Notes under the pieces: generated by a model | Databases searched by the model: none | The model's input: the letters and a program-made list of their open reading frames with translations, nothing else | Told to the model about the DNA's origin: nothing | Source: Bacteroidales bacterium | GTDB taxonomy: Bacteria > Bacteroidota > Bacteroidia > Bacteroidales > Marinilabiliaceae | DNA: 64,000 nucleotides | Assembly: GCA_003249255.1 (NCBI GenBank) | Contig: QKJP01000004.1 | Span: 37,993-101,992, forward strand | Direction: 5' to 3' | In this document: positions 1-64,000 of the stretch, one piece after another | Layout: the number at the start of each line of letters is the position of its first letter | Position numbering within the stretch: the stretch's first letter is position 1 | Program-made: the position numbers and the translations under genes

Positions 1-2
1 GC

Positions 3-194
3 GCAGATGCGGCCGGGAATTCTGCGATTGTAAAGGAGTATACGTCCACCGATTTTAATCCCCAAAGTTTATCGTGTAAGCTGTCTTGGGAAATTAAGAA
101 AAGTGCAAGTCTTAATGTAAGTTATCAATACTCGGAACCTAATACCTATTATAACTCGCAAACCATTGAAGCAGGGTTGTTATTAAGTTTTTAA
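3..194 (+). CDS. C-terminal end of a probable outer-membrane beta-barrel protein (partial)
   Basis: An open frame enters from the left edge and stops at 192-194, nine bases before the glycosyltransferase start. The 63 visible residues show alternating polar and hydrophobic strands and end in LLLSF with a terminal phenylalanine, as expected for the last strand of an outer-membrane beta barrel. The tight spacing suggests co-transcription with the GT2 gene, so an export or exopolysaccharide-linked barrel (YaiO-like) is possible. That family assignment is inference, because the N-terminal part is outside the window. Confidence 0.6.
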   Translation, partial: ADAAGNSAIVKEYTSTDFNPQSLSCKLSWEIKKSASLNVSYQYSEPNTYYNSQTIEAGLLLSF

Positions 195-203
195 ACGAAG
201 GAT

Positions 204-1799
204 ATGGTAAAGAAGAACGATATGTGGCAAACATCTGTAGCACCTAAGGTTCGTAACATCGACCGCTTGTTTTTTAAGCTGATGTTGACTCTGGGAGTGG
301 CAATTACCATCAGTTTTGCGATGTGGTGGCTTAAACCTGAGCATGTCGGGAATAAGTGGTTGTATGTACTGTTTACAGTTCTGTTTGGCTATAGTGTTTT
401 GCGTTTGTTATATAACTGGTATGTATATACACACATTAATACCCCGGAGCAAAAGAAAGCACCAGAGGGTTTATCGGTAGCCATTTTTACCACAAGTTAT
501 AAAGGAGAGCCTATTGAAATGGTTGAGAGAACCTTAAAGGCTTGTGCACGGGTAAACTATCCGCATACCACGTATTTGTTAGATAATACCGAAGATCCGC
601 AATTTAAAGAAGTGGCGGAACGAAATGGAGCGGTGTGGTTAGATATGGTAGGTACCACAGGAGCTAAAGCCGGGAAGATCAATAAGGCATTATCCTTAAC
701 CAAAGAAGAATTTATTCTTGTATTGGATCCTGATCACATGCCATTTCCAGACTTCTTTGAGCATACGCTAGGTTATTTTGAAGATCCGGAAGTTGGTTTT
801 GTTCAAGTTTCGCAAGGTTACTATAATCAATACCGTTCATTTGTGGCCAAAGGAGCCGCAGAGCAGAGTTACATGTTTTATGGGCCTGTTCAGATGTCTT
901 ACAGTCAAATGGGTGCAGCCATTGCCATTGGTGCCAATTGTACCTTCCGGCGAAAAGCATTCGATAGTATTGGAGGTCATGTCATTGGTTTGGCCGAAGA
1001 TTTACAAACCTCATTAAAACTGCACTCAGCCGGATGGAAATCGGTTTATAATCCGGTAATTGCCAACCGAGGTATTGTACCAGAAGATTTTGATTCATTT
1101 GCCAAACAGCAACTGAAATGGGCAAGGGGAGCTTTAGGTGTATTAGTAGAAGATTTACCAAGTGTGTTTAAAAAACTCAACTTCAAGCAGAAGTTGGTCT
1201 ACTCAGCTATCTCAACATACTATTTAACAGGCTTGGTGAACTTCCTGTTCATTATGTTCCCTTTCTTCTTCTTTATGACCGGGATGATTCCTTTAAATAT
1301 GTCTTTAGCTGCATTTGCTTATTTCGGATTGATGTATTTGGTGGTTTCGAGTTTGGAATACTATCTGGCAGCCAAATATGTATGCCATCCATCAGAGCGG
1401 TATTTTCACTGGCGTAGTATGCTCTTAAAATTTGCCACCTGGCCCATTTACTTCTATGCCTTTGTGTTGATGTTGTTTGATAAGAAAATTCCATACATCC
1501 CAACGTCCAAGCAAGTAGGGGCCGGAAAGTCGGTGATGGCTAAGCCACATTTGTTTTACTCCCTCTTGGTGGGATTATCATTAGCAGGTGTTTTTGTGCA
1601 CCGCTACTTATACCAGGCCAGTTATACCTTAGATGAGGATGCTGTTTTTACGTGGAGCATGGCAGGTTTTACTATTCTTGCATTAATCATGAGTATCATC
1701 TCCATCATTATTGCCTGTCCACCGATGCATTTGTTAAAGCGAGATGATACCTGGAATGAAATTGTATTTCAGCAAAAGGAAGAAGACAGAAATAAATAA
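204..1799 (+). CDS. Membrane-embedded GT2 processive glycosyltransferase (cellulose synthase-like)
   Basis: This 531-residue protein has two membrane segments near the N-terminus (about residues 25-70), a cytoplasmic GT-A domain (about 85-330) and four or more C-terminal membrane segments. The GT2 signatures are visible: an early aspartate in LLDNTEDP, the metal-binding DPD in LDPDHMPF, an acidic ED in LAEDLQ, and QLKW, a variant of the QxxRW motif of processive synthases. It probably polymerises and extrudes a surface polysaccharide across the inner membrane. The genes that follow supply CDP-sugar enzymes and a GH26 enzyme, which supports an exopolysaccharide role. The sugar transferred cannot be read from sequence. 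Confidence 0.85.
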   Translation: MVKKNDMWQTSVAPKVRNIDRLFFKLMLTLGVAITISFAMWWLKPEHVGNKWLYVLFTVLFGYSVLRLLYNWYVYTHINTPEQKKAPEGLSVAIFTTSYKGEPIEMVERTLKACARVNYPHTTYLLDNTEDPQFKEVAERNGAVWLDMVGTTGAKAGKINKALSLTKEEFILVLDPDHMPFPDFFEHTLGYFEDPEVGFVQVSQGYYNQYRSFVAKGAAEQSYMFYGPVQMSYSQMGAAIAIGANCTFRRKAFDSIGGHVIGLAEDLQTSLKLHSAGWKSVYNPVIANRGIVPEDFDSFAKQQLKWARGALGVLVEDLPSVFKKLNFKQKLVYSAISTYYLTGLVNFLFIMFPFFFFMTGMIPLNMSLAAFAYFGLMYLVVSSLEYYLAAKYVCHPSERYFHWRSMLLKFATWPIYFYAFVLMLFDKKIPYIPTSKQVGAGKSVMAKPHLFYSLLVGLSLAGVFVHRYLYQASYTLDEDAVFTWSMAGFTILALIMSIISIIIACPPMHLLKRDDTWNEIVFQQKEEDRNK

Positions 1800-1950
1800 T
1801 GTGCTGATGAATTAATGTGCAAATGAAAGCACTACTAGGCACTATATAAAGGCAGAAGCAATAAGAAATGATTAATTATTAATGTTAAATAATTCATTAT
1901 TAATAATTAAACACTAAAAAATTAAATCAATTAGCGAATGTGCTAATGCC

Positions 1951-1983
1951 AACCCTGTCAATGGTTGATAAACCTTGACCGTG
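1951..1983. repeat. REP-like imperfect palindrome
   Basis: The arms GTCAATGGTT and AACCTTGAC can pair around a GATA loop. A related sequence, TTGACAATGGTTGG on one arm, lies at about 54597-54634 near the REP-associated transposase, so this may be a second REP family. It sits in the 261-bp AT-rich gap between the GT2 gene and rfbF. The rest of that gap is dominated by repeated ATTAATAATTAAACAT-type runs with no visible gene. Confidence 0.4.
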
Positions 1984-2060
1984 TTTGAAAAAACGATTAA
2001 TGAAAGACAGATATCATTAATCACTAACCATTAATAATTAAACATTAAATACTAGGGGCT

Positions 2061-2834
2061 ATGAAAACATTAATTTTAGCAGGAGGGTTTGGAACCCGCT
2101 TTAGTGAAGAGACAGATCTTAAACCAAAGCCAATGATTCAGGTGGGACCACAACCAATTTTGTGGCACATTATGAAGATCTATTCTCATTATGGCTTTAA
2201 CGATTTTGTAATATTATTGGGGTATAAAGGTCATGTCATCAAAGAGTATTTTACCAATTACTTTTTACACCAGAGTGATATTACCATTGATTGCTCAAAC
2301 CATAAAGTAGAAATCATCAATAATAAATCTGAGCCATGGAAGATTACCTTGTTAGAAACCGGCTTAAATACCTACACTGGTGGGCGTATAAAGCAAGCTC
2401 AGCGGGTAATTGGCAATGAGCCTTTTATGCTAACTTATGGCGATGGTGTAGGAGATTTAAACATTAAAGAATTAATCGAATTTCATAAAACACAGAATAA
2501 ATTAGTTACCATGTCGGCTTATCAACCCGAAGGTCGTTTTGGAGCCATTAACTTTGGTGATGGTCATGCGGTTAATAGTTTCTCCGAAAAACCTAAAGGT
2601 GATGGAAATTGGATCAACTGTGGCTTCTTTGTATGCCAGCCCGAAGCCTTTGATTACATCACAGAAGGCGACTCAACGATTTGGGAACAAGAGCCATTAA
2701 GAAAGCTTGCCGAAGATGAGCAATTGGCTGCCTATAAGCACCACGGTTTTTGGCAACCGATGGATACGCTTAAAGATAAAAATACTCTAAACGAATACTG
2801 GGAAAAAAACGAAGCAGCATGGAAACTATGGTAA
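2061..2834 (+). CDS. rfbF: Glucose-1-phosphate cytidylyltransferase
   Basis: This cytosolic enzyme makes CDP-glucose from CTP and glucose 1-phosphate, the first step toward CDP-linked deoxy sugars. The N-terminal nucleotidyltransferase signature LAGGFGTRFSEET is followed by KPKPMIQVG, and YGDGVGD is the metal-binding region. The length of 257 residues is usual for RfbF. It overlaps the next gene by 16 bases, so the two are translationally coupled. RfbF followed by RfbG is the classical order in O-antigen and exopolysaccharide loci. Confidence 0.95.
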   Translation: MKTLILAGGFGTRFSEETDLKPKPMIQVGPQPILWHIMKIYSHYGFNDFVILLGYKGHVIKEYFTNYFLHQSDITIDCSNHKVEIINNKSEPWKITLLETGLNTYTGGRIKQAQRVIGNEPFMLTYGDGVGDLNIKELIEFHKTQNKLVTMSAYQPEGRFGAINFGDGHAVNSFSEKPKGDGNWINCGFFVCQPEAFDYITEGDSTIWEQEPLRKLAEDEQLAAYKHHGFWQPMDTLKDKNTLNEYWEKNEAAWKLW

Positions 2835-3970
2835 AAATTGATCACCTCTTTGGAGGAATATATCAAGGAAAAAAGGTTCTGGTTACTGGCCATACGGGGT
2901 TTAAAGGGTCGTGGTTATCCCATTGGTTGGTAATGATGGGAGCTGAAGTATATGGTTATTCTTTGGCTCCTGAAACAGAACCAAGTCATTGTATTATGTT
3001 AGACACCAAAATGACGGAATGTTATGGTGATATTACAGATCAAGAAGCCTTGGGTGATTTTTTTGAGGAAGCTCAACCTGAGATCGTCTTCCATTTAGCA
3101 GCGCAAGCTTTAGTGCGTGATTCTTACGATGATCCTATCACTACCTTTAATTCCAATGTAATGGGAACTTTATGTGTGTACGAAGCAGCCCGTAAGACAG
3201 CATCGGTTAAAGCCATTGTGAATGTGACCAGTGATAAGTGTTACGAAAACAAAGAATGGACCTGGGGTTACCGTGAAAATGATCCGATGGGTGGATATGA
3301 TCCCTATAGTGCTTCCAAAGGTTGTGCTGAGCTATTGACATCTTCTTACCGTAATTCATTTTTTAAAGATGGAAAAGGCATTTTGCTGGCCAGTGTGCGT
3401 GCAGGTAATGTAATAGGCGGAGGAGATTGGGCAAAAGACCGTTTGATTCCGGATATTGTAAGAGCTACATCCATTGCCCGAAGAGTGCAAATTCGTAATC
3501 CCAAAGCAACTCGTCCCTGGCAGCATGTATTAGAGCCTTTAAGTGGTTATTTGATGGTAGGATGGAAGCTTTTAGAGGGAGAAGCTCAGTATGCCGATGG
3601 TTGGAACTTTGGTCCGGATTTATCCAGTAATTTAACCGTGGGCGAAATTGTTGAGTTGTGTAAAGATTACTGGAACCAGATTGGAGTAGAGTTAAACACC
3701 GATCCTAACCAGGTGCACGAAGCACACTTGCTGATGTTAGATTGTTCCAAGGCCAACAAAATTCTTAAATGGAAACCGGTTTGGAACATTGAGGATACAT
3801 TAAAGCACACCATTGAGTGGTATAAAAACTATTATTTACATAATGCAGTAGATACCTTAAGTGATATTAAAGCTTTTGTTTCTGCCGCGCATAAAAGTGG
3901 AGTTGCATGGGCACAACAGGCAAATTTCAAGGAAGCCGGGCACTTATTACCGGTGGATCAGGCTATTTAA
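2819..3970 (+). CDS. rfbG: CDP-glucose 4,6-dehydratase
   Basis: This extended short-chain dehydrogenase converts CDP-glucose to CDP-4-dehydro-6-deoxyglucose. The NAD-binding glycine motif VTGHTGFKGSW lies at about residues 20-30 and the catalytic YSASK at about 162-166, with NVTSDKCYENKEW typical of RfbG. The annotated start overlaps rfbF by 16 bases; an alternative ATG three codons downstream (2828) is equally plausible. Its last 64 bases overlap the next epimerase gene in another frame. RfbF and RfbG together commit glucose to CDP-deoxyhexose synthesis. Confidence 0.93.
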   Translation: METMVKIDHLFGGIYQGKKVLVTGHTGFKGSWLSHWLVMMGAEVYGYSLAPETEPSHCIMLDTKMTECYGDITDQEALGDFFEEAQPEIVFHLAAQALVRDSYDDPITTFNSNVMGTLCVYEAARKTASVKAIVNVTSDKCYENKEWTWGYRENDPMGGYDPYSASKGCAELLTSSYRNSFFKDGKGILLASVRAGNVIGGGDWAKDRLIPDIVRATSIARRVQIRNPKATRPWQHVLEPLSGYLMVGWKLLEGEAQYADGWNFGPDLSSNLTVGEIVELCKDYWNQIGVELNTDPNQVHEAHLLMLDCSKANKILKWKPVWNIEDTLKHTIEWYKNYYLHNAVDTLSDIKAFVSAAHKSGVAWAQQANFKEAGHLLPVDQAI

Positions 3971-4812
3971 GCGCTTTTCTCGAAAAGAAACTGAAAGAGC
4001 TTGGAGCTGATGTTTATACTACCGATTTAGTGGATGCAGAAAAAGACAATCATTTTGTAGCAAATATAACTAAGAGTGTAGAGGTAGAGGCAGTTATTGA
4101 AAAAGTGAAACCAGATTATGTGTTTCACTTGGCTGCCTTAATTGACCGGGATCGTTCTTTTTCAGGTTTGGATAAGATGATGTCAGTGAATGTAAAAGGA
4201 ACGGCTGTTTTACTTGAGGCCTTAAAGGATGTTGATTACAAGCAGTTTGTTTTTGTGAGCTCCAGTGAAGTTTATGGAAATGTCGAATCTCCTTTCAGTG
4301 AAAATATGGTTCCCAAACCGGTTTCACCTTATTCATTGTCCAAATTAATGGCAGAGCACTTGGTGGGTACTTTTTCGGATCTAAACCAAAAGCCCTATGC
4401 TATTGCAAGAGTATTTAATTTCTTTGGTCCGGGAATGCCCGAACAGTTTTTTATTCCGGAGTTAATTAATACTCTTAAAAAAGGTGAAACTTTTAAGATG
4501 ACAAAAGGAGAGCAGAAACGTGATTTTCTGTATGTGGAAGATGTGGTAACTGCTTTATGTGAAATGGCTCTCAGCGAAAAAGCCAATAAGCAGTTGGTAA
4601 ATGTTTGCAGTGGAGAAGGAACCAGTATCGCTTCATTGGCACTTACAGCTAAAGAAGCCATGCAAAGTGAAGCAGAGATTCAAATGGGAGCCATCGATTA
4701 TCGTCCTAATGAAGTGTGGGAGATGATCGGAGACAGAAAAAAACTGGATGAAGTTACAGGTTTTAAACCAAAGTATTCTTTGCTTGCTGCAATGAAGATG
4801 TTGATGAGATAG
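3907..4812 (+). CDS. NAD-dependent sugar-nucleotide epimerase/dehydratase
   Basis: This 301-residue extended SDR has a glycine-rich motif, ITGGSGYLSAFL, at about residues 14-25, a conserved SSSEVYG and a catalytic YSLSK at about residues 142-146. It should modify the CDP-4-dehydro-6-deoxyhexose made by RfbG, for example by epimerisation or reduction, but the exact product cannot be assigned. The start lies 64 bases inside rfbG. This unusually long overlap is supported because the glycine motif begins only about 13 codons after the ATG and no later start retains it. The stop is followed by a repeat-rich non-coding gap. Confidence 0.82.
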   Translation: MGTTGKFQGSRALITGGSGYLSAFLEKKLKELGADVYTTDLVDAEKDNHFVANITKSVEVEAVIEKVKPDYVFHLAALIDRDRSFSGLDKMMSVNVKGTAVLLEALKDVDYKQFVFVSSSEVYGNVESPFSENMVPKPVSPYSLSKLMAEHLVGTFSDLNQKPYAIARVFNFFGPGMPEQFFIPELINTLKKGETFKMTKGEQKRDFLYVEDVVTALCEMALSEKANKQLVNVCSGEGTSIASLALTAKEAMQSEAEIQMGAIDYRPNEVWEMIGDRKKLDEVTGFKPKYSLLAAMKMLMR

Positions 4813-4950
4813 AATTAAAAAATGTGCTGATGTGCAAATTTTATAATGTGCAAATTGGGGAATGTGAGAATGTGCTTATTATTTCAAGCACCCTACCACC
4901 TTATTGAGTTTATTTTGTATTTGTAAATAAAATATACGGATTTCTAATCC

Positions 4951-4984
4951 GGACTCCGGACTCCGGACTTCGAGCTCCGGACTA
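4951..4984. repeat. Short tandem CGGACTC-type repeat
   Basis: The unit CGGACTC is repeated several times with drift (CGGACTCCGGACTCCGGACT, then CTCCGGACT). It lies in the gap between the epimerase and GH26 genes, beside runs of TGTGCTGATGTGCAAAT-type sequence. No coding potential is evident. Confidence 0.55.
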
Positions 4985-5007
4985 AAAGAAAAGAATATGA
5001 AACGACC

Positions 5008-5096
5008 ATGCAAAAAGCTTTAATCACAGGGGTCCCGATAGCTATCGGGAGATTAAATTTCCTTGTGCGTCTTGGCATCTTTGCGTGTAAATTATA
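5008..5096 (+). repeat. Dispersed intergenic repeat, copy 1 (CCCGATAGCTATCGGG core)
   Basis: The copy contains ATGCAAAAAGCTTTA, a perfect 16-base palindrome CCCGATAGCTATCGGG at 5034-5049, then GCGTCTTGGCATCTTTGCG. A second, diverged copy with the same order of blocks lies at 59022-59103, and a more degenerate relative at about 19355-19425. All three end just before a start codon. Confidence 0.7.
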
Positions 5097-5100
5097 ACCG

Positions 5101-6222
5101 ATGAAACGATTTTTAAAACTGCTATTATATATCGCTATTGGTGTAGGAATCTATCATGGTATTAACTACCTATATGCACTATCCAATCCTTACTTTAAAT
5201 CTGTTATGAGTGGTTTTAATACTTCAGTAACAGATTTAGATAGCCGTATATTCAATGCCAAACGTCTGGATTCATTAGCTTGGTTTAATGAGTATCGTAG
5301 CAATAAAGACAAATTATTAAATCCGGATACACTTTTAGTAGGTGTACACGATAGCCGTCAGGATGATTTGGAATATGCTGTTTTGCAGTTAGAGGATAGT
5401 TTGGATATAAATCTTCCCTTGGTTCACTTTTATATTTCGTGGGGAAATACCGAGAAAGAAGCCTTTCCAAAAGAAGAGTTAGAAACCATCGTTAAACTTG
5501 GCGCCGTTCCTGTAATTACCTGGGAGCCATGGTTGCAAGGTTTTACCGATGATTTTGCTCCTGGTTTGCGACACTCCGAAGCTCGTAACAAGAACGGAAT
5601 GCGCGATGTAGCTGATGGATTGTATGATGAGTATATAATTGAGTGGGCCGAAGGTGTGGCAGCTATTAATTCCCCGGTTTTTATGCGCTTTGCCCATGAA
5701 ATGAATGATCCTTACCGTTTTGCATGGGGGCCACAGAACAATGATGGGGCTGATTATGTAGCCGCCTGGCAGCACATTTATAAGCTATTTGAAGAACACC
5801 AGGCGAACGATTGTATCTGGATTTGGAATCCACATTTATCCTATTCTTTGTTTGAAGAATGTTACCCGGGTGATGAATATGTTGATTACATAGGAATCAA
5901 TACCCTAAACTTTGGTTCATCTGTTGAATGGTCGCGTTGGACCAGTTTTGAGAATATGTTTGCAAAGCATTATAAGGGTTTATGTGGCTACAAAAAGCCA
6001 ATCATGATTGCCGAGTTTGCATCCTTAGCTTATGGGGGTGACCGTAAGCAGTGGTATGTAAGTGCTTTAGATAGTTTTCCTCAGCGCTTTCCCCAGGTTA
6101 AGGCATTGTTGTTTTTTCATGTGTTAAGCGATTATACAGTAAGTAATAAGCAGTTAGACTGGTCGTTGATTTATGATCATGAAACCTTAATGGCGGTAAA
6201 AAATACCATAAAAAGTTGGTGA
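5101..6222 (+). CDS. Membrane-anchored GH26-family glycoside hydrolase
   Basis: This 373-residue protein starts with a hydrophobic segment (residues 5-28) that could be a signal anchor. The catalytic domain carries the two GH26 glutamates in context: E200 in FAHEMNDP as acid/base and E305 in MIAEFASL as nucleophile. GH26 includes beta-mannanases and related endo-enzymes. Placement after a GT2 synthase and CDP-sugar genes suggests it trims or processes the polymer made by this cluster rather than feeding catabolism, which is inference. It has no carbohydrate-binding module or sorting domain. Confidence 0.82.
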   Translation: MKRFLKLLLYIAIGVGIYHGINYLYALSNPYFKSVMSGFNTSVTDLDSRIFNAKRLDSLAWFNEYRSNKDKLLNPDTLLVGVHDSRQDDLEYAVLQLEDSLDINLPLVHFYISWGNTEKEAFPKEELETIVKLGAVPVITWEPWLQGFTDDFAPGLRHSEARNKNGMRDVADGLYDEYIIEWAEGVAAINSPVFMRFAHEMNDPYRFAWGPQNNDGADYVAAWQHIYKLFEEHQANDCIWIWNPHLSYSLFEECYPGDEYVDYIGINTLNFGSSVEWSRWTSFENMFAKHYKGLCGYKKPIMIAEFASLAYGGDRKQWYVSALDSFPQRFPQVKALLFFHVLSDYTVSNKQLDWSLIYDHETLMAVKNTIKSW

Positions 6223-6477
6223 TTTAATTAAAAAGATATTTTAGTTAATGTATGTGTAGTTAGATCAAAAGTTTTCATGGAGATGTTATTCTCTGTGAAG
6301 ACTTTTGTGTTTGGTATTCGTTCTAAATAACTTAGGATGATATAATAAATAATGATTTAACATTATATTAGTTGGGTGTTGGATTATTTATTGTTAATTT
6401 CACCCACGCTCATACTGGGGGAAGTGGTTAAGCGTAATTTGCGAAGTACTTGTATTAAAGGGTATTATAGATTTTAA
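6223..6477. other. Non-coding gap between the GH26 gene and a distant terminator
   Basis: About 255 bases with no convincing gene separate the GH26 stop from the next hairpin terminator. Around 6398-6460 the sequence is less AT-rich (CACCCACGCTCATACTGGGG). This leaves room for a short untranslated transcript ending at the 6478-6512 terminator, but no clear promoter was found. Confidence 0.35.
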
Positions 6478-6512
6478 TTCATCAGTTGTTAGAGCTGATG
6501 AATTTTTTTTTT
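6478..6512 (+). terminator. Rho-independent terminator
   Basis: The stem TTCATCAG (6478-6485) pairs with CTGATGAA (6495-6502) and is followed by a run of ten T residues. It separates the GH26 cluster from the next operon. Confidence 0.8.
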
Positions 6513-6602
6513 ATAAAAAGTTGAAAAAATGAATAGGGGAATATTAGATGTTAATCGTCCTCTATATGTTAAATGGATTAATGGGAATTCTTAATAAATA
6601 CT

Positions 6603-7379
6603 ATGAGTTTAGGAAATTGTTTTTCTCTGAATAATATATATGTAAATAGGCTGTGGTTTACGCAATTGGTTTTTTTGTTTTTTTTTCTCACCTCACCCCT
6701 TGGGGCTAGTGGTCAAGAAAAAAAGAGCAAGAGCATCGATGAGATTCTTTTGGAGCAATTCGGATATGACCAAATTCTGCTAAATGGCAGGCAGTATGTC
6801 AATAAATATCATTTGGATAAGGGGCATCCTTTTTTTTTAACAGATCAATTGCAAGATGGGACTTTGGTTCTTCATAACAAGTCTTATTCAGGCTTAAAGT
6901 TGATGTATAATTTATATGAAGAGAATGTTGTTTTGGTATTGGGCGAAGGTTCTTCCTTAACTGCTCTTTTGCCTCCTGTTGATTACATAAGTGAATTTAC
7001 GATAGGTAATTCTCATTTTAAAAAAATAGCCATTGAAGATGAAGTTAAGTTTTATGAAGTGGTATATGATGGAAAGGTTGCCGTTTTATATGATTGGTAT
7101 AAGAAACGTTCAGAATCTGATCATGCCAGTTTGATGGCTTTTGAGTATTCGATGGATAAAAAGAAGACTTATTTGTTTTATGATAATCAGTTGTTTTCAT
7201 ATAAATCCAAAGGGAGTTTTATAAAGTTGTTTAATCCAAATCAGAAGAAAGCCATTAAAGACTACATCAAAAAAAATAAAATACTTTTTAAAACAACGAG
7301 CAATCAGGAAATGAAGAAACTGTTAGCCTTTTGTGAGGAATATTGGATTAATAAACCTGTAAAAACAAAGAAAGATTAA
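6603..7379 (+). CDS. Exported protein of unknown function
   Basis: The 258-residue product has a signal peptide (hydrophobic about residues 18-35, then ASGQ) and no recognisable catalytic motif. The mature part is rich in aromatic and lysine residues, with a lysine-rich C-terminus. Only three bases separate it from the TonB receptor gene, so it heads a probable four-gene operon and may be a periplasmic or surface partner of the receptor. I do not recognise the family. Confidence 0.7.
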   Translation: MSLGNCFSLNNIYVNRLWFTQLVFLFFFLTSPLGASGQEKKSKSIDEILLEQFGYDQILLNGRQYVNKYHLDKGHPFFLTDQLQDGTLVLHNKSYSGLKLMYNLYEENVVLVLGEGSSLTALLPPVDYISEFTIGNSHFKKIAIEDEVKFYEVVYDGKVAVLYDWYKKRSESDHASLMAFEYSMDKKKTYLFYDNQLFSYKSKGSFIKLFNPNQKKAIKDYIKKNKILFKTTSNQEMKKLLAFCEEYWINKPVKTKKD

Positions 7380-7382
7380 AGT

Positions 7383-10163
7383 ATGAAAGGTCTTATACTA
7401 GCAATCGTAGTATTGGTTTATTCAGGTATTACGTTACAATCTCAGTCATTAAAAGTTAGAACATCAGGCTCTTTTTCTAATTCCTCTTTCATTGATTTTG
7501 TGGAAGAATTAGAGCAGAAAACAAATCTTAAATTTTATTTTGATGAGTCTGCAGTAAATCATTTAAAAGTAAACGCCGCGGGTACTGATTTAGATGTGGA
7601 TAGCTTGTTGTTTAGTGTTTTAGTGGTGAACGGATTAAACTATTATTCTGATACCAATAATAACATCATCGTTTACACCGGTTCCAAAATAGTCGAAAAA
7701 ATTGAGGGAGTTGAAGATAAACAAGATCAAGCCAATTTTTTTCCTGATAATAGAACTTCAATGACCAAAGCCGAAGAAAATTATTTTAACGCCCGAAACG
7801 ATGTGGAAAAACCTGCTTTAATTATCATCGGGAAAAAGAATGGTTTTCATGGAAACCATGTTCTCAATGGTCGGATTACAGATGAAGCAACCGGTGAACC
7901 CATTGTAGGAGCCACATTGTTCTTTGAAGAATTAGGGACCGGTGTTGCATCTGATATTGATGGGTATTATAAAATCGCTGTAAAAGCCGGTAAATACAAT
8001 GTGAAAGCCAATTCTGTATCCATGAAAGAAGGAATGTTTCATGTTCATGTTTATGAAGATGGAGATTTTTCTTTTTACATGAAAAAGGAGTTGGTTGGCT
8101 TGGATGAGGTAAAAGTGGTTGCCGATCGCAATCACAACGTAAAAGGGATGCAAATGGGTTTTGAAAAAATAACTTCAAAATCGATCAAAGAAATTCCGGT
8201 TGTAATGGGAGAAAAAGATTTGGTGAAAGTTGCTCAAATGCTTCCGGGTGTTCAAAGCTCCGGAGAAGGAACGGGAAGTTTACATGTAAGAGGAGGTACT
8301 GCTGATCAGAATTTATTTTACATTAATCAGGTGCCTGTTTATAATACCTCTCACTTGTTTGGTTTCTTTACAGCTTTTAGCCCGGATATTGTCAGTGATT
8401 TCTCTTTGTATAAAAGTCATATTCCTGCCAAATATGGCGGAAGGGTATCTTCTATCTTCGATATTTCTACACGGCAGGGAAACAAAAAGAATCTATTTGC
8501 ACAAGGTGGAATAAGTCCGGTGACAGGTCATATATCTGTCGAAGGGCCTGTTGTGAAAGATAAAATTTCGTTTGTTACCAGTATGCGAGGCAATTATTCA
8601 GATTGGTTATTGACTCAGATTGATGATGCTGATATCAAAAAAAGTAGTGCTAACTTTTACGATTGGTCATTTGGAGTGAATTCTACTATCAACGATAAGA
8701 ATATCTTAAAAGCATTTGTTTATAATAGTAATGATGATTTTAGCCTTTCGGATAAGAGTGATTACAATTATGAAAATCTGGGAGGGATGATAAATTTTAG
8801 ACATTTATATTCCCCAAAATTAAGTTCTGAAATTGCTTTGGTTTCAAGTCAATATGGATTTGGATATAATGAAAAAACGAATCCTTCAGATGCTTATCGT
8901 CATGAATATAAATTGTTGCATAATGAGTTGCGTTTAGACTTTTTGTATTTAAGCTTAATCGGGCATCGCTTATCTTTTGGTACGAATACCATAATGTATA
9001 ATCTTGATCGAGGAGATGTGAATCCTTATGGAGATGAATCTACAAGAATTCCGGTTAGTTTGGGAGAAGATAAAGGAATTGAGAATGTCTTGTATGTCTG
9101 TGATGAGTTTAAGTTGTTTTCTCGCTTAGGAGTTTCCCTTGGTTTAAGAATGAGTCGTTTTGATAATTTAGGGCCTCAAACATTAAATACTTATTTCGAC
9201 GGAGCTTCATTTACAGAAGGAAATATCAGTGGAGCGAAAGAGTTTGCTAGTAACGAATCAGTAAAAGCGTATTACAGTTTGGAGCCACGTTTGGCTTTAA
9301 ATATGCCATTTTGGGAAAATACATCAGTAAAAGCCTCTTATAATCGAGCTGCGCAAAATATTTTTATGCTGAGTAATACCATTGCTGTAACACCTACTAA
9401 CCAATGGAAATTGGCCGACTTTTACTTAAAGCCTCCGGTAAGTGATCAATATTCATTTGGAATTTACCAGAACATTCCGTCAGCAGGTCTTGAAACCTCG
9501 GTTGAAGTTTATCAAAAGAATACCAAGAATGTGGTAGAGTATAAAGATGGCGCAGATTTTATTTCGAGTGATCCCACCGAAATGCTTTTACTTCAGGGAG
9601 AGCAAGAGGCAAAAGGGCTTGAGTTTATGTTGAAAAAGAAAACCGGTAAATTTACAGGTTGGTTATCCTACACTTATTCTAAAACCAGTGTGGTTGTGGA
9701 TAGCGATAATCCTTCAGAACGAATTAACTTTGGCAACCCATATCCATCAAATTTTGATAAACCACACAGTGTTAATTTAGTGACTAATTTACGTTCAAAT
9801 CGGCGTTTAAGTTTTTCTACCAATATTGCTTATAGTACAGGTCGGCCAATAACTTTTCCGGTGGCCATGTATCCGGTCGAAAATTTGTGGTTTACTGCTT
9901 ATTCGGGTCGGAATGCTAATCGAATTCCTGATTATTTCAGGGTTGATTTCTCCATTAATCTAGAAGGAAATCTAAATCGCAAGAAGTTTATGCATAGTTA
10001 TTGGATGCTTAATGTTGTGAATGTAACAGGACGCAAAAATGCGTATTCTGTTTACTTCGAATCGGATGAAGGTGAAATTAAAGCTTATCGCCTATCCGTT
10101 TTTGGTCAACCCATTGTTACGCTTTCATGGATCTTTAAATTAGGAAATTACACAAATGAGTAA
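7383..10163 (+). CDS. TonB-dependent receptor with STN and carboxypeptidase-like N-terminal domains
   Basis: The 926-residue outer-membrane protein has a signal peptide, an STN-like domain (about residues 28-100), a carboxypeptidase-regulatory-like beta sandwich (about 160-240, LNGRITDEATGEPIVGATLFF), a plug (about 270-360, including VRGGTADQNLFYINQVPVY) and a C-terminal beta barrel. An STN domain usually signals to a FecR-type anti-sigma factor, but none is encoded nearby. The stop overlaps the start of the DUF4249 lipoprotein by eight bases. The TonB receptor plus DUF4249 pairing is common in Bacteroidota and differs from SusC/SusD. The substrate is unknown. Confidence 0.9.
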   Translation: MKGLILAIVVLVYSGITLQSQSLKVRTSGSFSNSSFIDFVEELEQKTNLKFYFDESAVNHLKVNAAGTDLDVDSLLFSVLVVNGLNYYSDTNNNIIVYTGSKIVEKIEGVEDKQDQANFFPDNRTSMTKAEENYFNARNDVEKPALIIIGKKNGFHGNHVLNGRITDEATGEPIVGATLFFEELGTGVASDIDGYYKIAVKAGKYNVKANSVSMKEGMFHVHVYEDGDFSFYMKKELVGLDEVKVVADRNHNVKGMQMGFEKITSKSIKEIPVVMGEKDLVKVAQMLPGVQSSGEGTGSLHVRGGTADQNLFYINQVPVYNTSHLFGFFTAFSPDIVSDFSLYKSHIPAKYGGRVSSIFDISTRQGNKKNLFAQGGISPVTGHISVEGPVVKDKISFVTSMRGNYSDWLLTQIDDADIKKSSANFYDWSFGVNSTINDKNILKAFVYNSNDDFSLSDKSDYNYENLGGMINFRHLYSPKLSSEIALVSSQYGFGYNEKTNPSDAYRHEYKLLHNELRLDFLYLSLIGHRLSFGTNTIMYNLDRGDVNPYGDESTRIPVSLGEDKGIENVLYVCDEFKLFSRLGVSLGLRMSRFDNLGPQTLNTYFDGASFTEGNISGAKEFASNESVKAYYSLEPRLALNMPFWENTSVKASYNRAAQNIFMLSNTIAVTPTNQWKLADFYLKPPVSDQYSFGIYQNIPSAGLETSVEVYQKNTKNVVEYKDGADFISSDPTEMLLLQGEQEAKGLEFMLKKKTGKFTGWLSYTYSKTSVVVDSDNPSERINFGNPYPSNFDKPHSVNLVTNLRSNRRLSFSTNIAYSTGRPITFPVAMYPVENLWFTAYSGRNANRIPDYFRVDFSINLEGNLNRKKFMHSYWMLNVVNVTGRKNAYSVYFESDEGEIKAYRLSVFGQPIVTLSWIFKLGNYTNE

Positions 10164-11331
10164 TAAAAAGACAATGTATAAGATTATTATAGCAATTCTT
10201 CTAACTATAGGTTTTTGGGGGTGTATTGATGAAATTGATATGCCCAATACTAGTTCAGATCAGGGTTCTTCTTTTTTAGTGATAGATGGAAGTATTTTAA
10301 AAGGAGATACTATTCAATACCTACGAATATCCCACTCCAATCCATTGGGTAATTATGAATTTAATCCGGAAATGGGATGTAAAGTGAGCGTAAAGTGTAG
10401 TTTGGGTGATGAATACGAATTTGAAGAAGTCGAACCTGGAATATATACAACCGAAATATTACCGGAGTGTTTGATCGAGGGCACAAGTTTTCAGTTATTT
10501 GTTGAAACAATGGATGGTGTAAAGTATCAGTCAGAACCTGAAGAGTTGCATGAAAGTGTATCTGTGGATAATATTTATTTCGAAATGGGTGATGAAAATT
10601 TAGGGGCTAATTATTATGATAATGGAGCACAATTCTATGTTGATTTGAAAGCTGCGGAGCAAAACTCAAAACATTATAGATGGGTGGTTGAAGAGACATA
10701 CGAGTATCATGCAAGATATGTTCTTGCTGGCTTGTTGGATGCATCTGAGAAGCGTTTTATAGAAATGCAACCCGAAGAATTGATGGTTTGTTATAGAACT
10801 CAGAATCTAAAAGAAGTATTTGCATCATCCACCCAAAAATTACAAGTGAATGAGAAGAAAAAAATACCATTAAATTATGTTCCGGCAGTTACTAATAAGT
10901 TAAAATACAACTATAGTATTTTAGTGAAGCAATATGTATTAAGCGATGCTGCTTATGAATACTGGAATCGGAACATGTTACAAAATTCTTCTTCCGGAGG
11001 ATTTTATCAAATGCAACCTAGCCAAACTAAAAGTAACATCCATAATGTAGCTAACTCAGACGAAATAGTATTAGGATTTTTTTGGGTTTCGTCCTATCAG
11101 CAAAAGCGTTTTGTTTTAGATAAAAAGGATAGGGTTCAGGTCTATGAGAGAATTTGTAAAGCTGATACCTTTATAATGAGTTCAAATTTATGGATAGTGG
11201 TTGATAAATACCTTGCGAACCTTGGAGAGTATCCTGATGGTAGAACAGTTTATGGACATGTTTCCCCTGCTCACTGCTTGGATTGTAGAGAAAAGGGAGG
11301 TGTTCTTGATAAACCGGATTTCTTCGATTAG
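10156..11331 (+). CDS. DUF4249-type outer-membrane lipoprotein
   Basis: The 391-residue product has a lipoprotein signal with the lipobox cysteine in FWGCIDEID, followed by the typical DUF4249 start LVIDGSILKGDTIQYLRIS. The C-terminus holds paired cysteines (AHCLDCREKGG). DUF4249 proteins usually accompany a TonB receptor and are thought to act at its surface face, in the place occupied by SusD in glycan systems. Translational overlap with the upstream receptor supports a complex. Confidence 0.88.
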   Translation: MSNKKTMYKIIIAILLTIGFWGCIDEIDMPNTSSDQGSSFLVIDGSILKGDTIQYLRISHSNPLGNYEFNPEMGCKVSVKCSLGDEYEFEEVEPGIYTTEILPECLIEGTSFQLFVETMDGVKYQSEPEELHESVSVDNIYFEMGDENLGANYYDNGAQFYVDLKAAEQNSKHYRWVVEETYEYHARYVLAGLLDASEKRFIEMQPEELMVCYRTQNLKEVFASSTQKLQVNEKKKIPLNYVPAVTNKLKYNYSILVKQYVLSDAAYEYWNRNMLQNSSSGGFYQMQPSQTKSNIHNVANSDEIVLGFFWVSSYQQKRFVLDKKDRVQVYERICKADTFIMSSNLWIVVDKYLANLGEYPDGRTVYGHVSPAHCLDCREKGGVLDKPDFFD

Positions 11332-11390
11332 GTAAATTGATTGAATTTATATGAATGTGTTTATGTGATTAATTATAAAGCTGGTAAGGC

Positions 11391-13088
11391 ATGGGTCGGA
11401 TTGTATTTTTATTGGGTTTAATATTTTTTCTTTTTAATAATTATTCTGTTTGTCAAGAACAAGAAAAGCAGGGATGTGTGCAGGTAGATATGAACACCGT
11501 AAAAGAAACGATACATGTTTTTACAGACAGGTCTTACTATGCAGTAGGAGAAGAAATATATTTTAGTGCTTCTTATTATGCTAATCACTTGTCAAGTTCA
11601 AGTAAAGCAGAGTGGAGTAAGATCTTATATTTTGAATTGATTGATTCCATTGGGAATTCATTTATTCAAAAAAAATTCCAGCTGAATCACAACTTAGCGG
11701 TCGGAAAGTTGATGATCGATGACCAAATTCCATCCGGAAATTATTGGCTTAAGGTATATACTAAATGGATGCGAAACAATGGGGTAGAAAATTATACTTA
11801 TTGTCCTTTAGTTATCGTAAATCCAGAAAATCTTAATGGCAGTAAGTTCTTTGAAATTTCTGATGAAGATTCTAAAAGTGAGTTAGGTGGCTCAATTGAT
11901 GTTAAACTATCTAAGGAAAACTATGGTAAACGTGAAGAAGTCATGTTGGTGTTTCAAAATAAATTGGCCAATAGTAGAGATTATACTTATGCCTTGAGTG
12001 TTGTTGATAAAGGTGCTAATGTTATTCAGCCTACTCGCATGGGAGTGTCTAACAATGAAAAATCGGAATTAGCAGTTGTACCTGATATATACAATATTTC
12101 AATCTCCGGCAAAGTTGTAGACGAAAATACAAAGGAACCACAGGCTGATGCCGTTGTTTATTTATCTACTATAGCTAAGCAGTCTTATTTTACAACGGTA
12201 AAAACTAATTGTAACGGAGAGTTTGTTTTAACCTTACCTGAACCGCCTGCTCAATGTGAATATTATATTCATGCGATTAAAGATGGAATTGATTTACAAG
12301 TTCAAATTGACAACGGTTATTGTACGCAGCCTGTAAGTCTTCATCATTCGAAGCAACTGCTGGGAGATGAGGAATTAAACCTCTTAAAAGAACTTATGAT
12401 TAATGCTCAGTTGACTCAAAAATTTGCAAAAACTTCTCCTGAAATACCGATTAAAAGCGATTCTATACCAAAGTTTTTTTACGGTCGACCAGATAAAATC
12501 TATACCACTGAAAAATACATTGATTTACCCGATGTAAAAGACTTCCTTTTTGAATTGGTGCCAGAGTTTGCCATAAAGCGTAAAAAGAAGAAAAACTATA
12601 TCAAATTAAACGAAATTACTACCTGGGGAGATTTACCGGTATTAACCATGGTTGATAATATCCCTATTTTTGATCATGAGGAAGTTTTGAATATATCTCT
12701 CCAAAAAGTTAAGCAAATTGAAATTATAAGCACTGCTTATGTAGCAGGAGCTAGTAAATTTAATTCGGTTATCAATGTAATTACGAAAAAGAATGATTAT
12801 GCAGGAATTAAATTGCCTGATAACTCTGTCTTTTTTAACTATGAATTGGCAGAAATAAAAAAAGCGAAAGGATCACAAAAAGCGCCAAATTCTTTTTCTA
12901 AAAGAATTCCGGATCGCCGAAATACTTTATATTGGAATGCGAATTTTGATATGAATCAAGAAGATGGCACAGTAAAGTTTATGACATCAGATATGCCTGG
13001 AAAATATGAAGTGGTGTTGCAAGCGTTTTCTCATCAAACAGGTGAGGTATTTCATGTAATTAAGGATTTTGAAGTTGTGGCGGACTAA
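11391..13088 (+). CDS. Exported MG2-domain protein with plug-like segment
   Basis: The 565-residue protein has a signal peptide and then an alpha-2-macroglobulin MG2-like domain (about residues 38-145, VFTDRSYYAVGEEIYFSASYY). A carboxypeptidase-like beta sandwich follows (about 235-300, ISGKVVDENTKEPQADAVVYL). A segment at about 390-480 (LTMVDNIPIFDHEEV to INVITKK) resembles a TonB receptor plug. It is the last gene of the receptor/DUF4249 operon, 59 bases downstream. Such proteins may hold or present substrate on the cell surface; the function is not established. Confidence 0.75.
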   Translation: MGRIVFLLGLIFFLFNNYSVCQEQEKQGCVQVDMNTVKETIHVFTDRSYYAVGEEIYFSASYYANHLSSSSKAEWSKILYFELIDSIGNSFIQKKFQLNHNLAVGKLMIDDQIPSGNYWLKVYTKWMRNNGVENYTYCPLVIVNPENLNGSKFFEISDEDSKSELGGSIDVKLSKENYGKREEVMLVFQNKLANSRDYTYALSVVDKGANVIQPTRMGVSNNEKSELAVVPDIYNISISGKVVDENTKEPQADAVVYLSTIAKQSYFTTVKTNCNGEFVLTLPEPPAQCEYYIHAIKDGIDLQVQIDNGYCTQPVSLHHSKQLLGDEELNLLKELMINAQLTQKFAKTSPEIPIKSDSIPKFFYGRPDKIYTTEKYIDLPDVKDFLFELVPEFAIKRKKKKNYIKLNEITTWGDLPVLTMVDNIPIFDHEEVLNISLQKVKQIEIISTAYVAGASKFNSVINVITKKNDYAGIKLPDNSVFFNYELAEIKKAKGSQKAPNSFSKRIPDRRNTLYWNANFDMNQEDGTVKFMTSDMPGKYEVVLQAFSHQTGEVFHVIKDFEVVAD

Positions 13089-13326
13089 TTAGTTCGAGAT
13101 ACGATAGGAAACCAGTGAAGCAAAATTCTTGGATTTATTTGCATATAGTAAAAGTTAGCTCTTGACAAGAATTGATAAAATGGAGTAATTGCCGTGGTGA
13201 AGCAAGATTGTTTTATCGGTCTTAAGTTAAATATTGAAATATTTAGTAGGTTTGTTCTATTAATCTAATGCAAAAGTCTATTGGGTTGAATTATATTAAT
13301 ATGTACTATTTAAATAACCTTTATTT

Positions 13327-16300
13327 ATGAAGAAAATTTATTTATTTCTAATTGCCTTGTTTTTTGCATTTACGGCTAGTGCAGCAGAGGATGACATAAT
13401 AGTAAGTGGAGCTATTCACGACGGATTAGGTGATGATGTAGTTAGCATTTTTTCCGCTGGTAATGCTTATTGTTATGGAGCTACAACCTGTGCGGATATC
13501 AATTTTGAAATGGAACCTGTAATTGGGGAAACGCCGATTGATTATATTAGTATTCGCGTATGGTGGCACTTTGCAGATGATAATACCTGGGTAAACCTAA
13601 AAACAATAGCCTATGGTCAAATAGGAGATGGAGCTCTAACGGGTTTAGAGACTGGTGATAAGCTTAACTTTAGTGTACAGTTACCGGCTGCTGTTATTGA
13701 AAAAATTAATGCTGAAACTCAGGCAGAGGGTGCTTTCGCTTTTATTCACTTGAGAACAGTGCTAACTGATGGAACTCAAAAAGGATATAGTAATTTCTAC
13801 TTAAGAGATGATGGTTTTATTGCAAGTGGAGGCGACTGTGATTTTGGTATAGATGAAGAAACAGGTGTCCCTATTATTCAAATGAATAATTTATCTATTA
13901 ATGGAACGGCTACTTCAACAAGCCCTTTAAAAGTTAATAGTAGTGTGCTGAGTTCAATTTCAGAATTAGGCAATGCTAATTTACTTAGTGGCTTTTCTTG
14001 TGAATCTTATGCCTACGAAGTAATTCCTCGTGCTACAGTTGATGGCGATGCTATAAAGTCCTTGGAAATGCTTGTGTTCTATACCGATGGCAAAGGAAAT
14101 GTAGATCCAATTGAATCCACGACCCTTTTAAGTAGTGATGAATTAGCATATTATAAAGAGGGAGATAAAATTAGATTCAATTATTCTTTTTCATCAAGGG
14201 TTGCACAACATGTTGCTCTTAGGTCAAATGTTAGCAATGGTAAATATATATGTGCAAGAATTAGAGCCAGGTATGCAGATAACCTTGAGGAACAAACATC
14301 AACTCAAAATCTGCAATATTTTGATATCGTGCTTCAAGATGATTTTTCGACAAATGGCAGTGAGTGTGGTAACGTTAATGAACTATCCGGTCTGTACGAA
14401 GGCATCGTCGATAATGTGAAACTTAATGGAATGGAAATAGGTTCTGTAGGTTCTTTAAGTTTTAGTGGAGATGCGCTTAGTTCGGCTTATAGTTATGGTA
14501 ACGCTCGCTTATATGGTGGATCTTCGTGTAATCTTTATAGCTTTTCAACATTACCGCTTATTGAGGTAGATGGTGACGCTGTGCAAAGTTTAGAAATGCT
14601 TGTGTACTATACCGATGGTGAAGGAAATGAAGATCCTATTGAGTTAACAACCATTTTAGGTAGCGATGAATTAGGCTATTATGAAGGGAACGATAACATT
14701 AACTTTGATTATTCCTTTTCATCAACAGTAGCACAGCAAGTTGCCCTTAAGTCAGATGTGAACAATGGTAAATATATATGTGCAAGAGTTAGAGCCAGGT
14801 ATGCAGCAAGCCTTGAAAATCAAACACCTACTCAAAACCAACAGTTTTTTAACATCGTGTTGTATGATGATTTCTCAGCAAATGAAAGTGAGTGTGGTAC
14901 GATAAATGAAGAGACCGGCTTAGCAGAAGGCATTATAGGTAATGCTATTATTAAAAAAGAATCGAAATCACAAATAGTAAATCCAATCAATAGCCCATTA
15001 GATGAGAATGATGTGATTGTTGGTGGGATTGCTCATGATGGCTTTGGCGATAATGTAATTAGTAACATTATTGATGGAAATGTGTATATTTATGGCCTTA
15101 GTACATGTGGAGGTATCTCATTTGCCTGTAAACCAGAGGTTGGCGCAACGCCAATTGATTACTTTACAGTAAGGGTATTCTGGCATTTGGCAGATGACGC
15201 TAATTGGACGAGGTTAAAATTCCTTTGTTCAGGTTCATCTGAAGCTGGAGCGTTATCAGGTATGAATTCAGGTGATTATGTTAGTTTTAATGCGCAGTTA
15301 CCGGCCTCTGTTGTTACACAAATTAATGCAGAAGTTCAAGGAGAAATGGCCTTTCCTTTTTTGCAACTGACAACAACGTCAACTGATGGTAATACTGGTG
15401 GGTATAGTAATTTTTATCCTACTCAAGAAGATCCTTTTATCTCAGCTAATGGCGACTGTGATTTTGGTGATGATCCTACAACTGCTGTTCCTTATGTTTT
15501 AATAGATGACTTAATGATTAATAATGTTTCTACAGCAGAATCTTTTGAATTATTGCTTAAGGATGATGGCAGAACTTTAGTGGATGCAGATCATAGTGGT
15601 GAATCTTTATTTTATAATGGCGAGACTTGCAAGCCTTATAGCTTTAGAGTTAAGCCGGCTCCTATGGTGGATGAAGAGCAAATAAAGTCTTTAACGGTTA
15701 ATGTGTATTATACAGATGGTAACAGTAATGACCTTATCGAATCAACTGAAATTTTGAGAGGTGGTAATCTTTCAAACCTGGTTGAGGGAGATAATATTTC
15801 TTTCGATTATTCTATTTCTTCGAAAGTAGCTGACCACATTGCTTTAAGGTCAGATCTTGCAAATGGTAAATACGTTTATTTAGAGCTTAGAGCTAACTAT
15901 CTGTCCGATCCGGAAGGTCATACAGCTTCACAAAATAACCAATATTACAAGCTTATTTTACAAGGTGATTTTTCTTCAAATAGCGGTAATTGCGGTATGG
16001 AGAATAGTGATACCGGCATTTATGAAGGCACCGTAGAGAATGTAAAGGTTAATGGAGAGTTTGTTGAAGTAGGCTTAGAAGATGATGCTACGCCATACTC
16101 TATTACCCTTTCAAAAGATGAAACTGTGTTAGCACAAGGTTCAGAGAGTACTTATTTCGAATTACATAAGGCCACCAACTGTACACCTTACCATTTTGAG
16201 TTGGTTACACCAAAAGTAGTGGATGGTAATGCTATTAAAAGCATCTCTATTATTTCAGAATATGTTGCAGGAAGCTTTAGCGAGGTGATTGATTCTACCA

Positions 16301-16839
16301 TAGTTATAGATGTAGCCGAGGCTGCTAATTTAAGAGCTGGAGATAAAATTAGCTTTGATTATGAGTTTAGTTCTAAACTTGGTCAATATACCCATTTATT
16401 GCTTGATAATGCTAATAATAAGTTTATTGAGGTATCCTTAAGGGTAAATTATAAACCCGATCTTGCCGATCAGTCTGAAAAGCAAAATAGATATTATTCT
16501 AAGTTCTTTATTCAAGATGATTTTGTAAGTAGTTCAAGCAATTGTGGTGTGGCTGATCCTGAAACAGAGGTTATTGCATGTCCGTTGTCTAACTTGTCAG
16601 TAATTAAAGGTGTATCTGTTAATGCAAAGGTGGTAACTCAATTAAAGGCTATTTCCATTTATCCCAATCCGGTTAGCGATATTAATGGTTTAATTATAAA
16701 AGCGCCAAGTGATGCCGTGATAGAGTATTTTACTTTAGCAGGTCAAAAGGTTGAAGGGAACAACTTAGAAACTGGTGTGTACATAGTTGTGATTAAAAGC
16801 GATAAACAAGTATTTACAGAAAGGTTAGTGATTAAATAA
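13327..16839 (+). CDS. T9SS-exported surface protein built from six internal repeats
   Basis: The 1170-residue protein has a signal peptide (1-19) and a C-terminal type A T9SS sorting domain (about 1095-1170, SIYPNPVSD to ERLVIK). Between them lie six beta-rich units of roughly 165-185 residues. Type A units (about 21-180 and 555-720) end in DCDFG, while type B units (about 185-359, 360-535, 722-901 and 902-1082) end in a CG..N..TG motif. The order is A-B-B-A-B-B. The two B units at 185-535 remain similar at DNA level, indicating recent duplication. I do not recognise the fold; adhesin or glycan binding is possible. Confidence 0.8.
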   Translation: MKKIYLFLIALFFAFTASAAEDDIIVSGAIHDGLGDDVVSIFSAGNAYCYGATTCADINFEMEPVIGETPIDYISIRVWWHFADDNTWVNLKTIAYGQIGDGALTGLETGDKLNFSVQLPAAVIEKINAETQAEGAFAFIHLRTVLTDGTQKGYSNFYLRDDGFIASGGDCDFGIDEETGVPIIQMNNLSINGTATSTSPLKVNSSVLSSISELGNANLLSGFSCESYAYEVIPRATVDGDAIKSLEMLVFYTDGKGNVDPIESTTLLSSDELAYYKEGDKIRFNYSFSSRVAQHVALRSNVSNGKYICARIRARYADNLEEQTSTQNLQYFDIVLQDDFSTNGSECGNVNELSGLYEGIVDNVKLNGMEIGSVGSLSFSGDALSSAYSYGNARLYGGSSCNLYSFSTLPLIEVDGDAVQSLEMLVYYTDGEGNEDPIELTTILGSDELGYYEGNDNINFDYSFSSTVAQQVALKSDVNNGKYICARVRARYAASLENQTPTQNQQFFNIVLYDDFSANESECGTINEETGLAEGIIGNAIIKKESKSQIVNPINSPLDENDVIVGGIAHDGFGDNVISNIIDGNVYIYGLSTCGGISFACKPEVGATPIDYFTVRVFWHLADDANWTRLKFLCSGSSEAGALSGMNSGDYVSFNAQLPASVVTQINAEVQGEMAFPFLQLTTTSTDGNTGGYSNFYPTQEDPFISANGDCDFGDDPTTAVPYVLIDDLMINNVSTAESFELLLKDDGRTLVDADHSGESLFYNGETCKPYSFRVKPAPMVDEEQIKSLTVNVYYTDGNSNDLIESTEILRGGNLSNLVEGDNISFDYSISSKVADHIALRSDLANGKYVYLELRANYLSDPEGHTASQNNQYYKLILQGDFSSNSGNCGMENSDTGIYEGTVENVKVNGEFVEVGLEDDATPYSITLSKDETVLAQGSESTYFELHKATNCTPYHFELVTPKVVDGNAIKSISIISEYVAGSFSEVIDSTIVIDVAEAANLRAGDKISFDYEFSSKLGQYTHLLLDNANNKFIEVSLRVNYKPDLADQSEKQNRYYSKFFIQDDFVSSSSNCGVADPETEVIACPLSNLSVIKGVSVNAKVVTQLKAISIYPNPVSDINGLIIKAPSDAVIEYFTLAGQKVEGNNLETGVYIVVIKSDKQVFTERLVIK

Positions 16840-16926
16840 CTAAATGTTGATAGATGTTTAAAAGACTACTCAATTATAGGTAGTGGGCTTAAAACTATCC
16901 TTCGTTCAAGGCTAGTTTAAAAATAT

Positions 16927-16975
16927 AAGGATGTAATATTGAGTCACGCACTCAAATGTTACATCCTTTGTTTTT
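16927..16975 (+). terminator. Strong hairpin terminator
   Basis: An 18-19 base imperfect stem (AAGGATGTAATATTGAGT against ACTCAAATGTTACATCCTT) is followed by TGTTTTTATT. It closes the 13327-16839 gene. Confidence 0.85.
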
Positions 16976-16983
16976 ATTATCAA

Positions 16984-17061
16984 AAATGGCATAAAATAGC
17001 TTCCAAGAAAACAGGAGAAGTCCAATATGTCGTTAAAGACTTTGATGTAGATTTAAAATAG
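16984..17061 (+). pseudogene. Orphan C-terminal fragment resembling the MG2 protein tail
   Basis: In frame before a stop at 17059-17061 the sequence reads KKTGEVQYVVKDFDVDLK. This parallels HQTGEVFHVIKDFEVVAD, the last residues of the MG2 protein ending at 13088. No start or preceding domain remains. It looks like the leftover tail of a duplicated copy, stranded beyond the repeat-protein gene. The match is short (about 18 residues), so chance similarity is not excluded. Confidence 0.4.
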
Positions 17062-17374
17062 CTTCAATGTATATTTAAATATTACTTTAGGATGATAAGG
17101 GTTGGAGAGTATTCAACCCAAGTATTAAGCCTTAACCTTTTTTTAGTAGTATTTCTTTGTGTGCTTTTATGTGCTTGTATGTGAGGTAATTACTGTTGTT
17201 GATTGGGTTTTTATTTAAGCTTTTGTTTATGAGTGTGTTGCCTTTTGTATTGAATGGCTAACAATCTATTAATTAGGTATTACTTGAAAAAATATTTATT
17301 TTTGCAGCTTGTTAATGGTATTAACCCTTAAAAGTTATTGATAACCGCCTGGAGCAAAGGCATAAAATTCAAGT
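17062..17374. promoter_or_regulatory. Leader region of the first GH16 gene with a candidate -7 box
   Basis: This 313-base gap holds no gene. TATTTTTG at 17297-17304 fits the Bacteroidota -7 consensus TAnnTTTG and lies 70 bases before the GH16 start. No good -33 TTTG was found at the expected spacing, so the promoter call rests on the -7 element alone. Confidence 0.45.
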
Positions 17375-18961
17375 ATGGTAAAGGTATTTACATTTTTAAC
17401 GGTGCTGTTAAGTACCGGAGTGGTAACGGCACAAGATTGGAACGGCATTGCTATTCCGGCCGATGCAGGTAGTGGAAAGCAATGGGAGTTAGCAGATTCG
17501 CATTCAGATGATTTTAATTACACAGGTAAAACTAACGAAGCTTTTACCTCCAAGTGGAACGATACTTATCACAATGGATGGGACGGTCCGGGATTAACAC
17601 AATGGAGAAGTAATCATTCTGATGTGAAAGATGGTAACTTAGAAATTAAAGCATCCAGAAGCTCATTATCGATGACTTATACCGTAAATGGAGTTGCGGG
17701 TACCTACCCAAAGGTTGATTGTGGTGTAGTTACTGCTAAAGAAGAAGTGATCTATCCCCTATATACCGAAATTTATATGAAGGTGATGAATCAAACCTTA
17801 TCATCTAATTACTGGTTTTTAAGCCGTAGTGATCGCCAGGAGCTGGATGTAATTGAGTGTTATGGAGGTGATCGTCCGGTGGTAATACCGAGTCAGTCGG
17901 CGGAAGATCAGCCTGCTCACATGAACTCTAATTGGCACATTGATGTTGCGCCTCCGGGAACTAATTGGAATGATCAGCGCGATCATTATTTACCTAGCAG
18001 AGAGCCCCTGCGTAACGATTACCATCGTTACGGAATGCATTGGATTGATTCTCAAAGCGTAGATTGGTATATGGATGGTGTATTGGTAAGGTCAACAAGA
18101 GCAAATACTTCTGACAAGATCATTGATAACCGTTTGTATAAATATTTATACGAAACGATGGTTATGATCATTGATGTCGAAGATCATGACTGGATTTCTA
18201 ATAGAGGTATAATTTCAACCGATGAAGAATTGGCAGACCCAAGCAGTAATGTCATGTATGTCGATTGGGTAAGGACTTATAAGCCGGTGAGTACAGGGGC
18301 TGTTTTAGAGATCGATGGTACTGCTACGATTAAAGCTGAGTCTTTTGATAGCCAAAATGGGGTTTCTGTAAATGCAGGAGTTGGTATTAATGATATTATA
18401 AAAGGTGAATGGGCCGAGTATCGTTTTACAGTAGCTGAATCCGGATCTTACTCTGTTGAATATTTTATGAGTACAACTCTTGATAATGCAGAAGTGACTA
18501 CATCTTTAAATGGTGTAGTGGTGAGTACAGATGCAGTTGCTAATACAGGTGACTGGGAGCTATATAAATCCGTAAAAATGAATAGTAGTATTGACTTAGT
18601 TGCTGGTACTACCTACACATTAAAGGTAGAAGCTACGGGGGTTACTGAAACCGGGTGGAATTGGAATATGACAGAATTTGTTATTAAAAAAGAAGTTTCT
18701 TCATCTGTAGCAAATACTAAGGCTGTAGCTTGTAAAGTGTATCCAAACCCGACTAAGGATGAAGTGATCATTGATTTTAGCGAATCTGCTTCTTTTGAGG
18801 AAGTGCGTTTGCTAACAGTTGCTGGTCAATTGATTTCGAGCTATCCTATTAAAAATGGTGAAAAATCTATACAGGTAAATGTAAGTGGCCTTACTAATGG
18901 AATGTATTTATTACAGGTAGTTGGTGATGTTTTACAAACTCAGGTTTTGATCAAAGAGTAA
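17375..18961 (+). CDS. Secreted GH16 beta-agarase/porphyranase-like enzyme with CBM6 and T9SS domain
   Basis: The 528-residue protein has a signal peptide (1-19), a GH16 catalytic domain (about 22-305), a CBM6-like module (about 312-440, IKAESFDSQNGVSV to WNWNMTEFVI) and a T9SS type A sorting domain (about 452-528). The GH16 active-site signature is ELDVIE, with E156 as nucleophile, D158, and E161 as acid/base. YHNGWDGPGLTQW matches agarase-type GH16 enzymes. The central segment differs from the two other GH16 paralogues in the window, so its exact galactan may differ. It probably cuts agarose-like galactan outside the cell. Confidence 0.88.
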   Translation: MVKVFTFLTVLLSTGVVTAQDWNGIAIPADAGSGKQWELADSHSDDFNYTGKTNEAFTSKWNDTYHNGWDGPGLTQWRSNHSDVKDGNLEIKASRSSLSMTYTVNGVAGTYPKVDCGVVTAKEEVIYPLYTEIYMKVMNQTLSSNYWFLSRSDRQELDVIECYGGDRPVVIPSQSAEDQPAHMNSNWHIDVAPPGTNWNDQRDHYLPSREPLRNDYHRYGMHWIDSQSVDWYMDGVLVRSTRANTSDKIIDNRLYKYLYETMVMIIDVEDHDWISNRGIISTDEELADPSSNVMYVDWVRTYKPVSTGAVLEIDGTATIKAESFDSQNGVSVNAGVGINDIIKGEWAEYRFTVAESGSYSVEYFMSTTLDNAEVTTSLNGVVVSTDAVANTGDWELYKSVKMNSSIDLVAGTTYTLKVEATGVTETGWNWNMTEFVIKKEVSSSVANTKAVACKVYPNPTKDEVIIDFSESASFEEVRLLTVAGQLISSYPIKNGEKSIQVNVSGLTNGMYLLQVVGDVLQTQVLIKE

Positions 18962-19452
18962 AAAATATATAAAATTTTAGTGTAAAAGAGATGGGGGCAA
19001 CTTCATCTCTTTTTTTGCTTTATGCTGCTTTGTTTATTTGAAAATTTTGTCTGTAAGTTGCTTAGTTCTTAGGCGTTATTTTTAAAATGTGATAAGATGT
19101 TAAAAAAACTTTAAATTATTAACAGTTATTAAGATTTTTTCAGTAATATTGCATTTGACTAACTAAAAGAATGGATTGATTAAGTGACTTAACTTTTTGA
19201 TAAGTTGTTTTTTTCCTATCATAACTGATACCCCAAAGGAGAATGTAATAGGTTGCATAAGAATTTGATGTGGATGTAATTTTCAGGAAAGGCAAATTAT
19301 ATCCACAATTAACTAACAAAAAAAGCATGAATCGACCAATGAATTCGATTTACACACAGGAGTCTCGATAACTAGCGGGAGATTGAATTTATTGGAGTGT
19401 TTCCCGTATACATCGGGCAGGCATCTGACAAATGAAAAATAATTTTAAACAC
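18962..19452. other. Gap between the two GH16 genes
   Basis: The 491-base gap holds the terminator at 18984-19016, AT-rich sequence, a small TTAAGTGACTTAA palindrome at about 19177-19190 and a degenerate copy of the dispersed repeat at about 19355-19425 (TCTCGATAACTAGCGGGAGA core). No gene is visible. The independent terminator suggests the two GH16 genes are transcribed separately. Confidence 0.5.
18984..19016 (+). terminator. Rho-independent terminator
   Basis: AAAAGAGATG (18984-18993) pairs with CATCTCTTTT (19004-19013), followed by further T residues. It lies 23 bases after the GH16 stop. Confidence 0.85.
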
Positions 19453-22400
19453 ATGAAAAAAGCATTATTACTGTTATCGATGCTAAGTGCAGGGCTAGTC
19501 TCTTTTGCACAGGAGTGGAGTAATATACCGGTTCCGGCCAATCCGGGTTCCGGTAAAGAGTGGGAGTTGCAAGAAAATATTTCTGATGATTTTAATTACA
19601 CCTTTAATCCTGCGAGTTACAAAACCAATTTTGGAGCTAATAAATGGCATAATTCCTACCATAATGGTTGGGATGGACCGGGTACAACTTATTGGCAATA
19701 TAATAATGTAAAAGTAGACGGGGATAATTTAGTCATCACAGCGGGTAAAAGTTATAATACTTCAAAAATGGGTATGCCAGGCGTGACCGCAGGTTGTGTA
19801 ACGTCTAATAACCGAGTATTGTATCCTGTATATGTAGAGTCTGCATTATCTGTTGCAAATATTTCTTTAGCATCTTGTTTTTGGTTATTAAGTCCGGATG
19901 ATACTCAAGAAATAGATATTATTGAAAACTACGGAGATGTAGCATGGTTTAAACAATATACACACATTAGCCATCACTCATTCATTAGAAGTCCGTTAAC
20001 TGATTATCAACCCAAAGATTGGAATAGTTGGTTTCCGGATAGCCGTGTCAATGGTAATTATGGTTGGGGAGATTGGTGTTGGAATAACGGAAACCGCAGA
20101 TATATGCGAATGGGTGTAAACTGGATTTCTCCAAAGCATTTCGAGTATTATATTGATGGGCAGTTAGTACGTGTAATGTACCACAATGCTATTGCAACTA
20201 ATATGAATGGAACTTGGCAATACACTTATTATAAAGCAAAAAGCGGTTATTTTCCTGCTGTCGATGGGACTGGGTATTCTGCTGTAGTCACTTATGCTAC
20301 AAGTAGTAGTTATAGTTTATCAACTTTACAAGCAGCAAGTAGCGCCTCGAATGGAATATGTGTCGTGGATCCGGGTAATTTCCAATCTGGTAATGGATTT
20401 ACCAAAGCAATGGATATTATCATCAATGTAGAATCTCAGGAGTGGTTAGCTGAAAATCATACTCCTTCAGATTCGGATTTATCTAATCCGGCAAAAAATC
20501 AAATGAAAGTTGATTGGGTACGTGTTTACAAACCTGTTGTGAGTAAAAATTCCAATGTTAAAGTAACTGGAATAACTGTATCACCTAGTCAATTGTCATT
20601 AAATGTCGGGGCGACTGGTTATTTAATTGGTGCTGTAGCTCCTTCTAATGCTACTGATCAAACCATGACTTTCACTTCAAGCAATTTGGCGGTAGCTACT
20701 GTAACACAAAGTGGTGAAGTGACTGCTGTTGGAGCAGGGACGGCTACTATTACCGTTAAGTCAACCGATGGTGGGTATACCATAAAAAGTACTGTGGTAG
20801 TGGCTACTAAAAAAATTAGTGTAACCGGAGTTTCAGTTTCACCCAAAGCTTTATCCTTAGAAGTTGGAGAAACCGGTAATTTAGTTGGCGCGGTTGCTCC
20901 TTCCAATGCGGCAGATCAAACCATGACATTCACATCAAATAATACATCGGTTGCAACGGTTACCCAAAGTGGTGTTGTAACTGCTGTTGGAGCTGGAACC
21001 GCTACAATAACCGTGAAATCAACTGATGGTGCTTATACAGCAAAGTGTACTTTAGTTGTAACCACAGGTGATGTTTCTGTGGGTGGTATTTCTGTATCTC
21101 CAAGTACATTGTCATTAGGCGTAGGAGAAAAAGGAAATTTAACAGGAGCTGTGTCGCCTGCTAATGCTACTATTCAAACCATGACATTTGTATCAAGTAA
21201 TCCATCTGTTGTAACGGTTAATCAGAGTGGTGAACTTGCTGCAATTTCAAGAGGAAGTGCAATTGTAACTGTTACTTCAACTGATGGTGCTTTCACTGCA
21301 AATGCTACTGTAACGGTAAGCAATAGTTCTTCTGAGGAGCCTGCTGTTATTGTCATCGAAGCGGAAGATTTTACTTCAACAACGGGTACTTTTAATGATG
21401 CTTATATAGGCGGTCCCGGGTTAGGATTCAATCGTAACTTTACCTCGGTTAATTATGTGAATGGTGGTGATAAGGCTACTTATGTAATTGATGTGCCGGT
21501 TGCAGGAACCTATGCGATTCAATACTTAATCTCTACACCGGTTAGTAATACGCAAATTAGTATCAGCTGTAATGGGAAAACTGCCTCTACCGATAACGTT
21601 TATAATAATGGAGCCTGGGAAAGTTATAAAACCTTAAATGCATCTGGAACCATTCAATTAGCCAAAGGTAAACAAACCATTACCATAGAAGCTTCAAACA
21701 ATGCCCCATGGCAATGGAACCTTGATAAAGTAACATTAACCGAAATCGCATCTGACGATAATACTGTTCAGCCGGGTGATCTAATTGTAATTGAAGCTGA
21801 AGATCTCAACCGTACCGGAGGAACTTACAATGATGGTTATAATCCTTATGGAGTTGGAATAAACCCGGGATATGGTGTTAATTGGGTAAATCAAGGAGAT
21901 TGGGTTGAATACAATGTTACGATTCCGGAAACCGGTGCGTACGAAGTGATATATTACATTTCTTCACCAATTACAGGTTCAACCATTAGCATTGCTGTTG
22001 ATGGAACACATTCAAATAGTACTAATGTGCCCAATAATGGATACTGGGATAATTATGAAGCTTTAGCGGCTATTCAAACGGTTAACTTCACTGCCGGATC
22101 GCATGTGATTAGGTTAACTGCCGGAAATACCAGCTGGGCTTGGAACCTGGATAAGATTACCATTCAAAAAGTGAGTGGGTTAAAATCAGGACAGATTGCT
22201 TTTAATGAAACTCCCGAAGTTCCAGAAGAGCTTTCTGTTGAGACCTCTGTTTATCCAAATCCATTTGATAACTCATTGTTTATCGATGCAACGGATGAAA
22301 TATCTCAAATCATCATTACTTCCATCAATGGTACTTTAGTTAAACATGAAGTGATAAGTGGAGTATCGTATCGTGTGAATACAAGTGATCTGGCTAGTGG

Positions 22401-22467
22401 TCTCTATGTAGTGAAGATTCAAACACAAGATGGTCAATGGTTGACCCAAAAAGTAACTAAGTATTAG
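19453..22467 (+). CDS. Large secreted GH16 beta-agarase with three Big2 and two CBM6 modules
   Basis: I prefer the ATG at 19453 because it directly precedes the signal peptide MKKALLLLSMLSAGLVSFAQ; an ATG seven codons upstream is also open. The GH16 domain (about residues 20-355) carries EIDIIE with E153, D155 and E158, and the agarase-typical HISHHSFIR and DYQPKDW. Three bacterial Ig-like (Big2) repeats follow (about 370-625), then two CBM6 modules (about 640-770 and 775-910), then a T9SS sorting domain (about 925-1004). This modular layout suits an extracellular enzyme that binds insoluble agar. A terminator follows. Confidence 0.92.
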   Translation: MKKALLLLSMLSAGLVSFAQEWSNIPVPANPGSGKEWELQENISDDFNYTFNPASYKTNFGANKWHNSYHNGWDGPGTTYWQYNNVKVDGDNLVITAGKSYNTSKMGMPGVTAGCVTSNNRVLYPVYVESALSVANISLASCFWLLSPDDTQEIDIIENYGDVAWFKQYTHISHHSFIRSPLTDYQPKDWNSWFPDSRVNGNYGWGDWCWNNGNRRYMRMGVNWISPKHFEYYIDGQLVRVMYHNAIATNMNGTWQYTYYKAKSGYFPAVDGTGYSAVVTYATSSSYSLSTLQAASSASNGICVVDPGNFQSGNGFTKAMDIIINVESQEWLAENHTPSDSDLSNPAKNQMKVDWVRVYKPVVSKNSNVKVTGITVSPSQLSLNVGATGYLIGAVAPSNATDQTMTFTSSNLAVATVTQSGEVTAVGAGTATITVKSTDGGYTIKSTVVVATKKISVTGVSVSPKALSLEVGETGNLVGAVAPSNAADQTMTFTSNNTSVATVTQSGVVTAVGAGTATITVKSTDGAYTAKCTLVVTTGDVSVGGISVSPSTLSLGVGEKGNLTGAVSPANATIQTMTFVSSNPSVVTVNQSGELAAISRGSAIVTVTSTDGAFTANATVTVSNSSSEEPAVIVIEAEDFTSTTGTFNDAYIGGPGLGFNRNFTSVNYVNGGDKATYVIDVPVAGTYAIQYLISTPVSNTQISISCNGKTASTDNVYNNGAWESYKTLNASGTIQLAKGKQTITIEASNNAPWQWNLDKVTLTEIASDDNTVQPGDLIVIEAEDLNRTGGTYNDGYNPYGVGINPGYGVNWVNQGDWVEYNVTIPETGAYEVIYYISSPITGSTISIAVDGTHSNSTNVPNNGYWDNYEALAAIQTVNFTAGSHVIRLTAGNTSWAWNLDKITIQKVSGLKSGQIAFNETPEVPEELSVETSVYPNPFDNSLFIDATDEISQIIITSINGTLVKHEVISGVSYRVNTSDLASGLYVVKIQTQDGQWLTQKVTKY

Positions 22468-22485
22468 TATTAATAATTAGAAATA

Positions 22486-22523
22486 AAAAGCCCTGCCCGG
22501 TTGATTCGAGCAGGGCTTTTTTT
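22486..22523 (+). terminator. Rho-independent terminator
   Basis: AAAAGCCCTGC (22486-22496) pairs perfectly with GCAGGGCTTTT (22510-22520), followed by T residues. It closes the GH16 gene. Confidence 0.92.
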
Positions 22524-22627
22524 GATACCTTATTTTTGAATTAACCAACTATTATGTTGATGTTTTTAGCGTCTTTTTAATTCCTCCTTTTGATTAATCT
22601 GGTAAAATCTGATTGTCAGATAGCTTG

Positions 22628-23452
22628 CTAGTTAATCCGATTTAAATTTAGACCCTCACTTTGTATTGAACGTGCAAACTTAACAGCCGGTTTACCAAAT
22701 ATCATCATGTAACCAATGATATGATCTTGAGGAATGTTTAAAGCCGTTTGGAGTTGTGGTGCAATTTTTTCAAATACTACTTTGGCTAGTCCATCCCAAA
22801 GGGTAGCAATGCCCATGGTATTTGCCAATAATTCAAAATAACTTAATGCAATCACGCAATTAGTGTGGGCGTTTGAATTATCTTTTGGAGCAGAAGCTAT
22901 AATTACGTGAGGGGCATTTCGAAATAAGACATCTACACCTTTATTCTCCCATAAGCTTTGAAAATTGGCATATACTTTATAATCGTCAGAAAATGTGCTG
23001 TTTTCGTTGGCTTCTTTTAGAGCATTATATACTAATTCGCGAACTTTATTGAGTTGTTCTTGAGTGTATGTCACCGAGATTAATACCTGGTTTTTATTAT
23101 GGCCTGTTGGAGCATAAGCTGCCGCATCAAGAAGTTTGTTAATGGTATCTTCACTTAAGCTTTCTTTTTTAAATTTTCGGACTGATCGACGCGTTTTAAT
23201 TAAACGATCCATTTCAGTCGGAGACGGAATTTCTCCATTCACCTCTAAACTATTTTCCGGATTTTTCCCTAATATCGATAAGGCTCCGGTAGGACAAATT
23301 GCCAAACAGTGTTGGCATTTTATACAATTCTTATCTTTACCTTCTTTGATTTCCGGAAAGCCATTCTTACCGTCGATAATCAAAGTTGGACATTCACTTG
23401 CGCATAATCCGCATTTTGTACACTTTTCAGTGTCTATTTTAAAGTTCAACAT
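22628..23452 (-). CDS. Nitroreductase with N-terminal 2[4Fe-4S] ferredoxin domain
   Basis: This 274-residue cytosolic flavoprotein has two ferredoxin motifs at its N-terminus (CTKCGLCASECP and CIKCQHCLAICP, about residues 11-55) joined to a nitroreductase domain (about 82-260, starting RRSVRKFKKE). The fused ferredoxin probably supplies electrons to the FMN site. The substrate is unknown. It is divergent from the aspartoacylase-like gene across a region with operator-like dyads. Confidence 0.9.
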   Translation of the reverse strand: MLNFKIDTEKCTKCGLCASECPTLIIDGKNGFPEIKEGKDKNCIKCQHCLAICPTGALSILGKNPENSLEVNGEIPSPTEMDRLIKTRRSVRKFKKESLSEDTINKLLDAAAYAPTGHNKNQVLISVTYTQEQLNKVRELVYNALKEANENSTFSDDYKVYANFQSLWENKGVDVLFRNAPHVIIASAPKDNSNAHTNCVIALSYFELLANTMGIATLWDGLAKVVFEKIAPQLQTALNIPQDHIIGYMMIFGKPAVKFARSIQSEGLNLNRIN

Positions 23453-23542
23453 GTTTATTTTATTTGAAGTGATAATCGAACAAAATTAGAGGAAATTCTA
23501 AAAAGGACTAGGCCAGAGAAGATATTTATTTTTGGGAGTTGA

Positions 23543-23570
23543 AATGTTTCAAAACATGTTTCAAAACATT
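23543..23570. promoter_or_regulatory. Tandem operator-like dyad in the divergent promoter region
   Basis: ATGTTTCAAAAC occurs twice in exact tandem (23544-23555 and 23556-23567). Each copy, with the next bases, forms the palindrome ATGTTTCAAAACAT, so two dyads overlap by sharing CAT. The element lies between the nitroreductase and aspartoacylase-like starts, as a repressor site would. The cognate regulator is unknown. Confidence 0.5.
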
Positions 23571-23635
23571 CCAGTAAAAAGGCCGTTTAAATTATTTTAA
23601 GCTGCTGATAGTAAAAAGAAAAGCAAGATAATTTG

Positions 23636-23643
23636 TATTTTTG
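23636..23643 (+). promoter_or_regulatory. Candidate -7 promoter element (TATTTTTG)
   Basis: TATTTTTG fits the Bacteroidota TAnnTTTG consensus and sits 25 bases before the aspartoacylase-like start, with no better-placed alternative. No matching -33 element was identified. Confidence 0.45.
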
Positions 23644-23668
23644 CAACACACAATAGTACGAGAAAGAG

Positions 23669-24709
23669 ATGAGACGGGACTTTGAAATAAATAATCAGTT
23701 TGTAGCACCTGGTGAGAGTAAAATTATACATCTAACTCTACCGGCTCTTCATACCAAATCAACCATTACGATGCCGGTTCATGTCATTCATGGTAAAAAG
23801 GAGGGACCGGTCTTATTCATAAGTGCTGCCATTCATGGTGATGAAATCAATGGGGTAGAAATTATTCGTCGAATTTTATCATTGAATATCATTAAACGCA
23901 TGAAGGGTACTTTGTTGGCAGTTCCTGTGGTTAATGTTTTAGGGTTTAATGAGCATTCAAGATATTTGCCCGACAGACGAGATTTGAATAGATCTTTTCC
24001 AGGGGCAGATTCCGGATCCTTGGCCGGGAGAATTGCTAATATATTCTTGAATGAGGTAGTTTGTAGAGCAGATATTGGAATTGATTTGCATACCGCCGCC
24101 ATTCACCGAGATAATTTACCGCAAGTACGAGCTGACTTGAAAAATCAAAAATTGAGAGACGTTGTTGAAAAATTTGAAGCCCCGGTTGTGTTACATTCAG
24201 CTCCTCCATCAGGTTCTTTAAGGTTTTCTGCCGGTCAGGCCGGGGTTCCTGTCATGGTTTATGAAGCCGGAGAAGCTCTTCGGTTCAATGAGATGTCTAT
24301 ACGAGTGGCAGTCAGGGGTATTCTTAATGTGATGTATGAACTTGGGATGTTGGCTAAATCAAAACCAAAGAAAATCAAAACGTCTGTTATTTTGCGTTCG
24401 AGTGCCTGGTTGAGGGCTCCTTTTAGTGGCGTTTTGCGAACCGTTGTACGTTTAGGTGATGTGGTTGATAAAGGCGATGTGGTTGGTTATATTTCCAATC
24501 CCGCCGGGCAAACTGATACGATTTTGGAAGCCCCTTCACATGGAATTATTATTGGTCGAACCAATCTTCCTTTAGTTTACGAAGGTGAAGCATTATTTCA
24601 TATTGGAAGAACTCATGAGACGGCGATTGTAGAGGAGCAATTGGATGCCGTATATGGACCTGATTCTTTAAATGCACCGGAGTTAGTTGAAGAGCCTATA
24701 ATTGTTTGA
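23669..24709 (+). CDS. Succinylglutamate desuccinylase/aspartoacylase-family zinc hydrolase
   Basis: The 346-residue protein shows the M14-like zinc site of the AstE/AspA family: HGDE (about residues 56-59) and a later histidine in IDLHTA. NRSFPG and the arginine-rich DRRDLNRS are typical substrate-binding segments. The C-terminal part (about 250-330) resembles a biotinyl-lipoyl-like beta domain, as in this subfamily. It probably cleaves an N-acyl amino acid. No arginine-catabolism genes are nearby, so the physiological substrate is open. Confidence 0.85.
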   Translation: MRRDFEINNQFVAPGESKIIHLTLPALHTKSTITMPVHVIHGKKEGPVLFISAAIHGDEINGVEIIRRILSLNIIKRMKGTLLAVPVVNVLGFNEHSRYLPDRRDLNRSFPGADSGSLAGRIANIFLNEVVCRADIGIDLHTAAIHRDNLPQVRADLKNQKLRDVVEKFEAPVVLHSAPPSGSLRFSAGQAGVPVMVYEAGEALRFNEMSIRVAVRGILNVMYELGMLAKSKPKKIKTSVILRSSAWLRAPFSGVLRTVVRLGDVVDKGDVVGYISNPAGQTDTILEAPSHGIIIGRTNLPLVYEGEALFHIGRTHETAIVEEQLDAVYGPDSLNAPELVEEPIIV

Positions 24710-24901
24710 TAAGTTGATTTTTATTAACGAAAGAATCTGCCTAAGACGTAAAAAATGAAATGCCGGTAAAATGGTTCTTTGGAATGATGTTCTGTAATTG
24801 TAATTTCTCAGATTACAAGGGTGTTAGGAGGTATTTAAAAAATGTTGATCGATCATTGGAGCATTTACACATTGTCTAATTTTCTTATTATCACATTTGA
24901 T

Positions 24902-26479
24902 TTATTCTAACGAATTCAAAAACTGAGTTAAGTTATCAGCCCGGGTTAATCCCATTTTTTTTCTCAGTCGATAACGTAAAGTATGAATGCTTTCTAACCC
25001 AATTCCTAGTAAATTGGCCATTTCTTTACCGGAGAAATTTAATTTGATGAGCGCACAAAGTTTTAATTCATTCGCGGTAAGATTCGGAAACTGATCTGTT
25101 AGAACTTTATGAAATATCGAATTAATTTCCACGAAACGAGCTTCAAACTCTTTCCAGTTTTTATTGTGGTCGATTGAAATGCTTTTAAAGGCTTTGTTAA
25201 CTTCCGATTTTGTTAGTTTGTCAGCATTGGTTAAGCGTTCTTCCAGTTCTTTTATTTGCTTGTTCTTTTCGATTAATCGAAGCGTAGAAACAGCTAATTC
25301 TCTGTTTTTTAATTCTATTAGTTCTTTGTTTTTGTTTATTTGAAAGGCTTGTTCCTGACGAGTAGATTCTTTTTCTATTTTGTGCTTTATGTTAATAGAA
25401 TGGTAACCCCATATACCAAAGGAAATCAACAATAAGATGGTGGCTATTAAAGCAATGGTTTTATATAAATCCGTCTTTTGTTGATGTTCGTACTCCAGAA
25501 GTTTTTGTTTTTGAATGAGTTCATTTCTTAGATCTTCTTCTTTCTGGTATTTATCCAATATCTCTAATAAAGGGCGATTGTTTAAACTACGACTGTCAAA
25601 TAATTTAGCTTCTTGTTGTTTGGCCAATTGGAGTTGGGTAAAAGCTTTATTGTATTGTTTTTGAGAATTGTATAATAAGGCTAGTTGCTCATGTATGACA
25701 GGGATGTAATTGGAGTGATTTAAGCTTTCTTTAGCATAATTTATAGCCTCAATATAATAGTTCTCTGCTTTACTGGTCTCTTGTAAACCCAGATAAGCAT
25801 CTCCTAAAAATTTATACAAGATGATTAAGTAAGAAGGATTATTGACTTTAAACCAGACTTCGGTATCTTTCATTTTTTCAATGGCAACCTGGAAGTTATT
25901 CTGACTTAAGTAATAGTAGGCTAGTTCGGCTTGAATGTAAGAATCGTCTTTGGGAGCATCCATTTCATTAAAGACAAGCAAGCAACTATCAATGTATTGT
26001 TTGCATTGAGCCTGAGAATTTAATTCCCGGTATAAAGTAGTGATGCTGTAATAATCAGATACAATTTGTTTAAGTTGGCTTTTGTCGGCTTTGCTTAACC
26101 TTTTATGAATTTCTAGCGATTGGTTGTAGTATTGCAATGCTTCATCACTCCGTTTATAGTAACTGTAGAGCCAGCCAATTTCGTTGTAAATGCGAGCTAA
26201 AAGAAGAGAATCATTTATGGAGCCAGCCATCGATAAAGCATTCCAGAAGTGCTCGTACGATAAAGCATATTTTGCACGATGGGAGTAAATGTGTCCAAGA
26301 TCGGTGAGGGCAATTATTGCATTTGTAGTATCTGAATTTTGTAGGCTCACATGATAAATGGAGTCTAATCGGGTAATGTTTTGTTGATTATTTTCAATGC
26401 TTTTTTGACTTAAAAGGTAGTTTGATGTAAAAACTAGAATCAAACTCAAGTTTATTATTCTTAAAAAACAGTTTTTCAT
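24902..26479 (-). CDS. Membrane TPR regulator with C-terminal LuxR-type HTH
   Basis: The start at 26479 is chosen because it opens with a signal sequence (MKNCFLRIINLSLILVF); an in-frame ATG 21 codons upstream exists. The 525-residue product has tetratricopeptide-like repeats (about 40-300), one membrane helix (about 340-360, TIALIATILLLISFGIWGY), a coiled coil (about 370-430) and a C-terminal helix-turn-helix (about 465-525, LTANELKLCALIKLNFSGKE). This architecture links envelope sensing to DNA binding. It is divergent from the GH2 gene at 26686 and may control it. Confidence 0.85.
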   Translation of the reverse strand: MKNCFLRIINLSLILVFTSNYLLSQKSIENNQQNITRLDSIYHVSLQNSDTTNAIIALTDLGHIYSHRAKYALSYEHFWNALSMAGSINDSLLLARIYNEIGWLYSYYKRSDEALQYYNQSLEIHKRLSKADKSQLKQIVSDYYSITTLYRELNSQAQCKQYIDSCLLVFNEMDAPKDDSYIQAELAYYYLSQNNFQVAIEKMKDTEVWFKVNNPSYLIILYKFLGDAYLGLQETSKAENYYIEAINYAKESLNHSNYIPVIHEQLALLYNSQKQYNKAFTQLQLAKQQEAKLFDSRSLNNRPLLEILDKYQKEEDLRNELIQKQKLLEYEHQQKTDLYKTIALIATILLLISFGIWGYHSINIKHKIEKESTRQEQAFQINKNKELIELKNRELAVSTLRLIEKNKQIKELEERLTNADKLTKSEVNKAFKSISIDHNKNWKEFEARFVEINSIFHKVLTDQFPNLTANELKLCALIKLNFSGKEMANLLGIGLESIHTLRYRLRKKMGLTRADNLTQFLNSLE

Positions 26480-26559
26480 TTTGTCAGTTTTTTTGCCTTC
26501 AACAATATTAATAATTATAATGAAAATGGGACTTTTCGCCATTGAAAATTCAGGTGTTG

Positions 26560-26615
26560 TTCAGTTTTTGTTGAGGAGATTTGAGTATTGAGTCCAGTTT
26601 TGTTCAGGTGAGATT
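26560..26615. repeat. Imperfect direct repeat in the GH2 promoter region
   Basis: TTCAGTTTTTGTTGAGGAGA (26560-26579) and TCCAGTTTTGTTCAGGTGAG (26593-26612) are related direct repeats 33 bases apart. They lie between the TPR/HTH regulator and the GH2 gene and could be regulator binding sites. Confidence 0.35.
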
Positions 26616-26635
26616 GGGGTTTTTAGCTTGGATTC

Positions 26636-26662
26636 CATTCTATATTGCCACTGTATAGAATG
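26636..26662. promoter_or_regulatory. Nine-base dyad upstream of the GH2 gene
   Basis: CATTCTATA (26636-26644) and TATAGAATG (26654-26662) form a perfect dyad with a nine-base spacer, ending 23 bases before the GH2 start. The symmetry and position suit binding by a dimeric HTH protein, such as the adjacent divergent regulator. Confidence 0.5.
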
Positions 26663-26685
26663 TCGAACTTTTAAAAACTGATATT

Positions 26686-29205
26686 ATGAAAAAAGCTTAT
26701 CGATGCATGAAAGTAATAAGCTTGCTTTTACTTTTAACAAATACATGTTTTATACATGCAGAAGAGAAAAATTCTGATGATTTTAACAAGAATTGGGACT
26801 TTCAAATAAGCGCCAATTCAACACTGGTTGATCAAATTAAAACCTGTAAAGCATGGGAGCAGGTAACTATTCCTCATGATTGGAGTGTTCATCTCCCATT
26901 TGATTCTATTCAGGGTGAAGGATGCACCGGTTATTTGTTGGGTGGTACCGGTTGGTATCGTAAACACTTTGAGTGGACAGGTAGTGAAAATGAACTGGCC
27001 TATTTATATTTCGATGGGGTTTATAATCATTCGGAATATTGGTTAAATGGGCATAAGTTAGGTTATCAGGCTTATGGTTATGCGCCTTTCTATTTTGATA
27101 TTACGCCTTATTTAAAAGATGAAAATGAGTTGGTTGTTAAGGTGAATCGATCTCGAACAGCCGATTCTCGTTGGTATACCGGTTCAGGAATCTATCGTGA
27201 GGTGCAATTGATAAGTAAAAACAAGGTAGATCTTCCTGTATGGGGTTGTTTCATAACTACTCCAGAAGTTTCCAGATCGAAAGCTCAAGTTAATTTTCAA
27301 TTGGATTTATCTAATCGTTTTAATGAAGCACGAACTATTGATTTGGTGATGACGATTAAGGATCAAAACAAAAAAGTTGTCAAAACAATCTCTCAAAAAA
27401 GTATTAATCTTCAACCGGGGCAAAAACAAGTCAAGCTCACAACTTTTTTAACCAATCCCCAATTATGGTCTGTCGACCATCCCCATATTTATGAGCTAGA
27501 GGTGGAGCTAAAAAGTAAAGGCGAGGTGATTTCTAGTTTATCTGAAAATTTTGGAATTCGATCTATAAGGTTTGATCCTTCATTGGGATTCTTTTTAAAT
27601 GGGGAGAGTGTAAAGATCAAAGGCGTTTGTTTACACCACGATGCAGGTTCTGTAGGGGCAGCTGTTCCAAAAGAAGTATGGGCACGTCGTTTTAAAACAT
27701 TAAAAGACATGGGCTGTAATGCCATTCGTATTTCACATAATCCGGGTTCTGAAGAGTTTTTAGACTTGTGTGACGAGTATGGTTTTTTAGTGCAGGATGA
27801 GTTCTTTGATGAGTGGGATTATCCTAAAGATAAGCGTTTAAACTGTTGGGAGCAGCACGATGATTATTCATCCCGTGGCGTATCAGAATATTTTGCTCAA
27901 ACAGCCGAAATGAATTTAAAAAATACAGTTTTAGCTCATAGGAATCACCCAAGTATTATTCAATGGAGTATTGGTAACGAAATTGAATGGACCTATGCGA
28001 GCAATCGTCCTGCGACCGGTTTTTTTGATAACATGAATTGGAATGGAAACTATTTTTGGTCCCCACCACCTTTTAGCCCTGAGAAGATTAAAACTGAATA
28101 TGAGAAATTGGCAGCCAATGAGATTCACATCGAAGAAACTGCTAAGAAGCTATCAGAGTGGACTAAAAGTCTTGATACAACCAGACCTGTTATTGCGAAT
28201 TGTATTTTACCATCGGTGAGTTTTGTAAACGGTTATGCCGATCAATTAGATGTGGTAGGTTTTAGTTACCGTAGAATTATGTACGATTATGCGCATAAGT
28301 ACTATCCGGATAAGGCGATAATGGGAACCGAGTGCTTACCGCAATGGCACGAATGGAAGGCAGCAATGGATAAACCTTATGTGGCAGGTGTGTTTTTATG
28401 GACCGGTTTTGACCACATGGGCGAGGTGAATGCTTCATGGCCAAGTAAATCATCACCGGTAGGACTTATCGATCAGGCTGGTTTTCCAAAACAGGGTTTT
28501 CACATGTATAAATCTTTATGGACAGAAGAACCATATATTTATATGAGTACTCAACTAAAAGATAGTATGGATTACTTGATGCAACCAGCCGGAAATGTAT
28601 TAGATCCAATTCCTGAGAAGTGGGATGAGAAAGTGTGGCATTGGCCTATTCGTAATGAACATTGGAACTACCAGGATGGTGAGAAGGTATTGGTTGAGGT
28701 TATATCTAATTGTGAAAAAGTAGAGCTGTTCCAAAACGGTCTATCATTAGGGGTAAAGAAATTAGCAGATTTCCCGGATCGTAAATACAAGTGGTTTGTA
28801 GATTTTAAAGAAGGAGAGATTAAGGCGAAAGGGTATCATCAATCGGGATTAGTAGATACTTCTCTTAAAACATTAGACCCACCCGCAAAACTAAAAGTGA
28901 TGCCAGATAGAACCACTTTAAAAGAGGGAGAGGTGGCGCATGTTATTATCCAGTTGTGCGACAAAGCAAATAATGAAATTAAACATGCAAATGCCAATGT
29001 TTTCTTCGAAATTGGAGGTTTAGCAAACCTTGGTGTTGATAATGGCTATTACAGAAATGTACAAACTTATCAAGCCAATAATATTACCACTCACGCCGGT
29101 CATGCCTTATTAATAGTGAAGGCTTCTGATGTAAAAGGCAAGCAAGCTCTTAAGTTCACTGCCAAAGGATTAGAGCCGATAGAATTAACTATTACAGTAG
29201 AATAA
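26686..29205 (+). CDS. GH2 beta-galactosidase-like glycoside hydrolase
   Basis: The 839-residue protein has a signal peptide with a likely cut near MHAEE, a sugar-binding jelly roll (about 35-195), an Ig-like domain, a TIM barrel (about 310-600) and C-terminal beta domains. E432 in GNEIEW is the likely acid/base and E549 in GTECLPQW the nucleophile. It probably removes terminal beta-galactose in the periplasm or at the cell surface. A role in galactan breakdown is inferred from the neighbouring agarases. The gene is followed by a membrane protein and an esterase on the same strand. Confidence 0.88.
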   Translation: MKKAYRCMKVISLLLLLTNTCFIHAEEKNSDDFNKNWDFQISANSTLVDQIKTCKAWEQVTIPHDWSVHLPFDSIQGEGCTGYLLGGTGWYRKHFEWTGSENELAYLYFDGVYNHSEYWLNGHKLGYQAYGYAPFYFDITPYLKDENELVVKVNRSRTADSRWYTGSGIYREVQLISKNKVDLPVWGCFITTPEVSRSKAQVNFQLDLSNRFNEARTIDLVMTIKDQNKKVVKTISQKSINLQPGQKQVKLTTFLTNPQLWSVDHPHIYELEVELKSKGEVISSLSENFGIRSIRFDPSLGFFLNGESVKIKGVCLHHDAGSVGAAVPKEVWARRFKTLKDMGCNAIRISHNPGSEEFLDLCDEYGFLVQDEFFDEWDYPKDKRLNCWEQHDDYSSRGVSEYFAQTAEMNLKNTVLAHRNHPSIIQWSIGNEIEWTYASNRPATGFFDNMNWNGNYFWSPPPFSPEKIKTEYEKLAANEIHIEETAKKLSEWTKSLDTTRPVIANCILPSVSFVNGYADQLDVVGFSYRRIMYDYAHKYYPDKAIMGTECLPQWHEWKAAMDKPYVAGVFLWTGFDHMGEVNASWPSKSSPVGLIDQAGFPKQGFHMYKSLWTEEPYIYMSTQLKDSMDYLMQPAGNVLDPIPEKWDEKVWHWPIRNEHWNYQDGEKVLVEVISNCEKVELFQNGLSLGVKKLADFPDRKYKWFVDFKEGEIKAKGYHQSGLVDTSLKTLDPPAKLKVMPDRTTLKEGEVAHVIIQLCDKANNEIKHANANVFFEIGGLANLGVDNGYYRNVQTYQANNITTHAGHALLIVKASDVKGKQALKFTAKGLEPIELTITVE

Positions 29206-29305
29206 TCAGTGAATGAAGTTAGGGTGGAGGGTAATTAATGCCTGAAGCTCTAACTTTTTTCTAGTAGCAAGAGGCCAGAGCCTAGACGCTTTTAATACAA
29301 ATGAT

Positions 29306-30463
29306 ATGAATAAACAAAGAAATCACCTGGTAGATGCCCTACGCGGATTCGCCATTATGGGCATACTCCTTTTGCACAGCATCGAGCATTTTAATATTTA
29401 TATATGGCCCGATGATGCCACACAAAGTCAATTGATGTTAAGTTTGAACAAGGGAATTTGGGATACCATGTTTTTTATTTTTGGCAGTAAAACTTTCGGA
29501 ATTTTCTCGCTCTTATTTGGGTTTACATTTTACATTCAGTTTACCAAACAACAGAAAGAAGGAACAGATTTTGGACCTCGGTTTCTTTGGCGCATGCTTT
29601 GGTTGTTGGTTTTTGGGTGGATTAATGCGAGTCTGTTTCCGGGCGAGATTCTATTAATTTATGCGATGCTGTCACCTGTTTTATTTTTTGTGAGACATTT
29701 AAGTAATAGAAGTCTTATTTATATGGCCTTGTTTTTTCTGCTTCAGCCTTATTTGATGTATAATTTCATGGGCACTGTTTGGGTAGATAATTACCAATTA
29801 CCCAATCTAAGCTTTGGTCATGTTTGGAATGATATGTATAAGGCTATGCAAGATGGTAGTTTGCTGGCTATGGTACAAAATTCATACAAAGGTTTTATAG
29901 GCACTTTTGTGTGGTCTTTAAGTAATGGGAGAATTGCTCAAACGATTGGTTTGTTTGTGTTGGGCTTGTACCTGGGGCGCAAAGGTATGTTTGAAGTAAA
30001 CGAAATTACCCTCAAGAAATGGAAACGTGTATTACTTGTTTCAGGTATTATCTTCGGATTATTATTAATTATTATCAAGAAGTCTTCGTTTGAGGAAATT
30101 GTTTATGGTTGTACCTTAAAACTATTATTGGAAGCATGGTTAAACTTATCCCAGTTATTTTTGATGGTTTCTTTATTTATCTGTTTGTTTGCCACGAATG
30201 CTTTTCAAAAAATTACTAAACCGCTCTTGTATTATGGTCGCATGAGTTTATCTAATTACATGATGCAATCACTCATCGGAGGATTTATATTTTATCCTTA
30301 TGGACTTGGTTTAGCCACAAAAATTAATGTGACCTATAGTCTTTTGTTAGGTTTTGCTTTGTTTGTTGTATTTGTCATCTTTTGTAATCTGTGGATAAAG
30401 CGTTTCCGTCAAGGACCAATGGAGAAACTTTGGCATCGGTTAACGTGGGTGAGAGTAAGATAG
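29306..30463 (+). CDS. DUF418-type multi-pass membrane protein
   Basis: The 385-residue protein has about nine or ten hydrophobic helices. It opens with VDALRGFAIMGILLLHSIEH, a start typical of DUF418 and acyltransferase-3-like membrane proteins, and ends with the DUF418-like segment YGRMSLSNYMMQS. The family may transfer acyl groups across the membrane, but the activity is unproven. It sits between a GH2 enzyme and an esterase, so a link to acylated glycans is conceivable. Confidence 0.8.
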   Translation: MNKQRNHLVDALRGFAIMGILLLHSIEHFNIYIWPDDATQSQLMLSLNKGIWDTMFFIFGSKTFGIFSLLFGFTFYIQFTKQQKEGTDFGPRFLWRMLWLLVFGWINASLFPGEILLIYAMLSPVLFFVRHLSNRSLIYMALFFLLQPYLMYNFMGTVWVDNYQLPNLSFGHVWNDMYKAMQDGSLLAMVQNSYKGFIGTFVWSLSNGRIAQTIGLFVLGLYLGRKGMFEVNEITLKKWKRVLLVSGIIFGLLLIIIKKSSFEEIVYGCTLKLLLEAWLNLSQLFLMVSLFICLFATNAFQKITKPLLYYGRMSLSNYMMQSLIGGFIFYPYGLGLATKINVTYSLLLGFALFVVFVIFCNLWIKRFRQGPMEKLWHRLTWVRVR

Positions 30464-30573
30464 ATATTGTTACTGAGTATTAAGTACAAAGTATCAAGAC
30501 TGAGTTGCAGTGTTTATAATTGAAACAAGTCGAAGCTTGACCTGAAATCTGTTTAATGTTTTAAAATAATTTA

Positions 30574-31662
30574 ATGATGAAAAAAGTAATTTATTTATTA
30601 CTGCTAATATGCCTTTCCATTAATGTAAAGGCTCAAGGTTTTATTGGTAATTGGAGTGAACCTGTTATTCCGGCACCATCTTTAAGTGAGGCTATTTTAA
30701 GTCCGGTTGATTCGCTTAAAATAGGTCTCTATCTACCGGAGAGTTATGTGAATAGTAATAAGAATTACCCGGTGATTTATTTTTTACAAGGTTACAGTAT
30801 GCCTGTTAATCCCTGGGTTTGTTCTGTAATGGACTCCTTGTTAATCGAGAAAAAGATTAACGAAGCTATTTATGTACTTATTAGCGGTGTACGTGCCACC
30901 ATGGGTAGTTTTTATGTGAATTCGCCGGTGACTGGTAATTGGGCCGATTTTGTCACGTCAGATGTGATTAATTACCTCGATGCTAATTACCGAACCATCC
31001 CAAAGAAGGAATCGCGGGCTTTAGTCGGTTATTCTATGGGAGGCTATGGCGCTTTAAACCTTGGGTTGAGCCATACGCACTTGTATAATGTCGTTTATGG
31101 CATTAGTCCGGGGCTGTTTGATAAAGAAGGCCTTCAAAATTCGCAGATGTATAATAATCAAACGATCATTAATGATACTTATGAAAAGTATAAAGAGTTT
31201 AGTTCACTTTCTGATAAAGAAGCTCACTCAGCTTATGTGAATTATTTAAAAAGCTTTACAAAATTCAATAACCTCGAATTAACACTTGCCTATGGAATGG
31301 CTTTTTCACCAAATGCCAAGCATGCGCCTTATTTTCACTATCCGTATACTATTAACGGAAGCGATACTATTTTTCATGAGTCTGTTTGGAATGAATGGTA
31401 CAATGGTTTTGGTGGGGTAGAAAAGGTAATTGATGATAATGTGGAGAATATCAAGAAGCTAAAATTGTTGGCTCTTAACTGTGGATATAAGGATCATAAT
31501 GTATGGATTTCTCAAGGCACCCATTACTACAATCAATTATTCTATAAAAAGGGAGTTCCATTTCAAATGGTGTGGCATGAAGGCAATCACTGGAATCAAT
31601 TGCTTTCTCAATTAGGAACTGTGGTGTATCCTTCGGTTGTTTCAGCTTTGGAGTTTGAATAG
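30574..31662 (+). CDS. Secreted alpha/beta-hydrolase esterase (esterase D/FrmB-like)
   Basis: The 362-residue protein has a signal peptide (1-20) and an alpha/beta-hydrolase fold. The nucleophile serine lies in GYSMGGYG (about residues 151-158) and a likely catalytic histidine in WHEGNHWNQL near the C-terminus. The family includes feruloyl and acetyl-glycan esterases. Being downstream of GH2 and DUF418 genes, it may remove ester groups from polysaccharide, which is inference. A convergent terminator follows. Confidence 0.8.
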   Translation: MMKKVIYLLLLICLSINVKAQGFIGNWSEPVIPAPSLSEAILSPVDSLKIGLYLPESYVNSNKNYPVIYFLQGYSMPVNPWVCSVMDSLLIEKKINEAIYVLISGVRATMGSFYVNSPVTGNWADFVTSDVINYLDANYRTIPKKESRALVGYSMGGYGALNLGLSHTHLYNVVYGISPGLFDKEGLQNSQMYNNQTIINDTYEKYKEFSSLSDKEAHSAYVNYLKSFTKFNNLELTLAYGMAFSPNAKHAPYFHYPYTINGSDTIFHESVWNEWYNGFGGVEKVIDDNVENIKKLKLLALNCGYKDHNVWISQGTHYYNQLFYKKGVPFQMVWHEGNHWNQLLSQLGTVVYPSVVSALEFE

Positions 31663-31762
31663 GGAGTTTTTAGTTTTTGAGATTTGTTGTAGTGCATTTC
31701 GGGTTTATTAGCTTATGTTATTTAGGTTAATTTGATAGATAACTTTATATTCAAAAAAAGTA

Positions 31763-31796
31763 AAAGGCTGCCTGAGATTCCCATCAGACAGCCTTT
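31763..31796. terminator. Convergent hairpin terminator
   Basis: AAAGGCTGCCTGA pairs with TCAGACAGCCTTT (one mismatch). A- and T-rich flanks on both sides let it act for the esterase gene and for the TonB receptor gene on the opposite strand. Confidence 0.8.
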
Positions 31797-31822
31797 ATTG
31801 TGATAACATTATGAAAAAAAAA

Positions 31823-34288
31823 CTAGAACATACCTCCTCCTCTTACGGCTTCGCTATCACCTTCTACATTTCTTTGAATCTGCTTTCCATTTTTCCCTTT
31901 GTTAAAGGTGTATGCAATTCTAAAATTAAGTAGGCGTTTGTAATTGTAGTTTGTAAAATTAGTTTCCGTGTAAGTATTTGTTGTTGTGCTCTGATTTGAG
32001 TGATATGTTCTTAAGAATGGATTAATCATAAATGCCGATATGCTCCAGTTTTGGTTAATTTGCTTATTAAAGCCAAACTGCATATAATCTGTATTTGTAA
32101 ATTCGGTTTGTTGTTGGTAATAAGTGCCGCCCCAATAGAAGTTTGCGGAGACGGTCCATTGCTTAGGAAGTTGAAAGTTATTTCTTACTCCATACGAAAT
32201 GTTATCTTTCGAATGTCCTTGTAAGCCGTATAAAGTCGATTCTTTAAAATCAAAATGTGTCCAATTAACATTGGGCATTATCGACCACCATTTTACAAAG
32301 GCTAGATTTGCGTTTAGATTAACACCATATTCCATCATGCTATTCACATTTTCTATTTTAGTACTTACTAATCCATACTCATTAACGGTACTAACACTAA
32401 AGATTCTATCTTCGTTGTATTGGATGTAAGGGCGGTAGCTTACAAACATAGGTCCCGTAATTTTTACACGGTGGTTTAATTCAATACGATGGGCTTTAGC
32501 AGGCTGTAATGATGAGTTACCCCTTGTGGTATTGTCGTTGTCATTTTGAGAAGTGTAAGCATTTACTTCTGTCATTCGAGGTCGGGTAATCGACTTACGG
32601 TAGTTTAAGCGTAAGGAATGATGTTCTCCTATATTTGAGTTAAGCGATAGGTATGGCAACCATTCATCGTAGCTAAGCTTAGTGTCCGGATTGGTCGAGT
32701 TGTCATGAATATCAATATTTGAAGATTCATAACGAATACCACTTTGAATGTTTACTTTTCCTGCGGTTGCAGAAATGTTGGCGTATCCGGCTAATCGTAA
32801 TTCATCATATTGCAGTTCATTACTGGTATTTGGAACTGCTCCTTGTTTATAGTAGTGCGTTGTTTGTGAATTATCAAAATAAGTATTCACATTAGAAGCT
32901 CCCAAAGACAATTTGATTTTTTCATTAAGGGGGTGATTGTAATCTATTTTAGTACGATACGTTTCTTTGGAATTGTCCGAAAACTCGTTAGTGGTTTTCA
33001 TCACATAAGGATATTGGTTGATGAGCTCTGGTTCTACCGGCGGAATTGGAGAAATGATAGAGTCTGTAAAAGTTAAATCTTGTGTTTGTGTATTTCCACT
33101 GTAATACAATTCGATACTTAGATCCTGTCCTTCTTTGTCAAAAGTTCTCTGGTAGTATAAAGAATAGTCAGAGTAGTTGTTTTTTTGTTCATTGTCATAT
33201 TCATCCATGCTTTTTTGAATAGTACCATCATTTTTATAAGTGTTTTTATAGGTCGTACCATCGAATAACTGTGGCAATTTTGGATTGTATGAGCTCACAA
33301 AATTCAAGGCATTTTTATCATTAATAAACCAGTCGAATCCGTAACTAAGGCCACCCCAGGAGTTTTGAGAATTGAAATCAGTAGATCTTTCGGTTCGGTT
33401 AATTTCTTTGTCGTAAAATAAATTTCTATTTCGTTCAATTTCTTGTTCCCATTTGTTTTTACCTGCATAGGTATTTAAAAATATACGAAGTCCGTTTTTG
33501 AAATAACTCAAATTGGCATTGCCAAATGCAAAGTAACTGTAGTCTGATGTAGGAACACTAATGTCAGCTCTTCCACTATAGCCGGTATTAAAGTTCTTTT
33601 TCAGAATAACGTTAATTACTCCATCAACATCGGCATCGTATTTAACCCCCGGGTTGGTTATAATTTCGTAACGTTCAATGATATCAGGGCCTAATTGTTG
33701 CAAGTAATCTCTTTCAACTTTTTTGCCATTCACTAGATAAAGAATATTAGAACTCCCATCCAGACTAACGCCATTGTTGATGGGATCAACGGTCACATCG
33801 GGGACTTGTCGCAATAAGTCAAGCGCAGAAGTAGATATTTTAACAGCCTCTTCGGTAACGTTATACATCGTTTTGTCATCTTCCATGGTGCCGGTAAGCA
33901 TTTTGCCGATAATGCTTACTTCTTCAATACTTTTTGATGAGGCAACCAAGTTGGTTTTAGAAAAATGGATATCGTTTTTTTCTGTTGTTAAGGCAAAGGC
34001 AGGGTTGATTTTTGTATTGTATCCCATGCACGAAAAGCGTAACATGTATTCACCTTGTGGAATGTTCTCAAAGGTATAATTTCCTTTTTCGTCGGTAATC
34101 ATTCCTTTTACTAAAGTGCTGTCAGATTTGCTTAGAAGTTCTACAGCTGCTGCAACAATGGTTTCTTGTTTTTCGGCATCTACCACACTTCCCTGTATGG
34201 AGCCACCGTTGCTAGCTAATAATCTTATCGGAGATCCAATTGTGAAAATAATTAGTACTAAGAAATAAGAGATCCTTATTGTTTTCAT
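31823..34288 (-). CDS. TonB-dependent receptor, outer-membrane beta-barrel family
   Basis: The start at 34288 is preferred because it opens with the signal peptide MKTIRISYFLVLIIFTIG; an upstream in-frame ATG at 34351 adds 21 non-signal residues. The 821-residue protein has a carboxypeptidase-like domain (about 30-115, GSIQGSVVDAEKQETIVAAAV), a plug (about 130-230) and a large barrel rich in Asn and Tyr. It belongs to the group of TonB receptors without a SusD partner. No lipoprotein partner lies beside it, and the substrate is unknown. Confidence 0.88.
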   Translation of the reverse strand: MKTIRISYFLVLIIFTIGSPIRLLASNGGSIQGSVVDAEKQETIVAAAVELLSKSDSTLVKGMITDEKGNYTFENIPQGEYMLRFSCMGYNTKINPAFALTTEKNDIHFSKTNLVASSKSIEEVSIIGKMLTGTMEDDKTMYNVTEEAVKISTSALDLLRQVPDVTVDPINNGVSLDGSSNILYLVNGKKVERDYLQQLGPDIIERYEIITNPGVKYDADVDGVINVILKKNFNTGYSGRADISVPTSDYSYFAFGNANLSYFKNGLRIFLNTYAGKNKWEQEIERNRNLFYDKEINRTERSTDFNSQNSWGGLSYGFDWFINDKNALNFVSSYNPKLPQLFDGTTYKNTYKNDGTIQKSMDEYDNEQKNNYSDYSLYYQRTFDKEGQDLSIELYYSGNTQTQDLTFTDSIISPIPPVEPELINQYPYVMKTTNEFSDNSKETYRTKIDYNHPLNEKIKLSLGASNVNTYFDNSQTTHYYKQGAVPNTSNELQYDELRLAGYANISATAGKVNIQSGIRYESSNIDIHDNSTNPDTKLSYDEWLPYLSLNSNIGEHHSLRLNYRKSITRPRMTEVNAYTSQNDNDNTTRGNSSLQPAKAHRIELNHRVKITGPMFVSYRPYIQYNEDRIFSVSTVNEYGLVSTKIENVNSMMEYGVNLNANLAFVKWWSIMPNVNWTHFDFKESTLYGLQGHSKDNISYGVRNNFQLPKQWTVSANFYWGGTYYQQQTEFTNTDYMQFGFNKQINQNWSISAFMINPFLRTYHSNQSTTTNTYTETNFTNYNYKRLLNFRIAYTFNKGKNGKQIQRNVEGDSEAVRGGGMF

Positions 34289-34351
34289 GTTTTTGTGTTT
34301 GTTATTGCAGGTTGATATTATTTTCTGTACTAATGCCAAAGGTTGTGCCAA

Positions 34352-34563
34352 AAAGTGTAAGGTGCACTTTATTAGTATTTTGCAATTGATTCTCGTATTT
34401 TGAGAGCTTATGAAGTGTCAATTTTTTTGACGCCTTGCTGTCATTTATTTTGACAGCTTTTATTTGTGTGGTCTTTAATTGTGCAGGAAAATCAGGTAAA
34501 TGCGGTTTTTTTTGCACTATAAATATAACGAAATATGAGATAATTGCACTTTTAATTGTGCAA
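34352..34563. promoter_or_regulatory. Array of short hairpins upstream of the AAA ATPase gene
   Basis: Five small inverted repeats follow one another: AAAGTG/CACTTT (34352-34370), TCTC/GAGA (34391-34405), GTCA/TGAC (34417-34431), GCTGTCA/TGACAGC (34437-34457) and TTGCAC/GTGCAA (34544-34563). Loops are seven to eight bases and largely A/T. The 342-base gap has no convincing gene; a 71-codon reverse frame here lacks protein character. A comparable array precedes the second ATPase locus at 48771. Confidence 0.45.
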
Positions 34564-34630
34564 AATAAATTATTAATTGCGTTTTTAAATGTGTAATTAT
34601 TATATATGTGTAAACAAATGGATTTAAGCG

Positions 34631-35800
34631 ATGCGAAGTCTATACCAGAAATTTGAAGTTCTATTGCAGAATACAGCTGCAGGATTTAAGCGTTACCTAT
34701 ATGATGAAATACCTTGGGAGAGTCGAATGATAGGAATCGTTGGTTCGCGAGGTGTTGGAAAAACCACAATGATTCTTCAGTACATCAAAGAAAATCTGGG
34801 AAGTAAGCGAGCGTTGTATGTCTCGGCTGATGATATGTATTTTGGAGAAAACAGGCTAGTTGACCTGGCTGATAATTTTTACAAAAATGCAGGAGAATAT
34901 TTGTTTATAGACGAAATTCATAAATACATGGATTGGTCTCGGGAGCTAAAGAATATTTATGATTCATATCCCGATTTAAAGATTGTATTTACGGGTTCTT
35001 CTGTTCTTGATATCCTTAAGGGCTCTTCGGATTTAAGTCGGCGAGCTCTGATTTATCACTTGCAAGGTCTCTCGTTTCGTGAATACCTTAATTTCTTTCA
35101 CAATAAAAAGGTTGATGTTTTGTCATTGGAGCAGATTATCAATAACGAAGTTAAGCTGAAAGACATTAAGCATCCCTTACCGTTGTTTAATGACTATTTA
35201 CAGCGCGGATATTATCCTTTTGGAATTGATAATGAATTGGAAATCAGATTGGGACAGGTTGTAGTTCAAACCTTAGAAATAGATATTCCGCAATATGCCA
35301 ACATGAATGTTTCGACGAGCCGAAAATTGAAGCGCTTACTTTCAATTATTTCAGAAAGTGTCCCCTTTAAACCCAACATGTCTAAGATTGCTGAGATGAT
35401 AAGTGTTAGTCGAAACTCCTTAGATGATTACTTTGCCTACATGGAAAAAGCAGGACTTATTGGCCAACTGCGTAATGAAACCAGTGGGATAAAAGGCTTA
35501 GGTAAAGTGGATAAAGTTTACCTGGATAATACGAATCTAATTTATAATCTGGCAGGTGAGAGATTCAGTATAGGTAATATTTGGGAAACTTTTTTTCTTA
35601 ACCAAATGAGTGTAAGAAATGAGGTAATATCATCCAAGAATGCTGATTTTGTAATTCGGGATTTTACTTTTGAAGTAGGCGGAAAGAGTAAGCAGCAAAA
35701 ACAAATAGAACAAAATGGAAAATCTTTCATCGTTAAAGATAACATTGAGTTTGGGTATTTGAATGTAATACCATTATGGGTTTTTGGATTGAATTACTAA
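34631..35800 (+). CDS. AAA_14/DUF4143-type ATPase
   Basis: The 389-residue protein has a Walker A motif (GSRGVGKTT, about residues 37-45), a Walker B motif (YLFIDEIHKY, about 88-97) and a sensor-like FTGSSVLD. A winged-helix-like middle and a C-terminal DUF4143 nuclease-like domain (VDKVYLDNTNLIYNL, then FTFEVGGKSKQ) follow. These proteins are frequent accessory ATPases in Bacteroidota with uncertain roles. A hairpin array precedes the gene, and a convergent terminator follows it. Confidence 0.88.
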   Translation: MRSLYQKFEVLLQNTAAGFKRYLYDEIPWESRMIGIVGSRGVGKTTMILQYIKENLGSKRALYVSADDMYFGENRLVDLADNFYKNAGEYLFIDEIHKYMDWSRELKNIYDSYPDLKIVFTGSSVLDILKGSSDLSRRALIYHLQGLSFREYLNFFHNKKVDVLSLEQIINNEVKLKDIKHPLPLFNDYLQRGYYPFGIDNELEIRLGQVVVQTLEIDIPQYANMNVSTSRKLKRLLSIISESVPFKPNMSKIAEMISVSRNSLDDYFAYMEKAGLIGQLRNETSGIKGLGKVDKVYLDNTNLIYNLAGERFSIGNIWETFFLNQMSVRNEVISSKNADFVIRDFTFEVGGKSKQQKQIEQNGKSFIVKDNIEFGYLNVIPLWVFGLNY

Positions 35801-35806
35801 AAAAAA

Positions 35807-35840
35807 GGCTGCCTCCAAAATTAAGAAGACAGCCATTTTT
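35807..35840. terminator. Convergent hairpin terminator
   Basis: GGCTGCCT (35807-35814) pairs with AGACAGCC (35827-35834) with one mismatch. A runs lie on the left and T runs on the right, so it can serve both converging genes. Confidence 0.75.
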
Positions 35841-35892
35841 ATGCTTGGCAATCAGCCGTGTCGAAACATTGCTATTACTAGAGTTTTTTAGC

Positions 35893-36924
35893 TTAAAAAG
35901 CTCTTATTGCCCTAACCCTATGCGGATAACCAACTTTTACGCCACCACCACCGCCGGTGCTAGTCATGTATTTTGTTTTGGCATAGTCCTTACCGGATTC
36001 ACATGAAGTCCAGAATACTTGACTAGATATGGCAATCCCACCATTGGCAACGCAAGCTTCATTAATCAGGGCGATGTTTTTATAAACTTCAGCACATTCA
36101 TCAACACTTGGTAGAGCCCAATTGTCGTAAATGCCTTTTTTATATGTATGACAAATCCATGCGGCATAGTTTCCTTCACCATGCGCCGCAATAATTTTTT
36201 CGGTATTGGCATATCCTTCACCAAATGCTTCACTGGTAGCACCGGTTACTTGATTGGCACCTGCACTCCAGTTTACTTTTGTGTTTTCAGCCAGATTTTC
36301 GATGCTGATCACCATGCCGTGTTTAGGATTTAAAGGATCAATCCAGAAAACAATTCCACCGTATCTGTAATCGCCAATTTGAGGATCTGGTTCAAGTTGC
36401 ATTAAGCGTTGGTTTAAATCTAATATGTATTCAGCACTTATGCCACCCGAAAGCATTTCTGCTAATAATGCGATGTTGGCGGTATCTGCTTTACTTGCAA
36501 AAGTTGCTGTATCTGCCAAAGATGCGCGATTCGAATGCAAAGCATAAGGTACACTCAGTACTTGGCTTGTATTTTCTATGGTGTAATTGGTGCCTCCATC
36601 AGGATCGGTTTCTGTTTTAATAAAGAAAGGTCCATTGGCCCAATCAATGGCATCAAATGTACCACTAACTAGAGTGCCGTGTCCAATTTGAGTTGAAATT
36701 AAACCATTGGCATTGGTCGTTAGGTCATGAGTTTCTACATAAACTGCTGTACCATCAACAGCACCTTGCAAAATGCTTATTTGTGTACTCACTGCTGAAT
36801 TGGCAATGATCTGATTAGCCCCATCTCTAAGTAAGGCTTGGTAAGATAAGGCTTGAGGGCTTTGTGCAAAACCTGCAATCGCCAAGAGCATTGAAATAGA
36901 TAAGCTTATTAATTTACGTTTCAT
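35893..36924 (-). CDS. Exported protein with DUF1566-like C-terminal domain (paralogue 1)
   Basis: The 343-residue product has a signal peptide (1-20), an N-terminal module (about 20-140) starting AQSPQALSYQALLRDGANQ, a central linker and a C-terminal module (about 185-343, YGGIVFWIDPLNPKHGMVIS to RVRAIRAF) resembling DUF1566/Lcl domains. The neighbour at 36991 is a paralogue with the same layout. The trio ending at 38378 probably forms one operon. A surface or fibre role is likely, but the function is unknown. Confidence 0.75.
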   Translation of the reverse strand: MKRKLISLSISMLLAIAGFAQSPQALSYQALLRDGANQIIANSAVSTQISILQGAVDGTAVYVETHDLTTNANGLISTQIGHGTLVSGTFDAIDWANGPFFIKTETDPDGGTNYTIENTSQVLSVPYALHSNRASLADTATFASKADTANIALLAEMLSGGISAEYILDLNQRLMQLEPDPQIGDYRYGGIVFWIDPLNPKHGMVISIENLAENTKVNWSAGANQVTGATSEAFGEGYANTEKIIAAHGEGNYAAWICHTYKKGIYDNWALPSVDECAEVYKNIALINEACVANGGIAISSQVFWTSCESGKDYAKTKYMTSTGGGGGVKVGYPHRVRAIRAF

Positions 36925-36990
36925 AATATTTCGTTTTATTGTTTTTTGAATAAATTTTTTATGTGGTTTGTAATTGGTTTTATCAATAGA

Positions 36991-37881
36991 TTAAAATGCT
37001 CTGATGGCTCGCACTCGATTTCTAAAACCTTTGTTGGTTGCACTTTGACCTCCAAATCCAAAAGATTGTCTCCAGGCATCCACTAAATCTTCTTCATTAG
37101 AGCACCAATAGTAGTCATTCGCAAAGCCACCTACTTTAGCACGTTGTTTATAAAGCAAATCCAACTCATGCTTTGATGGCAGATACCAATCGCCATAGAA
37201 TACATCATCCACAATTACGCTATAATCTGCACATAGCTGAGAGGCATTGGTTCCAGGTCCCATGCTGTCCATGTTTTTGGCGGTGTTTTTTACGCCTGCA
37301 TAAACCGCGCTTAAAGAAGCTTCTGTTAAGGTCTGATCGCCATTGTACCATTGGATATCTGTGCCTTGGTCTTCAGTGGCTGCAATTAATCCATGTAGAC
37401 CGGAACTATCCAACCAAAAAATGATTCCTCCACCATAACTATCTCCAATGACAAGTTTTTTAAAGCCAATCACAGATTCTGCTGTTTGGGAATGTAAAGC
37501 ATAGGGTACACTCAAAATCTGGCTGGCATTTGTAATACTATATTTGTTGCCTCCGTCAGGGTCAGTTTCTGTTAATATAAAATAAGGTCCTTTCGACCAA
37601 TCAATGGTATTAAATGTGCCGCTAACTATGGTGCCTGTGCCTATTTCTGTGGATAATAAACCATTGGAATTGGTGTTCATGGAATGTGTTTCTACATAAA
37701 CTGCCAAACCTGTCGCTGAGCCTTGCAATATGCTAATTTGTGTGCTTACGGCTGAGTTGATTACTAATTGATTAGATGCATCGCGAAGTACAGCCTGATA
37801 GGACAAAGCTTGAGGACTTTGCGCCATGCATTCAAGTATAGCAAGCAATGAAAAACTTATTATTGTAATTAATAATTTCAT
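36991..37881 (-). CDS. Exported protein with DUF1566-like C-terminal domain (paralogue 2)
   Basis: The 296-residue product matches the 35893 gene product closely in its first 130 residues (SYQAVLRDASNQLVINSAVS) and in the C-terminal IIFWLDSSGLHGLI to RVRAIRAF region. The middle is shorter. Both derive from one duplicated gene. Its start lies two bases after the stop of the 37884 gene, so the trio is almost certainly one transcript. Confidence 0.75.
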   Translation of the reverse strand: MKLLITIISFSLLAILECMAQSPQALSYQAVLRDASNQLVINSAVSTQISILQGSATGLAVYVETHSMNTNSNGLLSTEIGTGTIVSGTFNTIDWSKGPYFILTETDPDGGNKYSITNASQILSVPYALHSQTAESVIGFKKLVIGDSYGGGIIFWLDSSGLHGLIAATEDQGTDIQWYNGDQTLTEASLSAVYAGVKNTAKNMDSMGPGTNASQLCADYSVIVDDVFYGDWYLPSKHELDLLYKQRAKVGGFANDYYWCSNEEDLVDAWRQSFGFGGQSATNKGFRNRVRAIRAF

Positions 37882-37883
37882 AG

Positions 37884-38378
37884 TTATTGCTTTATGATTT
37901 TAAATGTTTTAATGTTTTGCTTAGCGTCATAAATTCTTAATAGATAGTACCCTGAAGCATATTTTTGCATATCAATGGTCGTTTGGTTCTCTTGAAGTTT
38001 TGCCCCTTCAACCCGATACCCGTTTGCATTTATCAAATCGTATCTTAAGCTAGTTTGGCTATTGCTCGCAGAGTTCTCAACCGATAAATACAGAATATCC
38101 GGAGTAGGATTAGGTGATGCAACAAGCGTCATTACTTGTTCATGGTCGGTGTAAGTAGGGATATCAATAATGCGGTAATCTTGCTGTATCCCATGCGATA
38201 GGTTGTATTCCGAAGTTGAAACAGAAGTGTAGAATACCTCACCAATGGCATAGCTTACTGACCCTTCTTCCGAAACCGCAGTTGCTCCCGTTGTGAGCAA
38301 AGACTGTTGAGCGGTTGCTAAAGTTGGAGCCAATGTTATGATCAGACCAATGAGCACTGAGTGTAAAAATTTTTTCAT
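37884..38378 (-). CDS. Small exported protein with T9SS sorting domain
   Basis: The 164-residue product has a signal peptide (1-23), a short conserved region (TTGATAVSEEGSVSYAIGEV and YNLSHGIQQDY) and a T9SS C-terminal domain (about 88-164, ASPNPTPDILYLSV to KTFKIIKQ). It leads the trio of minus-strand genes and is divergent from the LytS-like gene. It may be the surface-anchored component of the trio. Its molecular role is unknown. Confidence 0.78.
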   Translation of the reverse strand: MKKFLHSVLIGLIITLAPTLATAQQSLLTTGATAVSEEGSVSYAIGEVFYTSVSTSEYNLSHGIQQDYRIIDIPTYTDHEQVMTLVASPNPTPDILYLSVENSASNSQTSLRYDLINANGYRVEGAKLQENQTTIDMQKYASGYYLLRIYDAKQNIKTFKIIKQ

Positions 38379-38456
38379 ACATAAATAGTGTTTGATTTAA
38401 CATCGTTTTATTTTCGAATCAAATGTAAAAAGGAGAGGTGTGTTGTGAAAAAATGA

Positions 38457-38497
38457 GTGACAAACGGTAGTCGCTTGTGACCATTGGCCTATTTTTG
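38457..38497 (+). promoter_or_regulatory. Direct GTGAC repeats and a -7 box before the sensor operon
   Basis: GTGAC occurs at 38457-38461 and 38477-38481, about two helical turns apart, the kind of spacing used by LytTR regulators. TATTTTTG at 38490-38497 fits the Bacteroidota -7 consensus. Autoregulation by the LytTR protein of the operon is possible but not shown. Confidence 0.35.
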
Positions 38498-38544
38498 AAT
38501 ATGAAAGGCAGGATCGGTATAGCGATAGAAATGCTTATCTTGCA

Positions 38545-39579
38545 ATGCGAAATATGAAAGAGCCCAAAAATATTAAATACATCGAAGCCGGTATTGTTAC
38601 AGCTTTAATTGCTGTGATGTACTCCTTTTATCTGTTTGCTGTTCAGTTTGTAGGGGTAAATGCCCTTGCCAGACCGGTTACGCAAATTGTTACAGAGATT
38701 GTACTTGTTTTTGGTGTTTTAAACTTAATGCCACCCATTAACCGTAGCTATCTCGATTATCGCTATAACCAAATGTCCTTTGAACGACTTCGCAGAAGGG
38801 CTTTGGTGGTGCTTGGTATTTTTATCAACTCTCTGGGATTAATGGTGGTGTGCCATGTGCTGTTTATCCCATTGGCTTTTGTTAATCATAATGTTTCTCA
38901 AGTGCATTTATTGGTAGCCGAGGTGATCTTGTTCCTGTTTTTGTTTTTATATACCGCGGTTAATCATGCGATTTATTATTCCAGATTGTTTGTGAATCGT
39001 AGCAGTGAGTTGGATGATGCTGAAAGTGCCAAGTTAGAAAACGACATTAAGTATTTACGAGCGCAGTTTAATCCAGGTTTAATTCAGGATACATTGGAAT
39101 TTGTAGAAAAGCATCAAGTCGATAATAAAGCCTTGGCCAGAACGGCTTTGGAGCAGTTTTCCAATGCACTTCGTTATAAAATATATGAAGTTAATCATCA
39201 GGAAGTAAGTTTAATAAAGGAGTTGGAATCTCTATTGGCTTATAGTAAGCTTAGAGCGTTGGTTTATCACCTAAGGGTTGAGCTTCAAATCGAGACCGTA
39301 CCCGAAAAGTATACCATAAAGCCACTTTTGCTGCATTCCATTTTTGATATTTTGTATGATTGTTCATCTGAGCAAACCGGTATTGAAATTATCGGTGAAG
39401 AGAAAGAAGAGGGGTATTATCTTGTTTATGATGCGAAGTTATTGGCTTGCAAAAAAAATATCATGCTGAATAAGGAGTTTATGAATGTTCAACAAGAGTT
39501 TGAGAACTCAGCGAAGTATACTATTCAAATAAACAGGGAGCAGAATAATATGAGGATAGGTATTTTATTTCTGAATTAA
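38545..39579 (+). CDS. Degenerate LytS-like membrane protein (pseudokinase)
   Basis: The 344-residue protein has four membrane helices (about 12-145) and then a LytS-type His_kinase region. The phosphoacceptor motif reads AQFNPGLIQ, with G178 where the next gene has the histidine. The downstream N-box asparagine and the glycine boxes are also absent. It should therefore be unable to autophosphorylate. It lies three bases before the intact kinase and probably acts as its sensory or dimerisation partner. An alternative start lies three codons downstream. Confidence 0.82.
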   Translation: MRNMKEPKNIKYIEAGIVTALIAVMYSFYLFAVQFVGVNALARPVTQIVTEIVLVFGVLNLMPPINRSYLDYRYNQMSFERLRRRALVVLGIFINSLGLMVVCHVLFIPLAFVNHNVSQVHLLVAEVILFLFLFLYTAVNHAIYYSRLFVNRSSELDDAESAKLENDIKYLRAQFNPGLIQDTLEFVEKHQVDNKALARTALEQFSNALRYKIYEVNHQEVSLIKELESLLAYSKLRALVYHLRVELQIETVPEKYTIKPLLLHSIFDILYDCSSEQTGIEIIGEEKEEGYYLVYDAKLLACKKNIMLNKEFMNVQQEFENSAKYTIQINREQNNMRIGILFLN

Positions 39580-39582
39580 GTT

Positions 39583-40647
39583 ATGGCTAAAATAGAGAAT
39601 TTTAGAACACAGATATTAAAGCCTTCAACCGGACAAATTGTAGCTAACATTATGGGTTATATGTTATATGCTACCTATCATCTTTTTCACGATGATTTGT
39701 TTGGAATTCCTCAGACCTACGCGAACCTTCAGATTTATATATCCGACTGTGTATCTATTGTGTTAATTTGTACCTTTTCTTTTATGGGAAACAGGTATAT
39801 CTCTATACGATTTTTCTCTAGTCGCAAAACCCGAACCGAAGTCTTTCGAAATAACTTCTTTCAGTTGATTTTAAGTCATGTCTTCTTTTTACTGGTGTTT
39901 AACGGAATTTTTGCAACCGTATTTTACATTAATAATCCGGCTCAGTTTGTAGAAGATATTGTTGTTTCTAATATTTATGGAGTGCCCTTTGTGTTCATCT
40001 TTTACTTTGTAGATTATTCGTTAAGAACCTTGGATAACTACCGGAGTTTGCTCATCGATTTAAGAAGAGTAGAAAAAGAAAAATTAGCTACAGAGTTACA
40101 GTTGCTCAAGGCCCAGTTTAATCCTCATTTTATTTTTAATGCCATTAATGTCATTTATTTTCAGATACAGGATGGAAAGGCGCAAGAAAAGAAAGTGCTT
40201 CCTCGCTTTAAGCAGATGATTGATTATTTGGCATCCTGTAATGAGGAATATGTATCCATCAAAGAGGAGTTGGATTACTTAAATAATTACATCGAAATTC
40301 AAATGCTTAGGCAAGGAGAAGATATCATACTGGATTTCGATTATGAAAAGGATTTTGGTGATTTAGTCATATCTCCTTTTGTGCTTCAGCCCTTTGTCGA
40401 AAACGCATTTAAGTATATTTCAGGCGAAATGAAAATAACGATCCAACTTCATGTATCAGATCATAAATTGAAATATTCGGTATACAATTCGGTGGATGAG
40501 CAGCTTTATGCCTTTCATTCAAAAGGAGGAGTGGGGCATGCTAATTTAAAAAAGCGTTTAGAAATAATTTATCCCAATAAACATCTTTTTAATTGTTCAA
40601 AAGTACAAGATGGGTATTTGGCCGAAATGGAATTGGTGTTAAAATAG
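39583..40647 (+). CDS. LytS-family sensor histidine kinase
   Basis: The 354-residue inner-membrane kinase has four membrane helices (about 15-155), a coiled linker and the canonical phosphoacceptor motif AQFNPHFIFN with H182. The ATP-binding N-box is PFVENAFKY and the G-box is GGVGHANLKKRL. It should phosphorylate the LytTR regulator encoded 13 bases downstream. The upstream pseudokinase is in the same operon. Confidence 0.92.
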   Translation: MAKIENFRTQILKPSTGQIVANIMGYMLYATYHLFHDDLFGIPQTYANLQIYISDCVSIVLICTFSFMGNRYISIRFFSSRKTRTEVFRNNFFQLILSHVFFLLVFNGIFATVFYINNPAQFVEDIVVSNIYGVPFVFIFYFVDYSLRTLDNYRSLLIDLRRVEKEKLATELQLLKAQFNPHFIFNAINVIYFQIQDGKAQEKKVLPRFKQMIDYLASCNEEYVSIKEELDYLNNYIEIQMLRQGEDIILDFDYEKDFGDLVISPFVLQPFVENAFKYISGEMKITIQLHVSDHKLKYSVYNSVDEQLYAFHSKGGVGHANLKKRLEIIYPNKHLFNCSKVQDGYLAEMELVLK

Positions 40648-40660
40648 AACTTACAGTGTT

Positions 40661-41398
40661 ATGGTAACTATTTCGTGTATAATAGTAGATGATGAGCGAA
40701 TTGCCCGTGAAGGCATTCAGGCCTATGTTAAAGAAATTGGATTTCTCGATTTAAAAGGGGTGTTTAAAAATGCCGTAGAAGCCAATACATTTTTAAGTGG
40801 AAACAAGGTTGATTTGATGTTCTTAGACATTGAAATGCCAATGATTTCGGGGATTGATTTTTTAAAATCATTGAGCAATGCCCCATATACCATTTTTACT
40901 ACGGCTTATTCTCAATATGCCTTAGAAGGCTATCAGTTTGATGTGATCGATTATTTGGTGAAACCCATCTCTTTTGAGCGTTTTCTTCAAGCGGTAAATA
41001 AGGCTGTGCGATTGATTAATAAGATCGAAGTTGCACAAGAAACGCTTCAGGCAAGTTCTTCTTCAAAATCATTTAAAAGTACAGACTTGTTTGTGAAAGC
41101 TGATAATAAATTGGTGAAAGTGAATGTGGACGAGATTATCTATATCGAAGGCATGCAAAATTACGTGCATTTTTATACCGAAACAGAAAAAGTCACCAGC
41201 CGCATGACGCTCAAAAATGTCATGAGTTCCTTGCCGGCTGATCAGTTTATTCAATGTCATAAATCTTATATTGTAGCCAAGCGAAAAATAAAAGCCATAG
41301 AAGGAAACATGCTGTTAATCGAGAAGCAAAGCATTCCCATCAGCCGTCGCTTAAAGGAGGAGATAATGGACGAGTTGGTGAAGAATAAGCTGGGTTAA
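40661..41398 (+). CDS. LytTR-family response regulator
   Basis: The 245-residue cytosolic regulator has a receiver domain (about 5-120) with acidic DDE, phosphoacceptor D56 in FLDIEMP and a conserved lysine in LVKPIS. A LytTR DNA-binding domain follows (about 138-240, IYIEGMQNYVHFYT). It is the output of the two-kinase operon. Its stop overlaps by four bases the stop end of the opposite-strand EamA gene. Confidence 0.93.
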   Translation: MVTISCIIVDDERIAREGIQAYVKEIGFLDLKGVFKNAVEANTFLSGNKVDLMFLDIEMPMISGIDFLKSLSNAPYTIFTTAYSQYALEGYQFDVIDYLVKPISFERFLQAVNKAVRLINKIEVAQETLQASSSSKSFKSTDLFVKADNKLVKVNVDEIIYIEGMQNYVHFYTETEKVTSRMTLKNVMSSLPADQFIQCHKSYIVAKRKIKAIEGNMLLIEKQSIPISRRLKEEIMDELVKNKLG

Positions 41399-42258
41399 GT
41401 AGTAGTTTGTTTCTTTTTCATCGGCAACATCTCAAACACAGACACCCCAATAATTATAGTAGCCCCAATGTAAAAGTTAGGATTTGGAACCTCGGTGAAA
41501 ATTAAGAAACTCAAAACTGCACCATAAATCACCTGCAATCCACTTAATATCCCAATGGTCGATACCGAATAATGCTTAAAAGAATGCACAATAAGACCGT
41601 GTGACCCAATGGTGAAAAAGGAAGCTAAGATCAATATCAAGCCAAATTGTTCTTTAGTTGGCACCACCAAAGTATCTAGCTGAAACAAGATGATTGGCGT
41701 TAAAGTGAGAAAGGCATATAAAATATGATAACCCATGGTGGTTAGTGCCGGTATGCTATTAAGGTGTTTTCTGGATAAAACACTTCTCATGGCAAACATA
41801 AAAGACGAGAATAGACCAATGGTAATTCCTAAAGTAATGTCGTTATTCAGACTAAATTCCGGTACTAAAAAAAAGATACCCAGTAAAATTCCAAATCCTC
41901 CAATAGCTTGTTTAATCGATATTTTTGTTCGAAAGAAAAAAGGCTCTAAAAACACAGCCATCACCGGGTAAGTGTAAATGGTTAATAAGCCAATGGCAAC
42001 GGTTGATAATTGGATGGATAAAAAGTAAGTCCACCAGTGAAAGCCCATGATAACTCCTGTGATCGTCAGCCATTTAAATTGCTCCTTGGTAACTTTTGCT
42101 TGTTTTAATATAAACATGAGAGCAAATGCAAAGACCGAACCAAACATACAGCGCCACCAAATCAACATATCTGCTTTAATGGTGATACCTTTTGCAAATA
42201 AGGCCGGCATGCTTAGCATTAAAATGCCTAACTGAAGAATTAAGAAGTTCTTGTTCAT
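41395..42258 (-). CDS. EamA-type DMT-superfamily transporter
   Basis: The 287-residue inner-membrane protein has about ten hydrophobic helices arranged as two EamA repeats, with the typical LLTIYTYPVMAVFLEPFFF at the end of the first repeat. The family exports metabolites such as amino acids or nucleotides. The substrate is not evident. A minus-strand -7 box, TATTTTTG, lies at 42276-42283 just upstream. Confidence 0.88.
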   Translation of the reverse strand: MNKNFLILQLGILMLSMPALFAKGITIKADMLIWWRCMFGSVFAFALMFILKQAKVTKEQFKWLTITGVIMGFHWWTYFLSIQLSTVAIGLLTIYTYPVMAVFLEPFFFRTKISIKQAIGGFGILLGIFFLVPEFSLNNDITLGITIGLFSSFMFAMRSVLSRKHLNSIPALTTMGYHILYAFLTLTPIILFQLDTLVVPTKEQFGLILILASFFTIGSHGLIVHSFKHYSVSTIGILSGLQVIYGAVLSFLIFTEVPNPNFYIGATIIIGVSVFEMLPMKKKQTTT

Positions 42259-42275
42259 GGCAGAAATTTAGCGTG

Positions 42276-42283
42276 CAAAAATA
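42276..42283 (-). promoter_or_regulatory. Candidate -7 promoter element for the EamA gene
   Basis: Read on the minus strand this is TATTTTTG, an exact fit to TAnnTTTG, 17 bases upstream of the start codon. No clear -33 element was found at the normal distance. Confidence 0.4.
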
Positions 42284-42433
42284 CAAATCTTATTTGAGCT
42301 ATTGTTTGAAATATACAAAGGTTTCGGTTTTCAATAATGCTTTTTAAGTGGATGCTGGTTAACGGTTAATAAAAAATCACTTTCCATAAAGTCTAAAATG
42401 ATGTAGTTTATAAAGAAGAAAAGATGTTTGTTT

Positions 42434-44212
42434 ATGAAGCTTTCAACGCTGATACTAATAATGACTATTGTAGGTTTAAATAGTTATAGTCAAGAATGGA
42501 TCGATATCCCTTTGCCTCATGCATTAGCAAACATCGATACCTGGGAGCTGCAGGAAGATGTTTCAGACGATTTTAATTATCTTTTTCCGGCCTCAAATGT
42601 CAAATCAAATTTTGGAAATGATAAATGGTATAATTTTTACCATAATAAATGGGATGGACCCGGTACTACGTATTGGCAATATAATCATGTGAAAGTCGAT
42701 GGTGATGACCTAGTTATTTGGGCTGCTCGTAATTCAAATACCACAAAAATGAATCGATCTGGAGTAAATGCCGGTTGTGTTTCTTCACATGGTACAATTC
42801 GATATCCGGTTTTTATCGAAACGAGAATTAGTGTTGCTAACATTGCTCTTGCCTCTGATGTTTGGTTGTTAAGCCGGGATGATACCCAGGAAATAGATAT
42901 CATTGAATGTTACGGTGGTTCTGATGCAGGAAATGAATTTTTCTCTCAGTTTATTCATTTAAGTCATCATTCGTTTATACGTAATCCTTTTACCGACTAT
43001 CAACCGAAAGATCGGAATAGTTGGTGGTCTAAAGAAAAAATCTCCAGTTGGGGAGAGTATTGTTGGAATAAAGGAAAAAGAAAATACATACGTGTAGGAG
43101 TTTATTGGGTTGGGCCTAATCATTTTGAATATTATATCGATGGTGAACGTGTAAGGGTCTTGTATGATAAAGCTTATGCCAATAAAATAGGTTCAGCGTG
43201 GTATTACTCCTATCCAATCGATCTTACAACGGGGTATCATAGTGTGCATAATTTCAAGCAAGAAGATACTTACAGTTTTGAAACTCTAAAAGCTGCAAGT
43301 GAAGAATCTACCATAAGTGTGATAGATCCATACAATTTTCAAAAAGGAAATGGTTTTACAAAGGAACTGGATGTTATTATTAATGTAGAATCACAAGATT
43401 GGCATGTAGTTGCCGGCCGAACTCCTTCGGATGAAGATTTGGCAGACAGTACTAAAAACACCATGAAGGTGGATTGGATAAGGGCTTATAAACCTGTAAA
43501 CTATTCTAAGGAAGTTGCCGGAAAGGAATATGTAGCATTGAAAGGTGTTTCTATTTATCCTTCTCAGTTAACACTGGCTGTTGGGGAAATAGCCAATGTT
43601 TCTAAGGTTATTAACCCAAGCAATGCAACCATTCAAATGGTGTCTTTGCATTCAGATGATGAATCAATTGCTACCATTTCTCAGCAAGGTGTATTAAGAG
43701 CGATTTCTGAAGGCTCAACTAAAATTGTTTTAACAGAAAAGGGGATGAATATGTCTACTTCTTCTGCAATAAGGGTGTTGGCAGTCGATAATAAAGAATT
43801 TAATAAAAGCATACTTATTGAGGCTGAAAACTTTGATTCAACTACCGGAAAAAACGATGATTCTTCCTTTGGTGGTCCTGGCTTTGGTGTGAATAAAACA
43901 GCCGAAGAAATAACTTATGTAAATAAAGAAGATCAGGTAGTTTATACCATCGATGTTTTAAAATCTGGCGACTATCTTATTAAGTATTATATTTCAACGC
44001 CGGTAGAGGATAGTCAAATTCAATTAACCTGTGAAAATACTACAATAGTTCATGATGTGATCCCTACTGGTGATTGGCAAAAGTACCAAATTCAGATTCC
44101 TCAAGAAACGATTTATTTAAAAGCTGGTGTTCAAACCATTCTTATAGAGGCAAGTAGTGAATCAATGTGGCAGTGGAATTTAGATAAGATTACCTTAACT
44201 AGAGTGAAGTAA
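42434..44212 (+). CDS. GH16 beta-agarase with Big2 and CBM6 modules, no T9SS domain
   Basis: The start at 42434 leaves a clean signal peptide (MKLSTLILIMTIVGLNSYS); an ATG two codons upstream is also possible. The GH16 domain (about residues 20-355) has EIDIIE with E153, D155 and E158, and HLSHHSFIR and DYQPKDR as in agarases. A Big2 Ig-like repeat (about 370-450) and one CBM6 (about 460-590) follow. Unlike its two paralogues it ends directly after the CBM6, without a sorting domain, so it may remain periplasmic or use another route. Its stop abuts the opposite-strand gene. Confidence 0.9.
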   Translation: MKLSTLILIMTIVGLNSYSQEWIDIPLPHALANIDTWELQEDVSDDFNYLFPASNVKSNFGNDKWYNFYHNKWDGPGTTYWQYNHVKVDGDDLVIWAARNSNTTKMNRSGVNAGCVSSHGTIRYPVFIETRISVANIALASDVWLLSRDDTQEIDIIECYGGSDAGNEFFSQFIHLSHHSFIRNPFTDYQPKDRNSWWSKEKISSWGEYCWNKGKRKYIRVGVYWVGPNHFEYYIDGERVRVLYDKAYANKIGSAWYYSYPIDLTTGYHSVHNFKQEDTYSFETLKAASEESTISVIDPYNFQKGNGFTKELDVIINVESQDWHVVAGRTPSDEDLADSTKNTMKVDWIRAYKPVNYSKEVAGKEYVALKGVSIYPSQLTLAVGEIANVSKVINPSNATIQMVSLHSDDESIATISQQGVLRAISEGSTKIVLTEKGMNMSTSSAIRVLAVDNKEFNKSILIEAENFDSTTGKNDDSSFGGPGFGVNKTAEEITYVNKEDQVVYTIDVLKSGDYLIKYYISTPVEDSQIQLTCENTTIVHDVIPTGDWQKYQIQIPQETIYLKAGVQTILIEASSESMWQWNLDKITLTRVK

Positions 44213-45220
44213 TTAAATGCCGTTTATTCGTTGCATGAAAGCAGCAAAAGCTTTTCCTTCAATCTTTCGTGATTGGTTAGATTGCTCAATTTTCAACATA
44301 CCATTATCATCCTTTAGGTAAAATTTAAAAATAAAATCTGCCTCGCTTTCAATTCCTGCCATACCAAATCTTAAGTCTGCAATGTATATGCCATTATCAT
44401 CTTCGTTTACATGATAATAGCCTTTGGTAAAGGTTATTAGTCTTTTTAATTCCTCATTTTCTGTATAAGGTTCCAACTTTTGATCGTTTCGAGAAATAAA
44501 ACGAAATTCTTTTGGAGGCATGTTATCAAAATTGGAATACAAGGCCATGTAGTATCCTTCTTCTGTTTCCGCAATTCCCATCCATAAAAAGTTGGTGAGC
44601 GGAAGAGGCACTGTTTTATATCTTGTAAATTCAATGCTTTGAGTGGTGAATGCTTGCTTGAAAACCGAGTTTATGTACATCTTATTTCCAACTGTACCGA
44701 TGAGGTAAAGAGTTGTAATAATAACTGCGCTATTAATAAGCTTTCTTCTTAGAGTTGATGTGCGACTGATAAATGCAATTAGCATAAGCACCAAAAGAAG
44801 AGGTAATGTATAAAATAAGTCAATGATCGCAATGCTACTAAATTCGACTCTGTAACCTGAAAAAGGCAGAAAAGCACCGGTTCCATAAGTGGTGAAGTAA
44901 TCCAATAAAGGATGTGTGAAAATCGACAAAAAGGATAGTTTTATCCAATCATAAAAAGTGATGTTAATCTTTCTTTTATGAATTTGGTGGATAATCCAGG
45001 CTAATAGTGGTGCAAAAAGTACCGGGAAAAGTATGGAATGACTTATTCCTCGATGAACAAATAGTCCATCAACATCACTGAAAAAAGGAGTAATGAGTAC
45101 ATCTAAATCAGGAATAAGCCCGCCAATGGCACCCCATAAAATGGCTTTGTTTCCCACTTTTTTACCCAATGTAACTTCGCCTACTGCAGCTCCTAATACT
45201 GTTTGTGTTATTAAATCCAC
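44213..45220 (-). CDS. YdjM-family membrane-bound metal-dependent hydrolase
   Basis: The 335-residue protein begins MDLITQTVLGAAVGEVTLG and carries the family's histidine and aspartate pattern (LIPDLDVL, HRGISHSILF, HPLLDYFTTYG). Several membrane helices occupy the first 200 residues. The family includes E. coli YdjM and is predicted to be metal-dependent. The substrate is unknown. The gene is convergent with the agarase gene, with no bases between the stops. Confidence 0.87.
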   Translation of the reverse strand: MDLITQTVLGAAVGEVTLGKKVGNKAILWGAIGGLIPDLDVLITPFFSDVDGLFVHRGISHSILFPVLFAPLLAWIIHQIHKRKINITFYDWIKLSFLSIFTHPLLDYFTTYGTGAFLPFSGYRVEFSSIAIIDLFYTLPLLLVLMLIAFISRTSTLRRKLINSAVIITTLYLIGTVGNKMYINSVFKQAFTTQSIEFTRYKTVPLPLTNFLWMGIAETEEGYYMALYSNFDNMPPKEFRFISRNDQKLEPYTENEELKRLITFTKGYYHVNEDDNGIYIADLRFGMAGIESEADFIFKFYLKDDNGMLKIEQSNQSRKIEGKAFAAFMQRINGI

Positions 45221-45304
45221 CAGTTTTTTGTTTATCGAATTCCTATAATGAAAACAACGGTACTAAATTCTTTGTTCATGAAATAATCTTCTGCCGAAAG
45301 ACGG

Positions 45305-46450
45305 TTAAAATGGAATAACTTCAATAATCTCCATATCTGTATCTGTACGATTTAATCCCTTCGCTTTAAAAATAGCCGTAAAATTATCATATCCATTCAA
45401 GTGTTTTTTTGTAAATGCTTTAGCAGAGTCCATATTGGTAAAGAACTGAAAAGTTGAACTCACCCCAATGTCATGATTCGAGAAAAAGAGCAGTTGTCTA
45501 GTGTTATTAGGACCTGATATTCCTGAGACAATGGCCAATTCTTCGTTACTTACCCGGAAGGGGAACAAGAAGCTGGTGTCTTTTACTGTTGGATGATTAG
45601 ATAGGTGTAAAATAGAATCCTGCAAATGAAAGTATTCATTCCCTTCATTGAAGAAGCGAATAAATGGATTGTCATTTTTGATTGGTCCCACATAAATAGC
45701 ATTGCCCGATTTAATTTCATCGATAGATGTTTTAGAAGTAAAACGAACCCCAAAGTTACTCTCGTATTTTGAAAAAAAGGCTTGAAGGTTTTTGGCTGCA
45801 AACACGCCCATTTGTGTGGTATAGGTGTATGGTGGTGGAAGAAGTTTCTTTTTAAGATGGGGTTGTTCTTCTATTAGCCGGTAGTAATCATTTGTATTAT
45901 TGATGCTGTAATCCCTAGTCCAGCCAAAGTTTCCGGTAGTGGTTTTGCCAATCATACCAAAAACATCCCCAATGTACAAAGTGCTGCTTTTGTCTTTTAA
46001 AAAAGGTTTCCAAATGTGAGGCTTACTTGCCGGAATGTGAGATAAGATCATTATTACCAATATAAAAGCAGCAACGAAATAGGGGATTGCCGCCGGTGTT
46101 TTAATATAACGGTCTACCATTCCGGGATTGCTCACTTTTTCAAAACGGATAAGGTATTGGCCTTTGTCTATAATAAGTTGATACGCATCGTCTTTTCCTT
46201 CCTCCTCGTAATATTGATTGAGTTTTTTTCGAAGGTTATAAACATTCACACGAACCTTCGGATTGCTTTTATTCGTCGTCTCTTTTGCACCAAAAAACTC
46301 CAGCTCAATGATCGACTCCTTTAAATCAACTTCATTAAAAGTAGCCTTTGCTAAATATTGCAAAAGAGCAATGCTTGTTGGCGCATTCGAAAAGGTTTTA
46401 CTCTTGCAAATTCGCTCTACTAATGCTTGTTTTTTATCCAAACCTATCAT
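45305..46450 (-). CDS. Membrane-anchored winged-helix transcription regulator
   Basis: The 381-residue protein has an N-terminal winged-helix-like DNA-binding domain (about 20-115, with KVRVNVYNLRKKLNQYYE and LIIDKGQYLIRFE), one membrane helix (about 125-145, IPYFVAAFILVIMILSHI) and a C-terminal extracytoplasmic domain. This resembles ToxR/CadC-type one-component regulators. It is divergent from the GH2 gene at 46600 that starts the agar-oligosaccharide cluster, so control of that cluster is likely. Helically phased CCGTTA repeats lie between them. Confidence 0.8.
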   Translation of the reverse strand: MIGLDKKQALVERICKSKTFSNAPTSIALLQYLAKATFNEVDLKESIIELEFFGAKETTNKSNPKVRVNVYNLRKKLNQYYEEEGKDDAYQLIIDKGQYLIRFEKVSNPGMVDRYIKTPAAIPYFVAAFILVIMILSHIPASKPHIWKPFLKDKSSTLYIGDVFGMIGKTTTGNFGWTRDYSINNTNDYYRLIEEQPHLKKKLLPPPYTYTTQMGVFAAKNLQAFFSKYESNFGVRFTSKTSIDEIKSGNAIYVGPIKNDNPFIRFFNEGNEYFHLQDSILHLSNHPTVKDTSFLFPFRVSNEELAIVSGISGPNNTRQLLFFSNHDIGVSSTFQFFTNMDSAKAFTKKHLNGYDNFTAIFKAKGLNRTDTDMEIIEVIPF

Positions 46451-46526
46451 TGAGTTCTATAAAGACTTTGTTTAAATGCGAGTTTCATTAATCATTGATA
46501 ATTAACAATTAATCATTGCACATTAA

Positions 46527-46555
46527 CCGTTATAGCTACCGTTAAAGTGCCGTTA
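46527..46555. promoter_or_regulatory. Three helically phased CCGTTA direct repeats
   Basis: CCGTTA occurs at 46527-46532, 46539-46544 and 46550-46555, spaced 12 and 11 bases apart, about one DNA turn each. OmpR/ToxR-type winged-helix proteins bind such tandem direct repeats. The site lies in the divergent region between the membrane-anchored regulator and the GH2 gene. Confidence 0.55.
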
Positions 46556-46599
46556 AAGTTAACTTTATCAATCAGAAATACGATATTCAAATAAAAAAC

Positions 46600-48642
46600 A
46601 TGTTAAAACTGCGATTAATTCTTTTTATAAACCTAACCCTGTTTATTTGTAATGCACAAGTCCCATTTGTAAAAGACAGAAACCACATTTCTGTAACCGA
46701 TTGGAAATTCACCAAAGGAGTTATTTATAGCGCACATACCCTTGATTTCGATGATTCTTCTTGGGAGGAAGTAAAAGTACCACACACCTACTCGATGGAT
46801 GCCATCGAAGAAGTAGGTTATTACAAAGGTATGGCTTGGTATAGAGCCAACTTAAACATTCCGGCAAATATGGAAGGTCAGCGCATTTTTATTCGTTTCG
46901 AAGGTGTCGGTCAGGAAGCTGAAATCTATGTGAATAATGCAATGGTAGGAAAGCACATGGGAGGCTATTCTGCTTTTTGCTACGAAATTACAACTGCTGT
47001 TAAAGTTGGTGAAGCGAACACCATTGTGGCCAAAGTGAGCAATGCGCCAAGTTACATGCGTATCCCGGTAAACGATGTTTTGTTTAATCATTATGGAGGT
47101 ATTTACCGTCCGGTACAAGTGTTTTCAACGCCTCAGTGCAACGTTTCTCCAACCTATTATGCAAGTTCGGGTGTGTTTGTGGAGTTAAAAGAAATTAATG
47201 AGAAAGCTGCGAAGGTAGAAGTACGCACACACCTTTCTGCAAAGCAAGTCGTTGATAAAGCTTTGTTGGCTTTCAATTTTAAAGGAGCTAACAATAAGAC
47301 GGTTCTTAAAAAACAAGTAGAGCTAAGTGCTATTAAGGGAGATACTATCATCACACAAAATTTTGAGATTAAAAAGCCAATTCTTTGGGATGCAAGAAAT
47401 AATCCTCATTTGTACAATGTCGAAGTTGTTCTTTCTTCGGGTGAAGATAAAGATGTTATCAATCAATCATTCGGATTAAGAACTTTCGATATTTCCCCGT
47501 CAAAAGGCATGTTTTTAAATGGTAAACCTTACCGTGTAAATGGTGTTTGTATGCATCAGGAATGGCAGCAAGTGGGGCCTGCATTAACCATGGAGCATCA
47601 CAAAAAGGACATGGCTTTGGTGGATGAGATTGGTGCAACCGGACTACGTTTATCTCATTATCAGCATTCAGATATCACTTATCAATTAGCCGATGAGATT
47701 GGTTTAATGGTTTGGGCAGAAATTCCATTTGTGCACGATTACAGTGGTCGCGAGGGAGCTAATGCAGCAACTCAATTAACAGAGCTGATACTTCAAAACT
47801 ACAACCACCCAAGTATTTATGTATGGGGCTTATGGAACGAAGTTCGCGCATGGACAGACCCCGAAGAACCTTGTGTTAAGATTACAAAAGACTTAAATGC
47901 GCTGGCCAATAAGTTAGACCCAACCCGTTTAACAAGCTCAGCAAGTGACCGTGACATGAAAGCACCAATGACAAACTTATCTAATATTCAGGCTTGGAAT
48001 AAATACTATGGTTGGTATTATGGTGAGTATGAAGATATGGCAACCTGGTTAGATGATGAAAGAAAAGCTTACCCCGAAGTAGCCTTGGGAATTAGTGAGT
48101 ACGGTATTGGTGGAAATATCTACCAACAAGATACAGCGAAGTTAGAAAAGCCGGTTGGAAATTATTTTCCGGAGCCGGAGCAAACCAAGTATCACGAAAT
48201 TACCTGGAAAATTATAAAAGACCGTCCCTTTGTGTGGGGTACATTTATTTGGAATATGTATGATTTTTCTGTAGCCGGATGGAACCGCGGCGGAATTAAG
48301 AACTTAAATCATAAAGGATTGGTAACATACGACCGCGAAGTGAAGAAAGATGCTTTCTTTTTCTATAAAGCAAATTGGAGCAACGAACCTGTATTATACA
48401 TTGCCGAATTAAGAAATACAGACCGCACCGGTGCCGAAACTGAAGTAAAAGTGTTCACTAACTTAGATGAGGTAACGTTAAAATTAAATGGTAAAGTTGT
48501 TGGTACGAAAGCACAAGAAAACGATGTAAATACCATTGTTTTTGAGAATATCATCCTTCAAAAAGGAGAGAATGTAGTCGAGGTGAGTTCTAAAAAAGGA
48601 AAAGAAAGCTTTGAACATAAGGCGGTTTGGAATTTGAAGTAA
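46600..48642 (+). CDS. GH2 beta-galactosidase of the agar cluster
   Basis: The 680-residue protein has a signal peptide (1-20), a jelly-roll domain (about 30-190), an Ig-like domain, and a TIM barrel (about 300-590) with E414 in LWNEVRAW as acid/base and E500 in GISEYGIGG as nucleophile. GH2 enzymes in agar loci release D-galactose from neoagaro-oligosaccharides after anhydrogalactose removal. Co-direction with the GH117 gene supports this, but the substrate is inferred. A terminator-like hairpin follows. Confidence 0.9.
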   Translation: MLKLRLILFINLTLFICNAQVPFVKDRNHISVTDWKFTKGVIYSAHTLDFDDSSWEEVKVPHTYSMDAIEEVGYYKGMAWYRANLNIPANMEGQRIFIRFEGVGQEAEIYVNNAMVGKHMGGYSAFCYEITTAVKVGEANTIVAKVSNAPSYMRIPVNDVLFNHYGGIYRPVQVFSTPQCNVSPTYYASSGVFVELKEINEKAAKVEVRTHLSAKQVVDKALLAFNFKGANNKTVLKKQVELSAIKGDTIITQNFEIKKPILWDARNNPHLYNVEVVLSSGEDKDVINQSFGLRTFDISPSKGMFLNGKPYRVNGVCMHQEWQQVGPALTMEHHKKDMALVDEIGATGLRLSHYQHSDITYQLADEIGLMVWAEIPFVHDYSGREGANAATQLTELILQNYNHPSIYVWGLWNEVRAWTDPEEPCVKITKDLNALANKLDPTRLTSSASDRDMKAPMTNLSNIQAWNKYYGWYYGEYEDMATWLDDERKAYPEVALGISEYGIGGNIYQQDTAKLEKPVGNYFPEPEQTKYHEITWKIIKDRPFVWGTFIWNMYDFSVAGWNRGGIKNLNHKGLVTYDREVKKDAFFFYKANWSNEPVLYIAELRNTDRTGAETEVKVFTNLDEVTLKLNGKVVGTKAQENDVNTIVFENIILQKGENVVEVSSKKGKESFEHKAVWNLK

Positions 48643-48653
48643 TGGGCGTTTTT

Positions 48654-48695
48654 TACCCTCAATGTTTTAAAAACCTTGAGGGTAGGAGGTTTTGT
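48654..48695 (+). terminator. Hairpin terminator after the GH2 gene
   Basis: TACCCTCAATGTTTT pairs with AAAACCTTGAGGGTA (one mismatch), followed a few bases later by TTTTGTTT. It separates the GH2 gene from the ATPase pseudogene. Confidence 0.65.
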
Positions 48696-48760
48696 TTGTC
48701 GATATTAGACAATATTGTTTGTTGCTAAAAAACAATAATTCTACCTTGCTAAAAACAAGG
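48696..48760. promoter_or_regulatory. Hairpin array upstream of the ATPase pseudogene
   Basis: Three inverted repeats occur in a row: TTGTC/GACAA (48696-48712), TATTGTTT/AAACAATA (48713-48737) and CCTTG/CAAGG (48744-48760). The last two share a GCTAAA loop. A similar array lies upstream of the intact ATPase gene at 34631. Confidence 0.5.
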
Positions 48761-48770
48761 ATAGAAAAGT

Positions 48771-49438
48771 ATGAAATCGCAAGCTCAAATCTCAACAGTC
48801 TTAGATTCTCAAAAGGAACAAGTCGTTAAGAAAGCAAAAGGAATTTCTCGTTATCGAAAGAATGAATTAGCGCTAATCGAAAATTTTGCTTGTATCATAA
48901 CCGGTATACGCAGATGCGGGAAAAGCACTTTAATGCTTCAACTCATCGATAATTGTGAAACAGATTTTCTTTACCTCAATTTCGAAGATATGTGGTTGAT
49001 TTTGTTCCTGCTTTCGATTATTCTGTGAAAGTTCAGGTGCGTAACCCCAAAAAGGTTTATGCCATTGATACCGGTATTTTTAATGAAGTCAAAACAGCCT
49101 TTACAGATGATTTAGGCCGACAGTTAGAAAACTTGGTTTTTCTTCATTTAAGACGCATGAGCAATGAAATCTATTACTTTAATAAACATGGCGAATGCGA
49201 CTTTGTGGTGATGGATAATAATCGAATACAGCAGTGCGTACAAGTATGTTATGAAGTAGATGACATGAATATGGAACGAGAAATAACCGGATTAAAGCAA
49301 TCACTACTTTATTTTGAGTTGAAAAAAGGCGTAATCGTAACGCACAACCAAAGTGACGTATTTGATGATGGAGAATTAGAAATACGCTTAGTGCCTGCTT
49401 ATGAGTATTTGCAAAATGAAAAAGTGCTGATGGGTTAA
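48771..49438 (+). pseudogene. AAA_14/DUF4143-type ATPase, internally deleted and frameshifted
   Basis: The first frame (48771-49028) encodes the N-terminal part with Walker A GIRRCGKSTL and FLYLNFEDM. A second frame (from about 48992) encodes the C-terminal part, FDYSVKVQVRNPKKVYAIDTG to the end. In the intact family roughly 200 or more residues, including Walker B, lie between these blocks; here they are missing and the frame shifts at about 48985-48998. The gene cannot make a working ATPase. It lies inside the agar cluster, so it is probably an old insertion. Confidence 0.85.
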
Positions 49439-49545
49439 TTTGTAAAATAGAAAATGTACGAATATGCAAATGTATTGCTTACTGTAGCAAATTTAGTATT
49501 AGCATGAGGCTTAATCTGAAAATGGCCGGCAAAACAGTTTGGTAA

Positions 49546-49627
49546 AAGGCTGAAAGCCTTAACGAAATTAGCATAGGGCAACGCCCTATGTATATAAACA
49601 AGACGTAAATAAAAGCTCTGAAGGAGC
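49546..49627 (+). repeat. Triple-hairpin interspersed element
   Basis: Three hairpins follow each other: AAGGC-TGAAA-GCCTT (49546-49560), CATAGGGC-AAC-GCCCTATG (49572-49590) and GCTC-TGAAG-GAGC (49615-49627). The outer two have TGAA-type loops. Elements of this form are scattered in Bacteroidota genomes (recalled, not searched). It lies just before the GH117 gene and would be in its leader transcript. Confidence 0.6.
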
Positions 49628-49652
49628 GCAAGAAATAAATAATAGTATAAGG

Positions 49653-50933
49653 ATGAAAAAAATATTATTAATCGCAATTAGCACCTTGTTTCTAGCCTGC
49701 ACGCAAAAAGAACAAAGACCCACAACGGCATTCCCTCTAAAACTTGAAGATTTAGAAGCAAACCGTAAAATGAGTTCCGCCATGGAGCGTGCTTTTAAGC
49801 ATTACGAAGCTCCACGTTTGTTGGATAACGAGCTGTACTCCAACTTTCGTTATACCGAGGTAGATGGTTTCGATTATAACGGTGGTGACGGTACCATTAC
49901 ACGACGCGACCCTTCGAAAATCATTTTCGAAAACGGTAAATATTACATTTGGTATACCTACCGAAATACAGCCACCGAACCACGCGGATATAAAGCAGCT
50001 AATGATACCATCCCATCAATGGACTGGGATTTGGCAGAGATATGGTATGCCACCTCAATCGATGGTTTTACTTGGGAAGAGCAGGGAGTAGCTGTTCCTC
50101 GTCCGGAGAAACCAAAACCGGGATGGCGCTCTGTTGCAACGGCTGATATTTTAAAGTTTAAAGATAAATACTATTTGTACTATCAGGCCTTTAATGCGCC
50201 AAGCGGAAAGTACGACCCGGAGCGAGATGCCTACGATATTTGTCCGGTTGCCATGAGTAAAGCCGACTCACCTGACGGCCCCTGGACGCCGGTAGATAAA
50301 GTAGTGGTTCCTTTTGGAGATAGTACTGAGTGGGATTGGCGTGTGATTCACGATCCAAATCCTTTAGTTCACGATGGTAAGATTTACCTTTACTATAAAT
50401 CCGGTTTAGATGTGCGCGATGCCAACCGTAAATTCTGGGATTGCTGGGGATTAGTTATTGCTGATGACCCGGAAGGGCCGTTTGAGAAACACCCACTTTC
50501 ACCGGTAACCAATTCCGGTCACGAGACGATGATTTTCCCTTTCCGCGAAGGAGTTGCTGCCTTAATCGGCACAGATGGAATTGAGCATTATACTATTCAA
50601 TATGCGAAAGACTGGGTGAATTTCGAGATTATGTCGGTATCTCAACTTTTCCCGACTGCAGGTGGAGTATACTGTCCGGATGCCTTTACAGATACCAAAA
50701 ATGCTGACGGTATCACCTGGGGCTTATCACACTTTATTAATGCCGGGAACGATTGGGGTAATATGTACAGTAAATTAGGTCGCTTCGATTGCGATTTAAG
50801 TTTGAGTGTGAACGACCCGAGTTTAAAGCAATCGAATATTCTTTACCCGAATGAGCTGTATTTTAGCAGAGGGTTGAGCGAGGAACAGAGAAAAAGAATT
50901 GACGACAGGAATAAAGCGTTAAGTAATAAATAA
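49653..50933 (+). CDS. GH117 alpha-1,3-(3,6-anhydro)-L-galactosidase, lipoprotein
   Basis: The 426-residue protein has a lipoprotein signal (cysteine at residue 16 in LFLACTQKE). The rest is a five-bladed propeller with sequence typical of GH117: RDPSKIIFENGKYYIWYTYR, SVATADILKFKDKYYLYYQA and WRVIHDPNPLVHDGKIYLYY. GH117 enzymes remove the non-reducing 3,6-anhydro-L-galactose from neoagaro-oligosaccharides, a step specific to agar breakdown. It is the strongest marker that this locus targets agarose. The GH2 gene follows 40 bases downstream. Confidence 0.93.
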   Translation: MKKILLIAISTLFLACTQKEQRPTTAFPLKLEDLEANRKMSSAMERAFKHYEAPRLLDNELYSNFRYTEVDGFDYNGGDGTITRRDPSKIIFENGKYYIWYTYRNTATEPRGYKAANDTIPSMDWDLAEIWYATSIDGFTWEEQGVAVPRPEKPKPGWRSVATADILKFKDKYYLYYQAFNAPSGKYDPERDAYDICPVAMSKADSPDGPWTPVDKVVVPFGDSTEWDWRVIHDPNPLVHDGKIYLYYKSGLDVRDANRKFWDCWGLVIADDPEGPFEKHPLSPVTNSGHETMIFPFREGVAALIGTDGIEHYTIQYAKDWVNFEIMSVSQLFPTAGGVYCPDAFTDTKNADGITWGLSHFINAGNDWGNMYSKLGRFDCDLSLSVNDPSLKQSNILYPNELYFSRGLSEEQRKRIDDRNKALSNK

Positions 50934-50973
50934 CCGTTTTGAGTTATTAAAATCTCAATACAAAATTGAAGTT

Positions 50974-53502
50974 ATGAATTTGAATATAAAGACAAGTAGC
51001 ATAGTTTTTCTTCTTGCATTGTTTTCATTGATCAGTCATGCCCAAGAAAAACAAACCCTCGACTTATCCGGCAATAAATGGCGCTTCGAAGGCTGCCTGC
51101 CCGGACAAGGATTAGAAAATAAATTTCACAAATACATGCCCCAAGGTAGCTACGAATTTGCAAAAGTGCCGGGCGATGTATACACCGACCTTTGGCGCGT
51201 TGGTAGTTTAGATGATATGAACTATGCCCAAAATGCTCAAAAAGCCAAATGGGTGATGAACTACGAATGGTGGTATTTTCTTGAATTCGATTTGCCAAAG
51301 GAAATGGAGGGTAAGCAAACCCACATTAAATTCGATGCAGTAGATTTTGGTTGTGATGTGTACTTAAACGGTAAGTTGTTGGGAAATCACGAAGGTCAAT
51401 CAACACCATTTACCTTTAACGTAAGTAAAGAGATTGTGGCATCAACCAAGCGCAATCCGGTTAAGAATAATTATTTGGCAGTAAGAATTCATCCGGCACC
51501 ACGTTCTATGGGTTTGGTGAGTGGTCGTAAAGTTAAATGGAAAGGCGATTACGGTAAAAATGTGACGCCCATTGGTATTTGGCAACCTGTAACGCTTATT
51601 GCAACTGGTGAGACTCGTATTGAAAGCATTTATGCCGAACCGCATTTAGGTGAAGGTACTAAAGCTACGGTTGATGTAGACGTTGAAATCATCAACGAAA
51701 GTGGAGCTAAGAAAGAAGTTGAGGCTATCATCACCTTAACAGGAAAGAATTTTAAATCATCAGAATACAAAGCGAGCATCAAACAAAGCATCAAACCGGG
51801 AATTTCTGTTTTAAAAACTACGGTGGAAGTGCCCGATGCTAAACTTTGGTTCCCGTGGGATTTAGGTGAGCAGAACTTGTACACGGCTTCTGTTGTCACT
51901 AAAGTAGGGGACGAGGTTCAGGATGTAGAGAAAGTAACTATCGGTATTCGTGAGGTGAAAATGGAGATGAACCCGGGATGGACAGATGATGAGGTGGAGT
52001 ATCCATGGACAGTTAAGATAAATGGTAAGCGTCATTTTGTGCGTTCGGGAACATGGGGCGGACCGCCGGATATATTCTACGGTCGTAACAATAGCGAAGA
52101 GACTTATCGTGAGTTAATCCGATTGGCGAAAGAGGCTAACATTAATAACTTGCGTATTTTCAATTGGCACCCGGTTGAGTTCCCTATTTTTTACGAGTTA
52201 TGTAGTGAGGCAGGTATTTCTGTTTGGCAAGATATTTCGTACATCAACAATCCGGTTTTAAAATTGGGTGATGAGTATCTGGAAGAAATTTATCAAACCA
52301 CCATCGAGCATTTAAAAACTCAACGAAACTGGCCTTGTAACATCATCATCGAAGGTTCGGAGGAAACCTTGTTTTGGAGTTCGTTCGAACAGCGCGAGTA
52401 TCAATTGGGAGTTGTAAACGAGTTAGAAAAGCGATTACAACCGTATTCTAATCATCATTACATACCAACATCTCCGTTGAGTAGTCATCATGCCACAGAG
52501 ATGGGTTTTAAGCATCACGAATCTGCTCATCCGCATGGGGTTCATTATGGTGTTGGGCAGAAGTTCTTAGAAGATTATTACCGCGAACAAAATTTTGCAG
52601 TCATCCCTGAGTTAGCTGTTACCTCTTGTCCGAATGTGGAAAGCATCAAGAAGTTTATTCCCGAAGATGAATTATGGCCTCCGGGACCAAGTTGGGGCTA
52701 TCACTGGGCCGATTTAGATGTGCTTCAGGCACGTAATTACGAAGTGTTTGGTGAAGATTTTACCAATAAAAGCATTGAGGAATTTGTGCATGCCACACAG
52801 GTTGCTCAAGGTGTTTCTTTCCAATATGCGTTCGAGTTGTACCGTACGCGCAAGCCTAAGATGAGTGCCATCAACTTTTGCCACTTCATTCTGAATTCTC
52901 CGGATTTTAAATGGGCTACGGTCGATTATTATTTGCAACCTAAGGAATCGCACTACTACATTCAGCGTTGCTTTCAGCCTTTGTTGATTACTCTTCAACA
53001 CGAGAAACGCCATTGGATGCCGGGTGAAGCGTTTAAAGGGAAGATTTGGGTGGTGAACGATTTTATGGAAAGCTATAAGGGCTGCAAGGCATCACTTTCC
53101 ATAATGGATGATTTTAAGAAAGTGGTATCAAGACAAACCATTGAGATTGGCAAGGTTGATGGCGATAGTGCCAAGGAATTTGCTGATGTTACTTTTAATG
53201 TTCCGGGTGCACTTGGCGATAAGTTTTATGTGGATTTGGTGATGGTTGATGAGACAGGCAAAGAAGTCTCGAAAAACGAATATTTCTTTTTGGTGGCTAA
53301 CCGCGAAAAAGCCTTAGAAACGTATCAGAAATACGGTAAAGCCTATGGCGAGCGAATTGGTAAATATGGCTATCAAACCAATCGTTACTTCCCGGGCTAC
53401 TGGGATAACAATAAGTCGCTAGAGGTAGAATGGATTAATGTGGATGAGGTAGAAACGCCTACGATAAAGAATGAAACGCATGGCGTTGTGGAGGATGAGT
53501 AG
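50974..53502 (+). CDS. GH2 beta-mannosidase-like glycoside hydrolase
   Basis: The 842-residue protein has a signal peptide (1-24), a jelly-roll domain (about 30-220), an Ig-like domain (about 225-330), a TIM barrel (about 345-620) and C-terminal beta domains. E463 in EGSEETLFW is the probable acid/base and E546 in VIPELAV the probable nucleophile. The usual mannosidase NGNNE context is altered to EGSEE, so the specificity is likely different. Its position behind GH117 suggests action on an agar-derived oligosaccharide. Confidence 0.85.
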   Translation: MNLNIKTSSIVFLLALFSLISHAQEKQTLDLSGNKWRFEGCLPGQGLENKFHKYMPQGSYEFAKVPGDVYTDLWRVGSLDDMNYAQNAQKAKWVMNYEWWYFLEFDLPKEMEGKQTHIKFDAVDFGCDVYLNGKLLGNHEGQSTPFTFNVSKEIVASTKRNPVKNNYLAVRIHPAPRSMGLVSGRKVKWKGDYGKNVTPIGIWQPVTLIATGETRIESIYAEPHLGEGTKATVDVDVEIINESGAKKEVEAIITLTGKNFKSSEYKASIKQSIKPGISVLKTTVEVPDAKLWFPWDLGEQNLYTASVVTKVGDEVQDVEKVTIGIREVKMEMNPGWTDDEVEYPWTVKINGKRHFVRSGTWGGPPDIFYGRNNSEETYRELIRLAKEANINNLRIFNWHPVEFPIFYELCSEAGISVWQDISYINNPVLKLGDEYLEEIYQTTIEHLKTQRNWPCNIIIEGSEETLFWSSFEQREYQLGVVNELEKRLQPYSNHHYIPTSPLSSHHATEMGFKHHESAHPHGVHYGVGQKFLEDYYREQNFAVIPELAVTSCPNVESIKKFIPEDELWPPGPSWGYHWADLDVLQARNYEVFGEDFTNKSIEEFVHATQVAQGVSFQYAFELYRTRKPKMSAINFCHFILNSPDFKWATVDYYLQPKESHYYIQRCFQPLLITLQHEKRHWMPGEAFKGKIWVVNDFMESYKGCKASLSIMDDFKKVVSRQTIEIGKVDGDSAKEFADVTFNVPGALGDKFYVDLVMVDETGKEVSKNEYFFLVANREKALETYQKYGKAYGERIGKYGYQTNRYFPGYWDNNKSLEVEWINVDEVETPTIKNETHGVVEDE

Positions 53503-53509
53503 AGTTAAA

Positions 53510-53548
53510 CAACACCTTCAAGGTTTTCGAAACCTTGAAGGTGTTTTG
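53510..53548 (+). terminator. Strong perfect-stem terminator
   Basis: ACACCTTCAAGGTTT pairs perfectly over 15 bases with AAACCTTGAAGGTGT around a TCG loop, followed by TTTGGTTTA. It ends the GH117-GH2 unit. Confidence 0.85.
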
Positions 53549-53556
53549 GTTTATCC

Positions 53557-53742
53557 TTATTCAATAAGTACTTTTTCAAAAATTATTCTACCATTAATAT
53601 TTAATCGAATAAAGTAGATGCCGGGCTTAAGTGTGGATGTGTTAATTAATCCATTTGAAGTTCCTGATAAAACAAGAATTCCATTACTAGAAATAATGGC
53701 GTAAGGAACAGGGGTTGTTAAGCCTTTTAGTTGAATTTGGAT
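53557..53742 (-). pseudogene. Orphan T9SS C-terminal sorting-domain remnant
   Basis: Read on the minus strand, about 60 residues end in LKPGIYFIRLNINGRIIFEK then VLIE and a stop, a clear type A T9SS sorting-domain tail. An in-frame stop lies immediately upstream and no start or catalytic domain is present. It is what remains of a degraded secreted-protein gene, perhaps another glycanase, that once lay convergent with the GH2 gene. Confidence 0.75.
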
Positions 53743-53802
53743 AGATTATAAATTCTTCCCTGAAATATTGCTTGATCTGTGAAAATAGTTGTTTTTACTT
53801 TG

Positions 53803-53878
53803 TGACGCTGACAGGTCTATCGACGCTGTCAGGTCGATGTTTTCCCACCTGACTGCGTCAACAGACCTGTCTGCGTGT
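53803..53878. repeat. REP inverted pair beside the transposase gene
   Basis: GACGCTGACAGGTCTATCGA and its inverted relative CACCTGACTGCGTCAACAGA face each other across a short TTTTCC linker, giving a BIME-like pair. Related units occur at 54291-54364 and 54752-54785. Confidence 0.82.
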
Positions 53879-53891
53879 AATAAAATAAACC

Positions 53892-54581
53892 TTACACTCC
53901 CAACCACTCATCCATTTCAAAGAAGTCTACTTTCTCAAGATGCAGGTGTTTAAAGTTTTTCTTATCCTCAAACCAATCTAACACCTTTTCACGTTTTAAA
54001 CGCGTAGGCTTATTGCACAGCACTGAATGGTAGCTACTCCATGGGTATTCGATCGGGTGCTCGCAAAAGCCATGATGCACCGCATTGCAATTAATATAAA
54101 CAATGAGGTTTTGAAAGTAGGTTTCGTGTTCGATGAGTTTACGTTTAAAAGGACGTTCGAAGAGGGCACCGTGGCGGTTGTATTTGGTGTTGAAATAGCG
54201 GGCATGCGTGTTGAAAAGGTGAGAAAAATGTTTGTCCGGTAGAGGTATTTTGACACTGTCAGAAGCTTCGTACGCCTGCCAGACGGCAAGGTTGGCTGAC
54301 AGGTCGTAGGTTTCCCACTTCACTTCATTCCACCTGACAGCGTCGATAGACCTGTCAGCGTTGGAATATTTGTAAACAACATTTTCCTTTATTCTTATCA
54401 AAACATGAAAATGATTCGGCATCAAACACCACGCATAAGTATCTGCCACCGGACTGATGTATTTTGCATATTTCTTTAAAAAGAATTCGTAGTCTTCGCT
54501 TTTATTAAACAAGTTGGTGCCGTTAATACCGCAATTGTATATGTGGTAGAAATTATTGGGCAGGAGAGGGATAGGATTCAT
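53892..54581 (-). CDS. REP-associated tyrosine transposase (RAYT, IS200-like Y1)
   Basis: The start at 54581 gives MNPIPLLPNNFYHIYNCGIN, the normal beginning of this family; the longer open frame to 54695 runs through REP-like DNA. The protein has about 229 residues. The HUH motif is in CLMPNHFHVLI, and the catalytic tyrosine probably lies in VYINCNAVHHGF. About 40 residues (roughly 72-112) between VVYK and KIPLPDKHFSHLF are encoded by REP-like DNA at 54291-54364 and flanking bases, an in-frame insertion. The gene is flanked on both sides by REP palindromes, its likely substrates. Confidence 0.88.
   Translation of the reverse strand: MNPIPLLPNNFYHIYNCGINGTNLFNKSEDYEFFLKKYAKYISPVADTYAWCLMPNHFHVLIRIKENVVYKYSNADRSIDAVRWNEVKWETYDLSANLAVWQAYEASDSVKIPLPDKHFSHLFNTHARYFNTKYNRHGALFERPFKRKLIEHETYFQNLIVYINCNAVHHGFCEHPIEYPWSSYHSVLCNKPTRLKREKVLDWFEDKKNFKHLHLEKVDFFEMDEWLGV
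54291..54364. repeat. REP unit embedded within the transposase coding region
   Basis: GTTGGCTGACAGGTCGTAGG and CACCTGACAGCGTCGATAGA with CCTGTCAGCG match the external REP units almost exactly, separated by a TTTCCCAC linker. The element is open in the transposase frame. Confidence 0.8.
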
Positions 54582-54596
54582 TTGCAAAGATTTGAA

Positions 54597-54634
54597 AACC
54601 TTGTCATTGGTCCGTGACCTTGACAATGGTTGGT
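54597..54634. repeat. Second REP-like palindrome upstream of the transposase start
   Basis: CCTTGTCATTGGTCCGTGAC followed by CTTGACAATGGTTGG forms an imperfect palindrome. It is related to the element at 1951-1983. Confidence 0.5.
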
Positions 54635-54751
54635 TAGTAAAAAGGTGTATTAATAAGTTATGTATTTTTATATGAAGTTGCCAGTATGATTTCAACCATT
54701 AAATGTGCTAAGGCTGTGAAGAGCTCAGTACGTTGGCTGGTTATTGTTTCC

Positions 54752-54785
54752 CACCTGACAGCGTCAACAGACCTGTCAGCGTGAG
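54752..54785. repeat. REP unit upstream of the transposase gene
   Basis: CACCTGACAGCGTCAACAGA followed by CCTGTCAGCGTGAG matches the units at 53803-53878 and 54331-54364, with the same TTTCC lead. The rest of the 54582-54964 gap has no gene; it shows ATTTACCAATTCTCACATTT-type repetitive sequence and the leader of the GH86 gene. Confidence 0.82.
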
Positions 54786-54964
54786 AAAAGTAATCAAGAT
54801 TTCCCCTTAATCAGCACATCCACCAGTCATCACATTATCTCATTTACCAATTCTCACATTTCCTCATTTTCATCTTAAAATTTTCTGTCTAACTTTTTTA
54901 CACCCTAAAAGTACCAATCCGCTTTCTCTATAATTTAGTACTCAGACATTAAATAAATTATAAT

Positions 54965-56908
54965 ATGAAGCAATATTTTATACCATTTACACTATTATTC
55001 GCCTCGCTGTTTGCAAGTTGCACCAAGCCATCATCCGCAGATATTCAGGTTCAGTTAGATACCAAACATGAAATAGGAGGCATTTCAGAATTTGACCGTT
55101 CCAAATTCATGGTCTTTCATTCCTCATTATTTGAAGGCGATTGGTACGGAGAGCACGATAAGTTAGATTACCTCTTAAATGACCTCGATGTCTATTTTGG
55201 TCGCGATAACGGTATTATGGGAGGGGTTTTACACCATTCAAATGAAGATCCGAATAATCCGGGGCATATTGATCCGGCCTATCTTGACACTGTTGCTCAT
55301 TATTTCAAAACAATGGGTTGGAGAAAGCAAATGGAGCCGCTTCATAAGTACGATGATAGAGTGCATTTGGTCATTGGTGGACAAGAGCGACCATTTTGGC
55401 CAGATCGTTACGAAGAGTTTAAAGAACGCACAGGTTGGTGTTTTGCCAATCCTGAAGCAGGAGGCGAATACATGGGGCAGTTCTTAACCAAAATTTTCCG
55501 AAATCCGGGAGATTCTATCCAAGAAGGGCCAGCGCGCCCTAAATACATAGAGGTCATTAATGAACCTTTATATGGATTAGTTACGGTGGGAGAATATGAA
55601 CCATTAGAAATATTTAAATTTCATAACGAAGTAGCCAAAGGCATTCGCAAGTATAATAAAGAGGTTAAGATAGGTGGTTATACCACTGCTTTTCCTTGGT
55701 TTGATGAACGAAACTTCCAACGCTGGGAAGAACGAATGAAACTGTTTATCGATACTTGTGGCCATCAAATGGATTTCTTTTCCATTCATTTGTACGATTT
55801 TAATATGCACGAAATGGGTGATGGCATTGATTCTACCTTCCATGGGCCACGTAACTTTAAAGGTAGCCGCATGGAAGCAACCATGGACATGATGGAAGCT
55901 TATAGTTACCTTCAATTAGGCCAAGTAAAGCCCATGATGATTACCGAATATGGCGGGCGCGATCATTATTTAGAAGGTTTAGATTGGTCGCCTTATCGCG
56001 ATTGGCACTTCATGAAATCATTTAGTCCGATGATGATGCAATTTATGCAACGGCCGGATGTAATCATAAAAACTATGCCTTACGTTATGGCCAAAACACT
56101 TTGGGCAACAGATCCTAAAACAGGTCAGCCCGGAGACTGGCGCTTGTTACGTCAAAAAAAGGAAGCTCCGGGTGAAGAAGGTGACGAGTGGGTGTTTACC
56201 GAGCAGATAAAATGGTTTGAACAATGGGCAAAAGTAAAGGGTATGCGTGTTGAAACCCGTTCAAAAAATGCCGATGTTTTAGCAGATACTTATGTTAATG
56301 GCGATAAAGTATATGTCATACTAAGTAACCTAAGCTTTAATCCGGAAACTGTTAGCTTAGATATTTTAGGTAGTAAGAGTAATGCTGTAAAAAGTATATC
56401 CGTTCAACAGCTCCATTTGGTAGATTCTATCCCTGTGTTAGATACACTCGCCATTGATCCAAGCAAACAGTTGAGTTATACGGTTGATACCGAAGCAACG
56501 GCCATTTTAGAATTCACTTTTGAGAATGAAGTTGAAATAACTAAAAGCATAGAAGAAAAGAAATACTATGCAGAGAGTTATTATCAAGCCATAAAAGAGA
56601 AGACACCAATTCACTTTGAAGTAAAAAATGTGGATGCTTCAAATGTAAACAAGGCTGTTGTAAGATTAGCTTTTGGGCGAACTCATGATTTATCTAAAAA
56701 GCCTGTTGTAACCATTAATGGTACAGAGCTGCAAGTCCCAACTAACTTTAGTGGCGATGAGCAAGAGGTAAGAGAACAATTCTTTGGTTTATTAGAAATT
56801 CCTGTTCCTGCCAGTGCTGTTAAAGAGGTAAATACAGTAAGTGTTACCTTCCCTGATGAAGGCGGGTTTGTGAGTAGTGTGGCAATGAGGGTTTATAGTA
56901 ATAAGTAG
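54965..56908 (+). CDS. GH86 beta-agarase-like lipoprotein
   Basis: The 647-residue protein has a lipoprotein signal (cysteine in LFASCTKPS). The TIM barrel (about 30-430) holds two catalytic glutamates in good context: E200 in EVINEPLYG (acid/base) and E328 in MMITEYGGRDH (nucleophile). C-terminal beta domains follow (about 440-647). GH86 comprises beta-agarases and beta-porphyranases. Lipid anchoring suggests action at the cell surface on larger oligosaccharides. With GH16, GH117 and GH2 genes nearby, agarose is the likely substrate. Confidence 0.9.
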   Translation: MKQYFIPFTLLFASLFASCTKPSSADIQVQLDTKHEIGGISEFDRSKFMVFHSSLFEGDWYGEHDKLDYLLNDLDVYFGRDNGIMGGVLHHSNEDPNNPGHIDPAYLDTVAHYFKTMGWRKQMEPLHKYDDRVHLVIGGQERPFWPDRYEEFKERTGWCFANPEAGGEYMGQFLTKIFRNPGDSIQEGPARPKYIEVINEPLYGLVTVGEYEPLEIFKFHNEVAKGIRKYNKEVKIGGYTTAFPWFDERNFQRWEERMKLFIDTCGHQMDFFSIHLYDFNMHEMGDGIDSTFHGPRNFKGSRMEATMDMMEAYSYLQLGQVKPMMITEYGGRDHYLEGLDWSPYRDWHFMKSFSPMMMQFMQRPDVIIKTMPYVMAKTLWATDPKTGQPGDWRLLRQKKEAPGEEGDEWVFTEQIKWFEQWAKVKGMRVETRSKNADVLADTYVNGDKVYVILSNLSFNPETVSLDILGSKSNAVKSISVQQLHLVDSIPVLDTLAIDPSKQLSYTVDTEATAILEFTFENEVEITKSIEEKKYYAESYYQAIKEKTPIHFEVKNVDASNVNKAVVRLAFGRTHDLSKKPVVTINGTELQVPTNFSGDEQEVREQFFGLLEIPVPASAVKEVNTVSVTFPDEGGFVSSVAMRVYSNK

Positions 56909-56935
56909 TATCTTTACAGATCATCATAATATCAA

Positions 56936-56977
56936 GAAATCCCTGCATAGAGTCATTAAGCCTTTGCTGGGATTTTT
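56936..56977. terminator. Convergent hairpin terminator
   Basis: AAATCCCTGC and GCTGGGATTTTTG form an imperfect stem with a longer loop and T-rich flank. It lies between the converging GH86 and beta-barrel genes. Confidence 0.6.
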
Positions 56978-56995
56978 GTTTTTTAATGATCCGAA

Positions 56996-57904
56996 TTAAT
57001 CCACCTTTATGCTATACAATAGCCTAATGTATGCAAAAGGGCTACCCTCCATCTTTTCATTTAGGCGCGTTCTGTTATTTCCAACATAAGCTAAGGGAAG
57101 ACTTAAATCAACTTTATCTCCTTTGGCATAAAGACCTGCATCGCGGGTTAACGAGTAGCCGCCACGAGCTTCAAGAAATACATTGTTGAATAAGTGTACT
57201 TTTGTAAAAAACGAAAGGTCAACGGTTTTACGTTCGATGTAATAATCCTGCTCATTTTCTTTAATTGCAAACGATTTTGTTAAGCCAATAAAATGAACGC
57301 CAATATTCAATTTTTCAGAAGGCTCATAATACACTTTTCCATAAATTGGCAATAAACCATTTGCTTTGAATTTAGAAGAAATCTTCCAGTCTAAAAAATA
57401 GAGCGGAACCAGATACGTGCCAAATAATTCGTTGTTATACAAGAGGCCGGTTCTCCAGGTATGGTTTTTATTTTTTACTTTTTCGTACATCACAATACCT
57501 CCCAACTGAATCGATTCAGAAAAGCCGGCCTTACCATCTGTCATGTATCTTGGGATAAGAAGCATTTGTAAGGATGTCTTTGCATTAAACCGTTTAATGT
57601 AACCGGTTCGCATCATAAAGCCATGAATGTTAAAACGGTTTATGCGGTTTATTTCAGATGTCAAAAAAGTATTGTTAAATGAATCGTATTGGTAATCCAA
57701 ACTTGTAAACCAAACCGATGAGTCTTTTAATACAATGGGGATGCTAAGGTTGGTGAAAAAAGAGATGTCCTTATTTTCATCCTCTTTAGCAGTTGTATTA
57801 TCCGGGAAGTTAGCATTGCCTCCAAGGTAAAATAATTCAAAACGTTTTTGAGCTGATGATGTTAAACATATAAGAAGGATAAGACCGGAAAGAATTGTTT
57901 TCAT
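56996..57904 (-). CDS. Outer-membrane beta-barrel protein (DUF6268-like)
   Basis: The start at 57904 opens with the signal peptide MKTILSGLILLICLTSSAQ; an upstream ATG at 57928 is less likely. The mature protein of about 280 residues is a run of amphipathic strands ending in YIRLLYSIKVD. It resembles a small family of Bacteroidota outer-membrane barrels of unknown function. No functional residue is recognisable. Confidence 0.7.
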   Translation of the reverse strand: MKTILSGLILLICLTSSAQKRFELFYLGGNANFPDNTTAKEDENKDISFFTNLSIPIVLKDSSVWFTSLDYQYDSFNNTFLTSEINRINRFNIHGFMMRTGYIKRFNAKTSLQMLLIPRYMTDGKAGFSESIQLGGIVMYEKVKNKNHTWRTGLLYNNELFGTYLVPLYFLDWKISSKFKANGLLPIYGKVYYEPSEKLNIGVHFIGLTKSFAIKENEQDYYIERKTVDLSFFTKVHLFNNVFLEARGGYSLTRDAGLYAKGDKVDLSLPLAYVGNNRTRLNEKMEGSPFAYIRLLYSIKVD

Positions 57905-58048
57905 AACATGTAGAAATTGGTTTGGCAAAAATGATTAAAAAAAATGAGTTGTTATAGTTTTTTTAACATTCGGCATCGATAACTTGTTAATGAATTGGAT
58001 TATTAAAAATGATTTTGGGAACTTATCTAAGAATTAATTTAAAACAAG

Positions 58049-58828
58049 ATGAGAACACTGTATTTATTTCTTCTTTGGAGCTCTGTCTGTTCGGTATTTG
58101 CACTGGATAATTATCCTGAATTAATTACCGATCGTCCTGATCAAACAGAGTCATCAGTAGTGGTGCCCCATAAATCTTTGCAAATTGAAACCGGATTTGT
58201 TCAAGAAAATAAAGAAACAAGTATAGTCAATGAAAAAGCCTTTGGTTATAATTCAACTCTGCTTCGCTATGGATTGTTAGCGAATTTTGAACTTCGCTTG
58301 GGGCTTGAATATTTAGCTTATGAAATAGAAAGTAAGCACACTACGTTTTCGGAGAGAGCATCTGGTATTAGTCCTTTATATACCGGATTTAAAGTTGAAG
58401 TTGCCGAAGAAGATGGATGGAGACCAGACGTCGCTTTTTTAGGAGGAATGGTTTTACCTTTTACAGCAGCTAAAGAATTTAAAACCGAATATTCAGCAGG
58501 AGATATGAGGTTTTCTTTTTCGCATACCTTATCACAACGTTTTTCAGTGGGTTATAATGTTGGTGTTGAGTGGGATGGGGAGACTGCTGTGCCCGGTTAT
58601 TTTTATTCAGCAGTGCTGGGGGTGCAAATTACTGATCAGCTTGGAGGTTTTGTAGAAAGCTTTGGCCTTATGCCAGAAAAAGGTGATGAAGAGCATTTGC
58701 TGGATGCCGGACTAACCTATCTTTTATCACCCAACTTTCAATTAGATATATCCGGAGGATTGGGATTAAGTGATAATGCTATTGATAACTTCATTAGTTT
58801 TGGATTTACGTACCGTTTGCTTAATTAA
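58049..58828 (+). CDS. Outer-membrane channel of the phenol-degradation MetA-like family
   Basis: The 259-residue product has a signal peptide (1-18) and the family's typical start, ELITDRPDQTESSVVVPHKS followed by LQIETGF. It continues as beta strands ending in FGFTYRLLN. Such barrels are annotated as transporters, but their substrates are mostly unknown. It stands alone between a divergent barrel gene and a repeat-containing gap. Confidence 0.78.
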   Translation: MRTLYLFLLWSSVCSVFALDNYPELITDRPDQTESSVVVPHKSLQIETGFVQENKETSIVNEKAFGYNSTLLRYGLLANFELRLGLEYLAYEIESKHTTFSERASGISPLYTGFKVEVAEEDGWRPDVAFLGGMVLPFTAAKEFKTEYSAGDMRFSFSHTLSQRFSVGYNVGVEWDGETAVPGYFYSAVLGVQITDQLGGFVESFGLMPEKGDEEHLLDAGLTYLLSPNFQLDISGGLGLSDNAIDNFISFGFTYRLLN

Positions 58829-59021
58829 GGTTTTCTGCTTGATTATTGACAGTGTATGAGCAAACCAATTTTAACCACCTTTCATTAACAAAGTAGTTGG
58901 CTTTATGTAATTGGATTTGTTTGTAATACACATTAAATTAGTGGTTTGGTAGTTGAGTTGAGGGGCTGTAACTTGACATAAACATGACTCTACTACTTCT
59001 TATTTAAAATAACTATGAAAC

Positions 59022-59103
59022 AAACATGCAAAAACTTTAGACACCGGAATCCCGATAGCTATCAGGAGATCAAATTTTTTTTTGCGTCTTGGCATCTTTG
59101 CAT
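59022..59103 (+). repeat. Dispersed intergenic repeat, copy 2
   Basis: It shares with the 5008-5096 copy the blocks ATGCAAAAACTTTA, CCCGATAGCTATCAGG (palindrome with one change, 59051-59066) and GCGTCTTGGCATCTTTGC. It ends about 15 bases before the cyclophilin-like gene. Confidence 0.7.
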
Positions 59104-59118
59104 TAAAATGATGAACAC

Positions 59119-59493
59119 ATGAAAATTACCATTGAGATACAGAATCAATATTTTGAAGCTGTTTTAAATGATTCAGAAACAGCTAAGTCCATTTATAATG
59201 TTTTGCCTATTCGCTCAATTATCAATGTATGGGGTGATGAAATCTATTTTGACATTCCTGTAAGTGCAGCATTAGAAGCAGATGCTAAAACGGTGATGCA
59301 AGTCGGCGAATTGGCTTATTATCCTCCCATGAAAGCTTTTTGTATTTTTTATGGACCAACTCCTTTAAGTTCCGGTGAAGCTCCTGTTGCTGCCGGGCCT
59401 GTAAATAGTTTTGGAAAGCTTGTAAATTTTAACCCAGATGAGTTAAGACAACTAAAAGATGGCGTAGAAGTGAAAATTTCCACGCTGGGATGA
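59119..59493 (+). CDS. Cyclophilin-like fold protein
   Basis: The 124-residue cytosolic protein matches the small cyclophilin-like (DUF369) family: TAKSIYNVLPIRSIINVWGD, GELAYYPPMKAFCIFYGPTP and PVNSFGKLV. The family is related to cyclophilins but lacks the proline isomerase active site, and its role is unknown. The stop overlaps the thpR start by four bases (ATGA), so they are coupled. Confidence 0.85.
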   Translation: MKITIEIQNQYFEAVLNDSETAKSIYNVLPIRSIINVWGDEIYFDIPVSAALEADAKTVMQVGELAYYPPMKAFCIFYGPTPLSSGEAPVAAGPVNSFGKLVNFNPDELRQLKDGVEVKISTLG

Positions 59494-60059
59494 GGTTATT
59501 TATTGGTATAAAAATTCCAGATATTCCGGAACTTTCACGCTTAAAGAAAGAAGTGAATTCGGTAGACAAGATATCTGATATCAGTTGGGTTCCGCCGCAA
59601 AATAGGCACATCACACTTCTGTATTTAGGTTATACCGACGAAAGCGATCAGTACTTGGTTCAAAATTGTTTACGAGATATTTCCAGCAAGAAAAGTTCCT
59701 TTGAATTAAGATTGAAAGGAATCAATCAATTTCAGAAACGACGGCAGAAAACGGTTTTGTGGCTGGCAGTAGAGTTTTGTCAAACATTGATGGATTTACA
59801 GGAGGCAATTGCAAAAGATTTAAAAGAATGTTTGCAAGCGCATAAATTTGATGAAATGCCTTTTATACCTCATGTCACCGTGGCACGTTTTTCACAGCGG
59901 AATAAAATTCAGGAATCATTTTTTCAGAACTATTCCGAAACAGCCTGGTTGCAATTATCCGTTAATGAATTTATACTTTACGAAAGTAAATCCTCTGATC
60001 ATGGACTTGAATACCTTCCTCTTGAAAAGTATCCATTCACTATTGAAAAAAGCCTTTAA
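59490..60059 (+). CDS. thpR: RNA 2',3'-cyclic phosphodiesterase
   Basis: This cytosolic 2H phosphoesterase of 189 residues has both HxT motifs, HITLLYLG (about residues 36-43) and HVTVARFS (about 128-135), and the start MRLFIGIKIP typical of ThpR/LigT. It opens 2',3'-cyclic phosphate ends on RNA. It is coupled by a four-base overlap to the cyclophilin-like gene. Confidence 0.92.
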   Translation: MRLFIGIKIPDIPELSRLKKEVNSVDKISDISWVPPQNRHITLLYLGYTDESDQYLVQNCLRDISSKKSSFELRLKGINQFQKRRQKTVLWLAVEFCQTLMDLQEAIAKDLKECLQAHKFDEMPFIPHVTVARFSQRNKIQESFFQNYSETAWLQLSVNEFILYESKSSDHGLEYLPLEKYPFTIEKSL

Positions 60060-60170
60060 TGTACTCATTAGCTAATGTGTCTATGAGTAAATTAATTTAA
60101 TGCTTGTACGCAACCTCTTTACATTTCTTTCATCTATGGTATTGTAAATGTAAAAAAAAGGTTATTTGTT

Positions 60171-60737
60171 ATGAATTTAAAATTCACTTTCTGTTTACTG
60201 TCGTTAATGCTTTTTGTGGCATGTGATGAATACGAAGAGTTAAAGAGGAAAGAAAGTGCTTATGTAACCGGGTTAGATGTGAAATTTGTTTTTCAGGATG
60301 AGGATGGAAAAAATTTGATAGAATTTGAAGACAAGGCTAGTTTTCCGATCACGTTTGAGACAAATGATACTTTTGCTGTAAAAGAGTATGAAAAGTGGGG
60401 GGATGATGGATATGTGTATAATGAATTTATAGATAAGATTACCTTCGATGAAGCCATCAATGGTTTTTATTTTGAAACAATGGTTCGAGGTTTTGATAAC
60501 CAGGTTAATTCTGAATTTTATCTCAAAATAGGCGACTCAAATATAGATACTATATTAGCCAAAAGTTCCTTTTCTACAGACTGCATAGGCCGAAACTATT
60601 GCTCAACAGTTCAAGAAGTTTATTACAATGGTGTTGTAATCTTTTCTAATGGTGAACTTTCAGAGGCATTCAAGCCTGAATATGTTTATGTTAGGGTAGA
60701 AGATGATGAAACAGCTAACATTTCCCTGATAAATTAA
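60171..60737 (+). CDS. Lipoprotein of unknown function
   Basis: The 188-residue product has a clear lipoprotein signal with the cysteine in LFVACDEYE. The mature part is acidic with predicted beta strands and paired cysteines in STDCIGRNYCST. I do not recognise the family. It is followed by a hairpin terminator. Confidence 0.75.
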   Translation: MNLKFTFCLLSLMLFVACDEYEELKRKESAYVTGLDVKFVFQDEDGKNLIEFEDKASFPITFETNDTFAVKEYEKWGDDGYVYNEFIDKITFDEAINGFYFETMVRGFDNQVNSEFYLKIGDSNIDTILAKSSFSTDCIGRNYCSTVQEVYYNGVVIFSNGELSEAFKPEYVYVRVEDDETANISLIN

Positions 60738-60768
60738 TTTTAACTTTTTCTTCAACTAAATATCAATG

Positions 60769-60806
60769 ATCCCGATTTTAAATTTTTTTAAGTCGGGATT
60801 GTTTTT
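60769..60806 (+). terminator. Hairpin terminator
   Basis: ATCCCGATTT pairs with AAGTCGGGAT (one unpaired base) around an AT-rich loop, followed by TGTTTTTATTT. It overlaps the stop end of the opposite Zn-ribbon gene. Confidence 0.65.
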
Positions 60807-61186
60807 ATTTCATAGTTTGATGAGTTCATGTATGCCTGCCATTGAATTATGATATATCTTAGTTTTCCTTGATTAATGACTTCCATAAAACCATACTCGT
60901 AACAAAACAGGTATTTATTTCCATTTTGAGCCGTCCAATGATGCGTAGTGTACGTGGGATTAAAACCTTTGTTAATAATAATTTCTTTGCGGATAAATGC
61001 TTTACCTGCTTTATTGTAATATTTTAAGAGTTTTCTGTTCGTTTTTAATTGTTTATCGATGGAATTGTAATATACCTCGCTTTGTTTCATTTCTTTGTAA
61101 TGATAGCTGGATTTACATCCCTGAGAGCAAAACTTTTTATCGCTTCTGCCATCAAATAATTCCTGACATTCAAGGCACTTTCTCAT
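60788..61186 (-). CDS. Small zinc-ribbon protein
   Basis: The 132-residue protein begins with MRKCLECQELFDGRSDKKFC, continuing to a second cysteine in SQGCK. It thus has a CxxC and a CxxxC pair that can bind one zinc, followed by a helical, aromatic-rich region. Similar proteins are common in Bacteroidota and have no assigned function. It is divergent from the integrase gene across a nine-base dyad, so a regulatory link is possible. Confidence 0.72.
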   Translation of the reverse strand: MRKCLECQELFDGRSDKKFCSQGCKSSYHYKEMKQSEVYYNSIDKQLKTNRKLLKYYNKAGKAFIRKEIIINKGFNPTYTTHHWTAQNGNKYLFCYEYGFMEVINQGKLRYIIIQWQAYMNSSNYEIKTIPT

Positions 61187-61203
61187 GATAATAGTTTGTT
61201 AGA

Positions 61204-61227
61204 CGATTATTAAACGTATAATAATCG
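61204..61227. promoter_or_regulatory. Nine-base dyad between the Zn-ribbon and integrase genes
   Basis: CGATTATTA (61204-61212) and TAATAATCG (61219-61227) form a perfect inverted repeat with a six-base spacer. Its position in the divergent region suits an operator controlling the integrase. Confidence 0.5.
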
Positions 61228-61300
61228 GTTTTTGCTGGACTTTAGATTGTTTCCAATGTACATTCATACCATAGCTTATGTCAATTTTAAAAACAGAGAG

Positions 61301-62680
61301 ATGAATGTGCCCTTAATTTTTTTAGATCCATTTTTTCACAATAAGACTCCTTTGTTACGTATCAGCTTTGAATATTTATCAAAGCAACTCAAGGAAAGGT
61401 TTAATCATTCGCAAGTTGTGCATTTTAGTTTTCAATACAACTGTTACTATATCCGTAACAGCGAGAATGAAATTGAGAAACTGAAGAAGCTTTTAAGTGG
61501 CTTTCAATTGATTCATAATGAGTTTAAAAGTCCTCAAGTGATTAATACTTTTGATGACTTGTGCGCCTCAGTACTTATCATCACAGTTCTGAAATTTGAG
61601 AATAAAGCAGTTGTGAAATTACCTGTTCCATTTAATGAGACATGGACGGATTATTTAAAAAGTTTAGGAGCTTTTTACGATGTTAGACGTCGTTTGTGGT
61701 TGATAAGGTCTTATGATTTAAATGCAAAGAAGCTTGAAGATTATTTTTCAAAGAGTGGAGTAAAAATCATATATAAGTTGGCAGATCGTAGTGCAGGAAT
61801 AGGTTCTATCGAGAGTAAGGACTATAAGCCCAATGAGATTATGATTGATGAAGAACTTCAGGATTTTATCAAAGCAATGACTTTGCAAGGTGCACAAAAA
61901 CGTACCATTGAAAATTATGTGAGCCAGATCAAGCATTTGAAAAAGTTTTACAAGGGGCGGAGTATAGTCGATATTACTGATAAAGAAATACGAGATTATT
62001 TATACCATTTGAGGAATCAATTAAACTATTCATATTCTTCACAAAACCTGGTTGTATGTGCTGTAAAGCGATATTTTGAAAGTGTGACAGAGCGCGTATT
62101 TAATTCTAAATTAATTCCCTTATCGCCCCATAAGAAAGTTTTACCAAAAACCATAGAAAAAGAGGAAGTTGCAAAGGTACTGAATGTGGCGATGAATTTG
62201 AAACACAAAACTATTTTATATCTCTTGTACTCAACAGGAGTACGGTTGCAGGAATTGCTCAATTTAAAAGTTGAAGATGTCAGTTTTGAAAATAAAGTAA
62301 TTATAGTAAAAAATGGTAAAGGAGGTAAAGATCGGATAGTTGTTTTATCAGATAAAGTAAAGAGCTTATTGAGTGATTATTATAAGAAATTTCAACCCAT
62401 CAAATACCTTTTAGAAGGTGTAAACGGTGCGCAATATAGTGCAACTAGTGTACGTAAGATTGTAAATCGTGCGAAGGAAAAGGCTGGGATAGAAAAGCCA
62501 CTTACTCCACATGTATTTCGTCATTCCTTTGCCACTCATTTACATGATTCGGGTATAGATATACGCAATATACAAGTTTTATTAGGCCATCAAAGTACCA
62601 AAACAACAGAAATATATACCCATGTTTCTAAGCATGATATAAGGAAATTAAAAAGTCCATTGGATGATTTGGATTTATAA
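61301..62680 (+). CDS. Tyrosine recombinase of an integron-like element
   Basis: The start at 61301 (MNVPLIFLDPFFHNKT) is preferred; the open frame extends to a TTG at 61232. The 459-residue protein has an extra N-terminal region (about 1-180), a SAM-like core-binding domain (about 185-275) and a catalytic domain with R315 in GVRLQELL, H404 and R407 in TPHVFRHSFATHL, H430 in LLGHQS and Y439 in EIYTH. The C-terminus LKSPLDDLDL resembles the SPLD ending of integron integrases. The extra loop of classical IntI before the HxxR box is not seen. The downstream cassette structure indicates an integron role. Confidence 0.85.
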   Translation: MNVPLIFLDPFFHNKTPLLRISFEYLSKQLKERFNHSQVVHFSFQYNCYYIRNSENEIEKLKKLLSGFQLIHNEFKSPQVINTFDDLCASVLIITVLKFENKAVVKLPVPFNETWTDYLKSLGAFYDVRRRLWLIRSYDLNAKKLEDYFSKSGVKIIYKLADRSAGIGSIESKDYKPNEIMIDEELQDFIKAMTLQGAQKRTIENYVSQIKHLKKFYKGRSIVDITDKEIRDYLYHLRNQLNYSYSSQNLVVCAVKRYFESVTERVFNSKLIPLSPHKKVLPKTIEKEEVAKVLNVAMNLKHKTILYLLYSTGVRLQELLNLKVEDVSFENKVIIVKNGKGGKDRIVVLSDKVKSLLSDYYKKFQPIKYLLEGVNGAQYSATSVRKIVNRAKEKAGIEKPLTPHVFRHSFATHLHDSGIDIRNIQVLLGHQSTKTTEIYTHVSKHDIRKLKSPLDDLDL

Positions 62681-62708
62681 AGGATGCTACATAAACGAAC
62701 ATAATAGT

Positions 62709-62743
62709 TTTGGTGTGAAATCAATAATCAATTACTATCTTTG
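62709..62743 (+). promoter_or_regulatory. Candidate cassette promoter (Pc-like)
   Basis: TTTG at 62709-62712 and TATCTTTG at 62736-62743 fit the Bacteroidota -33 (TTTG) and -7 (TAnnTTTG) elements, though the 23-base gap is a little long. It reads toward the cassette gene from just downstream of the integrase. Confidence 0.4.
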
Positions 62744-62755
62744 TCCAAATTACAT

Positions 62756-62833
62756 TTATAAACCATAACGCACACAAATGTGTACGTTATGGTTTTTATA
62801 AGCACAAAGTGCTTATAAAGTGTAGTTGTGTGC
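62756..62833 (+). other. Candidate attI region with two hairpins and a core site
   Basis: The first inverted repeat is AACCATAACG/CGTTATGGTT (62761-62794) with an inner ACAC/TGTG pairing. The second is TTTATAAGCAC/GTGCTTATAAA (62795-62819), a perfect 11-base stem with an AAA loop. A core site GTTGTGTGC follows at 62825-62833. The G/TT position (62825/62826) is the predicted recombination point. Confidence 0.6.
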
Positions 62834-63859
62834 AACCAAAAGAAAGAAAACAGAGATACATATTATGAAAACATTGAACGTTTTAAAATTCATTTACAAC
62901 CATCCATTTAATTCTGAAAACAAGATTGGTGGGTTATTGAAATTTTTTAAATGGCAAATCAATTGCCGTTTGAACCCGTATCCTATCTTATATCCATATA
63001 CTGAAAACTCTAAATTCATAATTTGGAAAGGATTAACAGGAGCCACAGGAAATCTTTACTGTGGATTGATGGAATATGATGATATGGCATTTCTTTTACA
63101 CTTTTTAAGACCAAACGATTTATTTATAGATATCGGTGCAAATGTTGGTGCTTATACAATTTTAGCATCATCCGAAATTAATGCAAAAACAATTGCTATT
63201 GAACCTGTTCCCTCTACATTTAAAAACTTAATGGACAATATTTTGATTAATCAAATGCACGAAAAAGTCAAAGCATTAAATATTGGTTTAGGTAGTAAAA
63301 ATGGTAAACTTAAATTTACTAAATCATTGGACACGGTTAATCACGTTGCAACTCAAAATGAAACTGATACAATTGAAGTTGATATTAAGACATTAGACAC
63401 GATATTATCGACAGAACCAAGTCCTATTCTTCTAAAAATTGATGTTGAAGGATTTGAAACAGAAGTTCTAAATGGTGCCGAAAAAACCTTATCGAATATA
63501 TCTTTAAAAGCAATTATAATCGAATTAAATGGTTCAGGACAAAGATATGGTTATGATGAAAATCAAATTCATAATAAATTGATTGAGCTTGGTTTTAAAA
63601 CCTTTAATTATAACCCTAAAACAAGACAGTTAAAAGAAATAGAGACATTCGGTACTCATAACACAATATATTTGAGAGATAAAGAATTCATTGAAGAAAG
63701 AATTAAATCTGCTAGACAAATAAAAATTGGCAGCACACAACATCGTGTATAAGTAATGGCGGGAATAGTAGCGTATTCGAGCTTTCTACCTCGCATCAAG
63801 TTCATCGCAACTTGACAGGAAAGTACCCCGTATTCCGCCACTACTTATACACGTAACCG
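62826..63859 (+). mobile_element. Integron-type gene cassette (FkbM cassette)
   Basis: The predicted cassette runs from TT after the attI G to the G of GTTATGG at 63859, 1034 bases. Its first bases (G)TTGTGTGC are exactly complementary over nine bases to GCACACAAC at 63733-63741, the inner core site of its own attC. In integrons this complementarity arises because the two form the ends of one attC in the excised circle. The cassette holds one gene in the usual orientation. Confidence 0.72.
62865..63752 (+). CDS. FkbM-family SAM-dependent methyltransferase (cassette gene)
   Basis: I prefer the ATG at 62865 (MKTLNVLKFIYNHPF) over an upstream TTG that lies in the cassette core site. The 295-residue protein has the SAM-binding motif FIDIGANVGAYTILA, acidic IAIEPVP, and LLKIDVEGFETEVLNGAEKT typical of FkbM enzymes, which often methylate hydroxyls on sugars or polyketides. 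The stop codon lies within the left arm of the attC-like site, as in compact integron cassettes. Base composition is notably AT-rich. Its real substrate is unknown. Confidence 0.85.
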   Translation: MKTLNVLKFIYNHPFNSENKIGGLLKFFKWQINCRLNPYPILYPYTENSKFIIWKGLTGATGNLYCGLMEYDDMAFLLHFLRPNDLFIDIGANVGAYTILASSEINAKTIAIEPVPSTFKNLMDNILINQMHEKVKALNIGLGSKNGKLKFTKSLDTVNHVATQNETDTIEVDIKTLDTILSTEPSPILLKIDVEGFETEVLNGAEKTLSNISLKAIIIELNGSGQRYGYDENQIHNKLIELGFKTFNYNPKTRQLKEIETFGTHNTIYLRDKEFIEERIKSARQIKIGSTQHRV

Positions 63860-63865
63860 TTATGG
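63735..63865 (+). other. attC-like recombination site (131 bp)
   Basis: The outer core boxes are ACACAAC (63735-63741) and GTTATGG (63859-63865), with the conserved AAC/GTT triplets. Long arms pair as CGTGTATAAGTA (63744-63755) with TACTTATACACG (63842-63853), then TGGCGGGAATA with TATTCCGCCA leaving one extra G unpaired. The central part holds CTTTC/GAAAG and TCAAGTT/AACTTGA (63796-63815). Imperfect arms with extrahelical bases fit attC sites. Confidence 0.75.
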
Positions 63866-63904
63866 GCAAGCTGAACGAACTAACGAACAGCCTGCCAGAT
63901 AAAC

Positions 63905-64000
63905 TTACCTATCACAAGCATTTTCAACGATTGAGCCTTTGCGTCTATTGTTTCCAATAAGCCCAAGGTGAAAAGCTACATTTAATTCTTCATCTGATAG
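63905..64000 (-). CDS. Possible reverse-oriented second cassette gene (partial)
   Basis: From the right edge, the minus strand is open for 31 codons (SDEELNVAFHLGLIGNNRR then KGSIVENACDR) to a stop at 63905-63907. The + strand frames here are short. The composition looks protein-like, but an open frame of this length can arise by chance. If real, it is the C-terminal end of a gene in the next cassette, in the unusual opposite orientation. Confidence 0.25.
   Translation of the reverse strand, partial: LSDEELNVAFHLGLIGNNRRKGSIVENACDR

Follow-up and report, generated by a model that had tools for sequence, protein, structure and literature searches.

A probable integron-like cassette array behind a tyrosine recombinase lacking the IntI-specific domain in a Bacteroidales genome

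Introduction

Does the right-hand end of this stretch of Bacteroidales DNA carry an integron, and, if so, what kind of enzyme would move its cassettes? Integrons collect genes and are best known for their part in the spread of antibiotic resistance. A tyrosine recombinase (YR) gene is followed there by hairpin-rich DNA, a short core motif, one gene and a large folded element. The preliminary description took this order for the integrase, attI, cassette and attC of an integron and stressed that an example from Bacteroidota would be of interest. We analysed the window, by which we mean the whole stretch of 64,000 nucleotides, together with related genomes. All parts are present in the order described (Table 1), and relatives carry arrays that are built alike, behind a YR of this kind.

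Integrons as such have been described from this phylum before (PMC8618304, PMC2426708, PMC9024848). Beyond Chlorobi and Ignavibacteriae, IntegronFinder 2.0 is reported to have found one complete Bacteroidetes integron, in Salinibacter ruber (PMC9024848). The surveys described in PMC9668308 and PMC2426708 demand the IntI-specific domain and would therefore overlook a YR of the type found here.

Table 1. Features at the right-hand end of the window.
Feature	Position	Strand	Basis
YR gene, 459 aa	61301..62680	+	ORF, domain hits, invariant residues
YR N-terminal extension, predicted to form two domains that resemble each other (residues 5-72 and 93-160)	61313..61780	+	AlphaFold2 models
YR SAM-like core-binding domain (residues 186-265)	61856..62095	+	PF13495
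YR catalytic domain (residues 284-444)	62150..62632	+	PF00589
Codon of YR catalytic Tyr439	62615-62617	+	invariant-residue alignment
Weak candidate cassette promoter box TATCTTTG	62736..62743	+	box scan
Candidate attI: hairpin 62757-62798; palindrome arms 62795-62805 / 62809-62819; core GTTGTGTGC 62825-62833	62753..62833	+	sequence, folding, comparison with relatives
Cassette 1, first-core TT to second-core G	62826..63859	+	complementary ends; unit borders as in relatives
FkbM-family methyltransferase gene	62865..63752	+	PF05050, TIGR01444; stop codon within folded site
attC-like site: R'' 63730-63741, stem arms 63744-63762 / 63835-63853, next core from 63859	63730..63870	-	folding, covariance model
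Likely next cassette, first ~141 bases up to the contig end	63860..64000	+	core GTTATGGGC

Results and discussion

The recombinase

We set the start of the YR at the ATG at 61301, because homologues of 455-465 residues align from there. An extension of about 180 residues precedes the SAM-like and catalytic domains, and a Pfam search with the protein returned no domain match for it. Fold comparison of the predicted domains gives weak matches to the N-terminal domains of XPB and UvsW, and the HARP model is matched by 2 among the 120 homologues listed. By a crude measure, N-terminal extensions of at least 60 residues occur in 31 of 36 YRs and also in 2 of 13 IntI.

The catalytic R-K-H-R-H-Y set is complete, with R315, K340, H404, R407, H430 and Y439 invariant in 67 aligned sequences. 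The additional domain specific to IntI (I2, around patch III) is absent. The distance between the motifs GKGxKxR and HxLRH is 65 aa in all 20 YRs that show both (36 scanned, window YR included), compared to 107 aa in the 12 of 14 IntI that have both motifs and 69-73 aa in Xer proteins (n = 3). In the alignment with 2a3v the lengths are 27 aa (YR) and 70 aa (2a3v). The best PDB matches of the YR, by sequence as well as by fold, are to XerA.

For phylogenetic placement we used 34 YR, 8 IntI, 4 XerC/D and 2 XerA sequences, six near-copies having been removed beforehand. YR and IntI form one clade (support 98/99) apart from XerA and XerC/D. The IntI sequences are one clade in themselves (100/100); the p-AU value for a single YR clade is 0.35, and the YRs may equally be one clade or have IntI among them. 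The first assignment of the gene to the tyrosine recombinases stands. The protein is not an IntI, though it groups with IntI in the tree: it lacks the insert, and with the IntI model TIGR02249 it reaches 187 bits, below the cut-off of 265. The tree does not place the YR with recombinases of the Xer/dif type; it stands with IntI and apart from the 2 XerA and 4 XerC/D rows. The window genome contains two further, Xer-like matches (31-34% identity).

The junction behind the recombinase

The gene points in the same direction as the cassette (both on the + strand), as had been described. From the YR stop to the core GTTGTGTGC there are 144 nt, with two hairpins in the hairpin-rich stretch 62753-62824. 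The second hairpin is a palindrome, the arms of which end 5 nt short of the core. A first-cassette core was located behind the YR at 21 loci, one of which (L064) looks doubtful. The palindrome is significant in just 7 of these 21 loci, with a combined p of 2.9e-6. A TAnnTTTG box, a weak promoter signal, is found at 6 of 21 loci, with 2.1 expected.

The window cassette and its folded site

In integrons the 5' end of a cassette and the R'' box at its 3' end belong to the same circle, while the box that comes after the site is that of the next cassette. The 5' end and R'' must therefore pair with each other. In the window, the cassette start GTTGTGTGC (62825) is, over 9 nt, the exact reverse complement of R'' GCACACAAC (63733-63741). 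The core in which the folded site terminates, GTTATGGGC (63859-63867), matches R'' at 7 of 9 positions only. The preliminary description had given TTATGGGC as the beginning of further sequence. It belongs to the start of the likely next cassette; the present cassette has its own start, TTGTGTGC, at 62826. Neither window core (GTTGTGT, GTTATGG) fits the 7-bp consensus GTTRRRY / RYYYAAC; a fit to GTTRRRY is seen in some cores of relatives.

The bottom strand of the site folds with -29 kcal/mol (z -5.8) and the top strand with -25.5 kcal/mol (z -4.4), each beating 200 of 200 dinucleotide shuffles. That the FkbM gene stops inside a folded, attC-like site (ORF end at 63752) had been read correctly in the preliminary description. 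A homologue of the methyltransferase at E <= 1e-35 occurs in 1 of 118 other relatives (48% identical), with no model match in the stretch around it; the same FkbM gene without flanking cores was not found among these 118.

Contig C30 ends at base 64000; the genome to which it belongs measures 4.55 Mb. The window therefore offers a view of one complete cassette and about 141 further bases, and its array could not be followed beyond this point. Elsewhere in the same genome the site model gave two weak, solitary matches, on C28 (E 1.5e-4) and C9 (E 3.9e-4). A matching cassette start was looked for at both sites and not found.

Cassette arrays in relatives

We searched 119 genomes, including that of the window, and found YR at E <= 1e-40 in 57. 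The loci used comprise 40 of the listed YR places and one locus of a Flavobacterium MAG (L010). A good share of the loci have several tandem cassettes following the YR; many other contigs end too early to tell. In loci that reach 300 bases or more beyond the YR, the initial 4.5 kb after it contain 83 complementary end pairs of 9 nt, compared to 19.7 in mononucleotide shuffles.

The preliminary description had proposed a covariance-model search for repeated copies of the folded site. Such a search, run in the relatives, did find them, for example in the one-contig genome G041, where 107 sites at E <= 0.01 lie within 240 kb. They form runs of 43, 18, 18, 12 and 16, the nearest site being located approximately 1 kb from the YR, and 7 of the fifteen 20-kb stretches read hold no site. 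All 107 sites are on one strand. In 65 of 73 cassettes (150-1500 bp, ORF of at least 60 aa) the longest ORF has the same orientation as the cassette. Of 102 comparisons between the ends of consecutive cassettes, 85 show at least 10 paired positions out of 12, compared to 2.7% of random pairs. It was the model, and not complementarity of the ends, that selected the sites in this case. The sites used for model training and the 153 cassettes discussed below were chosen by complementary ends, so among the tests of cassette ends this one in G041 alone is free of that choice.

These observations bear on a reading without any cassettes, in which each folded site would be either a dispersed, REP- or MITE-like mobile repeat or a terminator that happens to lie after a gene. 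It could draw on the two solitary sites of the window genome that lack a cassette start. The complementary cassette ends and the single orientation of the sites in G041 speak against it, as does identity of gene plus site that ends at the cores (see below). It was already disfavoured, and we give it practically no weight.

Structure and strand asymmetry of the sites

Two covariance models were built. For model R2 we took 32 sites from other genomes and left the window out; it scores the window site at 99.6 bits (E 9e-21). Model R1, from 40 sites including that of the window, gave 82 matches at E <= 0.1 across 52 loci, with none in the 11 of these 52 that came with more distant YRs. Twelve short loci with classical IntI gave no R1 match either.

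In the alignment of 40 bottom-strand sites AACG and TGTT are invariant at the cores, and 17 of 22 consensus stem pairs vary on both sides. With a structure derived from the same sites, 94% of the cells pair, compared to 69.8% after shuffling of the 3' letters, and the covariation score is 0.564, compared to 0.128 for shuffled and at most 0.147 for slid alignments. The modal length from core to core is 116-119 nt.

Under a symmetric filter, the stem mismatches of 51 sites from 15 loci include 95 that are G.T when the bottom strand is read, compared to 7 for the top strand. The bottom strand is the more stable one in 45 of these sites, owing to conserved G.T pairs, and the top strand in 6. In IntI integrons extrahelical bases set the strand that is recombined; the asymmetry seen here is mainly one of G.T wobble, and the same stems also hold 27 gaps and 59 other mismatches, pooled over strands. 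The site type has the features by which attC sites are recognised, i.e. an imperfect palindrome, outer AAC/GTT cores and a favoured bottom strand.

Signs of cassette movement

Extraction by strict ends yielded 153 cassettes from 26 loci in 16 genomes or records; a few overlapping ones are probably spurious. The set includes twenty pairs of equal length with an identity of 99% or more. These pairs are not independent, as 18 come from within G041 and some cassettes occur in several pairs; one further pair lies within G036 and one connects two genera. Identity stops 3-7 nt into the right core in all 20 pairs. On the left, it stops within 5 nt of the core in 13 pairs and extends 20-59 nt into the preceding site in the remaining 7. 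The pair between genera (G021/G066) is 100% identical over 1286 bp and its flanks differ. This cassette carries a gene for an Erm-type 23S rRNA methyltransferase, antisense to the cassette (225.3 bits with the Erm model, the cut-off being 212).

A site of the same type in class 1 integrons

With R1 the attC site of blaVEB (veb1) in class 1 integrons scores 98.2 bits on each of three plasmids and 96.1 bits on one more, and the other cassette sites in those plasmid stretches gave no R1 match. The veb1 cassette has an attC of the same type as the Bacteroidota sites but is carried in class 1 integrons. We found blaVEB in 50 plasmid records, five of which were read. In a plasmid of Klebsiella michiganensis a blaVEB cassette start, GTTAGCGGTAAT, stands just behind a YR fragment that is 41% identical to the window YR; the blaVEB attC is missing at that place. 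A study from 2012 describes the veb1 attC as inefficient with IntI1 (PMC3518468). Such poor use would be accounted for if the site had been shaped for a different recombinase. A study on cassette origins from 2021 employed 11 taxon models, none of them of Bacteroidota, and its main text contains neither "veb" nor "Bacteroid" (PMC8352920).

The YR might also act on double-stranded sites, in the manner of Xer at dif, with the hairpin serving some other role, e.g. transcription termination. In PMC7790495 the I2 helix is credited with having turned a double-strand into a single-strand recombinase, and missing intermediates are named as an obstacle. That this insert is missing from the YR, and that XerA provides the best sequence and fold matches, would fit such a mode of action. 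The covariation of the stems, their G.T asymmetry and the length of covarying stem far from the crossover, however, suit a folded substrate, and a site of the same type is recombined by IntI1, whose substrate is the bottom strand in its folded form. We therefore consider action on double-stranded sites unlikely.

Which enzyme would move the cassettes

Sites are present in all 57 relatives with YR and in 27 of 62 without (YR at E <= 1e-40). We extended the comparison to a sample of 296 genomes of the phylum, in which R1 scored 11 candidates per genome. Model sites occur in 137 of the 296: in 73 of 90 genomes with YR compared to 64 of 206 without, and in 32 of 84 with IntI compared to 105 of 212 without, i.e. 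with no link to IntI. Among genomes with IntI and without YR, 11 of 60 have sites. In 17 of the 90 genomes with YR no site was found among the 11 candidates scored. IntI above the cut-off occurs in 84 of the 296 genomes, all but one listed outside the class of the window, and in 1 of 61 relatives; a search of the window genome found none.

These numbers allow us to judge whether the sites could be classical attC sites moved in trans by an IntI encoded elsewhere, with the YR as a bystander of a CALIN-like cluster. In favour one may cite the IntI genes in the phylum, the sites in relatives without YR, and the presence of the blaVEB site in class 1 integrons, where its use by IntI1 is poor (PMC3518468). 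But IntI is nearly absent from the relatives and was not found in the window genome, sites are enriched in genomes with YR and not in those with IntI, and the arrays begin directly behind the YR. Movement in trans by IntI is thus quite improbable in our view. A CALIN proper, i.e. an attC cluster without an integrase, does not describe the locus, the YR lying directly upstream and the sites following YR rather than IntI.

Comparison with known systems

As in classical IntI integrons, the recombinase gene adjoins an attI-like junction, and tandem, mostly one-gene cassettes follow in one orientation, each with an attC-like site at its 3' end. The GTT/AAC cores, the better folding of the bottom strand, the complementary cassette ends and the unit-wise movement are shared as well, and the YR has an SPLD-like C-terminal ending like IntI. 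It differs from IntI in lacking the specific insert (65 versus 107 aa between the motifs) and, for most YRs, in having an N-terminal extension. Unlike in classical integrons, the YR is co-directional with the cassettes, the modal site has 116-119 nt between cores and a G.T asymmetry in its stem, and the complementarity of the ends spans 12 nt with one conserved mismatch. With XerC, XerD and XerA the YR shares fold and catalytic residues; in contrast to them, it is placed with IntI in the tree.

Judged by sequence, the system appears integron-like in its working and an integron by its sites, but not an IntI integron by the defining integrase test. We read it as a second, I2-less integron lineage of Bacteroidota.

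Proposed mechanism and significance

Based on the anatomy of the locus and the comparison with relatives we propose the following. The window very probably ends in the start of an integron-like array, made up of an I2-less YR that groups with IntI, an attI-like site, the FkbM cassette, an attC-like site and a likely second cassette, in which the YR would move cassettes via the folded bottom strand at the GTT core. The co-occurrence of sites and YR suggests that the YR is the enzyme moving these cassettes, and the strand asymmetry points to a folded single strand as the substrate. The YR would exchange the folded bottom strand of the attC-like site at G/TT; the partner would be the attI-like site or another site, as with IntI. 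Cassettes would be inserted and excised by the YR at the GTT core in this way, and new ones would presumably enter at the site adjoining the YR gene. The tandem N-terminal domains are predicted to stand in for the I2 helix by helping to recognise the folded site. Since the extension is missing from some YRs that adjoin sites (L108, L112), it can make up for the absence of I2 in part at most.

A wider proposal, which we regard as evenly balanced, is that Bacteroidota hold a second integron lineage whose YRs are I2-less kin of IntI. With model sites in 137 of the 296 sampled genomes, such a lineage would be no oddity. Capture through a folded strand would therefore be older than the I2 helix or have arisen without it. 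In most members HARP/UvsW-like N-terminal domains would read the hairpin instead, and the cassette pool of the lineage would have supplied class 1 integrons with one or more clinical resistance cassettes, among them blaVEB.

The YR family likely collects genes by an overlooked route, without the insert that the literature deems the basis of capture. The blaVEB cassette may stem from the Bacteroidota pool, which would also account for the poor match between this cassette and IntI1. A large I2-less family with folded, strand-biased sites would, if real, represent either the missing intermediates in the history of single-strand recombination or an independent solution, and it would make this question testable.

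Recombinase family and cassette cargo

Classical integron integrases (IntI) and the tyrosine recombinase family of the window occur together in 24 of the 296 Bacteroidota genomes sampled. Folded sites matching the covariance model of Bacteroidota-type attC are borne by blaVEB cassettes. In a Klebsiella plasmid, a recombinase fragment belonging to this family directly precedes the blaVEB cassette, and a 41% recombinase match was likewise observed in plasmid hits H8–H12 (K. michiganensis, Aeromonas veronii and K. pneumoniae).

The recombinase in the Flagellimonas and Arenibacter plasmids (L112, L108) is short and lacks the N-terminal extension; the sites lie upstream and are oriented opposite to it. 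The Flagellimonas plasmid carries a dihydrofolate-reductase-family gene between two sites, adjoining erm(F). The cassette common to two genera contains an Erm-type methyltransferase gene oriented counter to the cassette. Among other cassette cargo are a DNA cytosine methyltransferase and PD-T7-4, a family involved in phage defence that was matched at 277 bits.

Coordinates of features at loci (L) around recombinases or sites in relatives and plasmids
Feature	Locus	Position	Remark
blaVEB cassettes	L111	5001-6780	NZ_CP084417.1
blaVEB cassettes	L113-L116		
Short recombinase and sites	L112	9895-10747	
Short recombinase and sites	L108	5519-5725	
1286-bp cassette	L086	12931-14216	100% identical to L085
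1286-bp cassette	L085	12018-13303	100% identical to L086
PD-T7-4	L080	1203-1826	
DNA cytosine methyltransferase	L085	14275-15486	

Element between recombinase and attI-like site

No CTGAGGAGGCGAAGCTG-like element was seen in the window. Several relatives (L057, L058, L059, L061 and L044) carry one between the recombinase gene and the attI-like site, about 100–250 nt past the recombinase. This element could be a leader RNA.
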